Positions 1-52,987 of a stretch of DNA of 52,987 bases are shown here, piece after piece; position 1 is the stretch's first letter, and the number at the start of each line of letters is the position of its first letter. The stretch is taken from positions 1-52,987 of the forward strand of contig JAABSJ010000012.1 of NCBI GenBank assembly GCA_011390515.1, given 5' to 3'. The stretch is from Oscillatoria sp. (GTDB lineage: Bacteria > Cyanobacteriota > Cyanobacteriia > Cyanobacteriales > Laspinemataceae). A program made the translations under genes and the position numbers. The notes beneath the pieces are model-generated. The model saw only the letters and a list, made by a program, of their open reading frames with translations, made no database searches and had not been told where the DNA came from.

Positions 1-543
1 CCGGAGTGGTCCCTTTATCTCAGCCGAGGGGCTAAGAACCTCACTGGGAAATTATTTCAGGCATTTCAGCCTTATTTGGTCTCCCAAACGTTTCGCACGA
101 ATGTCGTGATTATAGTAAAAACCAACCAGCGGACTTCAAGCCAAAGCCATGTCATTTTATTCTCCAGCGATGTAAACTTAAGTTATGAAAAAATAATTGA
201 TTATTATGGACTGCGATTTCAAATAGAATTTAACTTTAGAGATGCCAAACAATTTTGGGGACTAGAAGACTTTATGAATATTAAGGAGACCGGGGTGACG
301 AATGCAGCCAATCTTTCCTTTTTTATGGTGAATTTATCCCATTATCTGTTAAAGGTGACCCAGAAGGGGCCTCTGTGCAGTGTTCTGGATCTCAAAAGTC
401 AATTTAGAGGTTATCGATATGCAGAAGAAACCATAAAACGGATTTAGGAAAAACCTGACCCAGTTTTATTGGGTCAGATTTTGAAACGCTTATCCAGTCT
501 GGGCTGTATCCATCAACATTCCCATGAAGCCACTGACCATTAA
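1..543 (+). pseudogene. IS4-type transposase, 5'-cut and interrupted by a stop
   Basis: The frame is open from base 1, so the gene starts outside the window. The C-terminal YREK signature of IS4-group DDE transposases is complete: Tyr codon at 205, Arg at 214 (two residues later), Glu at 226 (after three) and Lys at 247 (after six). The Glu is the last residue of the catalytic triad. A TAG at 445-447 ends the protein, but the same frame continues without a break to a TAA at 541-543 and encodes a plausible C-terminal tail (EKPDPVLLGQILKRL). The TAG is therefore read as a nonsense mutation in an otherwise intact end. No terminal inverted repeat was recognised downstream. The IS4 assignment is firm; the subgroup is not known. 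Confidence 0.8.
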
Positions 544-560
544 ATTGGCGAAGGTATTGT

Positions 561-722
561 TGAGACAATCTCTGGTGATTAGCAAAAAATTTGGGCGAGA
601 AACCCGGTTTCTTGTCCTAGTCCAGGGGTACAGAATTTGCTTAGAAACCGGGTGTCTTGAGACAATCTCTGGCGATCGCCAAAAATTGGGGCGAGAAACC
701 CAGTTTCTGGTCCCTGGGTTCT
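561..722. repeat. Direct repeat pair carrying the AGAAACCCGGTTTCT motif
   Basis: Two similar units, about 561-619 and 658-722, each hold TGAGACAATCTCTGG followed by a GAAACCCGGTTTCT-like imperfect palindrome. The palindrome recurs near 1358, 1408, 15661, 15712, 25078, 31600 and 31647. The rest of 544-820 has no convincing gene. Confidence 0.7.
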
Positions 723-820
723 AAGACTGTACCCTAGGACTAGCTTAGAGTAGGCCCGAGTCGTAGTTTGTTTATGAATTTATGTAACAATTGCGTCATG
801 AAGTCATTTAGATAGAACCG

Positions 821-1357
821 ATGGATACGACTCTCTCATCAACGTTTTTTTTAACCCTACTCATGGCGATCGGGTTATTTTTCTTTATTCGCGCCTCGGT
901 GAAGGACCGAACGGAGGAAATGCAATGGGTAACCGAACAGCCGGAAGAGGCGATTCTGCCTGAGTTGCAAGGGTATTTCGATCGCCGCGCTTATCGGGTG
1001 AAGGCAGTGGATGGGGAACGCAATCAAGTCACGTTTGAAGGATATGTCCGTCCCAGTTGGTTTCTGGCGATTTTCTTGACCCTGTTGGCGGCAGTGGGGA
1101 TGCTCTGTTTGGCCCTAATTCTATCAATGGTTATCCCACAAGGGGGGAATTTATTTCTGGGGTTGATTCTGTTGTCCCCAGTTGCCGGATGGTTTTATTG
1201 GCAAAATTCGGGTCGGATTGAACAGGTGTCTCTCCAAGTCAAGTCTATGGAGAGTTCTGGGGATAATCCGACCCAAAATAGAATTATAGTCACGGGTCAT
1301 CGGGATGAGTTGGCTGTACTTAAGCAAACCCTAGGACCTCAATACCCTCAAGGTTAG
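821..1357 (+). CDS. Probable cofactor assembly of complex C subunit B (CCB2/CCB4-like)
   Basis: This 178-residue protein has an N-terminal membrane segment at residues 8-25, followed by a charged FIRASVKDRTE stretch, then a hydrophobic hairpin at about residues 80-127 and a soluble C-terminal part. That architecture and the N-terminal sequence match what I recall of the cyanobacterial CCB2/CCB4 family (formerly DUF2930), annotated as cofactor assembly of complex C subunit B. The family helps attach the c-type heme (heme ci) to cytochrome b6 in thylakoid membranes. The ATG at 821 sits directly before the hydrophobic segment; no strong ribosome-binding site is visible. It stands alone, with no other CCB gene in view. 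The membrane topology is seen; the family name is from memory and moderately sure. Confidence 0.65.
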   Translation: MDTTLSSTFFLTLLMAIGLFFFIRASVKDRTEEMQWVTEQPEEAILPELQGYFDRRAYRVKAVDGERNQVTFEGYVRPSWFLAIFLTLLAAVGMLCLALILSMVIPQGGNLFLGLILLSPVAGWFYWQNSGRIEQVSLQVKSMESSGDNPTQNRIIVTGHRDELAVLKQTLGPQYPQG

Positions 1358-1420
1358 AAACCCGGTTGCTTGACCTGAGTTCTACAAACAGAGCAACAAA
1401 GTAGGACTAGAAACCCGGTA
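1357..1420. repeat. Two AGAAACCCGGT-type repeat copies
   Basis: TAGAAACCCGGTTGCT and TAGAAACCCGGTAACT lie just downstream of the preceding gene and belong to the dispersed motif also found at 561-722. Confidence 0.6.
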
Positions 1421-1430
1421 ACTGTCCGGG

Positions 1431-1619
1431 TTATCTCATCCTGTACTGATCCCCAAGGGCGATACCATCTAAGAAAGTCCGCCCAAAACCCCATTGACCT
1501 AGAAAGCCACTAGCCCGATAATGATTTCTTAGCAAGATGGTTGTGCCGCAAGCTTGGCAAAACTTTACATCTGCGGCATTCTCCGGGCGATCGCAATGTC
1601 TATTTAAACAATAACTCAT
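1431..1619 (-). pseudogene. N-terminal remnant of a 4-Cys Ser/Thr protein kinase
   Basis: From an ATG at 1619 the product begins MSYCLNRHC and has a four-cysteine zinc-ribbon-like arrangement (CLNRHC, then FCQACG). The next segment, LRNHYRASGFLGQWGFGRTFL, resembles the start of a kinase domain with its glycine-rich loop. Cyanobacterial eukaryote-type kinases commonly begin in exactly this way and continue for several hundred residues. Here the homology stops after FGRTFL and the frame ends 12 codons later, so only 62 residues remain and every catalytic motif is missing. The open frame extends upstream to 1706, but the added part does not look like protein. It is probably a deletion relic. Confidence 0.75.
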
Positions 1620-1833
1620 TGTTTTTCTCTTACTATCGGCTGCCTTATGCCCCTCTCCGGCGTAATTACCGTATATTTTCGTAATTTTGGTAGGCTTTTG
1701 TCGCATTTATTAATGAAAGCAGCAACAAAAGTAAAAACTATACCCAAAGGAATTTTCTCTAATCCCCGGATTTTTCTCTCAACCGTTGAAGAAAGTCAAA
1801 CTATATGACGTTAAATCATCACCCGCAATTATT

Positions 1834-2574
1834 ATGAAAACTTATAAAAACCTCGCCGCGATCGCCTTATCCCTCGCGATCGCTAATTGTAGCCCCGAAG
1901 CCCAAACCCAAACCCCCAGAGAACCCAACCCCACGCCATCTCAAAACGCGATCGCCACGCCACCCTCAGACACTCCCCCAACCGAAACTAAAACCGCTCA
2001 AAACCCCGCAGTAACACCCAACCCAGCCAACACCACTCAACGCCCCGAAACCAAAACCGTAACTATCTTAGTTGAAGGTGAACCCTACGAATTCACCCTC
2101 AACCTCTTTGACAACGCAGCCGCCCCCTTTACCACCTACTACGACTCAGAAATCATCCTCCCCTACGGGGGTTGTTCGGCAGAAGGCTGTGGCTTCCGCT
2201 TTTCGGGCAAAACCCGCAACCACCTACCCAATGATGATGTCTATTTGCAATTTTTCTTTCCTCAAAATACCTCGACCCTAGCCGATCTCCGTAAAATGTA
2301 TATTACCGGCAGCAACAGTTTGATGGCGAATAATCCCAGTTGGCAGGAACCCAGTTGGCAAACAGACGAAACCGTCGCAGACGACACACTATATCCTTGG
2401 GTCAAAGAAAAATACTTGTTTTATGACGAAACCGAAAGCTCAATGGGCATCATTATGTTAGCAGAACACAACAATGAGGGCTTTGTCATTATCGAATATA
2501 TGGTAAACGACTATGGTGACGGTTTTGCCCCCCTTTTCGGCTCAATTTTAGAGAATCTCGAATTTAGAAATTAA
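1834..2574 (+). CDS. Putative lipoprotein of unknown function
   Basis: The ATG at 1834 is chosen over an in-frame TTG at 1786 because it gives a clean lipoprotein signal: MKTYKN, a hydrophobic stretch and the lipobox LAIANC, with the lipidated cysteine at residue 19. Residues about 20-85 are a Pro/Thr/Asn-rich linker typical of exported lipoproteins. The remaining roughly 160 residues form a folded-looking domain with a Cys pair (GGCSAEGCGF). The predicted location is the periplasm, anchored by lipid. I do not recognise the domain. Codon use is rich in CCC and AAC, as in the neighbouring DNA. Confidence 0.7.
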   Translation: MKTYKNLAAIALSLAIANCSPEAQTQTPREPNPTPSQNAIATPPSDTPPTETKTAQNPAVTPNPANTTQRPETKTVTILVEGEPYEFTLNLFDNAAAPFTTYYDSEIILPYGGCSAEGCGFRFSGKTRNHLPNDDVYLQFFFPQNTSTLADLRKMYITGSNSLMANNPSWQEPSWQTDETVADDTLYPWVKEKYLFYDETESSMGIIMLAEHNNEGFVIIEYMVNDYGDGFAPLFGSILENLEFRN

Positions 2575-3365
2575 TCAAATTCATTCGCTGGTCTAGCATC
2601 AACAATCGCCTGCAAAGTGTCGGCGTTGATTACTGCGTTCTCGACCTCGAAGACCTCAACGCCAGTGCGGATCTCGATTTCCTCGGCGTTATCTTTCTCC
2701 CCAGCGTCGAAAACCTCTACGGCACCCAAGTCGGTCGCCTTCAACGATGGCTATCCCAAGGCGGGGCGATTGTCGCCAGCGGCCCCACTTGTAGTTTATC
2801 CTCTCCGGCAGTGCGAACCCAGTTGCGATCGCTTCTCGGTGCTTATTGGGGCTTTCCCCTCACCAATCCCGCCCCCCTAGATCCCCTCCGCATTCGTCAC
2901 CAAAACTGGACTTGGGACAACCACAGCAACTTATCGCAAACCGCCCGTGGAGGTGGGGTCATTCCCAGCAGCCTCAACAGTGCCACTGTCGCCGTCTGGC
3001 AAGCCGAAGGCACACCGCCTGCCGTCGTCGCCAACGATCGCGCCACCTTTTTCGGTTGGCGTTGGGGCTTCGATACCGTTGCTAATGCTCAGTTTGATAC
3101 CGCTTGGCTGCAAGCCGCTTTGAGTCGTTATCCCAACTTAGCCCCAGGACGAACACCCAACCGGAAAACTGCCTTTCTACCACCGTTGCCACCCCTGCTG
3201 AATCTACACCTACTGGCCGCAGCGCGATCGCGTTTGCAAACCTTCGTCAATGCCATCGAACAACAAGACTACCGCCAAGCCCAAAGTCACACCCAACCAG
3301 AAATTAGCCCCATGCAAACCCGTGAGCTTGTCAAAGAGCTAATTTCAAAAAAGCGTCGTATTTAA
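2568..3365 (+). pseudogene. Remnant of a cyanobacterial GH10-like (DUF187) secreted protein, N-terminal domain only
   Basis: One frame is open from 2568 to the TAA at 3363-3365 but has no ATG at its beginning. It encodes a well-formed domain that includes YCVLDLEDL, WLSQGGAIVASGP, RSLLGAYWGFPLT and FFGWRWG. I recall this set from the N-terminal region of long cyanobacterial proteins annotated as family 10 glycosylhydrolase (DUF187). The signal peptide expected upstream is missing, and the large catalytic part expected downstream is replaced by about 30 unrelated residues and a stop. A GTG at 2811 could start a 184-residue product, but it would cut the domain in half. I read this as a gene truncated at both ends, abutting the lipoprotein gene. 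Confidence 0.6.
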
Positions 3366-3908
3366 TCGGTTTGTTTCCTTATTGACCCAATCAGGTCAAG
3401 TCCGACGTAAAGTTTAGTGTGATCGGCCAAACCGTTTTGACTCGGTTCCTGGTGAGGATGACGAGTCATTTCGACAGCGCGATCGCCCGGATTGAGGTCC
3501 GAACTTTACCTTGGCCGTCGTGGAACCGATCGCCTTGGAAAAGTCCAGGTTTTAGAACTCGCGGCGATCGCGACTGAACGCGGGTTTCCCTAATCGCCAA
3601 GGAAACTGGATGCGCCTGAAGATCGCGACTCCTGATGCGGCACTAAAACCGTTCTTTTCCCATGACAAATCACCCGATTGACGGAACATTTGCCCTGATG
3701 GGACTCTCTATGACCCCAGCTTTGGCAAAAACTGGGTTAATGCCCCTGTAAATTTGCTAAATTTACTCGGCACGCTGTTCGAGTCTGCTATGAATCGAAC
3801 GCTTGCACCGCAGGGTTATCCGAGGCGATCGCCCGCCCAGTATAATCCCTCGCCGCAGCCGATGGGTCCCTTAAACCTTCAGTTCTTATGACTCACAGAA
3901 AAACCCTT
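3366..3908. other. Intergenic stretch without a clear gene
   Basis: No complete gene is seen. A 69-codon plus-strand frame without a start codon runs from 3682 to 3891 and reads CPDGTLYDPSFGKNWVN near its beginning. It may be another gene scrap, but I cannot assign it. Confidence 0.4.
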
Positions 3909-4226
3909 TTACCGGACTGATAAAGCCACGGGGGGTATTTCTGCTTTGCTCTCAAAAAACTTTAAGCTTGGGAATAAGAAATGATTTTCTTCCACATATT
4001 GAGCACCAAATAATCCTTTTTCTGCCCAGAAGTATCGATCCGTGGTATGCTCGTTTCTCTTAACTAGCAACAAAGCTGGAGGCACGATGCCTTCTGCCTT
4101 GATGAATTTACGGGCGGCTGTGACTGGCTTATCTTCACCGCTTTCGATACTATACTGAGGCACGTGCTCTAAAATCCTGCGCCCTTCTTGGCGGCGACGG
4201 CTCTTACGCTTACGTCTCCTTGCCAA
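3909..4226 (-). CDS. DUF3155 domain-containing protein
   Basis: This is a 105-residue basic protein that begins MARRRKRKSRRRQEGRRILE and contains AARKFIKAEGIVPPALLLVKRNEHTTDRYFWAEKG. I recognise it as the cyanobacteria-specific DUF3155 family. The start is TTG at 4224-4226, preceded on the minus strand by a strong ribosome-binding site (AGGAGG with suitable spacing), which settles the choice of a rare start. The Arg/Lys-rich N terminus suggests nucleic-acid or ribosome contact; that is inference, since no function is established to my knowledge. Its length agrees with the family. Confidence 0.88.
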   Translation of the reverse strand: MARRRKRKSRRRQEGRRILEHVPQYSIESGEDKPVTAARKFIKAEGIVPPALLLVKRNEHTTDRYFWAEKGLFGAQYVEENHFLFPSLKFFESKAEIPPVALSVR

Positions 4227-4794
4227 AATCCTTACCTCCTATTTCAGCCGACAGGTGTAGTGATGGTTACAAAAGTCGTGCTGATTATATCCGCTGTAAT
4301 AAAAAAAATCAATCCCTCTTGCTAAGTTTGTTACAAAACGTCATATCCCTTATATCATCAGCCTTTTAAGACTTTTTGGGTTCGATTTTAGAGAGAAAGG
4401 CGACGAAAATTCACAAAACTATAAAATTTGTTACAAAAATCCATAGAGTGGAACCGATGGGGGAGTTGAGAAATTCCCCGCCCTGTTTACCCCAGGAAAG
4501 CGGCGCTATATTCCTGTCGTGATTGCCCCACCTTAATCCCTGACGCGCCCAGATTGCCATAAAATTGCCACAGAATTGCCACAGAATTGCCCGAAAATAA
4601 AAGAACGTTCAACGGGTTTTATCAATGGGGCTAAAGTATCTTACCCCAGAAGTAAGCAACCGGACCCAATTTCTGCCAACATAAACAATGAGGGTCCGGT
4701 CCTAGGGTTAAGCTAGTAAGCATAGACAGGGTGAGGGGAAAGAGGCGGGCATCAGTGAGCGTTACTGTATTAAATCGAATAAGGGAAGATGGGA
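4227..4794. other. AT-rich divergent intergenic region
   Basis: This region separates the DUF3155 gene (minus) from the Hik2-like kinase (plus), so it should hold both promoters. It has recurring TTACAAAA boxes at about 4267, 4332 and 4430, and a short direct repeat TTGCCACAGAA near 4565-4590. No gene is seen. Confidence 0.5.
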
Positions 4795-6222
4795 ATGGGA
4801 GCCAGTTCAGAATTTGTTGCCCTGTGCAAATCACAGGTGGGGTTGCTCTCGAAAGGGCTAGGGTCCTCCGTGAGCGTGGTCTATTTGACAGAAGAACTGG
4901 CAGAAGATCGGGAAGCCAAGCTGATTCCGATTGTGACTTATCCCGAAAGCGCTGTGGTGTGGGAAGAAAATCCGGCGCGGGCGATCGCCGGTTCAGAGAT
5001 GGCCCCAGAAATCCCAGTGCGTCCCACCTCTGACTTTCCACCCACGGCAATCCCCGGGGAAACCCCGACAACGGGAACAAATGCCCCCCTGACTCAAGGT
5101 CCCCCCTTCATCTGCGCTGCCTCCCAAAGACCCGTGACGGTTCATTTAGTCGAACCGATCCGATATTTAAACTCTGAGGATGAACCGATCGCCGAGGGGG
5201 AAGATTTGGCGCAACACCGACAAATCGTCTTACCCCTGATTCATGAAGAAATCGTCATGGGACTGTTGGTGACGCGCCGCGAGGACCGACCCTGGACCGA
5301 TCGCGAACGAATCCAGATCGAATGCATCGCCCAAACCATTGCGATCGCCTGCATTTTGGATCGACGCCAACGCTGGTTAAGTCAGCAACTGCGCCAACAG
5401 CAACGCCTGCAAGCGGAACAACATGATTTACTCGATAACCTCCTGCATCAAGTCCGCAGTCCCCTTACCGCCTTACGCACCTTTGGGAAATTATTGTTAA
5501 AACGCCTGCGGGAACCGGATCCGAACCGAGATATTGCCGGAAGTATCCTGCGGGAGAGCGATCGCGTTCAAGAATTGCTGCAACAAATGAATCTGGCGAT
5601 CGAACCGGAAGAAATCGCAGGGGGCCCGGATCTGCAAACTGAGGTCCCGTCGGAAACCCCGAGGTTGGAGAAGAGATCGCCACAATTGTTACTCCCCGCC
5701 TTTGATTTAGAACCCTGTGATATCCTGACGGTGCTGGAACCGTTGCTGATTTCCGCCCAGGCGATCGCCAGCGAACGTCATCTGGAATTGACGACCCAGA
5801 TCCCGTCGGAATTGCCTCCAGTTTTAACCTATCCCAAGGCTTTGCGGGAAGTGTTGAGCAATTTGATTGACAATGCCTTGAAATATACCCCCTCCGGAGG
5901 CAAGATTTATGTCAAAGTGGGGGATCATCGCCAAATTGAGGGGGTCACCTGGATGGCGATCGCCATTAGTGACACGGGGATCGGCATTCCCCCCCAAGAC
6001 TTAGAACAGTTATTTCAACGGTATTATCGCGGAGTCAAAGCTCAGAGTGATATTCCCGGGACCGGATTGGGATTGGCGATCGCCCGGGAACTGATTACCC
6101 AAATGCAAGGGAAAATCGAAGTTTTTAGTCCCACTCCCTCCCAATGGCGAGATCCGAATTGGAAAAACCGGCCCAGTTCCAATCATCCGGGGACCACCTT
6201 TATCGTTTGGCTGCAACTCTAA
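4795..6222 (+). CDS. Hik2/CSK-like soluble sensor histidine kinase
   Basis: The 475-residue product has no membrane segment. Residues about 5-190 form a GAF-like sensor with an early cysteine (FVALCKSQ, Cys11). A short coiled coil follows, then an H-box with His218 (HQVRSPLTALRTF), an N-box (EVLSNLIDNALKYT), a G1 box (DTGIGIP) and a G2 box (GTGLGLAIA). The H-box with LTALRTFGKLLLKRL, together with the FVALC start, fits the cyanobacterial Hik2 / chloroplast sensor kinase family. Published work ties that family to redox control of photosystem genes through an iron-sulfur cluster or cysteine in the sensor. The ATG at 4795 is preferred over the ATG at 4789 because AGGGAAG then lies six bases upstream. 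No response regulator is adjacent. Kinase identity is certain; the Hik2 assignment is likely. Confidence 0.8.
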   Translation: MGASSEFVALCKSQVGLLSKGLGSSVSVVYLTEELAEDREAKLIPIVTYPESAVVWEENPARAIAGSEMAPEIPVRPTSDFPPTAIPGETPTTGTNAPLTQGPPFICAASQRPVTVHLVEPIRYLNSEDEPIAEGEDLAQHRQIVLPLIHEEIVMGLLVTRREDRPWTDRERIQIECIAQTIAIACILDRRQRWLSQQLRQQQRLQAEQHDLLDNLLHQVRSPLTALRTFGKLLLKRLREPDPNRDIAGSILRESDRVQELLQQMNLAIEPEEIAGGPDLQTEVPSETPRLEKRSPQLLLPAFDLEPCDILTVLEPLLISAQAIASERHLELTTQIPSELPPVLTYPKALREVLSNLIDNALKYTPSGGKIYVKVGDHRQIEGVTWMAIAISDTGIGIPPQDLEQLFQRYYRGVKAQSDIPGTGLGLAIARELITQMQGKIEVFSPTPSQWRDPNWKNRPSSNHPGTTFIVWLQL

Positions 6223-6265
6223 GGGGGATTTTCCCCTAAAGATTCTCAATCTTGTCATCTGCTCT

Positions 6266-6997
6266 ATGAATTTATCTTTACTCTTTGCGATCGCCTTAGC
6301 GATCGTTCATATTGGAGCCAAAAATCTGCTCTTTCTGGGTTCAGTTCCCCGTAACCGATGGCTTTCCATCGCGGGGGGCGTATCGGTGGCTTACACTTTT
6401 GTTCATATTTTTCCCGAACTGAGTGCCGGACAAGCCAGAGTTGAAGAGTCTGCGCTCAACGGTTTGGACTTTTTAGAACACCATGTTTACTTGATGTCAC
6501 TGTTAGGATTTTCCATCTTTTACGGATTGGAAAAATTGGCTAAGACATCCAGGCAGCAACAACTTAAAATCGGACGAGGAGATACGACTAGCGATCAGGT
6601 TTTTTGGCTGCATATTATTTCTTTTGCGCTTTATAATGCCTTGATTGGCTATCTGCTGTCCGATCCAGAACAAGAATCGAGTGTTTTGAGTTTATGCTTC
6701 TTTTTCATCGCAATGGCTTTACATTTTCTAGTTAATGATTTTGGCTTGCGCGAACATCACAAACGGGTTTACGACCACACGGGGCGCTGGGTACTGGCAG
6801 GATCAGTGATTCTGGGATGGGCGATTGGCAGTGCAACGACTATTTCCCACGAGGCGATCGCCCTGCTATTTGCCTTTTTAGCCGGAGGTATTATTCTGAA
6901 CATCCTGAAGGAAGAACTACCGGAAGAACGGGAAACCCAATTTTGGGCCTTTGCTGCGGGTGCCGGTGTTTATTCGGTACTATTACTCATCATCTGA
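6266..6997 (+). CDS. Multi-pass membrane protein with ZIP-transporter-like motifs
   Basis: The 243-residue protein is almost entirely hydrophobic helices, about seven or eight. Histidine- and glutamate-containing motifs lie at or near the helices: VHIFPELS, EHHVYLM, HFLVNDFGLREHH, and a C-terminal HEAIALLFAFLAGGIILNILKEELPEE. The last one resembles the fifth-helix region of ZIP metal transporters, where His and Glu coordinate the metal. It is shorter than typical ZIP proteins and I do not recall a named subfamily. It follows the Hik2-like kinase by 43 bases on the same strand and may be co-transcribed. Metal transport is an inference from motif resemblance only. Confidence 0.65.
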   Translation: MNLSLLFAIALAIVHIGAKNLLFLGSVPRNRWLSIAGGVSVAYTFVHIFPELSAGQARVEESALNGLDFLEHHVYLMSLLGFSIFYGLEKLAKTSRQQQLKIGRGDTTSDQVFWLHIISFALYNALIGYLLSDPEQESSVLSLCFFFIAMALHFLVNDFGLREHHKRVYDHTGRWVLAGSVILGWAIGSATTISHEAIALLFAFLAGGIILNILKEELPEERETQFWAFAAGAGVYSVLLLII

Positions 6998-7025
6998 CAG
7001 CCAGAAGGGTGATCGGATTGACTCT

Positions 7026-7061
7026 AAATGTAGAGGCGATTCCCGAATCGCCTCTACATTT
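7026..7061. repeat. Dispersed palindrome TGTAGAGGCGATTC..GAATCGCCTCTACA
   Basis: This is a near-perfect 36-base inverted repeat 29 bases after the ZIP-like gene. Similar palindromes are at 24887-24925, 37639-37676 and, degraded, at 12260-12306. As RNA it would fold into a strong stem, so it may double as a transcription end. Confidence 0.85.
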
Positions 7062-7481
7062 AGGGTAAGGAGGGGTGAAGGGGCTTTTTTCAGGAGTTTC
7101 CTCGATTAATTTCAGGAGAAAAAACCCTAAAACTCTTGCCCCGTGGTGAGTAGGAAATTATGTTAACCAATCTATTGCGGAAACTAAATCTAGGGGTTAT
7201 CATTTCATGAGCTACCTCTAAGGGTAGAGACGAGTCGGAGTTTTCCTCTAAACTTAGAAAGTTTCTGACTCTCGACGTTCAGATTCCCCAACGGCTAATC
7301 CTGAAAATGTCCAGCATTAGGCCATTTGAGGGCAGTCGCCTGCTATTTTCATCCGGAACACCTGTCAGGGAATTTAGATAAATGGACTGATCCGGATTTG
7401 GTATTCGGTGCTACATTAAATTTAGTAGCAATTTTGTAGCCTTAGTTACTTTTACGAGATTTCAATAGGAGCCAACCCCAG
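7062..7481. other. Intergenic stretch
   Basis: Nothing beyond the preceding palindrome and a possible leader of the small downstream gene was recognised. Confidence 0.4.
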
Positions 7482-7694
7482 ATGCATCCGGTATGTATAA
7501 TTCCTCTCAGCATTTCAGTCTGTGCCTTTCTGCTTAATCGACGCACCTCTGAGGAAACCGTAGGCGTGATGACCATGACCCTAGCCGGACTGTTAGCGGT
7601 TGTGGCGTTAATCTTGGCCCCCTGGCAGATTCAGATGCTGGGCGCTTTGGCTTTGCTGTTAGATCGCTGTGATTTGTTGAAGGTTCGGGGGTAG
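7482..7694 (+). CDS. Small predicted membrane protein
   Basis: The 70-residue product has two hydrophobic segments, about residues 4-18 and 29-62. The ATG at 7482 is preceded by AGGAG at a good distance, which favours a real gene. The second segment (LAGLLAVVALILAPWQIQ) is a plausible membrane helix. I recognise no family. It is flanked by repeats on both sides and has no obvious partner. Confidence 0.45.
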   Translation: MHPVCIIPLSISVCAFLLNRRTSEETVGVMTMTLAGLLAVVALILAPWQIQMLGALALLLDRCDLLKVRG

Positions 7695-7697
7695 GGG

Positions 7698-7767
7698 ATT
7701 TGTCCTTGGTCATTGGTCATTTGTCATTTGTCTTTGGTCATTTGTCATTTGTCATTTGTCTTTGGTT
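7698..7767. repeat. Short tandem repeat, TTTGTCA/TTGGTCA heptamers
   Basis: Roughly nine or ten consecutive 7-base units alternate between TTTGTCA, TTGGTCA and TTTGTCT. Such heptamer repeats are known from many cyanobacterial intergenic regions. Confidence 0.85.
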
Positions 7768-8299
7768 GATGCGGGGGATGGGGAGGGGATAGGGTTTTTA
7801 TCCACAGTGCGATCGCTACAAAGGTGCTGTCTATAGGTCGTTTCCATCCCTGGCATGATTCTTCCTCCGGATTGGGGACAATGTAGAGTCGGGATTAACT
7901 CCTTGCTGAAACAGGATTTCTGCTTCTGACCCACTTCAGGCTGATTCGCTTCAAGGGATGGGGGGAATGTGGAAGATGACTCTAAAATTACCGGGTTGAG
8001 ATAACGGAAACCTGATGAAATTTTCCCTTCCTTGGGAATCAGGGAGGGGAAATTTTCAGTAATTGTAAATATTTGTAAATTTAAGCGCTCAAAAGGTAGA
8101 ATCTGCTGGAAATCGGGCTCAAAATAGAAAGTTGAATGGGTCGTCAATGCCACAAATGCCAGAAAAACCCTGGACAATTGGGGAGGAAAGGCGATCGCCG
8201 CTCTGATTCAACCGGCTTTCCCAGCCCTCGATAATCCCTCTCCCTTCACGGTTTCACCACCCTTGGGCGACTGCCCTTTTATGAGCCAGCCTAATTAAT
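7768..8299. other. Intergenic stretch upstream of sbcC
   Basis: A 141-codon minus-strand frame (7752-8177) exists, but its composition is not protein-like and part of it lies in the heptamer repeat, so no gene is called. Confidence 0.4.
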
Positions 8300-11200
8300 A
8301 TGATTCCCTTAGAACTGAGTTTAAAAAACTTTCTGAGCTATCGCGAAGCTACCCTCGACTTTCATGGGTTGCATACCGCCTGTATCTGTGGACCCAATGG
8401 TGCCGGAAAATCCTCCCTTTTGGAAGCCCTCGCCTGGTCCCTCTGGGGCAATAGTCGCGCTGGCACCGAAGACGATATTATTCATAGCGGGGAAATGGAT
8501 GCGCGGGTTGATTTTACCTTCCAAACCAATCAGCAAATTTATCGCGTGATTCGTTCTCGCCAACGGGGTCAATCCAGTTCTCTGGAATTTCAAGTGGCGA
8601 CCAATTCTGAGGATTTGACTCCCAATCAACTGGAACATCTAGAATTTCGCCCCCTGACTGAGAAAGGGTTACGCGCCACTCAGGATAAAATTATCCAACA
8701 TATCAAACTCGACTACGAAACCTTTACCAATTCATCTTACCTGCGCCAAGGTCGAGCGGATGAGTTCATGTTGAAACGACCCTCGGAACGTAAGCAGGTA
8801 TTGGCAACCCTGCTGAGGTTGGACCATTATGATGAGTTGGCAGAACAGGCAAAAGACCGATCGCGCGAAGCGAAGGGTCAAGTCCAGTTGCTGGAACAAA
8901 GTTTAGCCTCGTTGCAGCAACGATTACAAGAAACCATCGCGATCGCCCAAAATCTGGACCAGGTGGAAGCGCAAATTCTCCAGGGTCAAACGGAAGTCAA
9001 CCATCAGCGATCGCAATTGCAACAGTTCCAACAACTCCAACTCCAACGCCAAAACTGGCAACAGCAAATCACCCATCACCAGGACCGCGATCGCCACTTA
9101 AAGGACGACTGCGATCGCACCCAACAAGAACTCAATCTCAACCATCGTCGCCGCCAAGAATTAGAGGCACTGCTTAAACAAGAAGGCGAAATTTTGGCAG
9201 GATATCATCACTATCAGCAATTACAAGCCCAGGAAGAAGTTCAAGCCTCTAAATTCCAATCCTATCAACAAGCCATCCAACAGCGTCAGCAATTACAGGA
9301 CCAGGAACGCAAAACTTTAGCTTCCCTAGAATCCCAACTGTCTTCCACCCAAGGGGAATTGGAGTATATTCGCCGCCAGGAAGGGGAATTGCAGGAGATT
9401 GTGAATAAAGCGCCGGAAGTTGAAGCGGCGATCGCTAAATTACAACAAGCGCGCGATCGGCTCACTTATTTGGATGATCTGCATACGCGAGTCAAACCCC
9501 TAATGACTCGACAACAAACCCTGCAAGGGGAACTCGATCGCATTCGCACTCGGTTATCCGCACGCTTAGAAGAAATTGCCGGTCAAATTCATCGTCTGGA
9601 AGTGGAACAAGATAACAGTTATGTGTTAGAGGAGAGTTTAGGAGAAGTGGCGATCGCCATTCATGCCTTAGAGAAAAAACGAGTCTATCAACAACGGGTT
9701 CGAGAAAAAGGTTTAGAACGCCGCAGCTTTATGGATCGGCTGATGGCACAAACCTCGGATTATGAAACCCAACTGGCAGCAGTGACGCAAAAAATCCAGA
9801 TGTTGCAAGTTCCGGATGCACTTTGTCCCCTGTGTGACAGACCCTTGGATGAACATCATTGGGATTTAGTGATTGAAAAGCAGAAGGCGCAGGAACAAGG
9901 GCTGATCAATCAGATGTGGGTGTTGAAGGAACAACTGGCAACGAGCGATCGGGAAATTCAGATTCTGCGCCAGGAGTATCGGGAACTGGAGGAAGAGTTA
10001 AAACATTACAATGCCTTGCGGGAACGCCGGGGACAATTACAGGCTCAAATTGATGCTACTTTGGCCTCCCGGGACCGTTTACAACATCTCATCTTAGAGA
10101 AACAACAGTTAGAACAGGCTTTACATACGGGAAGTTATGCAGGGGAATTATACCATGAACTGCAACAGGTTGAGCAGTCGCTGCAACAGTTAAATTACAA
10201 TGATCAAGACCGCAGTTTGGCTCTGAATGAGGAAAAACGCTGGCGTTGGGGGGAAATTAAGCAAGGGCAAATTCAGCAATCCCAACGGCAAATGGCGCAA
10301 TTACAAGCGCGAAAGCCGGAGTTAGAACAACGACTGGGGCAATTACAAGGGGCATTACAGGAGCAACAAACGAATTCCCCTTTGCAGCAACAGATTGCTT
10401 TGCTCGATCGCCACTTACAAACCATTGGCTATGACCCCCAGGAACATAACCGCCTCCGAGGTGCGTTAAGAAAAGCCCAACTCTGGTTGGGACGGATGGA
10501 GGAGTTAAAGCAAGCGCAGCAACAATATCCACAAGTGGAACAGCGGATTGGGGAGTTAACTCGGCAGTTGGAGGCGCGACTGGGCGATCGCACTGTAGTA
10601 CGCCAGCAGATTCAAGCGCTGCATCAGCAACTCCAGGATATCCCCGACCCCGGCGATCGCATCAAAGGGACCGAAAAACAAATCCAGCTTTTGCGGTCCT
10701 CTCTGGATAGTTTATTGGCAACCAAAGGACGCTTGGAACAACAACAACAGCATCTTGCAGCAGTCCAAAGTCAGTCGGAAGAACAACGCAAACAACTGGA
10801 AACCTCTCGCCGTCAAGAACGGGTGTATCGGGAACTGGCAACGGCATTTGGCAAAAATGGCATCCAAGCCTTGATGATTGAAAATGTGTTGCCACAATTG
10901 GAGGGAGAAACCAATCAGATTCTGTCTCGCCTGAGTAACAATCAACTCCATGTACAATTTGTGACTCAGCGCGCTAGTCGGGGACGCAGCAAAAAAAATA
11001 CCAAGTTAATTGATACCTTGGATATTTTAATTGCGGATGCCCGAGGGACGAGAGCTTATGAAACTTATTCCGGAGGGGAGGCATTTAGGATTAATTTTGC
11101 GATTCGGTTAGCATTAGCGCGATTACTCGCTCATCGGGCGGGGACTTCGTTACAAATGTTAATTGTGGATGAAGGATTTGGAACTCAGGACCGGGAAGGG

Positions 11201-11353
11201 TGCGATCGCCTGATTGCGGCGATTAATGCGATCGCCTCGGAATTTGCCTGCATTCTCACCGTGACCCATATGCCGCAATTTCGCGAAGCCTTTCAAGCCC
11301 GCATTGAAGTCAGCAAAAATCAAAATGGTTCTCAACTCAGTTTGTCCGTTTAA
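8300..11353 (+). CDS. sbcC: Exonuclease SbcC (Rad50-like SMC-family ATPase)
   Basis: The 1017-residue protein has the full SMC/Rad50 layout. Walker A lies at residues 31-38 (GPNGAGKS). Two long Gln/Glu-rich coiled-coil arms are joined by a zinc hook C509-P-L-C512, and a C-terminal ATPase lobe carries the signature TYSGGEAFRINFAIR and Walker B LIVDEGFGTQD at about residues 952-962. SbcC pairs with the SbcD nuclease and cleaves DNA hairpins and protein-blocked ends, acting in the cytoplasm on replication-associated palindromes. The length is normal. sbcD is not beside it. A hairpin-cutting enzyme is of some interest in a genome this rich in palindromes, but that link is only inference. Confidence 0.95.
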   Translation: MIPLELSLKNFLSYREATLDFHGLHTACICGPNGAGKSSLLEALAWSLWGNSRAGTEDDIIHSGEMDARVDFTFQTNQQIYRVIRSRQRGQSSSLEFQVATNSEDLTPNQLEHLEFRPLTEKGLRATQDKIIQHIKLDYETFTNSSYLRQGRADEFMLKRPSERKQVLATLLRLDHYDELAEQAKDRSREAKGQVQLLEQSLASLQQRLQETIAIAQNLDQVEAQILQGQTEVNHQRSQLQQFQQLQLQRQNWQQQITHHQDRDRHLKDDCDRTQQELNLNHRRRQELEALLKQEGEILAGYHHYQQLQAQEEVQASKFQSYQQAIQQRQQLQDQERKTLASLESQLSSTQGELEYIRRQEGELQEIVNKAPEVEAAIAKLQQARDRLTYLDDLHTRVKPLMTRQQTLQGELDRIRTRLSARLEEIAGQIHRLEVEQDNSYVLEESLGEVAIAIHALEKKRVYQQRVREKGLERRSFMDRLMAQTSDYETQLAAVTQKIQMLQVPDALCPLCDRPLDEHHWDLVIEKQKAQEQGLINQMWVLKEQLATSDREIQILRQEYRELEEELKHYNALRERRGQLQAQIDATLASRDRLQHLILEKQQLEQALHTGSYAGELYHELQQVEQSLQQLNYNDQDRSLALNEEKRWRWGEIKQGQIQQSQRQMAQLQARKPELEQRLGQLQGALQEQQTNSPLQQQIALLDRHLQTIGYDPQEHNRLRGALRKAQLWLGRMEELKQAQQQYPQVEQRIGELTRQLEARLGDRTVVRQQIQALHQQLQDIPDPGDRIKGTEKQIQLLRSSLDSLLATKGRLEQQQQHLAAVQSQSEEQRKQLETSRRQERVYRELATAFGKNGIQALMIENVLPQLEGETNQILSRLSNNQLHVQFVTQRASRGRSKKNTKLIDTLDILIADARGTRAYETYSGGEAFRINFAIRLALARLLAHRAGTSLQMLIVDEGFGTQDREGCDRLIAAINAIASEFACILTVTHMPQFREAFQARIEVSKNQNGSQLSLSV

Positions 11354-11891
11354 TCAAGATTTCCTGACAAAATCCGGGAATCAATCTCCTCTCCAAAACC
11401 TTTGGGGGCCTGATTTTGCGAGACCTTTCCCGGGCGGCAAGAAAGCAACCCACTCCCCCACCCCCCATCGATTTATCTGTTGTCCGGGCAATTCACGAAT
11501 CTCCTCTCCATTCTGCCCAAGTCCTGTTCACCTCACCCCACAGCGCCGGAGCTTTTATCCCGTTAGCTGCCCACTCCCAGGCTGTCGGATTTTTTCTCCC
11601 CAGCACTTGAGGATATGGTATCATTTCTTATAGAGAAAGAAGGCTTTATTTTAAGTTAGCTTATGGATTCAATCAACCTAATTAACTGCTGAGTTTAATC
11701 AGCTTCATTCAACCCTAACCCCAGTCATCCAGAATCGGTCAGGAACCTCAGTTAAATATCTTGGGAATTCCCCTAGTATTTCCGGCTCTTACCTGAGATA
11801 AATTCGGTAAAAAGCCTGAGTGAGTGTAACCTGACGCCCCTTCAAAGGCTTAATGTAACCGACGTAATCCTTAGCATCTTGTAAATTGAAA
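11354..11891. other. Intergenic stretch between sbcC and the HPt gene
   Basis: No supported gene or repeat. It is C-rich in its first half and AT-rich in its second. Short overlapping frames at 11304-11633 have no recognisable protein character. Confidence 0.4.
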
Positions 11892-12218
11892 ATGGCAGTC
11901 AACTTGGAGCGCTTACAAGAAATTTCCGGTGGGGATCGTGAATTTGAACAAGAAATTTTACAGGCATTTGTCGAAGATGCTTGGGTCAGCCTCGATCTCC
12001 TGAAGAAATTCTTAACCACCAACGATTATTCCGCTTTTAGCAATCAAGCCCATCAGCTCAAAGGGTCTAGCTCCAATATGGGGATTACGGTTCTCCAGAA
12101 TATTGCCAGTGAACTCGATAAAAAGGGAGAACAGCAAAATCTTGAGGGAACTGAACAGGACCTAGAGAAGATAGAAACCATTCTGAATGAGATAGAAGAT
12201 TATCTGTCTAAAATTTGA
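11892..12218 (+). CDS. HPt (histidine phosphotransfer) domain protein
   Basis: The 108-residue protein is a single Hpt domain: a four-helix bundle with the phosphoacceptor motif AHQLKGSSSNMG, in which the His is at residue 54. Hpt proteins relay phosphoryl groups between hybrid kinases and response regulators. The ATG at 11892 is preferred to an in-frame TTG six bases earlier because the family usually starts just before VNLERLQEISGGD. The next gene is a histidine kinase, but that kinase has no receiver domain, so a direct relay between them is not obvious. The domain assignment is firm; the partner is unknown. Confidence 0.88.
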   Translation: MAVNLERLQEISGGDREFEQEILQAFVEDAWVSLDLLKKFLTTNDYSAFSNQAHQLKGSSSNMGITVLQNIASELDKKGEQQNLEGTEQDLEKIETILNEIEDYLSKI

Positions 12219-12259
12219 GCAATTTATGAGGAGTGACCACGACTCGAATTGAGAATCTC

Positions 12260-12306
12260 CCCTAGATGTAGAGGCATCAGGATCGAATCGCCTCTAAATC
12301 TAGGGG
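12260..12306. repeat. Degraded copy of the TGTAGAGGCGATTC palindrome
   Basis: The right arm, AATCGCCTCTAAATCTAGGGG, matches the intact copies at 7026 and 37639. The left arm is damaged after TGTAGAGGC. Confidence 0.65.
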
Positions 12307-12353
12307 TTGATGTTAAATATTGCCCAAGTCCTGATCAGAAATTTGAGCGGCTG

Positions 12354-12461
12354 CTATAGCAATCCTAAATGATTTGTACCTCACCCCCGTCCCCTCTCCC
12401 GTTCTGGGAGAGGGGTTGGGGGCCGCCATCGTCTTCCACAACTGATTTAGGATTGCTATAG
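12354..12461. mobile_element. Miniature inverted-repeat element, CTATAGCAATCC family
   Basis: The element is 108 bases long. Left end CTATAGCAATCCTAAAT and right end ATTTAGGATTGCTATAG are exact inverted repeats over 17 bases. The interior contains a C/G-rich hairpin (CCCTCTCCC..GGGAGAGGG). Related elements are at 16029-16396 and 16391-16502. The TATA at each end is what a TA-targeting (IS630/Tc1-type) element would leave. It has no coding capacity. Confidence 0.8.
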
Positions 12462-12880
12462 TCTTGACTTTGAAGAATCATTCCGGTTGCAGGAGCATCC
12501 CGGAGTTTACTGCTTCCCCTATGTTCAAGGGTGAAAAGTCTTGACGCAATTTCGGAATCATGGTATTATTTTAACCTTTTACAATCCAATTCCAAAATTT
12601 TTATAAAGTAAATCATCACCAAGGCCAACATAAGCAGGGCAGTAAACTGTAACATAAGCTACAATTTTAGGGGATAAATCCGCATAAATTGAAAACCGTA
12701 CCCCGTCCCAAAATTGAGGAATTGATGATAATTTTTACAAAAGTTAAAATATCAGGGGATAAAAATAAATAATAATAGAATCATCAGAAAACCCCGAGTT
12801 CTGTGCGGGGTAAAGTCCCTCGTCAATTTAAGAAATTACAATCTAAGCGGCCCACCCTAATTATCGGTGAGGTGTTGTCC
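12462..12880. other. AT-rich leader before the GAF-histidine kinase
   Basis: The AT-rich DNA from about 12540 to 12790 probably contains the promoter of the following kinase. No single promoter can be picked with confidence. The frame upstream of 12881 is open to 12803, but GGTGAGG before the ATG at 12881 favours the later start. Confidence 0.4.
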
Positions 12881-15655
12881 ATGTTAAATAGTTTTTTTTT
12901 GCTTCCCCGCGTTATCCCTACTGTCTCTCTGAGTAATCCATTGGAACACACTAAGATAGAAGACCCCCAAAAGCGCAGCGCCTTGTTGCGAAAAGTCATC
13001 GACCAAATCTGGCAATCTCTGGAACTCAAAACGATCCTCCAGACAGCGGTAGATGAGATTGCCGCAATGCTTAACTTAGATGCCTGTAGTTTCTTGTGGT
13101 ATTTTGAGCGCACGGAACGGGTGCAAGTGGTCTGCAAACGGACCCGGAATCACGATTTGGCAGCATTAGACGGAATGAAACCGCTCTCTGAGGTGGGATA
13201 TCATCCCTTAGACATCTTTGGCACCTCCGCCAGCGCGATCGCCCAAGGACAAATGGTGATCAGTTGCGGTCCCCTCAACGAGTCCAGGACCTTTGCTGCC
13301 ATGACGCGCCTGATTTCCAATTGTCCCGTAGCACGTCCCCCCGAGAACTTGATGCAGGATGACGAAAATCACCCACCGGACATGGATCAGCACAACCCAG
13401 CTTCTGCACCGGGGACACTGGATGCTGTTGCCAATTTATTGGTTCCCGTGAAAGGACAGGAGGGATGGATCGGCTTTATCGCCTGTCTCTCACAGAATTC
13501 CCGCACTTGGTCAACTGCCGAGGTGGAATTTGTCCAACTGCTCGCCCAACAACTGGAAATTGCTATTCGGCAAGCACAACTGTACGATCGCGTTCATAAA
13601 CAAGCACAAAGAGAGAGATTGGTCAATCACATTGTCAACCAAACCCGTCAGAGTTTCGACCTTGAAACGATTTTAACCCAGGCGATCGCCCAACTGCTAG
13701 AAGCCTTAGAGGTCGATCGCTGCTTGATCCACCTCGTCGAAGATCGGGAAGAAGGGGTAAAAGGCGATCGCCACCGCGAAGACAGTTTCTGGAATGCCGC
13801 TAACGATGTAGCCTTCCGCAGAGAGCATCTGTTTGAAGTCTGCCGCGACCCCTTTCCCTCCTCCATCGATGACTTTGATACCCACGGACCGATCACCCAA
13901 TGGACGATCGCCCATCGAGAAGAAGTCATCATCTCCGACGTTAGCGAAGACCCCCGCATCGGCAAACAAAACGAAGAATACGACAAAGCCGAGATTAAAT
14001 CCTCAATGGTCATGCCGGTACAAGCCAATGGCAGACTCCACGCCATCCTCTATATTAATCAATGTTCCCGAGTCCGCCAGTGGTCCAAACATGACCGGGA
14101 ACTCGCCCGCGCCGTCGCCGATCAACTGGCGATTTCCATCCAACAAGCCTGCTTATACGCCCAAAAAAGCGTCACAATGGAGCGGGAATCGCTCTTACGC
14201 TTGATTGGGGAACATATTCGCCGCACCCTAGATATTAAGACCATCCTGCAAACCAGTGCGCGGGAAGTGCGACAATTATTGGGAGCCGATCGCGTTGCTA
14301 TCTATCAGTTTAGCAAAGAAACCGCAGGCCAAATCGTTGTCGAAGAAAGTACCGAAAAAATCTGTCTGCGCGAAGCCGTCAAAGAACATGATTGCTTTTA
14401 CCAGGAATGTGCAGAACAATTGAAATCGGCACAACAACCGTTAGTTCGAGCCGTGGAAGATGTGTATAAAACTCACTGCAACGACGAACATCTCGCCTGT
14501 TGGCAGCATCTACAAGTCCGGGCAAGTCTGAGCGTTCCCATTTCTCGGGGAAACAAAGTGTGGGGACTGCTGATTGTCCATGAATGCCATAAACCGAGAG
14601 GATGGCGGACTTCAGAAATAGAACTGTTGCAGCAACTGGCTGATCAGTTGGCGATCGCCATCCATCAAGCGGAATTATACGATCGCGCCTGTGCCAATGC
14701 GATCGCCGCCCAAACCAAAGCAGCAGAATTAGAACAAGCCTTACGACAACTCCAGGAAACCCAAGCACAACTGATTCAAAGCGAAAAAATGTCCAGTTTG
14801 GGTCAATTAGTCGCCGGAGTCGCCCACGAAATCAATAATCCGGTTAACTTTATCTATGGGAACCTCTCCCATGTGGATGGATATGCCCAAGATTTGCTGC
14901 AATTGCTAGAAGCCTATCAGGAACGTTATCCTGACCCGGGTCCCGAGATAGAAGAAATTGCCGAAGAAATTGACCTGGAATTTCTGCGAGAAGATATGCC
15001 AAAAGTCCTCAATTCTATGAAAATTGGGGCCGATCGCATCCGAGAAATCGTCTTATCCTTGCGGAACTTCTCCCGCCTAGACCAAGCGGAAATGAAATTT
15101 GCTAACCTCCATGAAGGCATTGATAACACCTTGCTGATTCTGCAAAATCGCTTGCGAGCCAAAGCGGGTCAGGTGGGGATAGAATTGGTCAAAGACTATG
15201 GCAAACTGCCCCTAATTGAGTGCTATCCCGGACAACTCAATCAGGTGTTGATGAATATTATTACCAATGGAATTGATGCCTTAGAGAGTTATAACGAAAA
15301 GCGCTCCATCGAAGAAATTCGCCAAAACCCCAGCCGGATTACCATTCGCACCGAATGGGTGAAGAAACAGGGACAGAATGACCGAATCATCATTGCGATC
15401 GGTGATAACGGACCGGGAATTCCCCATCACATCAAAGCGCGATTATTCGACCCATTTTTCACCACCAAAGCCGTCGGGAAAGGCACGGGATTGGGACTCT
15501 CGATTAGTTATCAAATCGTCGTGGAAAAACATAAAGGCGCGATCGAGTGTATTTCTGAACCGGGACAGGGAGCAGAATTTGTCATTGAAATTCCCGTCCG
15601 TCAATCCGAGAATGCGATCGTTGCCAAACCCCAACTCATGGCAGTCGGTTCCTAG
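12881..15655 (+). CDS. Histidine kinase with three GAF domains
   Basis: This is a 924-residue soluble kinase. Three GAF domains occupy roughly residues 40-240, 245-430 and 440-630. The third contains WQHLQVRASLSVPI and a conserved VHECHKPR-type segment, as in phytochrome-like bilin-binding GAF domains, although I cannot confirm a chromophore cysteine. A coiled coil leads to the H-box with His649 (GVAHEINNPVNFIYGNL), followed by N-box QVLMNIITNGIDAL, G1 GDNGPGIP, F-box FDPFFTTK and G2 GKGTGLGLSIS. There is no membrane segment and no receiver. Autophosphorylation on the His is expected; the signal and the target regulator are unknown. An HPt gene lies upstream. Confidence 0.88.
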   Translation: MLNSFFLLPRVIPTVSLSNPLEHTKIEDPQKRSALLRKVIDQIWQSLELKTILQTAVDEIAAMLNLDACSFLWYFERTERVQVVCKRTRNHDLAALDGMKPLSEVGYHPLDIFGTSASAIAQGQMVISCGPLNESRTFAAMTRLISNCPVARPPENLMQDDENHPPDMDQHNPASAPGTLDAVANLLVPVKGQEGWIGFIACLSQNSRTWSTAEVEFVQLLAQQLEIAIRQAQLYDRVHKQAQRERLVNHIVNQTRQSFDLETILTQAIAQLLEALEVDRCLIHLVEDREEGVKGDRHREDSFWNAANDVAFRREHLFEVCRDPFPSSIDDFDTHGPITQWTIAHREEVIISDVSEDPRIGKQNEEYDKAEIKSSMVMPVQANGRLHAILYINQCSRVRQWSKHDRELARAVADQLAISIQQACLYAQKSVTMERESLLRLIGEHIRRTLDIKTILQTSAREVRQLLGADRVAIYQFSKETAGQIVVEESTEKICLREAVKEHDCFYQECAEQLKSAQQPLVRAVEDVYKTHCNDEHLACWQHLQVRASLSVPISRGNKVWGLLIVHECHKPRGWRTSEIELLQQLADQLAIAIHQAELYDRACANAIAAQTKAAELEQALRQLQETQAQLIQSEKMSSLGQLVAGVAHEINNPVNFIYGNLSHVDGYAQDLLQLLEAYQERYPDPGPEIEEIAEEIDLEFLREDMPKVLNSMKIGADRIREIVLSLRNFSRLDQAEMKFANLHEGIDNTLLILQNRLRAKAGQVGIELVKDYGKLPLIECYPGQLNQVLMNIITNGIDALESYNEKRSIEEIRQNPSRITIRTEWVKKQGQNDRIIIAIGDNGPGIPHHIKARLFDPFFTTKAVGKGTGLGLSISYQIVVEKHKGAIECISEPGQGAEFVIEIPVRQSENAIVAKPQLMAVGS

Positions 15656-15835
15656 GGTGAGAAACCGGGTTTCCTTGACAACCTGTGCCAATTTCCCCAG
15701 ATTCAGGCAAGAAACCCGGTTTATGAACCCTGGGAGCATCTCAATTTTGCCGAAAAACCGATCTGACCTAACCCCCCAGCCCCCTGGCTGAGTCCTGGTA
15801 GCCCAACCCTTTAGGGTGCGGGTTTTTAGGGAACT
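15656..15835. repeat. Dispersed repeats downstream of the kinase
   Basis: Two GAAACCGGGTTTC / AGAAACCCGGTTTA motifs (about 15661 and 15712) are followed by a partial copy of the GTAGCCCAACCCTTTAGGGTGCGGG module, whose fuller copies are at 27400, 37470, 38815, 38935 and 39040. Confidence 0.6.
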
Positions 15836-15921
15836 CCAAAAAATAAAATCTTCTATCAGAGATCCCCCTTTCCCCCCAAAAGAGAACGCCAATCGGCTTT
15901 TCCAATTCTGCAAAACTTCTA

Positions 15922-16033
15922 TATAGCGTTTCTCATGTCCATAAGGTACAGCGATGGCGGCCCCAAACCGTTGGCGGCCCAGAACGGGAGAGGGGCTTTG
16001 AAAAGTACATAATCAGTCCACCGAATCGCTATA
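15922..16033. mobile_element. Inserted miniature element with TATAGCG ends
   Basis: The left end TATAGCGTTTCTCATG and right end CGAATCGCTATA form imperfect inverted repeats. It resembles the TATAGCGGTTCTC element at 42611-42778 and directly abuts the next element through a shared TATA. Confidence 0.6.
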
Positions 16034-16396
16034 GCAATCCTAAATGATTTGTACCTCACCCGATGTCCCCTCTCCCCCTGAGCTAAGCCTGTCCTGAGCG
16101 AAGCCTGTCCTGAGCTACGTCGAAGGGCCGAAGCCTGTCCTGAGCTACGCCTGCCCTGAGCGAAGCATGTCCTGAGCTACGTCGAAGGGCCGAAGCCTGT
16201 CCTGAGCTACGCCTGCCCTGAGCGAAGTCGAAGCCTGTCCTGAGCTACGCCTGCCCTGAGCGAAGTCGAAGCCTGTCCTGAGCTACGTCGAAGGGGGTCG
16301 AAGGGGGTCGAAGGGGGTCGAAGGGGGTCGAAGGGCTGGGCCGCCGACGGTTGGGGGCCGCCGACGTCTTCCACAACTGATTTAGGACTTCTATAG
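16029..16396. mobile_element. Enlarged CTATAGCAATCC-family element
   Basis: The left end is CTATAGCAATCCTAAATGATTTGT. The right end ACAACTGATTTAGGACTTCTATAG is its slightly altered inverse. It is about 260 bases longer than the copy at 12354 because its interior holds an expanded GC-rich tandem repeat. Confidence 0.75.
16074..16338. repeat. Expanded tandem repeat of CCTGAGCTACGTCGAAGG type
   Basis: Interleaved copies of CGAAGCCTGTCCTGAGCTACG and CTGCCCTGAGCGAAG with variable spacing end in about five GTCGAAGGG units (16286-16338). The pattern looks like repeat slippage within the surrounding miniature element. Confidence 0.85.
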
Positions 16397-16502
16397 CAAT
16401 CCTAAATGATTTGTAACATTTTCATGGACCCTCGGATGTTCTGGGCCGCCGACGGTTGGGGGCCGCCGACGTCTTCCACAACGGCACGCAAGGATTGCTA
16501 TA
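16391..16502. mobile_element. Third CTATAGCAATCC-family element in the nest
   Basis: It starts CTATAGCAATCCTAAATGATTTG and ends AAGGATTGCTATA, sharing its left TATA with the previous element. The interior keeps the GGGGGCCGCCGACG(T)CTTCCACAAC portion seen in the other copies. Confidence 0.7.
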
Positions 16503-16571
16503 ATGCCCCACTTTATTTATGGAAATCCCTTATAGACATATCCGAACCGGATTCCGGATCAGATCCGATCA

Positions 16572-16626
16572 GGAGTGCGAGCATCTGGATCGCTATTGTT
16601 CATTTTGTGCAAGATGCTCGCACTCC
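16572..16626. repeat. 15-bp perfect inverted repeat downstream of ileS
   Basis: GGAGTGCGAGCATCT (16572-16586) and its exact inverse (16612-16626) are separated by 25 bases, just beyond the ileS stop. It could form a transcript-end hairpin but has no T-tract on either strand. Confidence 0.7.
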
Positions 16627-16651
16627 CAAATAATGTCCCGATCGCTAGGAG

Positions 16652-19600
16652 TTAGAACTCACCTGCTAAGGCGGCGACACACCGATCGCAAATAGTCGGA
16701 TCTTCCTCCGATTCACCGACGTGAGTCGAGTAGTTCCAACAGCGATCGCATTTCTGTCCTTCTGCATCCACAACACCAATTCCCCATCCGTTGACTTGTG
16801 CGGTATATTTCAACGCTTCTAGTCGTTGTGAGTTGTCTAGCACTTCCACTTGGGAGGTAATGAACAGATACCGCAGTTCGTCTACCCCGTTGCCAATGGT
16901 TTGGGGGACGGGGACGACTGGGGTGGGAGAGGTTACCGTTGCCGGGTGGGGGGCGATCGCCTCTTCCATTGCCTCTTCCATTGCCTCTTCAAATGCCTCT
17001 AGTGCCTCGATCGCCGCATCGGTTTGGGTTTTGCCGATGACATAGTTACTCACCGAGGCAACGGTATCTGTGAGTTCTTTGCGGTTATTGGCGCGTAAGA
17101 CATAGCGGTTGACAAACCATCCACTGTATCCGATGCCAATCAATTCCAGTAAACCCGGAAGCAAGGGGAAATCAGCGATCGCATCCACAATCGCGCCTAA
17201 AACAATCAGAGAGACAGTCCCACTCACAATGAATCCCACAGTGACCAAGGGTCGGCGATAGTCGGAGAAAAATAGTCCCAGATATCGGGGTAATTCTGCC
17301 ATGACTGCTAAGGCAGCGTTGAGCAATTGCTGCCATTGGGGGATATCTTCCCGCGAGGGAGGCGTTACCGTTGTCTCTGGGAGGGTGATTGTCCTTTCTG
17401 TCGTTTCTGCTGTATCTTCCGGGGGATTTGCCACAGTATTTGTTGTCGGGACGGTTCCCACCGATCGCCCTGGATTCATCTTCCCTAATGCTTGTCGCAG
17501 GGAGATATCCTCAACGTATAACAAGACTTTCGCCTCTAAGGAAGACCCGACTGCCTTATCTTGACGCGCCTTTTCTAGCACTTGGTTGACTTCCCCGCGC
17601 AGTTGGCGGAGGGTTTGCCAGGTTTTGGCGAGTTCCGGTTGTTTCCAACGGTCTTCTACCTGCACCCAACCCGCTTCAAATACTGAGTTATAGGGGGTGG
17701 GATAGGGGAGATTTTGCCAGATGTCTTCGGCGATATGGCACAACACGGGGGCGACTGCTTTGGCGAGGTTTTCTAGGGCGATCGCCAGGACTGTCTGACA
17801 GCTTCTGCGCCGTTTGGCATCCACTGCACTGATATACAGGCGGTCTTTGGCAATATCGAGGTAGAAATTGGACAAATCGACCACGCAGAAATTCTGCACG
17901 GTTTGGAAGAACCGGAAAAATTGATAACTCTCAAAAGCATCAGTAACTTCAGCAAAAATCTCCGTCATCCGATGCAGCATATATCGGTCTAACTCCGGCA
18001 ATTCTTCGTAGGGAACTGCATCTTTGGCGGGGTCAAAATCCTCTAAGTTACCCAACAAGAACCGGGCAGTATTGCGGATTTTTCGATAGACATCCGATAG
18101 CTGCTTTAGGATGTTTTTTCCAATCGGAACATCGGAGGAATAATCCACCGAAGACACCCATAACCGGAGAACATCTGCCCCATAAGGCGGTTCTTGTTTT
18201 TGGTTGGAACCGCCATTAATGATGGTAGCTGGATCGACGACATTCCCCAGGGATTTACTCATTTTGCGGTTGTTCTCATCCAGAACAAATCCATGAGTCA
18301 ACACGCTTTTATAAGGGGCGATGCTATTGTTGGCAACGCTGGTGAGTAAGCTGGATTGGAACCAGCCCCGATGTTGGTCAGACCCTTCTAAATAGAGGTC
18401 TGCGGGATATCGCAATTCTTCGCGACCCCCGACGACGGCGGCCCAGGAGGAACCGGAATCGAACCAGACATCCATTGTGTCGGTGCCTTTGCGGTAGGTT
18501 TTGCCGTTGCTGCGATAGGGTTCCGGTAAGAGGTCTTCGATGGGTAATTCCCACCAAGCATCAGACCCTTTTTCGGCTACGATCGCCTGCACATAAGCGA
18601 TGGTTTCTTCGGTCATTAAGGGTTCGCCGGTTTCTTCTTCATAAAACACCGGAATGGGAACGCCCCAACTGCGTTGACGGGAGATACACCAATCGGACCG
18701 TTCTGATACCATTGCCGCAATCCGATTTTCCCCTTGGGCGGGCACCCATTTGACTTCGGAAATGGCTTTCATCGCTTCATCCCGGAATCCATCCACCGAG
18801 GCAAACCATTGTTCTGTTGCCCGGAAAATGGTGGGTTTTTTGGTGCGCCAATCGTAGGGATATTTATGAACGTAGGGTTCTTCTTTGAGGAGAGATTTGG
18901 CTTTTTTCAAGGCTTCGATGACGGCGGTATTGCCTTCATCCAAGACGTTTAATCCGGCAAATTCTCCCGCTTCTTCGGTAAATTTGCCGTTGCCATCTAC
19001 CGGGGCTAAGATGGGTAAACCATAGCGTTGTCCGACTTGGTAATCTTCTAAACCATGTCCGGGGGCGGTATGTACGAGTCCGGTCCCGGATTCGGTGGTG
19101 ACGTAATCGCCGCCAATGACTACGGGACTGGTGCGATCGCAGAGGGGATGTTTGTACTCACATCCTTCTAAGTCTTTGCCTTTGATTTTGGCTTTGAGGG
19201 TGAGGGATGTTCCTAGGGTTTCCGAGAGGCGATCGACTAATTCGGCAGCAACAATCAGGAATTTGCCCGATGCCGGTTCGTAATCGGCAGCGGTTTCGAC
19301 CACGGCATATTCCAGTTGAGGATTCACACTTACCGCTAGGTTCCCGGGAATGGTCCAAGGCGTGGTCGTCCAGATTCCCACCCACAATTGTTTCATGTAG
19401 GGTTTGAGGGCTGCTGCGGTATCGGCTAACTTAGTGACTTGGAATGCCGCATAGATACTCCGTGAGGTGTGACCTTCGGGATATTCTAATTCTGCTTCAG
19501 CGAGGGCGGTTTGAGAACTCGGACTCCAATGCACGGGTTTCCGTCCTCGGTAGATATAGCCTTTCAGGACCATTTTACCAAAGACACCAATTTGGGCGGC

Positions 19601-20095
19601 TTCGTATTCCGGTTTTAAGGTGAGATAGGGATTCTCCCAATCTCCCCAGACCCCATACCGTTTGAAGCTCTCTTTTTGTTCCTCAACGGTTTTCAGGGCA
19701 AATTCTTGGGCTTTTTGGCGCAATTTCAAAGGCGTCAGGTTTTGACGTTCCTTGGATTTCATCGCCTGGAGCACTTTCAGTTCGATGGGCAATCCATGAC
19801 AATCCCAACCGGGGACATAGCGGACTTGATGTCCCCGCAGTAATTTATACTTGTTGATGATGTCTTTGAGGACTTTGTTGAGGGCGTGTCCCATGTGGAG
19901 GGACCCGTTGGCGTAGGGTGGCCCATCATGAAGGATGAACAATTCACCGGGATTGTTCTGTGACAGGCGTTCATAGATTTGATGGTCGGCCCAAAATTTC
20001 TGGAGTTCGGGTTCGCGTTTGACGGCGTTGGCCCTCATGTCAAAGCCTGTTTTGGGCAGGTTGACGCTATCTTTATAAGTTTTTGCTTCGGTCAC
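16652..20095 (-). CDS. ileS: Isoleucyl-tRNA synthetase with an internal CAAD membrane domain
   Basis: This class I synthetase charges tRNA-Ile. It has the HIGH-type motif HMGH at about residues 67-70, KMSKS at about 611-615, the editing (CP1) domain between them, the anticodon-binding domain and a C-terminal zinc site ([12 protein letters not shown]). About 195 extra residues (roughly 872-1068) lie between the anticodon domain and the zinc site. They comprise a Thr/Pro linker, [14 protein letters not shown], two membrane helices and a Glu/Ala-rich tail. This matches the CAAD domain, which in some cyanobacteria anchors synthetases to thylakoids. GTG at 20095 is preferred over TTG at 20101 because AGGA is better spaced and the family starts [10 protein letters not shown] small in-frame repeat encodes [11 protein letters not shown]. 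Confidence 0.95.
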
Positions 20096-20162
20096 AGTCA
20101 AATCCTAATTATTATAGAACAGTTTTCAGTTTATTATAAACAGGAATTAGGTCATGTTTGGG

Positions 20163-20518
20163 ATGTTATTCCCGGGGCAACAGCAACATTCGGCAGGGGC
20201 AACAACCGGCGGGGGGCAACACCCGGCGGGGGTTTTAACCCCCGCCTAAGAGCTGCGAGTCGGTTAAAACCGACTAAAAAACCCACTGGATAAGACTTTC
20301 AGTCGGTTGAAACCGAGATCTTGCACAATGCTCAACACCGGCGGGGGTTAAAACCCCCGCCTAACAGCTAAAGTCGGTTGAAAACCGACTAAAAACACCA
20401 CGGGATAAGACTTGCAGTCGGTTTTAACCGACTTTAGCTATGAGGCGGGGGTTAAAACCCCCGCCGGGTGTTGCTGTTAGGCCGCCAATCGTTTTAACCC
20501 CCGCCGGTTGTTGCTCTC
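20163..20518. repeat. Cluster of two interspersed palindromes upstream of ileS
   Basis: The palindrome GGCGGGGGTTNNAACCCCCGCC occurs at 20225-20246, 20340-20361 and 20443-20464, with a partial copy near 20492. The palindrome AGTCGGTTNNAACCGACT occurs at 20258-20275, 20301-20317 (partial), 20372-20389 and 20416-20433. They alternate regularly, as in a duplicated composite unit. It lies between divergently oriented ends: the ileS start and the 3' end of the diguanylate cyclase gene. Confidence 0.88.
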
Positions 20519-20548
20519 AGTCATAACCCATCCAGATGGGTCAAGGGT

Positions 20549-23110
20549 TTAAATGGGATAGCTGCCTGCGGTGACGACCCGATCGCGTCCGAGGGCTTTG
20601 GCGCGGTAGAGGGCGATATCGGCGGCCCGAATCAGGTCATCTCCGGTGAGCCCTGCGGTGGGATAGCAAGCAATTCCCAGGGAAGCGGTGATGATTCCCA
20701 ATAATTCCCCGCGATGTTCTAACACTAGGTTTTTAATGGCTTCGCGGATTTGTTCGGCGCGCCGATAGGTTTCTGATAAGGTGGCATCGGGTAAAATTAG
20801 AGTTAATTCTTCCCCTCCATAGCGGCAGGCAATATCTGACCCCCGAATATTTTTCAGTAATAAATCTCCCACTTGTCGCAACACCGCATCCCCGGCATCA
20901 TGGCCGAAGGTATCGTTAAAATTTTTGAAATGGTCAATATCAATCATGACGATACCGACGGATTGGTCCTGACGGTGAGCGCGTTGGAGTTCTCTTTCTA
21001 GGGTTTCTTCCAGGTAACGGCGATTAAACAGTCCGGTGAGGGAATCGCGAATACTTTGGGTATGGAGGGTTTCTCGGAGTTTAATGTTAGCTAAGGCTAA
21101 GGCAATTTGTTCTGAAACGGTGCGGGCCAACTGTTGTTTACCGTCGCTTAATCGTCCGGGATGGCTGGAAATTAAATACAGCAATCCGGAGATTTCTCCT
21201 TGGGCCATCATGGGGATGCAGAGGGATTCTACCGGGGAAGGGTGGGGGTGGAAATGGTCGCAAAATAGACTAAAGGGACTATTGTCTACTCGATGCGATC
21301 GCCCTCGTCGTAAAGCCCAGCATTCATGGGGGGCAAACCAAGGTTTACTGCCGGGAAGTTTTCCCCATGTGGCAACAGTTTCTACGCGATTTTTAAAAGA
21401 GTCGATCGCCGCGAGTCCCCCGGAACAGGAAGGGAATAACTGAGGCAGTTTGAGCCCGATTGCTTTGTAGGCTTCTTCTAGGGTTTCGCAGGCTTGCAAC
21501 AACTCATTCATTTCCCCCAATAAGGCCATTTCTCGATTCCGTTGTTTGAGTTCTTCCACCCACCGAACCAGCTTGTCGTTGGCTTGCTGTAAGGTGGCTT
21601 CGGCTTGCTTATCCTCGGTAATATTGCGAAAGGTGACCGTAAATCCGTCATCGAGTTTAACCGCCATCATTTTAAACCAAGCCTGGATTCCTTCATGGTC
21701 GTAATAAAACTCTAATTCTAGGGGTTGTTGGGTATTGACCACCTCGACATACCGTTCAAATAATCCCGTTTCCAGATTTCCGGGCATTTCTTGCAGCAGA
21801 TATTTTCCCACCACATCTTCCCGGCGGCGTCCGACGATTTTCTCGGCGGCGGGATTGATAGTTAGCCACTGAAAATCAATGATGGTTTTTTCAGGATTTC
21901 GGATCGCTTTGAAGGCCATGATGCCATCCAAAGAACTATTTAAAACCCCAACCAGTAAGGATTCTGAATGTTGTAAGGATTGAACTGTCTGGTAGTGATC
22001 GGTAATATCTCGCGCCACCCAGATGACTGAGTGGCTGGAGAGGGGGGAAATACTGGCGGTAAATCGCTTCTGCTCTTTTCCTAGGTTTAAAAAGTAATCA
22101 AATTCAATCGAGGTCTGGGTTTGCAGGCACTGGCGAATTGGGCTTAAAAAGGTTTCCGATTGGGACCCGTTAAAAAAATTTTCCAGGGTCTGGCTGATTA
22201 ATTGAGAATTTTCTTCGGATCGGACTAGGGTGGGATGGGTTGGCGCGACTTTTATTGTATTTTCAGTTGAATCAATAACGAGAGTAATATCAGTCATTTT
22301 CGCAAATAATGTGAGCAAAAAACTTTCGTTTTTTGTGATGATTTGCTCAGGACTCAATAAGTTAACCAATACTAAAGTATCTTGTAAGTCTTCATGCAAA
22401 GCATTTTTTGAAGTGGATTCACTCAAACAGGTTGTTTTTTTTGTGCAATTAGATGTTTGGGGAATACTTTTAATATAAGGCATAATCTTAATTCGATTTC
22501 CAATACAATTTTTAGGGCGTTTTCTGTAGCTAATTAAACCGGATTTTAACAAAGGTTTGAATCTGGAAATCGCTGATTTTTTAGGATAATGATGCTTGCC
22601 CTGGATCGAATTATTAATGACTTTCCCCAAGGGAGATACATAAAATCTCTGCATGAGTCGAGAAGGGGTAAGATAACCGACGAGTTGATGATTTGAATCG
22701 CTGAAAATCGGTAGACAATGAATCCCTTGCTGAAAACAATTGAAAATCTTAACGACATCGAAACATTCTGACTCTTTTACAGAGATTGGACACTTCTGCA
22801 TTACCGCCGCAACCGGAGTTTTTTTTAAAGATTTTTGGGTTGCTAAAAAATCCAGGATATCTCGGGGAGTTAATAAACTGATATCTTGATTTTTATCCAT
22901 GATAAAGAGGCAGGGTTCTCCTCCCTCTTGCCCGGTGAATGATTCAGCAGGAGGCTTAAACGACGAGACTGGATCATCCGCCGATCGCCCCTGACTCCTC
23001 ATTAAGGCGATCGCCTCAATCAAGGGGGTATCTGCGCCAACAATCTGGACATTTCGGTCAATTGCAGATTTTATATCGAACGAACATAACAAACGATTTG
23101 CTTCCAGCAT
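20549..23110 (-). CDS. CBS-PAS-GAF diguanylate cyclase
   Basis: The 853-residue protein makes cyclic di-GMP from two GTP. In order it has a CBS-domain pair (about 10-165), a PAS-like region (about 250-390), a second PAS (about 395-520, SLDGIMAFKAI..WLTINPAAEKIVG), a coiled coil, a GAF domain (about 550-700) and a C-terminal GGDEF domain. The active site is GGEEL at about 764, and an RxxD inhibitory site (RGSD) lies five residues before it, so product feedback is expected. DSLTGLFNRRYLEE and DIDHFKNFND are intact. No EAL domain is present. The ATG at 23110 starts right before the CBS region; the open frame reaches 23296, but the added part is low-quality. The adenine-nucleotide-type CBS input is an inference. 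Confidence 0.88.
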   Translation of the reverse strand: MLEANRLLCSFDIKSAIDRNVQIVGADTPLIEAIALMRSQGRSADDPVSSFKPPAESFTGQEGGEPCLFIMDKNQDISLLTPRDILDFLATQKSLKKTPVAAVMQKCPISVKESECFDVVKIFNCFQQGIHCLPIFSDSNHQLVGYLTPSRLMQRFYVSPLGKVINNSIQGKHHYPKKSAISRFKPLLKSGLISYRKRPKNCIGNRIKIMPYIKSIPQTSNCTKKTTCLSESTSKNALHEDLQDTLVLVNLLSPEQIITKNESFLLTLFAKMTDITLVIDSTENTIKVAPTHPTLVRSEENSQLISQTLENFFNGSQSETFLSPIRQCLQTQTSIEFDYFLNLGKEQKRFTASISPLSSHSVIWVARDITDHYQTVQSLQHSESLLVGVLNSSLDGIMAFKAIRNPEKTIIDFQWLTINPAAEKIVGRRREDVVGKYLLQEMPGNLETGLFERYVEVVNTQQPLELEFYYDHEGIQAWFKMMAVKLDDGFTVTFRNITEDKQAEATLQQANDKLVRWVEELKQRNREMALLGEMNELLQACETLEEAYKAIGLKLPQLFPSCSGGLAAIDSFKNRVETVATWGKLPGSKPWFAPHECWALRRGRSHRVDNSPFSLFCDHFHPHPSPVESLCIPMMAQGEISGLLYLISSHPGRLSDGKQQLARTVSEQIALALANIKLRETLHTQSIRDSLTGLFNRRYLEETLERELQRAHRQDQSVGIVMIDIDHFKNFNDTFGHDAGDAVLRQVGDLLLKNIRGSDIACRYGGEELTLILPDATLSETYRRAEQIREAIKNLVLEHRGELLGIITASLGIACYPTAGLTGDDLIRAADIALYRAKALGRDRVVTAGSYPI

Positions 23111-24711
<1,601 letters not shown>

Positions 24712-24851
24712 TCAACCCGCGAATCATTGATCCAGTTCCCTCGATGATTCCTAGCTAATCTATTGATCAATACCTTCACCAAAAAAAGGGAGGGCTACCG
24801 TAGCACACTTGTTGTTTACCACAACTACAAATGACATCTACATTAGCATAA

Positions 24852-24950
24852 CAGGACTTACGCAGATTTTGAGAATTCACCCTCAATGTAGAGGCGATTC
24901 GGGAATCGCCTCTACATTGAGGGTTTGCTCTCCCCAAATGCGTAAGGATT
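24852..24950. mobile_element. Miniature element with AGGACTTACGCA ends
   Basis: The left end AGGACTTACGCA and right end TGCGTAAGGATT are inverted repeats. The core is the TGTAGAGGCGATTC palindrome (about 24887-24925). The same arrangement of ends and core occurs at 37607-37693. Confidence 0.8.
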
Positions 24951-25505
24951 CATGTAAGAATAACTTGACCGATTTTTAGCTGGAAGCATTATCCCGAGAG
25001 GATTCCAAATAAAATTTGCACAACTTATTTTTACACGATGCCTAAGTCCTGAAATTATTGAAGGTATTGGTAAAAAAACCCGGTTTTTCTTCCCCATACT
25101 GTACCCCAGGACTAGGGCTTGGATACAGTATGGAGTATAATTTATTGCGAATTATCTAGATTTTTGTACAGAAATCCAGTTGTCCGAACAATAGGTGTTT
25201 CTCAGTTTTTGGACTATAGAAGTTGCTCGGGATAAGACAGTCGGTATGATTTGGGCGCTCCAGGCTGTGTCGGTTATGAAGTCAGGAGCGCTTTTTTTCT
25301 ACTGGCGCATCATGCGGGGGTCTAGTTTGTAAAAAAATCCAAAATATACCTCAGAAACTGGAGAAACCAGATCTGGCTCTCCCTCTAACGAATCGCTGTC
25401 AGCCCAAAATTTATTTGTGTTTAGATGGATCCCATATTACTGTTTAACCACGCTTCATCTGAACGATCGCGGCATGGATGACAACTGGCGCTTGTCAAAG
25501 CGCGT
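24951..25505. other. Intergenic stretch with a terminator-like hairpin
   Basis: No gene is seen. GCGCTCC (25255-25261) pairs with GGAGCGC (25285-25291), followed by seven T (25292-25298), a rho-independent terminator shape on the plus strand although no plus-strand gene ends here. An untranslated transcript ending at this point is possible. Confidence 0.5.
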
Positions 25506-25706
25506 TTACTCTTCAACTCTTAACCATCCACGTCGGACTGCATGAAGCAGGCGGTTGATGGCGTCCATTTCATCTTCCGTTAGTGAATCCTTGAGTAGCG
25601 CGCTCATCAAACCCCAGCGTTCTAGGTAAGTGATTTTTCCAGATCGCCAGATTTGACAAAAAATTTCTGAAATTGTCAATTTGTAGAAATTTCCCTGAAT
25701 TACCAT
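25506..25706 (-). CDS. Small protein of unknown function
   Basis: The 66-residue product has an amphipathic, helix-rich sequence ending in LTEDEMDAINRLLHAVRRGWLRVEE. A strong GGGGAG ribosome-binding site precedes the ATG at 25706, which supports translation. No membrane segment or signal is seen. I have a vague memory of similar short proteins in cyanobacteria but cannot name a family. The neighbours are repeats and give no clue to its role. Confidence 0.55.
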   Translation of the reverse strand: MVIQGNFYKLTISEIFCQIWRSGKITYLERWGLMSALLKDSLTEDEMDAINRLLHAVRRGWLRVEE

Positions 25707-26454
25707 TTTCTCCCCTCGTGAAAACGTAATGATTTCTTTAACTTTATTATTCCAAGTATCGGGTATTTTATCAAGTCAATCTGTGATTTAAAGCTCTGTT
25801 TCGGTGTGATTTGAGTCCTAAATTCGGAGATTTTTTTAGGATCCACGCCCGAAAACCATTACTCTATGAGCGTTTTTGCGTCTAGGCGATCGCCAGAAAA
25901 ATTTAGGGAAAAAACAATCAGGGATCGAATCTTTTTGCCCAGGGATCGCGGCTAAGAAAAGGGCTATGGATTCTAGCGACGATCGGGGGTTCGTTCAGTC
26001 TCCCGCTTTGGGGCACTCCTGAGAGCCTGGAACAGATAAGGGAACTCCAAAAAATAAAATCTTCTATCAGAGATCCCCCCAACCCCCCTTAAGAAGGGGG
26101 GCTTTTCCAATTCTGCCAAACTTCTAATGCCCCACTTTATTTATGGAAATCCCTAATTGACGAGCTGGGTTTCCATTCATCAATTTTCTGTCTTAAGCGC
26201 CCCTTTCTTTGATAGCTCGGTGAGATGGTAAGGCGTGGCGATCGCCACCCCTCAAAGAACATCCCTCACCACCCCAAACCAACTCCTGCCTCGGCGCTAT
26301 TGGCGAGGGTTTAAGAATGGGTGATTTGATTGCAGTCCCTTCAAGAGAGATGCAAGCCCCTACTCTGAGGCAATTCCTGAAAATCTGATCAGCAATTCTA
26401 ACAAAGACGTAAAATATTGACAGGCGTTATCAATAAGATAAGATTGTTCGGATT
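25707..26454. other. Intergenic stretch with one miniature element
   Basis: Besides the element at 26037-26156 I see no gene or clear regulatory site. It separates divergent genes and must hold both promoters. Confidence 0.4.
26037..26156. mobile_element. Intact miniature element, AGGGAACTCC family
   Basis: About 120 bases long. The left end TAAGGGAACTCCAAAAAATAAA and right end TTTATTTATGGAAATCCCTAA are inverted repeats of about 20 bases with a few mismatches. The interior holds the CCCCCCAACCCCCCTTAAG..GGGGGGCTT hairpin also seen in the 45 kb and 50 kb repeats. Confidence 0.85.
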
Positions 26455-27237
26455 ATGTATTTGACTTGGTTAGACAGTAATTCGTGGCTGATTGAATTAG
26501 CCTCTCAGCGGATCCTACTTGACCCGTGGCTGGTGGGTCCATTGGTATTTGGAAACCAACCTTGGTTGTTCAAAAGCGATCGCCGCAGGGAGCGCTCCAT
26601 CCCGGACAATATCGATCTGATTTTACTGTCCCAGGGTTTGGAAGATCATGCTCATCCGCCCACCTTAAAACAACTCGATCGCCAGATTCCCGTTGTCGCT
26701 TCGGTCAATGCGGCCAAGATAGTCCAAGAGTTGAATTATACTCAAATCACCCCCCTGGCCCATGGGGAAAGTTTTTGCCTGGGAAATCAACTGGAAATTA
26801 AGGCGATTCCCGGTTCACCTATCGGACCTTTTCTCGTGGAAAATGCCTATATTCTCCGGGATTTAGAAACGGGTACGAGTCTCTATTACGAACCCCACGG
26901 GTCTCATTCTCCGACCCTGAAAAATGAAGGACCCATTGATGTGGCGATCGCCCCAATTGTGGATTTATCCCTGCCCCTGGTAGGGTCAATTATTAAAGGG
27001 AAAGAAAGTGCTTTAGAATTGGCTAAAATGCTGCAACCCCAAGTCATGCTCCCCACAGCAGCGGGAGGGGATGTGATCTTTGAGGGGCTATTAATGTCTT
27101 TGATTAGTGCCCAAGGAACGATTGAAGATTTTCGGTCTTTGTTGGCAAAGCACCAGATTTCCACTCGGGCGATCGACCCCAAACCGGGCGATCGCTTTGA
27201 GGTTCCCTTAGAACAGCGCACGGCCCAGGTGAGTTGA
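26455..27237 (+). CDS. Metallo-beta-lactamase-fold protein (UlaG-like), degenerate metal site
   Basis: The 260-residue protein has the beta-lactamase-B2/UlaG-like layout: WLDSNSWLIELASQRILLDPWLVG at the start, then IDLILLSQGLEDHAHPPTL where the family usually has THxHxDH. The first two histidines are replaced by Gln and Leu, while Asp-His remains. Later histidines occur at YYEPHGSHSP. This suggests altered metal binding or loss of hydrolase activity, although it may be the norm for its cyanobacterial subfamily. No signal peptide is seen; it is likely cytoplasmic. A clear terminator follows. The substrate is unknown. Confidence 0.8.
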   Translation: MYLTWLDSNSWLIELASQRILLDPWLVGPLVFGNQPWLFKSDRRRERSIPDNIDLILLSQGLEDHAHPPTLKQLDRQIPVVASVNAAKIVQELNYTQITPLAHGESFCLGNQLEIKAIPGSPIGPFLVENAYILRDLETGTSLYYEPHGSHSPTLKNEGPIDVAIAPIVDLSLPLVGSIIKGKESALELAKMLQPQVMLPTAAGGDVIFEGLLMSLISAQGTIEDFRSLLAKHQISTRAIDPKPGDRFEVPLEQRTAQVS

Positions 27238-27289
27238 AACCCTGGGTCTGTACCCGGTGTGGTAGAGATTAAAAACCCCCTGATTTCTC

Positions 27290-27320
27290 ACCCGTTTTCG
27301 TGATAGAAAACGGGTTTTTT
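27290..27320 (+). terminator. Rho-independent terminator after the MBL-fold gene
   Basis: CCGTTTTC pairs with GAAAACGG around a short GTGATA loop, followed by six T at 27315-27320. Confidence 0.88.
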
Positions 27321-27359
27321 GAGGGGTGGAATGGGAGAATATATTGAGGGATTTAGATA

Positions 27360-27483
27360 ATACCAAATCCGGTTGTAAAAAGTCGGTTTTCTTTCTTAGC
27401 CCGCGCTTCTCGGGCTTCGTCTGTGTAGCCCCACCCTTTAGGGTGCGGGTTTTTATAGACCTATCACAACCGGATTCCGTATA
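27360..27483. mobile_element. Miniature element with AATCCGGTTGT ends
   Basis: The ends TACCAAATCCGGTTGT and ACAACCGGATTCCGTA form a 16-base imperfect inverted repeat. Inside is the module AGCCCGCGC..GGGCTTCGTCTG followed by CCCACCCTTTAGGGTGCGGG. A second copy is at 38997-39117. Confidence 0.8.
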
Positions 27484-27522
27484 AGAAATTTTGGCAAGTT
27501 TACCCCCAACCAATCGCTGTTT

Positions 27523-28122
27523 TCATCCAGGTAATTGGGTATAAACTGAGGCCGTTTTGAGCGGTGGATTTTGACTGGGGCGGGTTTGCAACTGATGCAT
27601 ATAGTTGAATAGATGCCAACAGTAGGATTCCGGGAGTCCGCAGGTCAGGGCCCCGCGTAAGACGACCTGAAAATACCAGTCGTTGGGGGGGAGTTCTTCC
27701 GAGAGTTTATGGGCTACGGTATAAGTGCGAACATTCTGGTAAACGGTGTGACCGGATAAGAGTTTGATCGCCTCGCGATGATAGCCTTTTTCCCGTTCAT
27801 CCAGGAGATCGGACAGTCGCCAAGGGAGTTGATAGAGAACGCCTTCTACCGAGGCTGTTGGGTCTTTGACGACATCGAGAACGCCGCAATTTCGTAAGGT
27901 TGAATACCCGGAAAATTGCAGGCGATAGCCTTTGAGAGTGGCCGGACCGATCGTGTATGGATGGGTAGGTTCCCCCAGCGATCGTTTTAAATCCACCGGA
28001 CACATACAAGAACCATAAGCGAAATAGTAAAAGGTTTCGCAGGGAGATTCTAATTGGGCTGACCTTTTGCTTAAGGAAGGTTGGGTCTGGAAACTGTGTA
28101 AATATCCAGGCTTAACGCTCAT
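27523..28122 (-). CDS. Gamma-glutamylcyclotransferase-fold protein
   Basis: The 199-residue protein has the GGCT fold: YFAYGSCM at residues 33-40 (the usual motif is YGSN, here Cys39 replaces Asn), strands SVEGVLYQLP, and the catalytic-glutamate region LLDEREKGYHREAI. Enzymes of the fold release 5-oxoproline from gamma-glutamyl peptides. A role in gamma-glutamyl or glutathione metabolism is therefore possible, but substrates vary widely in the family. The ATG at 28122 is preferred to a TTG at 28137. The C-terminal part (YCWHLFNYMHQLQ) is less typical. It is a single gene, with repeats downstream. Confidence 0.8.
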   Translation of the reverse strand: MSVKPGYLHSFQTQPSLSKRSAQLESPCETFYYFAYGSCMCPVDLKRSLGEPTHPYTIGPATLKGYRLQFSGYSTLRNCGVLDVVKDPTASVEGVLYQLPWRLSDLLDEREKGYHREAIKLLSGHTVYQNVRTYTVAHKLSEELPPNDWYFQVVLRGALTCGLPESYCWHLFNYMHQLQTRPSQNPPLKTASVYTQLPG

Positions 28123-28262
28123 CTTTATTGATAACAACTGGGTAGGGGTAGGGATAAACCGGATTATATCAAACTCTGAACCCTAAAAACAAGCTAATTC
28201 CGACCGGGAAACCGGGGATTAAAGAAATCTTTCAAATTCTCCCCGGACTCAGCGGCTGGACC

Positions 28263-29555
28263 CTACAAGTCAACCGCCATCAGGAGGGTGCTGAATGTTT
28301 GGGTTTGGACATCTTCCAGGGGAACAACCAAGCGGTCTCCAGCCCACTCTAACTTGCGTTCCGTGGCAAACAGGCGTTTACCCTGGGGGAGGGAAACCCG
28401 CTGAGAGATTTGTCGCCGCAAGTCATAAACCCAGAGGGTGTGACCGCCTTGAACATCACTGAGGACCGCCACCACGCGATCGCTTTGTTCTGAGAAATCC
28501 GGGCGGATACTAGACAACCGTTCAATGGGCGTTTCTTCAAATAGGAGTTGGCTTTCTCGGGTATCTGCTGAAAAGGCGTAGAGTTTAGCAAAGCTGCTGG
28601 TGGAGTTTTCCCCCGAGGGTCGGCTGGCATAGAGCACCATCTTATAATCATCGCTCAGGGCCAGAAATTCCAGATATTCACCCTCTAATAAAACTTCCTT
28701 ATCTCCCGTAGTGGGGGAGATTGCGACCAAGGAATTCGGCAATTGGCTATACTCCCAAGCCAAAATTTGACCCTGGGCCGTCCATCCGAAAATCCGATAT
28801 TTATCCCCAGTGCTGCCTAGGGCTTTAGTGGCCTTACCCGTTGCCACATCCAAAACCCAAACACTCATATCAGACGATGATCCCAGGGTTTCCCGATTCG
28901 AGGTAAAGGCAATCCTGCGACCATCGGGGGACCAATTGGGATCGGAAGCCCAGTAGAGAATTTTCACCCCCGCCTCGCACTCGGATTCCTGGCAATTGGG
29001 GGGTGGGGGTGTTGAGGGCAATGCCCTAGTTTTGGCGATCGTCTCCTGTAGCGCCTGATGATTGCCGATCGCCTGCACTTCCAGGGTGTTCTTATTCAGC
29101 AGGTATAAACCCCCCAGGTTGAATTGAGGTTGAAACAACAGCACTGAGGGGTCTTGGGGATTCTGCCAGAATTGTGGGGAGGGATGCTGGGGATCGGGAA
29201 TCCAGCGTTGGGTTCCGGCCCAATTGAAGCCCAACAGATGTAACAGGTTGGATTCCCCCGTCACCGAATCTGGATATTCAATTTGCTTACGGGTTGCCTC
29301 AATGCGGCGCTTTTTCCCGTTGAGGTCTATTTCCAAAACTTCGGCAGAAAAGTCTGGATTCGGGTTGCGGCGAGGGGAGGGCAGACTCACGAAGACGGCT
29401 TCGCGATCGGCTTCTGCGATCAACCGCACCGGCTGATCAACCCTGAGATCCCCGGATGAACCTAAACGGAAGTTTTGACATCCCGCAAGACTCAAACCCG
29501 TGAGGCCCAAGAGTAAATAGCAGGTGGCGATCGACAGGTTTTTGGGCAATAACAT
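28263..29555 (-). CDS. Lipoprotein with a TolB/PD40-like beta-propeller
   Basis: The 430-residue product begins with a lipoprotein signal whose lipobox is LAGC, with Cys26 as the likely lipid site, followed by a polar linker. It then has repeating WD40/PD40-type strands, best seen in PNWSPDGRRIAFTSNRE and IRPDFSEQSDRVVAVLSD. TolB-like propellers bind other envelope proteins or ligands in the periplasm. No tol or pal genes are nearby, so this is not TolB itself. A proline-rich loop (STPPPPNCQESECEAG) carries two cysteines. The family is known only at the fold level. Confidence 0.8.
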   Translation of the reverse strand: MLLPKNLSIATCYLLLGLTGLSLAGCQNFRLGSSGDLRVDQPVRLIAEADREAVFVSLPSPRRNPNPDFSAEVLEIDLNGKKRRIEATRKQIEYPDSVTGESNLLHLLGFNWAGTQRWIPDPQHPSPQFWQNPQDPSVLLFQPQFNLGGLYLLNKNTLEVQAIGNHQALQETIAKTRALPSTPPPPNCQESECEAGVKILYWASDPNWSPDGRRIAFTSNRETLGSSSDMSVWVLDVATGKATKALGSTGDKYRIFGWTAQGQILAWEYSQLPNSLVAISPTTGDKEVLLEGEYLEFLALSDDYKMVLYASRPSGENSTSSFAKLYAFSADTRESQLLFEETPIERLSSIRPDFSEQSDRVVAVLSDVQGGHTLWVYDLRRQISQRVSLPQGKRLFATERKLEWAGDRLVVPLEDVQTQTFSTLLMAVDL

Positions 29556-29707
29556 GGCAAAATCCTCCTGGAGTTCGATTCCCTTGACAAGGAAAGCGCT
29601 TCCTCGCGGATTTAGCCACCGAGACTCGATGCGAAGGAAAGCGCTTCTTTCTGTGTAGAATACCCTAGTTTAAAAGGTAAAGCGGCTTAGAGCAAAGGCG
29701 GCTTGGT

Positions 29708-29811
29708 TCGGTAACTCCAAAAAATGAAATACCCCTCTTGTGATAGTTAGATTAGCACTATTTTAAGACTTTTCTCCGGGTCGGGGAACCCTTTTTTGGG
29801 GAGTTCCCTAA
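29708..29811. mobile_element. Miniature element, AGGGAACTCC family, degraded
   Basis: The left end is GGTAACTCCAAAAAATGAAA and the right end TTTTTTGGGGAGTTCCCTAA. The interior differs from the other copies, so this is either diverged or a different subfamily. It lies in the 29556-30001 intergenic stretch, which holds no gene. AGGAAAGCGCTTC occurs twice near 29590-29650. Confidence 0.65.
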
Positions 29812-30001
29812 GTGATGATCCTGAAAAATATCGTCGGATCCGGAGTCGGTGAAATAGTAGTCAAATCCGCCCGATTCGGGAAGAGATTCCGAGCGGGAGC
29901 TTTGTGGGTGTAGATTCCCTTTGCAGGGTTGACCAGGCGGGATCGGGGTAATAATTAAAGGTTTAAGGTTATAGATTCAGTGTGAATTAGGTTTTAAAGG
30001 A

Positions 30002-31021
30002 TTATTTTTTAGGGTCGCGATGTTCGGAAATTGAGGTTTCTAAGCCGAGGGTTTTGCCGGTGGCATCGGTGCGATAAACCCAGCGAGTGCCGCCATTGGA
30101 GAGGACGATTCGCCAGCCGTTGACCCGGTTGCGATCGCACACGGCTTGGGAATTGAGCAATCCCAGGCAACTGTCTCTCCAAGTTTGGGGGCTATATTCT
30201 GCGACTTGCAATTGATCCGGTGAAATCCCCAGGGTTTTGATCAGGTCAGCTTTGACGAGGGTTACTAAACCGGAGGGCAAAGGGGGCTGTTCTAAGGGTT
30301 CAACAATTGAAGATAAGGCGGCATTGAATAAGAGGACCTCTCCAGGGTGATCGACGTGATAAACCAGGCGTTCATTTCCGGAGGCGATCGCAATCTGCCA
30401 ACCGGGGGTGGTTCCCTTATCACACTTGTGCCCAGATTCATCTACCTCTAGACAGAGATTTGGCCAATCCCGGACCTGAATCCGGGTAATGCTCAACTCG
30501 GCAATGTCCAACCCGGAACGACGGGCAGCGGCTTCTAAGACTGCATTGGCAACCTCTGCGGGGAGATAGCTCACCGGCACATCTGGGGTTTCCAGTTGCA
30601 GGGTCTGTCCCTGGGGATCGCTGCGATACACCCAGCGATCGGCGACCACAATCCGCCATTGCTTGAGGCTGGTTTCGGTACAATCCACTGTGGTATCCGA
30701 GTTCTCCTGACACTCAAGAGGCTGGGATTCCAGACTGTACTCTGTAATCGAGAGTTCAGAGGCTGGAATTCCTAGTTTGAGGGAAAGGTCTTGTTCAACC
30801 GCCTGGATCACGGCATCCGGGAGACGGTATGGGTCAATCGTTTGACGCAGAAGATTGCGCGTATTGCGAACGAGTTGACCGGCGATCGCCATTGGATTGC
30901 TCACGGCCCTAGCACTAGAGGTGACTTTGGGATGTACCTCTAGGAGTAAGACACCTGTCAGCATGACGGCGAGTACCAGCGGGTTAGGCTGTTTTTTACG
31001 GCGTTGTTCGTCCTGGTTCAT
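30002..31021 (-). CDS. Exported protein with three two-cysteine repeats
   Basis: The 339-residue product has a basic N terminus and one hydrophobic segment (LVLAVMLTGVLLLEV), a signal or membrane anchor. Three repeats of about 80 residues follow, at roughly 65-150, 150-235 and 245-330. Each has a Leu-Pro start, a helix, an I(S/T)xxxxxxW segment, a Cys pair 8-14 residues apart, a (G)W-x-I strand and a (W)VYxxD close. Repeat 3 is best preserved (TWRDSCLGL..VCDRN..GWRIVLSN..WVYRTD). The same repeat makes up the next gene. I have seen such repeats in cyanobacterial hypothetical proteins but know no name or function. A periplasmic fold held by a disulfide is likely. Confidence 0.75.
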   Translation of the reverse strand: MNQDEQRRKKQPNPLVLAVMLTGVLLLEVHPKVTSSARAVSNPMAIAGQLVRNTRNLLRQTIDPYRLPDAVIQAVEQDLSLKLGIPASELSITEYSLESQPLECQENSDTTVDCTETSLKQWRIVVADRWVYRSDPQGQTLQLETPDVPVSYLPAEVANAVLEAAARRSGLDIAELSITRIQVRDWPNLCLEVDESGHKCDKGTTPGWQIAIASGNERLVYHVDHPGEVLLFNAALSSIVEPLEQPPLPSGLVTLVKADLIKTLGISPDQLQVAEYSPQTWRDSCLGLLNSQAVCDRNRVNGWRIVLSNGGTRWVYRTDATGKTLGLETSISEHRDPKK

Positions 31022-31761
31022 AGCACTGCTCCGTTATCGGCGATGCCTAAATACCTGTTGGAATTAATCCCGAAAAGCACGTTGCATCGTGGGGAAAGAT
31101 CTCGATGGAGTTTGTGCGATCGGGCTAAACCTCAGATGTCAATTTAGACAACAATACCCGCCCTGCAAGTTCCGCAAACGCTCTTTTCATCATACGGGTT
31201 GCGAGTTCCCGGATCATCCCACAACACAACACCTAAATCAAAGACTTTAGGCTGTCATCTAAGCCGACTTCAAATCACAAGATATTACTCGTAACCCACT
31301 CTTTTCCCTACAGGGATCCGAGGAATTTAATGGAATTGGTTTTCGCTGTTTGATCCAAACCCGCCACAATATTGATCAGGCGTTTATGTAAAACCCGCTA
31401 CGGGTATCTTTTAAACTGTAACAGGATATGTCCCATAAATCAAGACGGGCAGCGCGATCGCGTCCATACACAAATCGTTCTGCCCCCTTGTAACCCAGGC
31501 TACCTGCATTCAATTTATCCCCGTTTAGCTCCCCGGGTCCCTCTTCCATCTGGTTGCCCTAGGGCATTGATGCACTCTGAAATCAGTCGGAAAAAACACC
31601 GGGTTTCTGGACAACATTTAGGCAAATACGTCACCCCATCGCAATAGAAACCCGGTTTATAACTTCTCCTTTCCCCTCCACCTAAGTCACTCTGACTTCG
31701 GCGAAATCGCCTCATTTTTATCTCAATTCATCCGAATTAATTCCCTATCCTATCGGACCCT
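31022..31761. other. Intergenic stretch between the two repeat-protein genes
   Basis: No gene is supported. Two copies of the GAAACCCGGTTT motif lie in inverted orientation at about 31599 and 31647. Confidence 0.45.
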
Positions 31762-32946
31762 TTATCTTCCAATTTGACTCACCATGCGATTCCAGGATTG
31801 AATCACCGGCTGTAAATTGGCGGGTAGCTGTTCTTGGCTGATATCGGCATAGCGAATCGTACTCGAACGACTAGAAAGAGTAACAGTTATATAGTCGGCA
31901 CTCCCCCCAGACCGAGATACATTCAAACCGTTATAGCGATCAAATTGCTGCTGTCCAAGCAACCGTCGAAACTCCTGCACTTGACGGGGCGAAATCCGAC
32001 CCACTCGCCGCCCGGAATCATTGGCATTACCGGGTCCTTGTAAGACCTGCATTAATGTGCCATTATTCATCAGGACCGTTTCATAAGTCTGTCCGGTGAT
32101 TCCCCCAGTCGAAATGGCCCGGAAGATGATTCCCCGGGTTAACGGATCGGGCATTTCGTGAGTTGGAATTTGGGAAGAATTGGTGAAAGGCCGATTTGCC
32201 GTCTCTTGTAAGACAGCATGAGGACCCGATCGCGGTAGGCTAGACTGACCATCGTAAGCTTCAGATAAAATCACCGTGCGACCCGAGTTATCCGTGCGAT
32301 AAATCCACCGTTGACCTGGAGCGCGATCGCTAATCACCGTCACTTCCCATCCCTCAACCAGCGCTTGTGTACAGATTCTACCCGCTTGAGGAACCCCCAG
32401 ACAGCCATTTGGCCAAGTTTGCCGCACCGCTTTCACAATCCGAAAATTGTTGATAGACATCCGCGTCCGACCGGAAACCGCTTGTAAGACAGCATCAGAG
32501 ACCGATCGCGGTAACTCCGTACTCGCCGCATTCTGTCCCGATTCTAAACGCACAGTTCGTCCCGTGTCATCGGTGCGATAGACCCACTGATTGTTGTTTT
32601 CCGTGAGCACCATCCGCCATCCATCGGTTCGCACTTGAGAGCAGAATTCATTCGGTCCCGACAACCCGAGACAGGAATCCGGCCAAGTTTGGCGGGTTGC
32701 TTCTGTAATCCGGATTTGTCGTTCGGGGATATTTTGACGGCGCGACAGGTCACTAATCACCGCACTTTGCACCGATCGCGGGACATTATCCAGATCCATC
32801 TGGCGATCGCCTTTCGCAATCAAAGTGGCCGAGTCTCCTCTTAACCCAGGCAAGGTCGCTTCGGCAGCGTTCATTCCCCCTAACGGGGCGATTAATCCAA
32901 TCAACCCCATTAACACCAACGAAAAAAGAATTCTTTCCGATTTCAT
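31762..32946 (-). CDS. Exported paralogue with two two-cysteine repeats and an extra C-terminal domain
   Basis: The 394-residue product begins with a clear signal peptide ending near GGMNAAEA. Two complete repeats (about residues 52-138 and 140-228) show QTWPDSCLGL..FCSQ..GWRMVL..WVYRTD and QTWPNGCLGV..ICTQ..GWEVTV..RWIYRTD. A third copy begins (SLPRSGPHAVLQE) but breaks off into a different domain of about 140 residues (YETVLMNNGTLMQVLQG..RRVGRISPRQVQEFRRLL). It shares the repeat and the strand with the previous gene, so the two are paralogues. The protein is periplasmic or secreted. The function is unknown. Confidence 0.78.
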   Translation of the reverse strand: MKSERILFSLVLMGLIGLIAPLGGMNAAEATLPGLRGDSATLIAKGDRQMDLDNVPRSVQSAVISDLSRRQNIPERQIRITEATRQTWPDSCLGLSGPNEFCSQVRTDGWRMVLTENNNQWVYRTDDTGRTVRLESGQNAASTELPRSVSDAVLQAVSGRTRMSINNFRIVKAVRQTWPNGCLGVPQAGRICTQALVEGWEVTVISDRAPGQRWIYRTDNSGRTVILSEAYDGQSSLPRSGPHAVLQETANRPFTNSSQIPTHEMPDPLTRGIIFRAISTGGITGQTYETVLMNNGTLMQVLQGPGNANDSGRRVGRISPRQVQEFRRLLGQQQFDRYNGLNVSRSGGSADYITVTLSSRSSTIRYADISQEQLPANLQPVIQSWNRMVSQIGR

Positions 32947-33218
32947 AAAGCATTGACTCCTGTTTATATTCTAATTAATAGCATAGACGCCGGATGAGAA
33001 TTAAAGGGTTACATATTTTTAATTCGCCAGAAATTAACCAATTGAGAGAGAATTAAATCTCCATCGGGGGATTCATGAATCAGCCTCTATTCAGGATTGA
33101 ATTTATTCCGGGATTCAACTCGCCCCTGGCGTGGAGCGGGTGACCTTGGGTAGAAACTCCTCAATTTTTAAGGTTGACGCCCTTGAGGAGAACTCAGATC
33201 CTGAGTCTATTCCTGAAT

Positions 33219-33347
33219 TAAGGGAACTCCAAACAATAAATTCTTCAAAATCTTTGAAAAGAGATCCCCCCAACCCCCCTTAATAAGGGGGGCTTGAATA
33301 ATTCTACCCAACTTCTAATGCAGAATTTTTTTTATGCAAATCCCTAA
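33219..33347. mobile_element. Miniature element, AGGGAACTCC family
   Basis: The left end is TAAGGGAACTCCAAACAATAAA and the right end TTTTTATGCAAATCCCTAAA, with the CCCCCCAACCCCCCTT hairpin inside. The right end touches the stop codon of the phosphatase gene, so it may supply that gene's transcript end. The rest of 32947-33343 has no gene. Confidence 0.8.
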
Positions 33348-34009
33348 AACCCCACGGTTTCTAATAACTGGCGCTGGGCGTGATTTAACTTAATCCAGGG
33401 TCGCGCTTGCTTTAACATCGCTTCTGCTTCCTGAGCATTGGTTGCCAATCCTCGGGCCATCAAAACAGCCGCAGCAACCGTCGCCGATCGCCCATGTCCA
33501 ATGGCACAGTGAATGTAAACATTTCCCGGCCAATCCGCAATTTTTTGGACTAAGGCGCGGAATTCTCCCTCATCAGGAACATGAGCATCTAAAGTCGGTA
33601 AACAAAGATATTCTTTCCCCTCTAGGGCCCCTTTGGGTTCCGAAAACTCGGCAGTTAAATCCACCAATAAACTAATTTCGGCGGGTAACTCATCCACAAA
33701 AGCCCGTCTTCCGATCCACAAAGCCGGGGCAATATAATTATAACAGTCCTCTTTCAAAAACCGGCGCTGTAGATGCCAAAACCCCCAACAAAATAATAGG
33801 TAAGGGAATAACAAGATAACCGAAGGGAGTCCCAATTGCCCATCAGTTGAGCGCTTGCCAAAAATTTTATACCCCAGTTTCAGATAAGCGGCGGCGACGA
33901 TTAAAAAATCCAGACCTAACCACGCCAACAACCATCCGAATCCCCCTAACTGCTCTCCGAGGGTGAGCAGTCCGGTCCCCAAAATCACAAACAAAACAAT
34001 ATACTTCAT
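33344..34009 (-). CDS. Membrane-anchored dual-specificity (tyrosine-type) phosphatase
   Basis: From the ATG at 34009 the product has 221 residues. Three hydrophobic segments (about 3-20, 24-45 and 62-80) precede a cysteine-phosphatase domain. The P-loop is HCAIGHGRS, with nucleophile Cys168 and Arg174. A likely general acid, Asp141, lies in LPTLDAHVPDEGEF. The domain resembles DSP/PTPMT-like enzymes that act on phosphotyrosine or phospholipids; a membrane anchor fits either. The open frame extends to 34063, but the ATG at 34009, with AGAGAAG before it, is the better start. It is divergent from egtC. Confidence 0.85.
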   Translation of the reverse strand: MKYIVLFVILGTGLLTLGEQLGGFGWLLAWLGLDFLIVAAAYLKLGYKIFGKRSTDGQLGLPSVILLFPYLLFCWGFWHLQRRFLKEDCYNYIAPALWIGRRAFVDELPAEISLLVDLTAEFSEPKGALEGKEYLCLPTLDAHVPDEGEFRALVQKIADWPGNVYIHCAIGHGRSATVAAAVLMARGLATNAQEAEAMLKQARPWIKLNHAQRQLLETVGF

Positions 34010-34080
34010 GGTTGCTTCTCTCTTCTGTGCCAGTTGCCGATCTTGACAAGTGTTTTGAGTCACCAGAGCAAAATTTGCGC

Positions 34081-34108
34081 TTCACCCGGGACGGATTTGC
34101 TCTATAAT
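34081..34108 (+). promoter_or_regulatory. Candidate promoter of the egt genes
   Basis: TTCACC (34081-34086) and TATAAT (34103-34108) are 16 bases apart and lie 31 bases before the egtC start. Confidence 0.5.
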
Positions 34109-34139
34109 TTTACAGAGTCAAATCCAACATCTACTACTT

Positions 34140-34946
34140 ATGTGTCGTTTACTTGCCTACTTAGGCCGACCGATTCAACTCGATCGCCTCCTCCTGCAAC
34201 CTGAACATTCCCTGGTAGTGCAAAGCTATCAACCCCGGGAGATGACCTCCGGAGTGGTCAACGCTGATGGGTTTGGGATGGGATGGTATGATCGGGACCC
34301 GGAGGTTGACCCCTTTACCTACAAAAATCTGCTGCCGATTTGGAATGATACCAACCTGCCGCATCTGAGTCGGTACATTGAAACCGGAACCTTCCTCGGA
34401 TGTGTTCGCAGCGCGACTGCCGGACAAGATGTGACGGTGAGCAATTGTCCACCTTTTGGCGATCGCCGGATTCTGGCAGTTCACAACGGGTTTATCGACA
34501 ACTTCCGCAAAACCCTGTATCGTCCAATTCGCAACAAGCTGACGGATGATATTTACCAGCAAATTGGCGGGACGACGGACACCGAACATATTTTTGCTCT
34601 CTTTCTATCCCTCTTAGATGTTACGGCAGATCATCACCCGCAACCTCATCCCCCCCTCACTTCGGCGTTGCACAGTACCTTAAGCATTTTAACGGAACTC
34701 GCTAGACCCGAAGGGGTGAAATTTTCGGCGAATTTGATCATCACTGACGGACATCAATTGGTTGCCTCACGCTTTGCCTATCAGACCCCTGCACCGTCTT
34801 TGTACTGGTTACGGGATGATCCGAACTTTCCCGAGTCGGTGATGATTGCCTCGGAACCTTTGTTCGCGGGAGACTGGAATAAATGTCCGGAAGAAAGTAT
34901 GATTACGGTGGGGGAGAGCCTTGACATCAATATCCATCAAATCTAA
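34140..34946 (+). CDS. egtC: Ergothioneine biosynthesis amidohydrolase EgtC
   Basis: This 268-residue class II glutamine-amidotransferase-fold enzyme has the mature nucleophile Cys2 (MCRLLAYLG). Other marks are NADGFGMGWY, FLGCVRSAT, CPPFGDRRILAVHNGFIDNF and TDTEHIFALF. EgtC removes the gamma-glutamyl group from the hercynyl-gamma-glutamylcysteine sulfoxide made by EgtB. The gene overlaps egtB by 26 bases, which indicates translational coupling and supports the assignment over a generic amidotransferase. Confidence 0.9.
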   Translation: MCRLLAYLGRPIQLDRLLLQPEHSLVVQSYQPREMTSGVVNADGFGMGWYDRDPEVDPFTYKNLLPIWNDTNLPHLSRYIETGTFLGCVRSATAGQDVTVSNCPPFGDRRILAVHNGFIDNFRKTLYRPIRNKLTDDIYQQIGGTTDTEHIFALFLSLLDVTADHHPQPHPPLTSALHSTLSILTELARPEGVKFSANLIITDGHQLVASRFAYQTPAPSLYWLRDDPNFPESVMIASEPLFAGDWNKCPEESMITVGESLDINIHQI

Positions 34947-36201
34947 GGCGATCGCCTCGGAGGTAATCCGTGACCCGGAGGCGGTGAGAGAGCAACTCCG
35001 CGAATCGATGTATCACTGTCGCCTGGGCACCCTCAAGCTGTTTGAAGCGATGGATGACGCAACCTTTCGCTGTCAAGTCCATCCCGATTTTAGTCCCGTG
35101 GGTTGGCACTTAGGACATATTGGATTTACGGAAGGATTATGGTTGCTGGAAAGATGTGCAGGAATACCGCCCTTATTTCCTCAGTATCGGCAACTGATGG
35201 CACAGGATGGATTGCCGAAACATCAACGAGTTGAGTTGCCTCCATTGCCGGAGATTTTGGATTATATTTCGGCGGTGCGATCGCAGGTTTTTGAGTATTT
35301 AAAAACCGCTGATTTGCAACAACAAGAGCGAATTTGGCGGTTTATGCTGCAACATGAAAGTCAGCATACCGAAACCATCGCCTTTGTTTTGCAATTGCAG
35401 AAAGGGGCGATGGGAAAACAAGACGAGGCGCTTGGCAACCCTTCAAAATTGCCGACTCAATCTGTCCCTATTCCTGCGGGAGAGTTTGGGTTCGGAAACC
35501 ATGGTCCCGATGCCTTGGATAACGAACAATCCCCCCAACGATTGTACCTGCCCGATTACACCATTGACCCCTATCCCGTCACCTGTGAACAGTATCGGCA
35601 ATTTATACAATGCGGAGGATATCAAACGCGGGATTGGTGGTCTCAGGCAGGTTGGGACTGGTTACAAGGCGCACAAGTAACTCAACCCCTGTATTGGCGG
35701 GATGAACCGGCCTTTAATCATCATCCCGTCTGTGGCGTGAGTTACTATGAAGCGGAAGCTTATGCGAAATTTGTGGGGAAACGACTCCCCACGGAAGCGG
35801 AATGGGAAAAAGCGGCCTGTTGGGACCCGGTGACCCAGACACAGCGCATCTATCCTTGGGGGGATGAATTTCCCACAGACGATCGCTGCAATCATGATAA
35901 CGAACAAGCGCAAACCACCCCCGTTAATCGCTATCCCCAAGGCGTTAGCGCCTACGGATGTTATGACATGATGGGAAATGTCTGGGAATGGACCTCTAGT
36001 TGGTTTGCCCCCTATCCGGGATTTAAACCCTATCCCTACCCCGGATACTCCCAAATCTATTTTGACCAACAGCATCGAGTATTACGCGGCAGCAGTTGGG
36101 CGACTCGTCCTTGGGCGATGCGCGGCAGTTTTCGTAACTGGTATCATCCTTGGATGCGACAGATTTTAGCAGGATTTCGCTGTGCTGGAGGCAGTGATTA
36201 A
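34921..36201 (+). CDS. egtB: Ergothioneine sulfoxide synthase EgtB
   Basis: The 426-residue enzyme has two parts. A DinB-like N-terminal domain carries iron ligands: WHLGH near residue 62, and H145-x3-H149-x-E151 in QHESQHTETI. A C-terminal formylglycine-generating-enzyme-like domain includes YTIDPYPVTCEQYRQFI, RLPTEAEWEKAA, MGNVWEWTSSW and RGSSWATRPWAMRGSFRNWY. It joins hercynine to cysteine or gamma-glutamylcysteine with oxygen. The TTG start at 34921 lies inside egtC and has GGGGGAG upstream; no ATG start comes before conserved sequence. Presence of EgtC implies the gamma-glutamylcysteine route. Confidence 0.92.
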   Translation: MTSISIKSKAIASEVIRDPEAVREQLRESMYHCRLGTLKLFEAMDDATFRCQVHPDFSPVGWHLGHIGFTEGLWLLERCAGIPPLFPQYRQLMAQDGLPKHQRVELPPLPEILDYISAVRSQVFEYLKTADLQQQERIWRFMLQHESQHTETIAFVLQLQKGAMGKQDEALGNPSKLPTQSVPIPAGEFGFGNHGPDALDNEQSPQRLYLPDYTIDPYPVTCEQYRQFIQCGGYQTRDWWSQAGWDWLQGAQVTQPLYWRDEPAFNHHPVCGVSYYEAEAYAKFVGKRLPTEAEWEKAACWDPVTQTQRIYPWGDEFPTDDRCNHDNEQAQTTPVNRYPQGVSAYGCYDMMGNVWEWTSSWFAPYPGFKPYPYPGYSQIYFDQQHRVLRGSSWATRPWAMRGSFRNWYHPWMRQILAGFRCAGGSD

Positions 36202-36409
36202 TAGGAATTATGCAAACCCATCCGATTAATTAGAGTTCGCGATTAGTAAGGAAATTTATTCCTCAAGCAGGAACTTTTTTCCCCGAGTCTTCCCAGACAA
36301 TGAGACAATAAAAGAACGGCGATCGCGATTCTATCAGTCTCATCAGCAATGAGATAGCTGATAGAACCGTGACCCGGATTTGTTTATGCCTCACACCTAA
36401 AAAATACGG

Positions 36410-37468
36410 ATGAAATTTGCAAAACCGTCTGAGACCCCAGAGTTAGCCACCCGGGTTGACTTTGAACCGGCTATTCTATCGGAACGCTTGCGGCTAGAAC
36501 GATTAGTCAGCCCCACCCTTTCTCCCGCAGAAATCGATAACGGTTCTGATGTCATTCAGGGGTTAACCCAGACGCCAAAAACCCTTTCCCCCCGCTATTT
36601 TTATGACGATCGCGGTTCTCATCTATTTGAGCAAATCTGCGACTTACCCGAATATTACCCCACTCGGACTGAAGCGGCAATTTTGCAGGATTGTTCGGCA
36701 GAAATTGCCCAAATCACGGGTTCAAGCGAAATTGTCGAACTCGGCAGTGGCAGTTCCACCAAAACCCGAATTCTCTTAGATGCTTACAAAAATCTAGGAT
36801 ATCCCCTGCGCTATCTGCCCATTGATGTCAGTGGCGGAATGTTAGAAAGTAGCGCCAATCAGTTATTATTGGATTATCCCTCATTGCAGGTGCATGGATT
36901 AGTGAGCACCTATGAATTAGCCCTAGCGAATTTGACTCCCGCCATTCTGCCGACGCGCACCCTCTGCTTTTTAGGGAGTACCTTGGGAAATTTGAACCCC
37001 GAAGAATGCGATCGCTTTTTTGCCGATATCGTTCAGGCCCTAAAAGTGGGGGAATATTTCCTGTTAGGAATTGACCTGCATAAATCTCCCACCATTTTAG
37101 AGCCTGCCTATAACGATGCTCAAGGGGTAACCGCAGAATTTAATCAAAATGTGTTGCATCATTTGAATTGGCGCTTTGATGGCAATTTTAAACCCGACCA
37201 GTTTGAACATTGGGCATTTTACAACCAAGAACTACATCAAATTGAAATGCACTTGCGAAGTCGGCGCGCCCAAACCGTGCAACTGCGCGCTTTGGATTTA
37301 ACCGTTGAATTTGAACCGGAAGAAACCATCCTCACGGAAATTTCTCGCAAATTTGATTTAGACGAAATGCGGCAATATTTGCAACAACAAGGGTTGACTA
37401 CGGTCAAAACTTGGACCGATCCAAATCATTGGTTTGGGTTAGTCTTGGCGCAAGTGCGATCGGTGTAA
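36410..37468 (+). CDS. egtD: L-histidine N-alpha-methyltransferase EgtD
   Basis: The 352-residue methyltransferase converts histidine to hercynine with three S-adenosylmethionine. It shows LSPRYFYDDRGSHLFEQICDLPEYYPTRTE, the SAM motif VELGSGSSTKTR at residues 109-120, and CFLGSTLGNLNPEE, all typical of EgtD. It follows egtB by 208 bases on the same strand, so it may be part of the same unit or have its own promoter. The unusual order C-B-D and the absence of egtA and egtE nearby should be noted. Confidence 0.93.
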   Translation: MKFAKPSETPELATRVDFEPAILSERLRLERLVSPTLSPAEIDNGSDVIQGLTQTPKTLSPRYFYDDRGSHLFEQICDLPEYYPTRTEAAILQDCSAEIAQITGSSEIVELGSGSSTKTRILLDAYKNLGYPLRYLPIDVSGGMLESSANQLLLDYPSLQVHGLVSTYELALANLTPAILPTRTLCFLGSTLGNLNPEECDRFFADIVQALKVGEYFLLGIDLHKSPTILEPAYNDAQGVTAEFNQNVLHHLNWRFDGNFKPDQFEHWAFYNQELHQIEMHLRSRRAQTVQLRALDLTVEFEPEETILTEISRKFDLDEMRQYLQQQGLTTVKTWTDPNHWFGLVLAQVRSV

Positions 37469-37469
37469 G

Positions 37470-37531
37470 CACAAACCCGCACCCTCAAGGGTGGGGCTAT
37501 ACAGACAAAGCCCGCCTGGGCGGGCTAATCC
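37470..37531. repeat. Dispersed GC-rich module, inverted copy
   Basis: CCCGCACCCTCAAGGGTGGGGC and AAGCCCGCCTGGGCGGGCT are the reverse complement of the module found at 38933-38991 and 39035-39092. It lies directly after egtD and contains two stems, so it may end that transcript. Confidence 0.8.
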
Positions 37532-37606
37532 ATAAAAATGACGGGTTAGATCCGGATTTTGGAACACTTTTAGAAGAGATTTCCCGAACAAAAATTCTGG
37601 ATTTAG

Positions 37607-37693
37607 AGGACTTACGCAATCTTCAACACTAAACCCTAAATGTAGAGGCGATTCGCGAATCGCCTCTACATTTAGGGGTAATGCGTCAGTCCT
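37607..37693. mobile_element. Miniature element with AGGACTTACGCA ends
   Basis: The left end AGGACTTACGCA and right end TGCGTCAGTCCT surround the perfect palindrome TGTAGAGGCGATTCGCGAAT (and its inverse) at about 37639-37676. It is the sister copy of 24852-24950. Confidence 0.85.
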
Positions 37694-37795
37694 AATTTAA
37701 CTGTCGGGACAAGGTAATGCCTTGTCCTTACGGGTCTGATAATTCTACCGTTATGATGTACATTTGGGGAGTATCATTGTTGAAGGGTTAAGCTG

Positions 37796-38725
37796 ATGTT
37801 AGAGTCGAGTTCTCCGGTGTTATCCGGGTTAATGGGTGTCTGCATTGGTGATGCACTTGGCTTTCCGGTACAGTTTATGAGTCGAGAGGAACGAGTCAAG
37901 GATCCAGTAACAGGAATGAGCCGTTATTCTCTGTGGTCCGATGATAGTTCGCTGACATTTTGCTTGGCTGAGTCAATGTGTGGCGGATTTTCTCTGGAGG
38001 CGATCGCCGATTCTTTTATCAAGTGGTCTGAAGAGGGGTTTTGGACACCGCATGGTCATGCATTTGATATGGGAATGACGACAATTACCGCCATTGATCG
38101 ACTCAAAAGAGGTATTCCCCCGCTTCAAGCTGGGGGTTCCTCGGAACGGAATAATGGCAATGGTTCATTGATGCGAATTCTCCCCCTTGTATTTTATCAT
38201 CAAACGTTAGAATTTGCCGATTTAATTCATCGGGTGCATGAAGTCTCTTGCATCACTCACGCCCATCCCCGCGCACAAATGGCTTGTGGGATTTATGTGA
38301 GTATTGCGACCCAATTGTTGGACGGATGCGATCGCCAGTCGGCTTATTTACAAGGAATCGAAAAAGTTAAAGAGATTTATCAAACCCCCGCCTATTCCAG
38401 AGAAATGTCTCATTTTAACCGGGTATTGATCGGTAACATTGCCGATTATCCGATGGACGAAATCAAGTCAAGTGGCTATGTTGTTCATACCCTAGAGGCT
38501 GCATTGTGGTCCTGGTTAAATACTGATTCTTATGCCGAAGCCGTATTAACCGCAGTTAATTTAGGGGATGATACCGATACGACGGCAGCAGTTACGGGCG
38601 GTTTGGCTGGAATTGAATATGGATTTGCGGCTATTCCTAGCCAATGGGTTGATGAAATTCCTAGAAAAGATGACATTATTGATTTAGCAAACCGTTTAGA
38701 AGTCGCCCTGAATTACCCCCGATAA
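37796..38725 (+). CDS. ADP-ribosylglycohydrolase family protein
   Basis: The 309-residue protein has the all-alpha DraG-type fold with two metal sites. Ligand motifs are WSDDSSLTFCLAESM (residues 47-61), NGNGSLMRILPL, THAHPRAQMA and the C-terminal NLGDDTDTTAAVTGGLAGI. Members remove ADP-ribose from proteins or nucleic acids, or hydrolyse related compounds; DraG regulates nitrogenase reductase in some bacteria. No ADP-ribosyltransferase or nif gene is present, so the target is open. All metal-binding motifs appear intact. Confidence 0.9.
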   Translation: MLESSSPVLSGLMGVCIGDALGFPVQFMSREERVKDPVTGMSRYSLWSDDSSLTFCLAESMCGGFSLEAIADSFIKWSEEGFWTPHGHAFDMGMTTITAIDRLKRGIPPLQAGGSSERNNGNGSLMRILPLVFYHQTLEFADLIHRVHEVSCITHAHPRAQMACGIYVSIATQLLDGCDRQSAYLQGIEKVKEIYQTPAYSREMSHFNRVLIGNIADYPMDEIKSSGYVVHTLEAALWSWLNTDSYAEAVLTAVNLGDDTDTTAAVTGGLAGIEYGFAAIPSQWVDEIPRKDDIIDLANRLEVALNYPR

Positions 38726-38783
38726 ATTGCCTGGATGAGGGATAGAAGTTTTGCCAAATCCAGGGATGAAAACATCGTTTTTA

Positions 38784-38931
38784 TAAGGGAACTCCAAAAA
38801 TAAAATATCCAAAAAACCCGCACACTAAAGGGTGGGGCTACACAAACGAAGCCCGCCTGCGCGGGCTGTAAGAGTCTTGTTAGGTGCTTAACCATCGAAT
38901 TTGGATGATTTATTTGTTGGAATACCCTAAA
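38784..38931. mobile_element. Miniature element, AGGGAACTCC family, carrying the GC-rich module
   Basis: The left end is ATAAGGGAACTCCAAAAATAAA and the right end TTTATTTGTTGGAATACCCTAA. Its interior contains an inverted copy of the CCCGCACAC..GGGTGGGGCTACACA module (about 38817-38870), which suggests one repeat type inserted within another. Confidence 0.75.
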
Positions 38932-38932
38932 C

Positions 38933-39117
38933 TAGCCCGCGCAGGCGGGCTTCGTCCGTATAGCCCCACCCTTGAGGGTGCGGGTTTTTATTATCATGCC
39001 AAATCCGGTTGTTAAAAGTCGGTTTTCGCTTTTAGCCCGCGCAGGCGGGCTTCGTCCGTATAGCCCCACCCTTGAGGGTGCGGGGTTTTATAGATCTATC
39101 ACAACCGGATTCCGTAT
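38933..39117. repeat. GC-rich module followed by the AATCCGGTTGT-ended element
   Basis: A copy of the module (38933-38991, GCCCGCGCAGGCGGGC then CACCCTTGAGGGTGCGGG) is followed at 38997-39117 by a complete element with AATCCGGTTGT / ACAACCGGATTCCGTA ends that itself holds the module. It is nearly identical to 27360-27483. Confidence 0.82.
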
Positions 39118-39138
39118 TCTGCCTAATTTCTGACAAAA

Positions 39139-39174
39139 ATAAACGCCGATGGAATTAGTTCCATCAGCGTTTAT
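39139..39174 (-). terminator. Rho-independent terminator of the small secreted protein gene
   Basis: ATAAACGCCGATGGAA and TTCCATCAGCGTTTAT form a long stem with a TTAG loop. On the minus strand it is followed by a T-rich tract, directly after the stop of the gene at 39199. Confidence 0.85.
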
Positions 39175-39198
39175 GACTTATTCCTAAACCAAACTCAG

Positions 39199-39597
39199 TT
39201 AACGAGTACCCCCAGGACGTAAATCCGGGTTGGGGATGGCTTCTTCTTCTGAAAGTCCCGGTTCAGAATTGTGCAGCATTTGCAATTGTCGGGACCGGAA
39301 ATCCGCTGCTGCATCATTGATGCTTTGCTGTTGCTGGAGATTGAATTCCTGCATACTGCGGGTGGTTCCGAATTGAGCGCGATGAATCAAATCCAATACA
39401 TTCATCTGTTGCCCATCTCCAGCGGTTGATTCAAAGGGATTTTTTTGAAGCTGAATTTGGGGTTCTAGTAAATCACTGGCGCGGTTGGTTTCTTCTGCTG
39501 CCGCAGACTCAGGTAACATTACGGCAGTCATGGCGATCGCCGCTAGGGTTCCGAGTGAAATTCGAGCCATTGGGTAAAAGGTGAACTTCGATTTCAT
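39199..39597 (-). CDS. Small predicted secreted protein
   Basis: From the ATG at 39597 the product has 132 residues. Residues about 10-34 form a signal peptide (hydrophobic GTLAAIAMTAVMLPESAAA with an Ala-x-Ala site). The mature part is Gln-rich and helical (EFNLQQQQSINDAAADFRSRQLQML) and ends in a Pro/Gly tail. It lies 40 bases downstream of the ABC permease gene on the same strand and has its own terminator, so it may be the last gene of that transcript. No family is recognised. Confidence 0.6.
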   Translation of the reverse strand: MKSKFTFYPMARISLGTLAAIAMTAVMLPESAAAEETNRASDLLEPQIQLQKNPFESTAGDGQQMNVLDLIHRAQFGTTRSMQEFNLQQQQSINDAAADFRSRQLQMLHNSEPGLSEEEAIPNPDLRPGGTR

Positions 39598-39637
39598 AGG
39601 GTTGTCAGGTGAACCATGAGTTATACCGACTATTCTA

Positions 39638-40519
39638 CTAAGCAAAAGTTCTCCGGAGGAGGGGTTGAATGCTCAATAATGCCACGGCAGCAAATCCGGC
39701 GAGGATTCCCAATGCACCGCCAAAGCTGACTTCTCCCCAAGGGGCCTGCATGACGATACTGCTGAGGGCCCAGTCAGAATGGAGATACAGATAGCGAATC
39801 GGTTCGATCGCATAACTTAGAGGATTCAAGGTTGCCACCACTTGCAACCATTTCGGCATAAAGGAAAGGGGCGCTAATGCCGTACTCGCAAACAATAGCG
39901 GCAAGTTAATCACGAAAATCACCGCCAGCAGTTCGATATGTCCCGGTAAGGCAAAGGCTAATCCCAGACTCAATCCAGTGACGCCTAAAACCAGCAGCAG
40001 GGTAATAAAGGCGATCGCCCCTAATCCTAATCCCCCCGGTAATCCTGCGCCCATAAACGCCCCGGCAGTCACAATCACCGCAGTTTGAATGAAGCTCAAC
40101 AGCAAAATATAAATTGCCGAAGCCACCACAATGGAAAACCGAGTCGAGAGGGGGGCAACCAGGAGGCGATTCAGAAAGCCAAATTCGCGATCGAACATAA
40201 TTGGCAATCCCGCATTTAACGCCCCAGAAAAGGCGGTAAACACAATCACCCCCGCCCCTAAAAATTGGGCATAATTCACACTTTCCCCAAACATTCCTTG
40301 GGGAGCATTTTGAAACAATGCGCCGAATAAAATCAGCCACATCAACGGCTGAATCACCCCAGCAATTAACGTAGAAGGACGGCGCTGTAATTGAATAAAC
40401 AGCCGTTTGGTCAGGGCCAAGGTTTCCTGAGTAAATTCCCCGATGGGGCTACTGGCAGGAATCTCAACCCCGGGGTTACTTAAGGTTGTAGTTGGATTTG
40501 GTGTAACGGTTTGACTCAT
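39638..40519 (-). CDS. ABC-2 type exporter permease (DrrB-like)
   Basis: The 293-residue membrane protein has six predicted helices. It has family features RRPSTLIAGVIQPLMWLILFGALF, MFDREFGFLNRLLVAPLSTR and the C-terminal LNPLSYAIEPIRYL, as in daunorubicin-resistance-type ABC-2 permeases. The ATG at 40519 (MSQTVTPNP) is preferred over 40579 because the upstream extension overlaps a dispersed hairpin repeat. It works with the ATPase encoded upstream. The cargo (lipid, polysaccharide or small molecule) cannot be told. Confidence 0.88.
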   Translation of the reverse strand: MSQTVTPNPTTTLSNPGVEIPASSPIGEFTQETLALTKRLFIQLQRRPSTLIAGVIQPLMWLILFGALFQNAPQGMFGESVNYAQFLGAGVIVFTAFSGALNAGLPIMFDREFGFLNRLLVAPLSTRFSIVVASAIYILLLSFIQTAVIVTAGAFMGAGLPGGLGLGAIAFITLLLVLGVTGLSLGLAFALPGHIELLAVIFVINLPLLFASTALAPLSFMPKWLQVVATLNPLSYAIEPIRYLYLHSDWALSSIVMQAPWGEVSFGGALGILAGFAAVALLSIQPLLRRTFA

Positions 40520-40576
40520 AATCTGATTGTTTATGGTATTTTTTGCAGTTGAATGAGCAGGTGCATCTCCAGAAGG

Positions 40577-40663
40577 CATCCCTCACCCTAAATCCCTCTC
40601 CCAAGGGGCGAGGGACTTCTAGCTCCCCTTCTCCCCTTGGGAGAAGGGGTTGGGGGATGAGGG
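40577..40663. repeat. Long hairpin repeat between the ABC ATPase and permease genes
   Basis: CATCCCTCACCCTAAATCCC and GGTTGGGGGATGAGGG face each other around smaller stems (CTCCCAAGGGGCGAGGG, TCTCCCCTTGGGAGA). It looks like an insertion within the operon and could weaken permease expression. Confidence 0.8.
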
Positions 40664-40733
40664 TTCGATGGAGATATTTGCATAATTGAGATGTACCCGA
40701 ATGAACAGGGAAAAAAACCAAGTGGGACTGATG

Positions 40734-41753
40734 TTATCGCATATTCTGTTTGCGTTCTTTTTTCGGGTCCCGTGTTCCTGCTGCGGCAATTTCTGCATCT
40801 AACAGGGTGCGACCCGTTGCGGTGAGATAAACATCATCTAAACTGGGTCGAGATTGGGCAATTCCGAAGGTGGGTAAACCGGCATCTCGTAAGGCTTGCT
40901 GAATGGTTAATAGGGCATCAGTTTGGGATTTTACCACCAAATTCAGGGAGTTTCCTTGAGCATTGTTGATGATAATTTCTTCTACAAAGGGCAGGGGTTC
41001 GAGTAAGGATTTGGCTTGTTGTGCCTCTTCCATTGGGGAGAATTCCCGGATGCGTAGGGTAATACGATCGCCTCCGACTTTATCTTTTAAGGCAGAGGGA
41101 GTGCCGGTATCAATCACTTGACCGCGATCGATAATGGCCACGCGATCGGCCAAGGCATCAATTTCTTCCAGATAATGACTGGTAATCAAAACCGTCGTCC
41201 CATTTTCGCGCAACTGCCGCAGAAATCCCCAAACCGCCATCCGAGTCTCAATATCTAACCCAACGGTGGGTTCATCCAAGACTAAAACATCCGGTTGGTG
41301 CAATAATCCTGCCGCTAAATCCAGCCGCTTCTTGAGACCCCCGGAATATTTCCCCGTTTGGCGATCGGCCCATTCGTCCAATCCCAACAAGGCGAGGACC
41401 GTCTTAATTCTATCTCTTGCCAAAAACTTGGGAAGATGATATAATGCCGCTTGCAATTCCAACAGTTCGCGACCCGTCAGCACCTTATCTAAGGCCACTT
41501 CCTGGGCCACATAACCCAGTTTGGTGCGGGCCAATTTAGGGTTGGCTACCACATCGATGCCCGAAACCTCCAGACGACCGGCATCCGGGGTAACCAGACT
41601 GCATAAACAGCGAATGGTGGTGGTTTTGCCTGCACCATTGGGACCCAACAGCCCGAAGATTTCACCGGGAGCAATTTGGAACGAGACATCTTTGACCGCT
41701 TCCACGGTTCCGTAACGCTTTTGAAGGTTTTCGATTAAAACAGCAGGGGCCAT
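40734..41753 (-). CDS. ABC exporter ATP-binding protein (DrrA-like)
   Basis: The 339-residue ATPase has Walker A GPNGAGKTTT, a Q-loop (GYVAQE), signature KYSGGLKKRLDLAAGLL, Walker B VLVLDEPTVGLD and switch His (ITSHYLEE). The C-terminal extension with DVYLTATGRTL is typical of DrrA-type exporters. The ATG at 41753 (MAPAVLIENLQKRYG) is preferred over the frame start at 41780. Its partner is the permease downstream, 214 bases away with a hairpin repeat in between. Confidence 0.92.
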   Translation of the reverse strand: MAPAVLIENLQKRYGTVEAVKDVSFQIAPGEIFGLLGPNGAGKTTTIRCLCSLVTPDAGRLEVSGIDVVANPKLARTKLGYVAQEVALDKVLTGRELLELQAALYHLPKFLARDRIKTVLALLGLDEWADRQTGKYSGGLKKRLDLAAGLLHQPDVLVLDEPTVGLDIETRMAVWGFLRQLRENGTTVLITSHYLEEIDALADRVAIIDRGQVIDTGTPSALKDKVGGDRITLRIREFSPMEEAQQAKSLLEPLPFVEEIIINNAQGNSLNLVVKSQTDALLTIQQALRDAGLPTFGIAQSRPSLDDVYLTATGRTLLDAEIAAAGTRDPKKERKQNMR

Positions 41754-41967
41754 GAGTTTCTTAATCCGAACTTGATACAAATCTACACACTCTGTAATTT
41801 CATTTTAAACGATTTATGGTATGTCCGGAGTAAAAATTTCAGAATAGGGCCTCTCAGTCCGAGGGATTACCCTGGATCAAGGGTTGGCAGTGGATCGGGC
41901 GAATTGGGACAGGGGGATAACGTGGATAACGCAAAAATTGCTAAATTTCTACCAATTTTTGCGGGGA

Positions 41968-42522
41968 TTAAGGAATTTTAGCGTCATCAAAAATCTGTGC
42001 GGAAGTGAATTCTAATCCGGGGAATAATTCATCGGTAATGACTTCATTCCCCTGTTTGGTTTGAGGGGGAGAATCGGGATAGAAAATTGTTATGGTTTTG
42101 ACTTGAGCATCAATAACCCAGACGCGAGAAACTCCAGCATTTAAGTAATCGATCGCCTTGCCACTGATTTCGCCAAAACTTTGGTCCGGTGAAATAATTT
42201 GAATGGCTAATTCAGGAGGGACGGGACAAGCTTCATCCAGGATGCGATCGCGAGACAGGCGAGTATCTGAGATATACAGCAAATCCGGGATGGGCACCCA
42301 GTCTTGGCCCTTGCGTTTGAGTCTTATGGCCCACTCAATCCCCACCTCACCCCGGTCTTGATGCCATTGCGTCAGCAGTAGAAACAGGATACCCGTTAAT
42401 TTGGAATGAAATCGTTTCGGTGACATTTTGGGTTTAGCTTCTCCATCAACCAGTTCGTAAGTAATATCCCCTTCCGGTAAAGCGAAAAATTCTTCTAGGG
42501 TTAGCTTTGCTTTGACTTCCAC
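41968..42522 (-). CDS. Uma2-family (DUF820) putative endonuclease
   Basis: The 184-residue protein has the PD-(D/E)xK-like Uma2 fold common in many copies in cyanobacteria: LTLEEFFALPEGDITYELVDGE, VPIPDLLYISDTRL, PPELAIQIISPDQSFGEISGKAIDYLNAGVSRVWVID. In most relatives the IISP strand carries a Glu (AIEIISP); here it is Gln, from CAA. The Asp in PDLLYI and the Lys in GKAIDY remain. The GTG at 42522 has a very strong AGGAGG upstream. The role of the family is not settled, and activity is doubtful if the Glu is catalytic. Confidence 0.85.
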   Translation of the reverse strand: MEVKAKLTLEEFFALPEGDITYELVDGEAKPKMSPKRFHSKLTGILFLLLTQWHQDRGEVGIEWAIRLKRKGQDWVPIPDLLYISDTRLSRDRILDEACPVPPELAIQIISPDQSFGEISGKAIDYLNAGVSRVWVIDAQVKTITIFYPDSPPQTKQGNEVITDELFPGLEFTSAQIFDDAKIP

Positions 42523-42610
42523 GTTCCCTCCTGTGATGTTAATCTCTGTTCATTTTAACATTTTTAGTTGGGCTAACCCTGCACCTTTCAGGATACAGGT
42601 TTTTATAAAT

Positions 42611-42778
42611 CTATAGCGGTTCTCATGGGCGTGAGTACAGAATATTAAATTGTAGGGGCGCAATGCTTGCGCCCTCCCCCGGGCGCAAGCATTGCGCCCC
42701 TACGCATCCAACAGAGAACCACTATAGGGGAGGGCGCAAGCATTGCGCCCCTACGCATCCAACAGAGAACCGCTATAT
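42611..42778. mobile_element. Composite miniature element with TATAGCGGTTCTC ends
   Basis: The left end CTATAGCGGTTCTCATG and right end CAGAGAACCGCTATA are inverted repeats. A third end-like sequence, AGAGAACCACTATAG, sits inside near 42713. The stretch AGGGCGCAAGCATTGCGCC with CCTACGCATCCAACAGAGAACC occurs twice in direct order, so the right half is duplicated. Confidence 0.8.
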
Positions 42779-42911
42779 CAGAACCGGATTTGGCTCATTT
42801 TCTCAAAATTACTCAAAAAAAATTAGGGGTAGGCAATTGGCCCACCCCATCCCACAATTTCTGTGGTTTACTAACCCATTTGGATTAGTTTTATTAGCAA
42901 TTAACTGCTCA

Positions 42912-43892
42912 TTACATCACGCCAGTTGCACTGATTAAAACCTGGACATTCTGACCGATCGCCGCCACTACCTGATGAGTCACGGGCAAACTATCCACCA
43001 CCATTCCGGCAGATAATAACATCAGATATAAAATCGAGTATTTAAACAGCGATCGCGCTTTGTCTCGGTCTGTGGGGGCTTGCAACAGTTCCCAGGCTTT
43101 CTTGGCAAAAATCACCCCTAAAAACACCGCCAAGGCGGCATAGACCATTCCACTGGTATGCAAGGGATAAGTCAGCGCCAAGGTTAAGGGTAAAAGCAAT
43201 AAAGTATAATACCAGATTTGACGGGCGGTTTCTTCATCTCCCTTAATTACCGGCAACATGGGGACATTGACTGCCGCATAGTCATCGCGAATCATCATCG
43301 CTAATGCCCAGAAGTGGGGCGGTGTCCAGAGAAAAATGATGGCGAACATTACCCACGGTGCCCAACTGAGATCTCCAGTGACTGCCGCCCAACCGACTAA
43401 CGGGGGAATTGCCCCGGCAGCGCCTCCGATGACGATATTTTGGGTACTGTGTCGCTTGAGGAAATGGGTATAGATGGCGACATAGAAGACGATTCCCGAC
43501 ATGGCTAGAAGTGCGGCGAGTAAGTTCGCATACACTGTCAGCAGGGTAAACGACGTGACTGCTAGGGCGATCGCAAAAATCAGCGCATCCCGAGGTTGCA
43601 CCCGACCCGAGGGTAAGGGGCGATGACGGGTGCGTTCCATGATGTAATCGATATCGCGATCGTACAAACAGTTAATCGTATTCGCTGAGGCGGCAGCTAA
43701 AGCCCCGCCAGCCATTGTCACTAACACTAACAGGGGATCAACTTCTCCATTAGCCGCTACCCAGAGTCCCGATGCCGTGGTAATCAGCAGCAACAGAATA
43801 ATTCGAGGTTTGGTTAACTGGTAGTAACTTTTTAGCACTTGCAACAGAGTTTCATGATGCCGTTGTGTACCAGTTGCGATGATTTCTTGCAT
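42912..43892 (-). CDS. ctaB: Protoheme IX farnesyltransferase (heme O synthase)
   Basis: This 326-residue UbiA-type prenyltransferase has nine hydrophobic segments. The first Asp-rich motif region is [28 protein letters not shown]; further conserved segments are [10 protein letters not shown] and [19 protein letters not shown]. It adds farnesyl to heme B to give heme O, the substrate of CtaA, in the membrane. It follows ctaA by 77 bases on the same strand and is divergent from the oxidase structural genes. Confidence 0.95.
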
Positions 43893-43969
43893 GATAAATG
43901 TTTTGTTTCCTTTCAGCAGTCAAGAGGCTGGGCGATTGCATCGAAATACAGTTGACGATGGAAAAATTC

Positions 43970-44890
43970 TCAAACCCGAACGCTTCCGGCGCGATCGCGC
44001 ATTGCTAACACTGTAAACGCCACCAGGGTTCCGAGTAAGGCTGCACCCGTCGCTTGGTGAGACACCGTGAGCAGTTCTACTTGCAGATGTTCGTAAAAGG
44101 TAGCAATCCCTAAGCAAATTTGCAAGAGTAACAACATACCGGCCCACCGGGCGAGTTGTCGTAATTTAGGATGCAATGCCGGAGTTCGGAATGCCAAAAC
44201 CACTAAAGCGAGAATCGTGACCGTCGGGGGAACAACCCCAAAAATGTGACTGTTCATCACGGTGCATAGCTGATTGTAGCCGAAACATTGGTGAAGCGCC
44301 CATTGGGAACCGACTAATCCCCCAAGTAAACTTTGGACATAGACAAAAATTGCGCCGAACAGGCCAATCCACGGGAGTTTACCTACATTGCCAGTCCCTT
44401 GGTAGGGTAACAGTGCCATGCCAATGATTAACAGGGTGGTGAAAAATAATAGGGCAGTTCCCAGATGAGCGGTTACAATGTCAAATCGCAGCAGTTCGGT
44501 GACGGTGAGTCCGCCTAAGACGGCTTGAAAGACGATTAAACCCAATGCGCCGGTGGAGGCAAAAGGTAGCCAACCGGGGAGTTCGCGGCGATCCCACCAG
44601 GATAATCCGGCTAAGGCGATCGCGCTGAGTCCGATTAATCCCGCATCTAAGCGGTGAAACCATTCCAAGAACACCTGCAAATTCATCTGCTGGGTGGGGA
44701 CTAACTGACCATAACAAAGCGGCCAGTCAGGACAAGCCAGACCCGCATTCATCACCCTTGTTGCACTGCCGACTGCCATTAATAGCAGGGTCGCGATCGC
44801 AATTTTCCAAACCAAGCGACGAATCCGATCCCGAGGGGGGGAGTCAGTGGGTGCGATCGCCGGATGCCGATCAACGACTGAGTTCGCCAT
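43970..44890 (-). CDS. ctaA: Heme A synthase
   Basis: The 306-residue membrane protein oxidises heme O to heme A. It shows VGSATRVMNAGLACPDWPLCYGQ with the conserved cysteines, FLEWFHRLDAGLIGL with a heme-ligand His, FDIVTAHLGTALLF, and in the second half QCFGYNQLC and VSHQATGAALLG. The gene has AAGGAG before the ATG. It probably forms an operon with ctaB. The structural genes ctaCDE start 0.9 kb away in the other direction. Confidence 0.95.
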   Translation of the reverse strand: MANSVVDRHPAIAPTDSPPRDRIRRLVWKIAIATLLLMAVGSATRVMNAGLACPDWPLCYGQLVPTQQMNLQVFLEWFHRLDAGLIGLSAIALAGLSWWDRRELPGWLPFASTGALGLIVFQAVLGGLTVTELLRFDIVTAHLGTALLFFTTLLIIGMALLPYQGTGNVGKLPWIGLFGAIFVYVQSLLGGLVGSQWALHQCFGYNQLCTVMNSHIFGVVPPTVTILALVVLAFRTPALHPKLRQLARWAGMLLLLQICLGIATFYEHLQVELLTVSHQATGAALLGTLVAFTVLAMRDRAGSVRV

Positions 44891-45815
44891 AATTGCTACT
44901 CCTTCGCGTCATTTTCGTTCCTTATGTTAAATTAACACTGAGTAATTACTCTGATGTAGTTTATCCTTTCCCCCAAATCCAACAACCCCATTCTTTTTCT
45001 ACAGTAGCGAGTCAGAAGCGAGAGCGACAAGCCTTTTCCCTTATTTTCCCTCCCTAAAAAATTGCCCGGATTTCCTGACAATCTCTCCTGGAAAGTTAAC
45101 CTTTCTTCACAAATCCCCGTTCGTACTAACGCTTTCACCCATCATCCCTCCCAGTTCGTAGTGACGGTTTCAACCGTCATCCCCCCTCCCCGTTCGTAGT
45201 AGATCTCTTGCTTGCATTCCGGATTGATCCCCCCAACCCCCCTTTTTAAGGGGGGCTTAAGAGATTTATGCAAAAAGTTTAGTGATGCTTGAAACCATCA
45301 TCCCAGTTCGTAGTGACGGTTTCAACCGTCATCCCCCCTCCCATTTCGTAGTAGATCTCTTGCCAAATTCCGGATTGATCCCCCCAACCCCCCTTCTTAA
45401 GGGGGGCTTAAGAGATTTATGCAAAAAGTTTAGTGATGCTTGAAATCATCATCCCCGTTCGTAGTGACGGTTTCAACCGTCATCCCCGTTCACTGCCAAA
45501 AACAAACATTAGACTTCTGGCAAAATTCTCTTAAGCCCCCCTTAAGAAGGGGGGTTGGGGGGATCAATCCAGAATTGTGCAAGACGACTATTCACCAATA
45601 ACAACAGTGCAATCCCCCGGACATCCCCGAACCATTCCCCAAAAAAACCCTGATTTATCCCCTCCCTATGACAAATTGAGGGACGGAATATACCCACAAC
45701 CCATACATCGGACCCGAAAAATTGCTAACTTAGCAAATGGAGTCATAAAAAACTGTTGCAAGACAGCACTCGGAGTCGCCGATCGCGGCAAAATTTCTGA
45801 TCAAGGAGGTTGAAG
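44891..45815. other. Divergent ctaA-ctaC intergenic region filled with repeats
   Basis: This 925-base region should hold the promoters of both cta units. Most of it is repeat DNA (45152-45580). No protein gene is supported; the 78-codon frame at 45577-45813 overlaps repeat sequence at its start and has no recognisable features. Confidence 0.5.
45152..45580. repeat. About 152-bp tandem repeat with embedded palindromes
   Basis: Units start at about 45152, 45304 and 45455 (third incomplete). Each contains CGTAGTGACGGTTTCAACCG (a palindrome GACGGTTTCAACCGTC), TTCGTAGTAGATCTCTTGC, CCGGATTGATCCCCCCAACC, a CCCCTTNTTAAGGGG stem and GCAAAAAGTTTAGTGATGCT. An inverted copy of the stem part ends the block at 45520-45570. 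Confidence 0.88.
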
Positions 45816-46829
45816 TTGAAAGTACCCAGTGCTATCTGGACAATGATCGCAGGCGTCACCATCACCCTGGTGAGCTTGTGGGTCGGCCAGAATCATAATC
45901 TCATGCCCGTTGCCGCCTCAGAAGAAGCGCCCCGGATTGATGCACTATTTAACACGATGATGACCATTTCCACAGGTCTGTTTCTGATTGTGCAAGGGAT
46001 CATCGTGATTTCCATTTTCAAATTTAGAAAACGGGCCGATGACAATACCGATGGGCCACCCATTCATGGCAACGTTCCCCTAGAAATTCTCTGGACAGCG
46101 ATCCCCGCCGTGATCATCATGGGGATTGGGGTTTACAGTTTTGAAATTTACAACTCAATGGGGGGCCTAGATCCAATGGCCTCCCATGAGTCTCATGTTG
46201 CCCATAAACACCAAGCTGGGGCGGCGATCGCCGCATCCTTACCCTCGGAAGAACCCGGCATGGCCCCCAGTAAAGCACCGGGTAAACTGGTTGCCCTGGG
46301 CGTTGGGGCCTCCCCCCGCACCCAAGGTCAAGACCCGTTTGTCAGTGTCAACGTTCTCGGACTCCAGTTTGCCTGGATTTTCACCTATCCCAACAGTGGG
46401 GTAACTGCTGGAGAATTGCATCTCCCGGCAGGAAAAGAGGTGGAACTGACCATTAGCGCCAGTGATGTGATCCACTCCCTGTGGATTCCGGAATTTCGAC
46501 TGAAACAAGACGCCATCCCCGGACGAGAAAGCGAGTTGCGCTTTGTTCCCCAAGTAATTGGAGAATACTCCGTGGTTTGCGCCGAACTCTGTGGGTCCTA
46601 TCATGGCGGGATGAAAACCCGGGTGATTGTGGAGTCGGAAGAAGATTTCCAAGCTTGGTTACAGAGTCAGATTGTGGCCCAATCTGAGGGACTGGAAACG
46701 GTGGCATTGAATCCGGCAGACTTATCGGAAACCGACTATCTGCAACCGATGGCCGCTGAGATGGGGATTGATGGAGAGACCCTCAATCAACTCCATGCCG
46801 AACACCATCTGGGCGATCGGGCGATTTAA
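45816..46829 (+). CDS. ctaC: Cytochrome c oxidase subunit II
   Basis: The 337-residue subunit carries the CuA electron-entry site: C-x3-C-x3-H-x2-M in CAELCGSYHGGM, with the earlier His in DVIHSLWIPEF. Two N-terminal membrane segments are present, at about residues 8-30 and 45-66, with a third hydrophobic stretch at 88-106. The TTG at 45816 is chosen because AAGGAGG ends six bases before it; a TTG at 45810 would overlap that site. It is the first gene of ctaCDE. Confidence 0.94.
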   Translation: MKVPSAIWTMIAGVTITLVSLWVGQNHNLMPVAASEEAPRIDALFNTMMTISTGLFLIVQGIIVISIFKFRKRADDNTDGPPIHGNVPLEILWTAIPAVIIMGIGVYSFEIYNSMGGLDPMASHESHVAHKHQAGAAIAASLPSEEPGMAPSKAPGKLVALGVGASPRTQGQDPFVSVNVLGLQFAWIFTYPNSGVTAGELHLPAGKEVELTISASDVIHSLWIPEFRLKQDAIPGRESELRFVPQVIGEYSVVCAELCGSYHGGMKTRVIVESEEDFQAWLQSQIVAQSEGLETVALNPADLSETDYLQPMAAEMGIDGETLNQLHAEHHLGDRAI

Positions 46830-46908
46830 ACGGGTGATTTCTGGAACCCATCACCCTGGATCTTCCTGAATTAGTGAAGACAGACGCATCAGTAATAACA
46901 ATTGATTT

Positions 46909-48612
46909 ATGGCACAAGTAACCGAACCCGAAACCGATAACCTCGGGGAAACCCTGGCTGCTGAAGCCGGTGGACAGACCCCGTGGCGAGAATACTTTAG
47001 CTTTAGTACGGATCATAAGGTGATCGGGATTCAATACCTGGTCTGCACCTTTATTTTCTATCTGATTGGCGGTGCATTAGCTACCGCTGTTCGGACCGAA
47101 CTGGCAACTCCCGACTCGGATTTTGTCACCCGTGAACTCTATAACAGTCTGTTTACGATCCATGCCACAGTCATGATTTTTCTGTGGATCGTGCCTGCGG
47201 GGACCGGGGCCTTTGGCAACTACCTGATTCCCTTGATGATTGGGGCGCGGGATATGGCTTTCCCCCGGTTGAATGCGATCGCCTTTTGGATGATCCCCCC
47301 TGGCGGAATCCTGCTATTATCTAGCTTCTTCGTCGGTGCCGCCGGTGCCGGTTGGACCTCCTATCCCCCCTTAAGTACCACCGGGGAAAAAGCGGGAGAA
47401 TTTATCTGGATTTTGAGCGTTCTGATCCTGGGAACCTCCTCCATTTTGGGCGGGATCAACTTTTTGACCACCATCCTGAAAATGCGGATGCCCGGAATGG
47501 GATTAAATGATATGCCCTTGTTCTGCTGGGCAATGCTGGCAGCTTCGGCCTTAATTTTAATCTCGACTCCGGTTTTGGCTGGGGCGTTAATTCTCCTCGC
47601 CTTTGACTTAATCGCCGGAACCGCCTTTTTTAACCCAACGGGTGGCGGGGACCCGGTGGTTTACCAGCATATGTTCTGGTTCTATTCCCACCCGGCGGTT
47701 TACATCATGATTCTGCCCATGTTTGGGATGATTTCTGATATTTTGCCGGTGCACGCCCGCAAGCCGATTTTTGGTTATCAGGCGATCGCCTATTCCAGTA
47801 TGGCCATTAGCTTTCTGGGCTTAATTGTCTGGGCACACCATATGTTCACCAGTGGCACCCCCGGTTGGTTACGGATGTTCTTCATGGTGGCAACCATGAT
47901 TATTGCCGTTCCCACAGGCATTAAAGTGTTTAGCTGGTTAGCCACAGTTTGGGGGGGCAAAATTCGCCTCAACAGCGCCATGCTGTTCGCGTTGGGTTTC
48001 GTCTCCATGTTCATGATTGGCGGTCTCAGTGGGATTATGATCGCCTCGGTCCCGTTTGATATTCATGTTCACGATACCTATTTCATTGTCGCCCACTTGC
48101 ATTATGTGCTGTTTGGCGGCAGCGTTTTCGGTCTGTATGCCGGGATTTATCACTGGTTCCCGAAGATGACTGGGCGGATGATGAACGAATTTCTGGGCAA
48201 ATTGCATTTTGTCTTAACCTTGGTTGGGTTTAACCTCTGCTTCCTGCCGATGCATTATCTGGGACTGCAAGGGATGCCGCGTCGGGTGGCGGAGTATGAC
48301 CCCAAATTTGCCACGGTCAATTTAGTTTGTACTATTGGGTCCTATATCCTGGCGGTTTCTACCTTCCCGTTTATTATCAATGCGGTGTGGAGTTGGTGGA
48401 TTGGGGGTGCGAAAGCATCGGGCAATCCCTGGGATGCTTTAACGATGGAGTGGCAGACGGCTTCCCCTCCGCCGGTGGAGAATTTTATTGGGGAACCTGT
48501 GCGCTTGACTGGGCCTTATGATTACGGTATGGGCGATCGCAACCCGGACGTCCAAATGCCGGAGTCCCAAGCGAATACTCCCATGTTATCCGGGGGACCG
48601 ACGGTTTCCTAA
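46909..48612 (+). CDS. ctaD: Cytochrome c oxidase subunit I
   Basis: This 567-residue, twelve-helix catalytic subunit binds heme a, heme a3 and CuB. Ligand and channel regions are seen at FTIHATVMIFLW, MFWFYSHPAVYIMILP, WAHHMFTSG and FDIHVHDTYFIVAHLHYVLFGG. The YSHPAVY segment lacks the glutamate of A1-type enzymes and has Tyr-Ser, which marks an A2-type D-channel. The length is normal. It follows ctaC by 79 bases. Confidence 0.96.
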   Translation: MAQVTEPETDNLGETLAAEAGGQTPWREYFSFSTDHKVIGIQYLVCTFIFYLIGGALATAVRTELATPDSDFVTRELYNSLFTIHATVMIFLWIVPAGTGAFGNYLIPLMIGARDMAFPRLNAIAFWMIPPGGILLLSSFFVGAAGAGWTSYPPLSTTGEKAGEFIWILSVLILGTSSILGGINFLTTILKMRMPGMGLNDMPLFCWAMLAASALILISTPVLAGALILLAFDLIAGTAFFNPTGGGDPVVYQHMFWFYSHPAVYIMILPMFGMISDILPVHARKPIFGYQAIAYSSMAISFLGLIVWAHHMFTSGTPGWLRMFFMVATMIIAVPTGIKVFSWLATVWGGKIRLNSAMLFALGFVSMFMIGGLSGIMIASVPFDIHVHDTYFIVAHLHYVLFGGSVFGLYAGIYHWFPKMTGRMMNEFLGKLHFVLTLVGFNLCFLPMHYLGLQGMPRRVAEYDPKFATVNLVCTIGSYILAVSTFPFIINAVWSWWIGGAKASGNPWDALTMEWQTASPPPVENFIGEPVRLTGPYDYGMGDRNPDVQMPESQANTPMLSGGPTVS

Positions 48613-48628
48613 ACCGCGCTACTGCGTT

Positions 48629-48659
48629 TTTTGGGGTCGGGTCAACCCCGACCCCAAAA
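48629..48659. promoter_or_regulatory. Perfect hairpin between ctaD and ctaE
   Basis: TTTTGGGGTCGGG pairs with CCCGACCCCAAAA around a short loop. No T-tract follows on either strand, so it is more likely an RNA-stability or partial-attenuation element than a terminator. Confidence 0.65.
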
Positions 48660-48702
48660 CATCCCAGATTCAATTCGTAAACTCTACAACAGGCGATCGC
48701 TT

Positions 48703-49326
48703 ATGCAAGGGACAATTGATACCAGCAACGCGGCTATACAAGCTGAACATGGGGCGGGAACTCACGGAGGTCATCATGGTGACCATCCGGATCATCGAAT
48801 TTTTGGCATCATCATGTTTCTGGTGGCGGAGTCGATGATTTTCTTGGGATTATTCGCCGCTTATCTCACTTTTCGCTCGGTGACCCCGGATTGGCCGCCG
48901 GAAGGAACACCAGAAATGGAATTGCTGCTGCCCGGGGTGAATACAATTATCCTGATTTCCAGCAGTTTTGTGATGAATCGCGGCAATGCGGCGATTAAGA
49001 AAAATGATGTCAAAGGTCTGAGATTTTGGTTCGGGCTAACGGCACTCATGGGGGCTGTGTTCCTAGCTGGACAGTTGTATGAATATTTTCATACCGGCTT
49101 TGGGCTGACGGATAATATCTTTACCAGCACGTTTTATGTGCTGACTGGCTTTCACGGATTGCACGTTACCTTTGGGTTGCTGTTAATTTTGGCGGTCTTA
49201 TGGAAATCTTTGAAGGCGGGTCATTATTCTGGTGAGAGTCACTTTGGACCAGAAGCCGCAGAATTATACTGGCACTTTGTTGATGTGGTCTGGATTGTGC
49301 TGTTTACCATTCTGTATTTATTCTAA
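48703..49326 (+). CDS. ctaE: Cytochrome c oxidase subunit III
   Basis: From the ATG at 48703 the product has 208 residues, the short five-helix form usual in cyanobacteria. A His-rich N terminus (GTHGGHHGDHPDHR) precedes IMFLVAESMIFLGLFAAYL. The C-terminal half has FHGLHVTFGLLLILAVLW and ELYWHFVDVVWIVLF, both typical. The frame is open to 48631, but upstream sequence overlaps the intergenic hairpin. A terminator follows the gene closely. Confidence 0.95.
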   Translation: MQGTIDTSNAAIQAEHGAGTHGGHHGDHPDHRIFGIIMFLVAESMIFLGLFAAYLTFRSVTPDWPPEGTPEMELLLPGVNTIILISSSFVMNRGNAAIKKNDVKGLRFWFGLTALMGAVFLAGQLYEYFHTGFGLTDNIFTSTFYVLTGFHGLHVTFGLLLILAVLWKSLKAGHYSGESHFGPEAAELYWHFVDVVWIVLFTILYLF

Positions 49327-49360
49327 TCGGGATGTTATACCTCCTGGTTGATGAGATTTG

Positions 49361-49382
49361 CCCCCTTATGGGGGTTTTTTTT
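49361..49382 (+). terminator. Rho-independent terminator of ctaCDE
   Basis: CCCCC and GGGGG form a stem around TTAT, followed by eight T, 35 bases after the ctaE stop. Confidence 0.9.
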
Positions 49383-49576
49383 ATGCGATCGCCGTTTCAC
49401 CGTGGAGAGCGCCCTAATCATGCCTGTCCCCAGGAATCGAGTCCTAGACGTGACAGGCATCATCGGGGCGATCGCTTCGGTTTCTCCCTGGTTTATGGGG
49501 ATTTTAGAGCAACGGGTTTCAACTAACGCGGTCAATTTCTAGGCAACAAAAGGGGATAGAAGATGCTTACAATTTG

Positions 49577-49867
49577 TTAGAATACTTCGTGAATTTCACT
49601 GGCTACTTTTCGGAGGGTTTCCGTAAATTGTTCGCTCTCAATCAGCTTGGTCATTTCCAGGGCAGCCGCTTGGATTTTCTGAACGTGCTTGAGTTTTTTC
49701 TCCTCAGACCAGCTATTGCTATAACATTCGAGTAAATCAGCGGATAATAAGATCGTTGTTAAGGGCGTTCTCAGTTCGTGGGAAATCAAGGTCATAAAGT
49801 ATGACTTGAGTGCAACTAGGTTTTCTTGATGCTCCACTTGAGTAGTCCCAGATTGAATGCTGTGCAT
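49577..49867 (-). CDS. Orphan histidine-kinase dimerisation (HisKA) domain
   Basis: The 96-residue product contains one HisKA domain: YFMTLISHELRTPLTTILLSADLLE, with the phosphoacceptor His at about residue 30, and a second helix (KLKHVQKIQAAALEMTKLIE). The frame then ends after 20 residues with no ATPase domain. Neither flank shows the missing catalytic part. It may be the cut remains of a kinase or a stand-alone phosphotransfer or dimerisation partner. The ATG at 49867 has no strong ribosome-binding site. Confidence 0.65.
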   Translation of the reverse strand: MHSIQSGTTQVEHQENLVALKSYFMTLISHELRTPLTTILLSADLLECYSNSWSEEKKLKHVQKIQAAALEMTKLIESEQFTETLRKVASEIHEVF

Positions 49868-50453
49868 GGCGATTTATTGAGTTTAAGATTGTTAAGGCAG
49901 TTTCCTGTGTAACATGACTCAGAGATCACCCGGCATTGATCAGGCCGAGGGGTGGTTGGCGATCTCCTAAGTCCTTTTGCTTAGACTGACTTTGAGCTCG
50001 ATGGGACAATTCCCTCCAATTCCAATGTAACGCGGGTCACATTGAGAGTTCCGCACCTCCTGATCTGTACCCCCGGACTCTCCAAACCACCCCGAATTCA
50101 CAACCCTGAACCCGGGTGTTTCTCTGAGTTAACCCATATCTTAAGCCATTTGCCTCGGTAGAGCTAGAAGTTATTCCATCTATTTTTCACCAATGCCTGC
50201 CTCTGCCTGCTACTCCCATCATTCGCGAGAAAAACAGCACAAATTTGGGTTTGATACCATGATTGCACCTGTTCAATCTGGGTCGGGTAAAGTCCCACCG
50301 TTCGCAAATCCAGATCCTGTCAACCGATAGTAGACTTCTTGCAGAATTGTCTTAAGCCCCCCTTAAGAAGGGGGGTTGGGGGGATCCGATCCGGAATGCA
50401 AGCAAGAGGTCTAGTGGCTATTCTCAGAGGCGGCGAACACCGGAACCCGTTTC
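49868..50453. other. Intergenic stretch
   Basis: No gene is seen. At 50336-50410 there is a copy of the CTTAAGCCCCCCTTAAG..GGGGGGTTGGGGGGATC hairpin repeat with GCAAGCAAGAG next to it, as in the 45 kb block. Confidence 0.55.
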
Positions 50454-50666
50454 CTATTCTTCGATAATTTCCACCAAGTCTTCTATCAGCACATCGAAGG
50501 TTCGGGCTAATTTGTGGAGGGCGGTAAAATCAACGGTGGCGATCGCCGATCGCCTTGCGTAGCTTCTGACGGTACTGTACACAATCCCCGAGCGATCGGC
50601 GACTTCTTTGAGGGTCCAGCCCTTCTCATCCGCTAATTCCCGAATTCTCAGTCTGACTAATCCCAT
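50454..50666 (-). CDS. Small XRE-type helix-turn-helix regulator, copy 1
   Basis: From the ATG at 50666 the 70-residue protein is almost entirely one HTH domain: RLRIRELADEKGWTLKEVADRSGIVYSTVRSYARR is helix-turn-helix, followed by LHKLARTFDVLIEDLVEIIEE. It probably binds DNA as a dimer. The open frame reaches 50690, but copy 2 starts at the same MGLVRLRIRE position. It is about 80% identical to the gene at 50839. No toxin-type partner is evident next to it. Confidence 0.85.
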   Translation of the reverse strand: MGLVRLRIRELADEKGWTLKEVADRSGIVYSTVRSYARRSAIATVDFTALHKLARTFDVLIEDLVEIIEE

Positions 50667-50729
50667 ACTTGACCAGTGATGCGTTTGCATCTTAAGATAG
50701 CTTGATATGAAAAAACACTCACCGCCAAG

Positions 50730-50753
50730 TCTGGAAAACTAACAGGCGATCGC
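50730..50753 (-). promoter_or_regulatory. Conserved box upstream of HTH copy 1
   Basis: TCTGGAAAACTAACAGG plus the following HIP1-like bases (24 in all) are identical to 51126-51149 upstream of copy 2, at 64 and 75 bases from the respective starts. Candidate operator or promoter, or just duplicated DNA. Confidence 0.6.
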
Positions 50754-50838
50754 CTGTCCCCGGGGTCGGATGAGAGTCTGAATGGACGGTTCACTGCCTC
50801 GGAGTCAAGAACCCGAAAGGGATACCCGCGCCGGTTTC

Positions 50839-51051
50839 CTATTCTTCGACTATTTCTACCAAATCTTCTATCATAACATCGAAAGTCCGAGCCAGCTTGT
50901 GAATCGCAGTAAAATCTATCAGCGCAAGTCCGGGCGATCGCGCATAATGCCGGACTGTACTGTACACCAAACCCGAACGGTCAGACACCTCTTTGAGGTT
51001 CCATCCCTTCTCATCAGCAAACTCGCGAATCCTTAATCTAACTAAACCCAC
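50839..51051 (-). CDS. Small XRE-type helix-turn-helix regulator, copy 2
   Basis: This 70-residue protein is colinear with copy 1, with about 14 substitutions. The recognition-helix region changes most (VYSTVRHYARSPGLALIDF against VYSTVRSYARRSAIATVDF), so binding specificity may have diverged. It starts with GTG at 51049-51051, where copy 1 has ATG. The two lie head-to-tail in the same direction, separated by 170 bases that include duplicated flanks. Confidence 0.85.
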   Translation of the reverse strand: MGLVRLRIREFADEKGWNLKEVSDRSGLVYSTVRHYARSPGLALIDFTAIHKLARTFDVMIEDLVEIVEE

Positions 51052-51125
51052 AATTTACTTGACAAACGATAAGAGGACATCTTTATAATAAATTAATTAC
51101 AGAGATAAAAGCGATCGCCTCCAGG

Positions 51126-51149
51126 TCTGGAAAACTAACAGGCGATCGC
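51126..51149 (-). promoter_or_regulatory. Conserved box upstream of HTH copy 2
   Basis: Identical over 24 bases to 50730-50753. It lies in the divergent region between copy 2 and the plus-strand gene at 51371. Confidence 0.6.
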
Positions 51150-51298
51150 TTCTAAAACAAGACGGGACAGTAGAACGCGGTTCAAGCCATTGGCTTTTAA
51201 ACCCCGTAACTATCCAACCCAGTAACGCTCGACGAGAGCCCTTGTCTATCTCAGACAGGAATTATCCATCCAAGTTAGGGACCATCTATCAATGGGAC

Positions 51299-51370
51299 CA
51301 TCTAGCGAGATTATCCATCTATCGAGGCTATCTATCTATCGAGGCTATCCATCTATCGAGGTCATCCATC
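51299..51370. repeat. 17-bp tandem repeat ending at the start codon of the next gene
   Basis: About four units of CCATCTATCGAGGCTAT with small changes, preceded by a partial unit at 51284, run up to the ATG at 51371. Confidence 0.85.
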
Positions 51371-51835
51371 ATGATATCAAACTACCAGCCCGCTTCGCCA
51401 GTTATCCGCGAATCTAAAATTAACCATACCTCGGACATCCTGCATCCCCTGGCGCGGTTTGTCACAGAAGAAACCGTGGCCCTAATGTTTGGCATCTCAG
51501 ACGCCGATATCCATCGCATTGATTGTATGCGCCATGTTGTCTATGTGCATGGCAAAGGCGTGAGTCGGTTTGTGAGTTATGCCGACTTTCCGCCAATTTT
51601 GGGAGTGGCATCTCCAACCCTGCCGGATTTGGCGCGGTGGCATCAACGCTGGCGCAAGGGGTGGCGGAGTCATTATGCACCAGAATTTTGGACACAATTT
51701 TATCAAGTTCAACTCCAAAAATCCCAGCGATTAGAACAGTTGCAGGCTTGGGGATTATTGATTCGTTCGCTGAAATCGGGACTATGCGAGACTGCATTAG
51801 TCGAGTTGCGACAGGCTTATAAACTGAAAAAATAG
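51371..51835 (+). CDS. Conserved-looking protein of unknown function
   Basis: The 154-residue product is soluble and mostly helical. It contains LARFVTEETVALMFGISDADIHRIDCMRHVVYVHGKGVSRFVSYADFP. The first part could be a helix-turn-helix-like segment (TVALMFGISDADIHRI), and the C-terminal half is rich in Trp and Arg. The open frame reaches 51242, but the extra part is translated tandem repeat, so the ATG at 51371 is chosen. I recall similar cyanobacterial hypothetical proteins but no name. It is divergent from the HTH pair. Confidence 0.6.
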   Translation: MISNYQPASPVIRESKINHTSDILHPLARFVTEETVALMFGISDADIHRIDCMRHVVYVHGKGVSRFVSYADFPPILGVASPTLPDLARWHQRWRKGWRSHYAPEFWTQFYQVQLQKSQRLEQLQAWGLLIRSLKSGLCETALVELRQAYKLKK

Positions 51836-51838
51836 GGG

Positions 51839-52184
51839 TAGTAGGGTGGGCAGTGCCCACCGAACTGATGGTGGGCACTGCCCACCCTACGAATTAAGCC
51901 CACCGAACTGATGGTGGGCAGTGCCCACCCTACGAATTAAGATAATTTTGCCAGAGTAAGTCATGTGGGCAGTGCCCACCCTACTTTTAACTCCGGTCCC
52001 CGGACCTTGGCAAGGTCCGGGTTAGGGTGGGGTCATACGGAATTCTGTTGTGATAGGTCTTTAAAAACGAGTAAGCCATTGTAGGGTGGGCACTGCCCAC
52101 CGTAAGTCATGTGGGCAGTGCCCACATGACTTTTAACTCCGGTCCCCGGACCTTGGCAAGGTCCGGGTTAGGGTGGGGTTCCCT
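51839..52184. repeat. Block of GTGGGCAGTGCCCAC palindromes and paired GGTCCCCGGACC units
   Basis: At least seven copies of GGTGGGCAGTGCCCACC-like palindromes lie between 51843 and 52130. The unit CTCCGGTCCCCGGACCTTGG with CAAGGTCCGGGTTAGGGTGG occurs at 51991 and 52136. A decayed AATTCTGTTGTGATAGGTCT piece of the AATCCGGTTGT-type element sits between them near 52040. Confidence 0.88.
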
Positions 52185-52291
52185 CTTGGCGATCGCCTTA
52201 AAAACAGCCGCTTGCGAAAATGTCCACTTCCTCAACTCAATCCCCATTCACTTGCTTATCTTAGAATTCCAGGCATAGTGAGGGTTTACTC

Positions 52292-52987
52292 ATGAATCGA
52301 CCGGCTTCTGGAATTCAAATGTATTTACAACGAGTAGAAGGGTTAAAAGTTGGTAGGACTTACACCCTCCTCCCACCGGATAGTTTTAAATCAGTATGGG
52401 AACAGGCGATCGGCCAACCCACCTATCAGGATTGGACCAATCTCTTAGCTTGGGAAGCGCGAGCACTTGCCAAGGGACAGGGTTCTAATCGGCTGGCGAT
52501 TTTATTAGGGGATTCGATTTCGATGTGGTTTCCCCCGGAACTCATGCCACCGGGAAGACTGTGGCTCAATCAAGGAATTTCCGGGGATAATACCAGCGGA
52601 ATTTTAAAGCGATTGTGGACATTTGCCGAGACCAAACCTCATACCATTTATATCCTAGCAGGCATTAACAATTTGCGTCAGGGTAGACCGGATGCGAGTA
52701 TTGTAGATAATATTTATTATACAGTCCGGGAACTGCAACTGATTCACCCCCCGGCTAAAGTAGTGGTGCAATCGATTTTACCCACCCGACTGGCAGCACT
52801 TCCTAATACCAGAATTCGTAAAATTAATCTCGAACTCGCGGCGATCGCCAAATCCGAAGGCGCAATTTATTTTGACCTCAATTCCGGCTTTACCAATGAC
52901 GAAGATAGGTTACGGCGCGAGTTAACCACCGACGGAATCCATTTGAGTCAAGCCGGATACCAACTCTGGCAAAAAGCCCTGCAACAG
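52292..52987 (+). CDS. SGNH/GDSL-family hydrolase, 3'-cut by the window
   Basis: The frame is open from the ATG at 52292 to the end of the window (232 codons), so it was easy to miss. The four SGNH blocks are present: GDSISMWFP with the nucleophile Ser, NQGISGDNT with the Gly, AGINNLRQG with the Asn, and TDGIHLSQAGYQLW with the Asp-His pair. All lie in the visible part, so most of the catalytic domain is complete. Such enzymes hydrolyse esters of lipids or polysaccharides. No signal peptide is seen at this start, although a region of about 60 residues precedes the GDS block. Confidence 0.85.
   Translation, partial: MNRPASGIQMYLQRVEGLKVGRTYTLLPPDSFKSVWEQAIGQPTYQDWTNLLAWEARALAKGQGSNRLAILLGDSISMWFPPELMPPGRLWLNQGISGDNTSGILKRLWTFAETKPHTIYILAGINNLRQGRPDASIVDNIYYTVRELQLIHPPAKVVVQSILPTRLAALPNTRIRKINLELAAIAKSEGAIYFDLNSGFTNDEDRLRRELTTDGIHLSQAGYQLWQKALQQ

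Follow-up and report, generated by a model that had tools for sequence, protein, structure and literature searches.

Two adjacent genes of a filamentous cyanobacterium encode proteins containing tandem copies of a two-cysteine repeat, raising the questions of whether the repeat constitutes an undescribed protein family and what proteins built from it might do. The genes lie in a window of 52,987 nucleotides, the whole stretch of DNA analyzed here, and the closest relatives of the first gene identify its source as a Laspinema-like filamentous cyanobacterium. Both genes are minus-strand open reading frames (ORFs), separated by 740 bases, and their positions agree with those of an earlier note made from the sequence. 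The features are as follows.

31762–32946, minus strand: gene A (394 aa), with a signal-like N terminus, two repeats, a stub, and an emfourin-like C-terminal domain
32863–32946, minus strand: hydrophobic, signal-peptide-like N-terminal segment of gene A, from sequence and a hydrophobicity measure (end approximate)
32539–32787, minus strand: repeat A1 (profile E 7.0e-39, the profile including A1; AlphaFold2 pLDDT 83.6)
32263–32520, minus strand: repeat A2 (pairwise shuffle test, alignment, profile search)
32191–32241, minus strand: stub similar to the opening 17 residues of a repeat (z 4.2 with A2 alone)
31774–32160, minus strand: emfourin-like C-terminal domain of gene A (Pfam Emfourin 15.9 bits, cut-off 27 bits)
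30002–31021, minus strand: gene B (339 aa), with a hydrophobic N terminus and three repeats, without the emfourin-like domain
30587–30829, minus strand: repeat B1, with both cysteines and without TWPDS (shuffle test, alignment, profile)
30323–30571, minus strand: repeat B2 (shuffle test, alignment, profile)
30035–30286, minus strand: repeat B3 (shuffle test, alignment, profile)

Judging by their N-terminal sequences, both proteins are probably exported. A scan of genome contigs whose reach was confined to near kin gives full-length relatives of gene A, 87–92% identical, in five genomes (three Laspinema, Phormidium pseudopriestleyi, and Oscillatoria sp. HE19RPO), and a 43% identical relative of gene B is present in a sister genus (genome G229, locus L059). 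Upstream of gene A is a dual-specificity-type phosphatase gene (33344–34063, minus strand), which adjoins gene A in all five relatives and whose N-terminal region looks membrane-like by eye; beyond it, at 34140–36201 on the plus strand, an EgtC gene (TIGR03442, 308 bits, above cut-off) overlaps an EgtB-like gene (349.5 bits, cut-off 360), such that an ergothioneine pathway pair adjoins the repeat genes. Downstream of gene B is a gene for a lipoprotein-like PD40/TolB-type propeller protein (28263–29555, minus strand). All five relatives keep these genes in the order EgtB, EgtC, phosphatase, A, B, and four of them have the propeller gene next after gene B; in the other one, L014, the propeller gene was not seen within the 1,063 bases remaining past gene B.

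A cyanobacterial two-cysteine repeat

The earlier note counted five complete copies and one broken copy of the repeat. The five complete copies hold up well, with pairwise local scores 12.9 to 29.7 standard deviations above shuffles (300 per pair); all 10 pairs outscore every one of their shuffles, and eight columns are invariant, including both cysteines, the tryptophan of GW, and the tyrosine of VYRTD. The broken copy is weak. It is the stub at residues 236–252 of gene A, starting SLPRSGPHAVLQETANR; when a 60-residue stretch is compared, its score against A2 (37) equals the best of 300 shuffles, and with the four other copies z does not exceed 2.2. The alignment bears out that the first copy of gene B keeps its cysteine pair and has lost TWPDS.

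The window's genome has 10 profile matches to the repeat. Besides the five window copies, there is one where a PhoD phosphatase ends (L007), one in a protein with a single repeat (L008), a pair in a gene at a contig edge (L009), and one that is divergent (L011). In a phylum-wide draw, a profile search found the repeat in 78 of 292 cyanobacterial genomes. The loci fetched from these, comprising the best matches plus 20 stretches picked mostly for long ORFs, yielded 62 repeat ORFs with 125 copies, and the mix of architectures is thus not a census. With ten near-identical orthologues set aside, the 52 remaining ORFs carry one to seven copies each. SLH domains follow the repeat in all three SLH-like proteins scanned (L055–L057), as they appear to by eye in four more (L049, L050, L052, L054), and PhoD precedes the repeat in both PhoD-like proteins scanned (L007, L053). 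Four of the ten repeat proteins scanned (L011, L047, L058, L063) have no Pfam domain above cut-off beside their repeats. In L063 (464–1516), two repeats follow a cysteine-containing N-terminal domain that is reminiscent of NTR/TIMP-like domains, without a Pfam match. Another protein, L046 (G172:C5), has six repeats; its third and fourth have the same sequence, reflecting a recent tandem duplication. Searches of viral contigs (three queries) and phage records (one query) found no relative, and plasmid records gave matches in Leptolyngbya and Nostoc only, plus Citrobacter at E 0.3.

The cysteines behave as a unit. Among 124 distinct copies, many of them related and so not independent trials, 122 have exactly two cysteines and two have none, with never one or three; at the fixed alignment columns, both are present in 120 copies, neither in three, and the second only in one. 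Where both are in register (120 copies), the spacing between them is usually nine residues (106 copies). One PhoD-fused repeat (L053, residues 817–897) has lost both cysteines together. The loop that they bound is no more conserved than its surroundings (1.80 bits, versus 2.16 bits in the rest of the repeat). A hydrophobic stretch lies ahead of the first repeat in 56 of the 62 repeat ORFs, by stop-to-stop reading and a rough hydrophobicity measure. Since the cysteines come as a pair or not at all in proteins whose N termini look export-like, it is very likely that the two form a disulfide. The repeat is a cyanobacterial domain of ~83 residues, in which the two cysteines are kept or lost together.

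Library searches and predicted fold

None of the five window copies matches any Pfam family at E up to 10. When 76 diverse copies were searched, each of the 25 families inspected, out of 30 found, matched no more than two copies (best E 0.023); these weak, single-copy matches include SH3_4 (2 of 76, E 0.046), an S-layer domain (1 of 76, E 0.023), and the Kazal inhibitor family (1 of 76, E 0.03), for which the whole of protein L062 scores 16.2 bits, under the cut-off of 21. PepSY is not among the matches of the window copies, nor among those inspected for the diverse copies. NCBIfam has no match for protein A or protein B, and PDB sequences include no credible match for the repeat. Polyubiquitin tops the PDB list at E 9e-7, but we reject ubiquitin because this value is a sum over nine weak copies, with at most 2.8 bits per copy in the two alignments inspected; the last match on the list is cystatin-A2, at E 1.5. 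A BFN_dom match of L062 (29.6 bits, cut-off 27) probably comes from the same summing over copies. In the open-access literature searched (by motif, emfourin, PepSY, protealysin, Nostoc inhibitor, and Laspinema topics), no paper describes the repeat in its title or the start of its abstract. It is thus well supported that the repeat family is unnamed in Pfam and NCBIfam, and that 'undescribed' holds for the libraries and open-access literature searched.

AlphaFold2 models repeat A1 as a helix (residues 6–20) followed by four strands (28–37, 56–65, 68–75, and 80–85), with mean pLDDT 83.6 and pTM 0.73, using an alignment of 30 rows drawn from the window and loci L012–L016 only. The predicted fold class, one helix with a four-stranded sheet, is well supported; the least certain block of the model is residues 41–50, which hold the cysteine loop (mean pLDDT 61). 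A Foldseek search of this model against the PDB returned no match with an E of 0.001 or less. The best match is the C-terminal domain of YpeB (E 0.19, probability 0.85, TM 0.45 on the query), which we take to contain PepSY, followed by the also nonsignificant BLIP-like 4fr9 and DUF2874 4ipb (E 0.53 and 0.63) and cystatin-like 4qan (0.56), mixed with others such as TnsE, RAG1/2, and Sec3. Domains of the PepSY, BLIP, and cystatin types take part in inhibition or in the control of peptidases. The earlier suggestion of an inhibitor- or PepSY-like fold is compatible with the predicted topology, although no fold match is significant.

PepSY/YpeB (PF03413) may share the predicted helix-then-sheet topology and gives the top, nonsignificant fold match; the repeat has no Pfam or profile match to it and has an extra cysteine-bounded loop, usually of nine residues. 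Aligning the repeat to 11 cyanobacterial PepSY domains with hhalign gave a local score of 11.8, exceeded by two of 60 shuffled-column controls (maximum 12.2), and PepSY kinship by sequence is rejected on that account. The BLIP-like and DUF2874 structures are neighbors in the fold list with no sequence match seen, and the cystatin fold, like the predicted repeat, packs a helix on a sheet, with no significant match.

The C-terminal domain of gene A and M4 peptidases

The earlier note proposed that gene A had swapped its third repeat for a new domain. Neither part stands as put: a swap is not plainly seen, as the same C-terminal domain ends other cyanobacterial repeat proteins (17 of the 52 ORFs, gene A counted), and the domain itself appears from its sequence to be a distant relative of emfourin. 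It scores 15.9 bits against Pfam Emfourin (PF20242; E 0.017), below the 27-bit gathering cut-off; 15 of 22 members of the domain match that model at E up to 1 (best 2e-4), and 16 of 22 weakly match DUF6438 (best E 0.0015). A segment of the form F(R/Q)...GG(F/I)xG is kept in 21 of the 22, and GGFAG is present in all 29 canonical emfourin rows compared, which come from the best-scoring loci. With hhalign, the domain scores 27.0 against the 29 canonical emfourins (P 3e-4; shuffled mean 11.4), yet one of 100 column shuffles reached 28.6. A search of 126 whole genomes of one family (f6) with the Emfourin model ranked canonical short emfourins first, and among the matches listed all nine below the cut-off were the domain studied here. 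By these profile comparisons, we regard the domain as a distant homologue of emfourin and not a member by Pfam's standard. Its AlphaFold2 model (pLDDT 44) is too poor for a fold search.

A profile of the emfourin-like domain matches 36 of the 292 genomes, with fragments only in at least three (G033, G153, G245), and 35 of these 36 genomes also have the repeat. Nine matches lie in repeat-less ORFs of 176–214 aa; for seven of them the listed repeat matches of the same genome are elsewhere, G193 has no repeat, and in G078 the place of the repeat is not among the matches listed.

In the published account of the Serratia protealysin operon (PMC9505478), emfourin is encoded within the operon, inhibits protealysin and thermolysin, and binds the active-site region of protealysin 1:1. 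The gene A domain shares with it the GG(F/I)xG segment near the N terminus and a subthreshold match over most of the Pfam model; it differs in being longer (model of 128 versus 91 positions), probably exported, and placed behind two-cysteine repeats. The described inhibitor gene also adjoins that of its M4 peptidase, whereas searches for M4 peptidases found none either in the window's genome (87.5% complete) or in any of the five relatives carrying both genes, and the known emfourin target thus seems absent there.

We also asked whether, across the phylum, the exported emfourin-like domain might target M4 peptidases. The domain is present in 12 of 16 M4 genomes versus 36 of 292 overall (p 2.6e-9), and within family f6 in 80 of 82 M4 genomes versus 99 of 126 (p 2e-12), both uncorrected for shared ancestry; in f6 the association persists after accounting for genome size (p 5e-4; 119 of the 126 genomes, seven with neither left out). 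Canonical emfourins are encoded beside M4 genes (L128–L157, for example G303:C86:32079–32967), as in the Serratia operon (PMC9505478), and in 75 of the 82 M4 genomes of f6 a canonical emfourin starts within 1,500 bases of the M4 match. The co-occurrence is confounded by these adjacent canonical emfourins, and because kinship is uncorrected and the window's lineage shows no M4, we do not rely on it. If gene A inhibits a peptidase in this organism, the target would be another peptidase or a foreign one.

Possible functions of the repeat proteins

Gene A has dN/dS of 0.13–0.20 against its five relatives, and gene B 0.27–0.31 in four comparisons (L013 left out). Within gene A (five comparisons), dN/dS is 0.06–0.12 in the repeats and 0.12–0.17 in the C-terminal domain, and the 33 codons around the stub (residues 230–262) evolve faster, at 0.29–0.68. 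Purifying selection thus acts on the repeats of gene A, unlike the pattern of an arms race.

Whereas the family and its fold class are well supported, inhibition is what we infer, by analogy with emfourin. We tentatively favor gene A being a secreted, multidomain peptidase inhibitor in which the repeat is a protein-binding module. Each repeat would be a small protein-recognition module, with the disulfide pinning the loop between strands 1 and 2, and the emfourin-like domain would block an extracytoplasmic metallopeptidase at its active-site cleft; the gene A repeats could act as further binding heads or attach the protein to its target, and gene B would be its relative with three heads, lacking the emfourin one. 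Against inhibition are the lack of an M4 peptidase, the Emfourin score below cut-off, the DUF6438 matches, the one column shuffle in 100 that outscored the emfourin comparison, the poor model of the C-terminal domain, the fold match at E 0.19, the purifying selection on the repeats, the cysteine loop with no excess conservation, and the PhoD and SLH fusions, which do not suggest inhibition. The stronger proposal, that the repeats are a new family of disulfide-pinned inhibitors, of which one to seven are chained ahead of an exported emfourin head to act on extracytoplasmic peptidases, distinct from the M4-adjacent emfourins, seems to us doubtful.

Given the SLH and PhoD fusions, a role in binding the cell envelope is nearly as likely as inhibition. 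The repeat would then be an adaptor for sheath polysaccharide, peptidoglycan, or a surface protein, with tandem copies adding avidity and the partner domain doing the work. This accounts for the unrelated fusion partners (SLH in three of three and PhoD in two of two look-alikes scanned), the lone-repeat proteins of lipoprotein or secreted type, the range in copy number, and a loop that does not evolve rapidly; however, the SLH proteins already have an anchor of their own, and no copy exceeds the cut-off for a known carbohydrate- or wall-binding family, the SH3_4 and S-layer domain matches being weak. We consider it improbable that the repeat is a PepSY-type local regulator or folding aid of the protein to which it is fused: the YpeB match and a strand pattern and D..G turn that look PepSY-like by eye point that way, but the profile score is within its shuffled controls and the four scanned proteins with no other Pfam domain offer no obvious enzyme to regulate. 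That genes A and B are decaying relics without selected function is very improbable in view of the purifying selection on both and their retention in order in five relatives, even though the weak stub in gene A and a repeat in L037 that looks shrunken by eye suggest copy loss.

A domain present in more than a quarter of the sampled cyanobacterial genomes lacks a Pfam or NCBIfam model and could easily be named and tested, and an unannotated, probably exported protein family is now tied to the emfourin superfamily. If gene A and its kin are indeed secreted peptidase inhibitors, it would become possible to assay directly how cyanobacteria control proteolysis beyond their cytoplasm.
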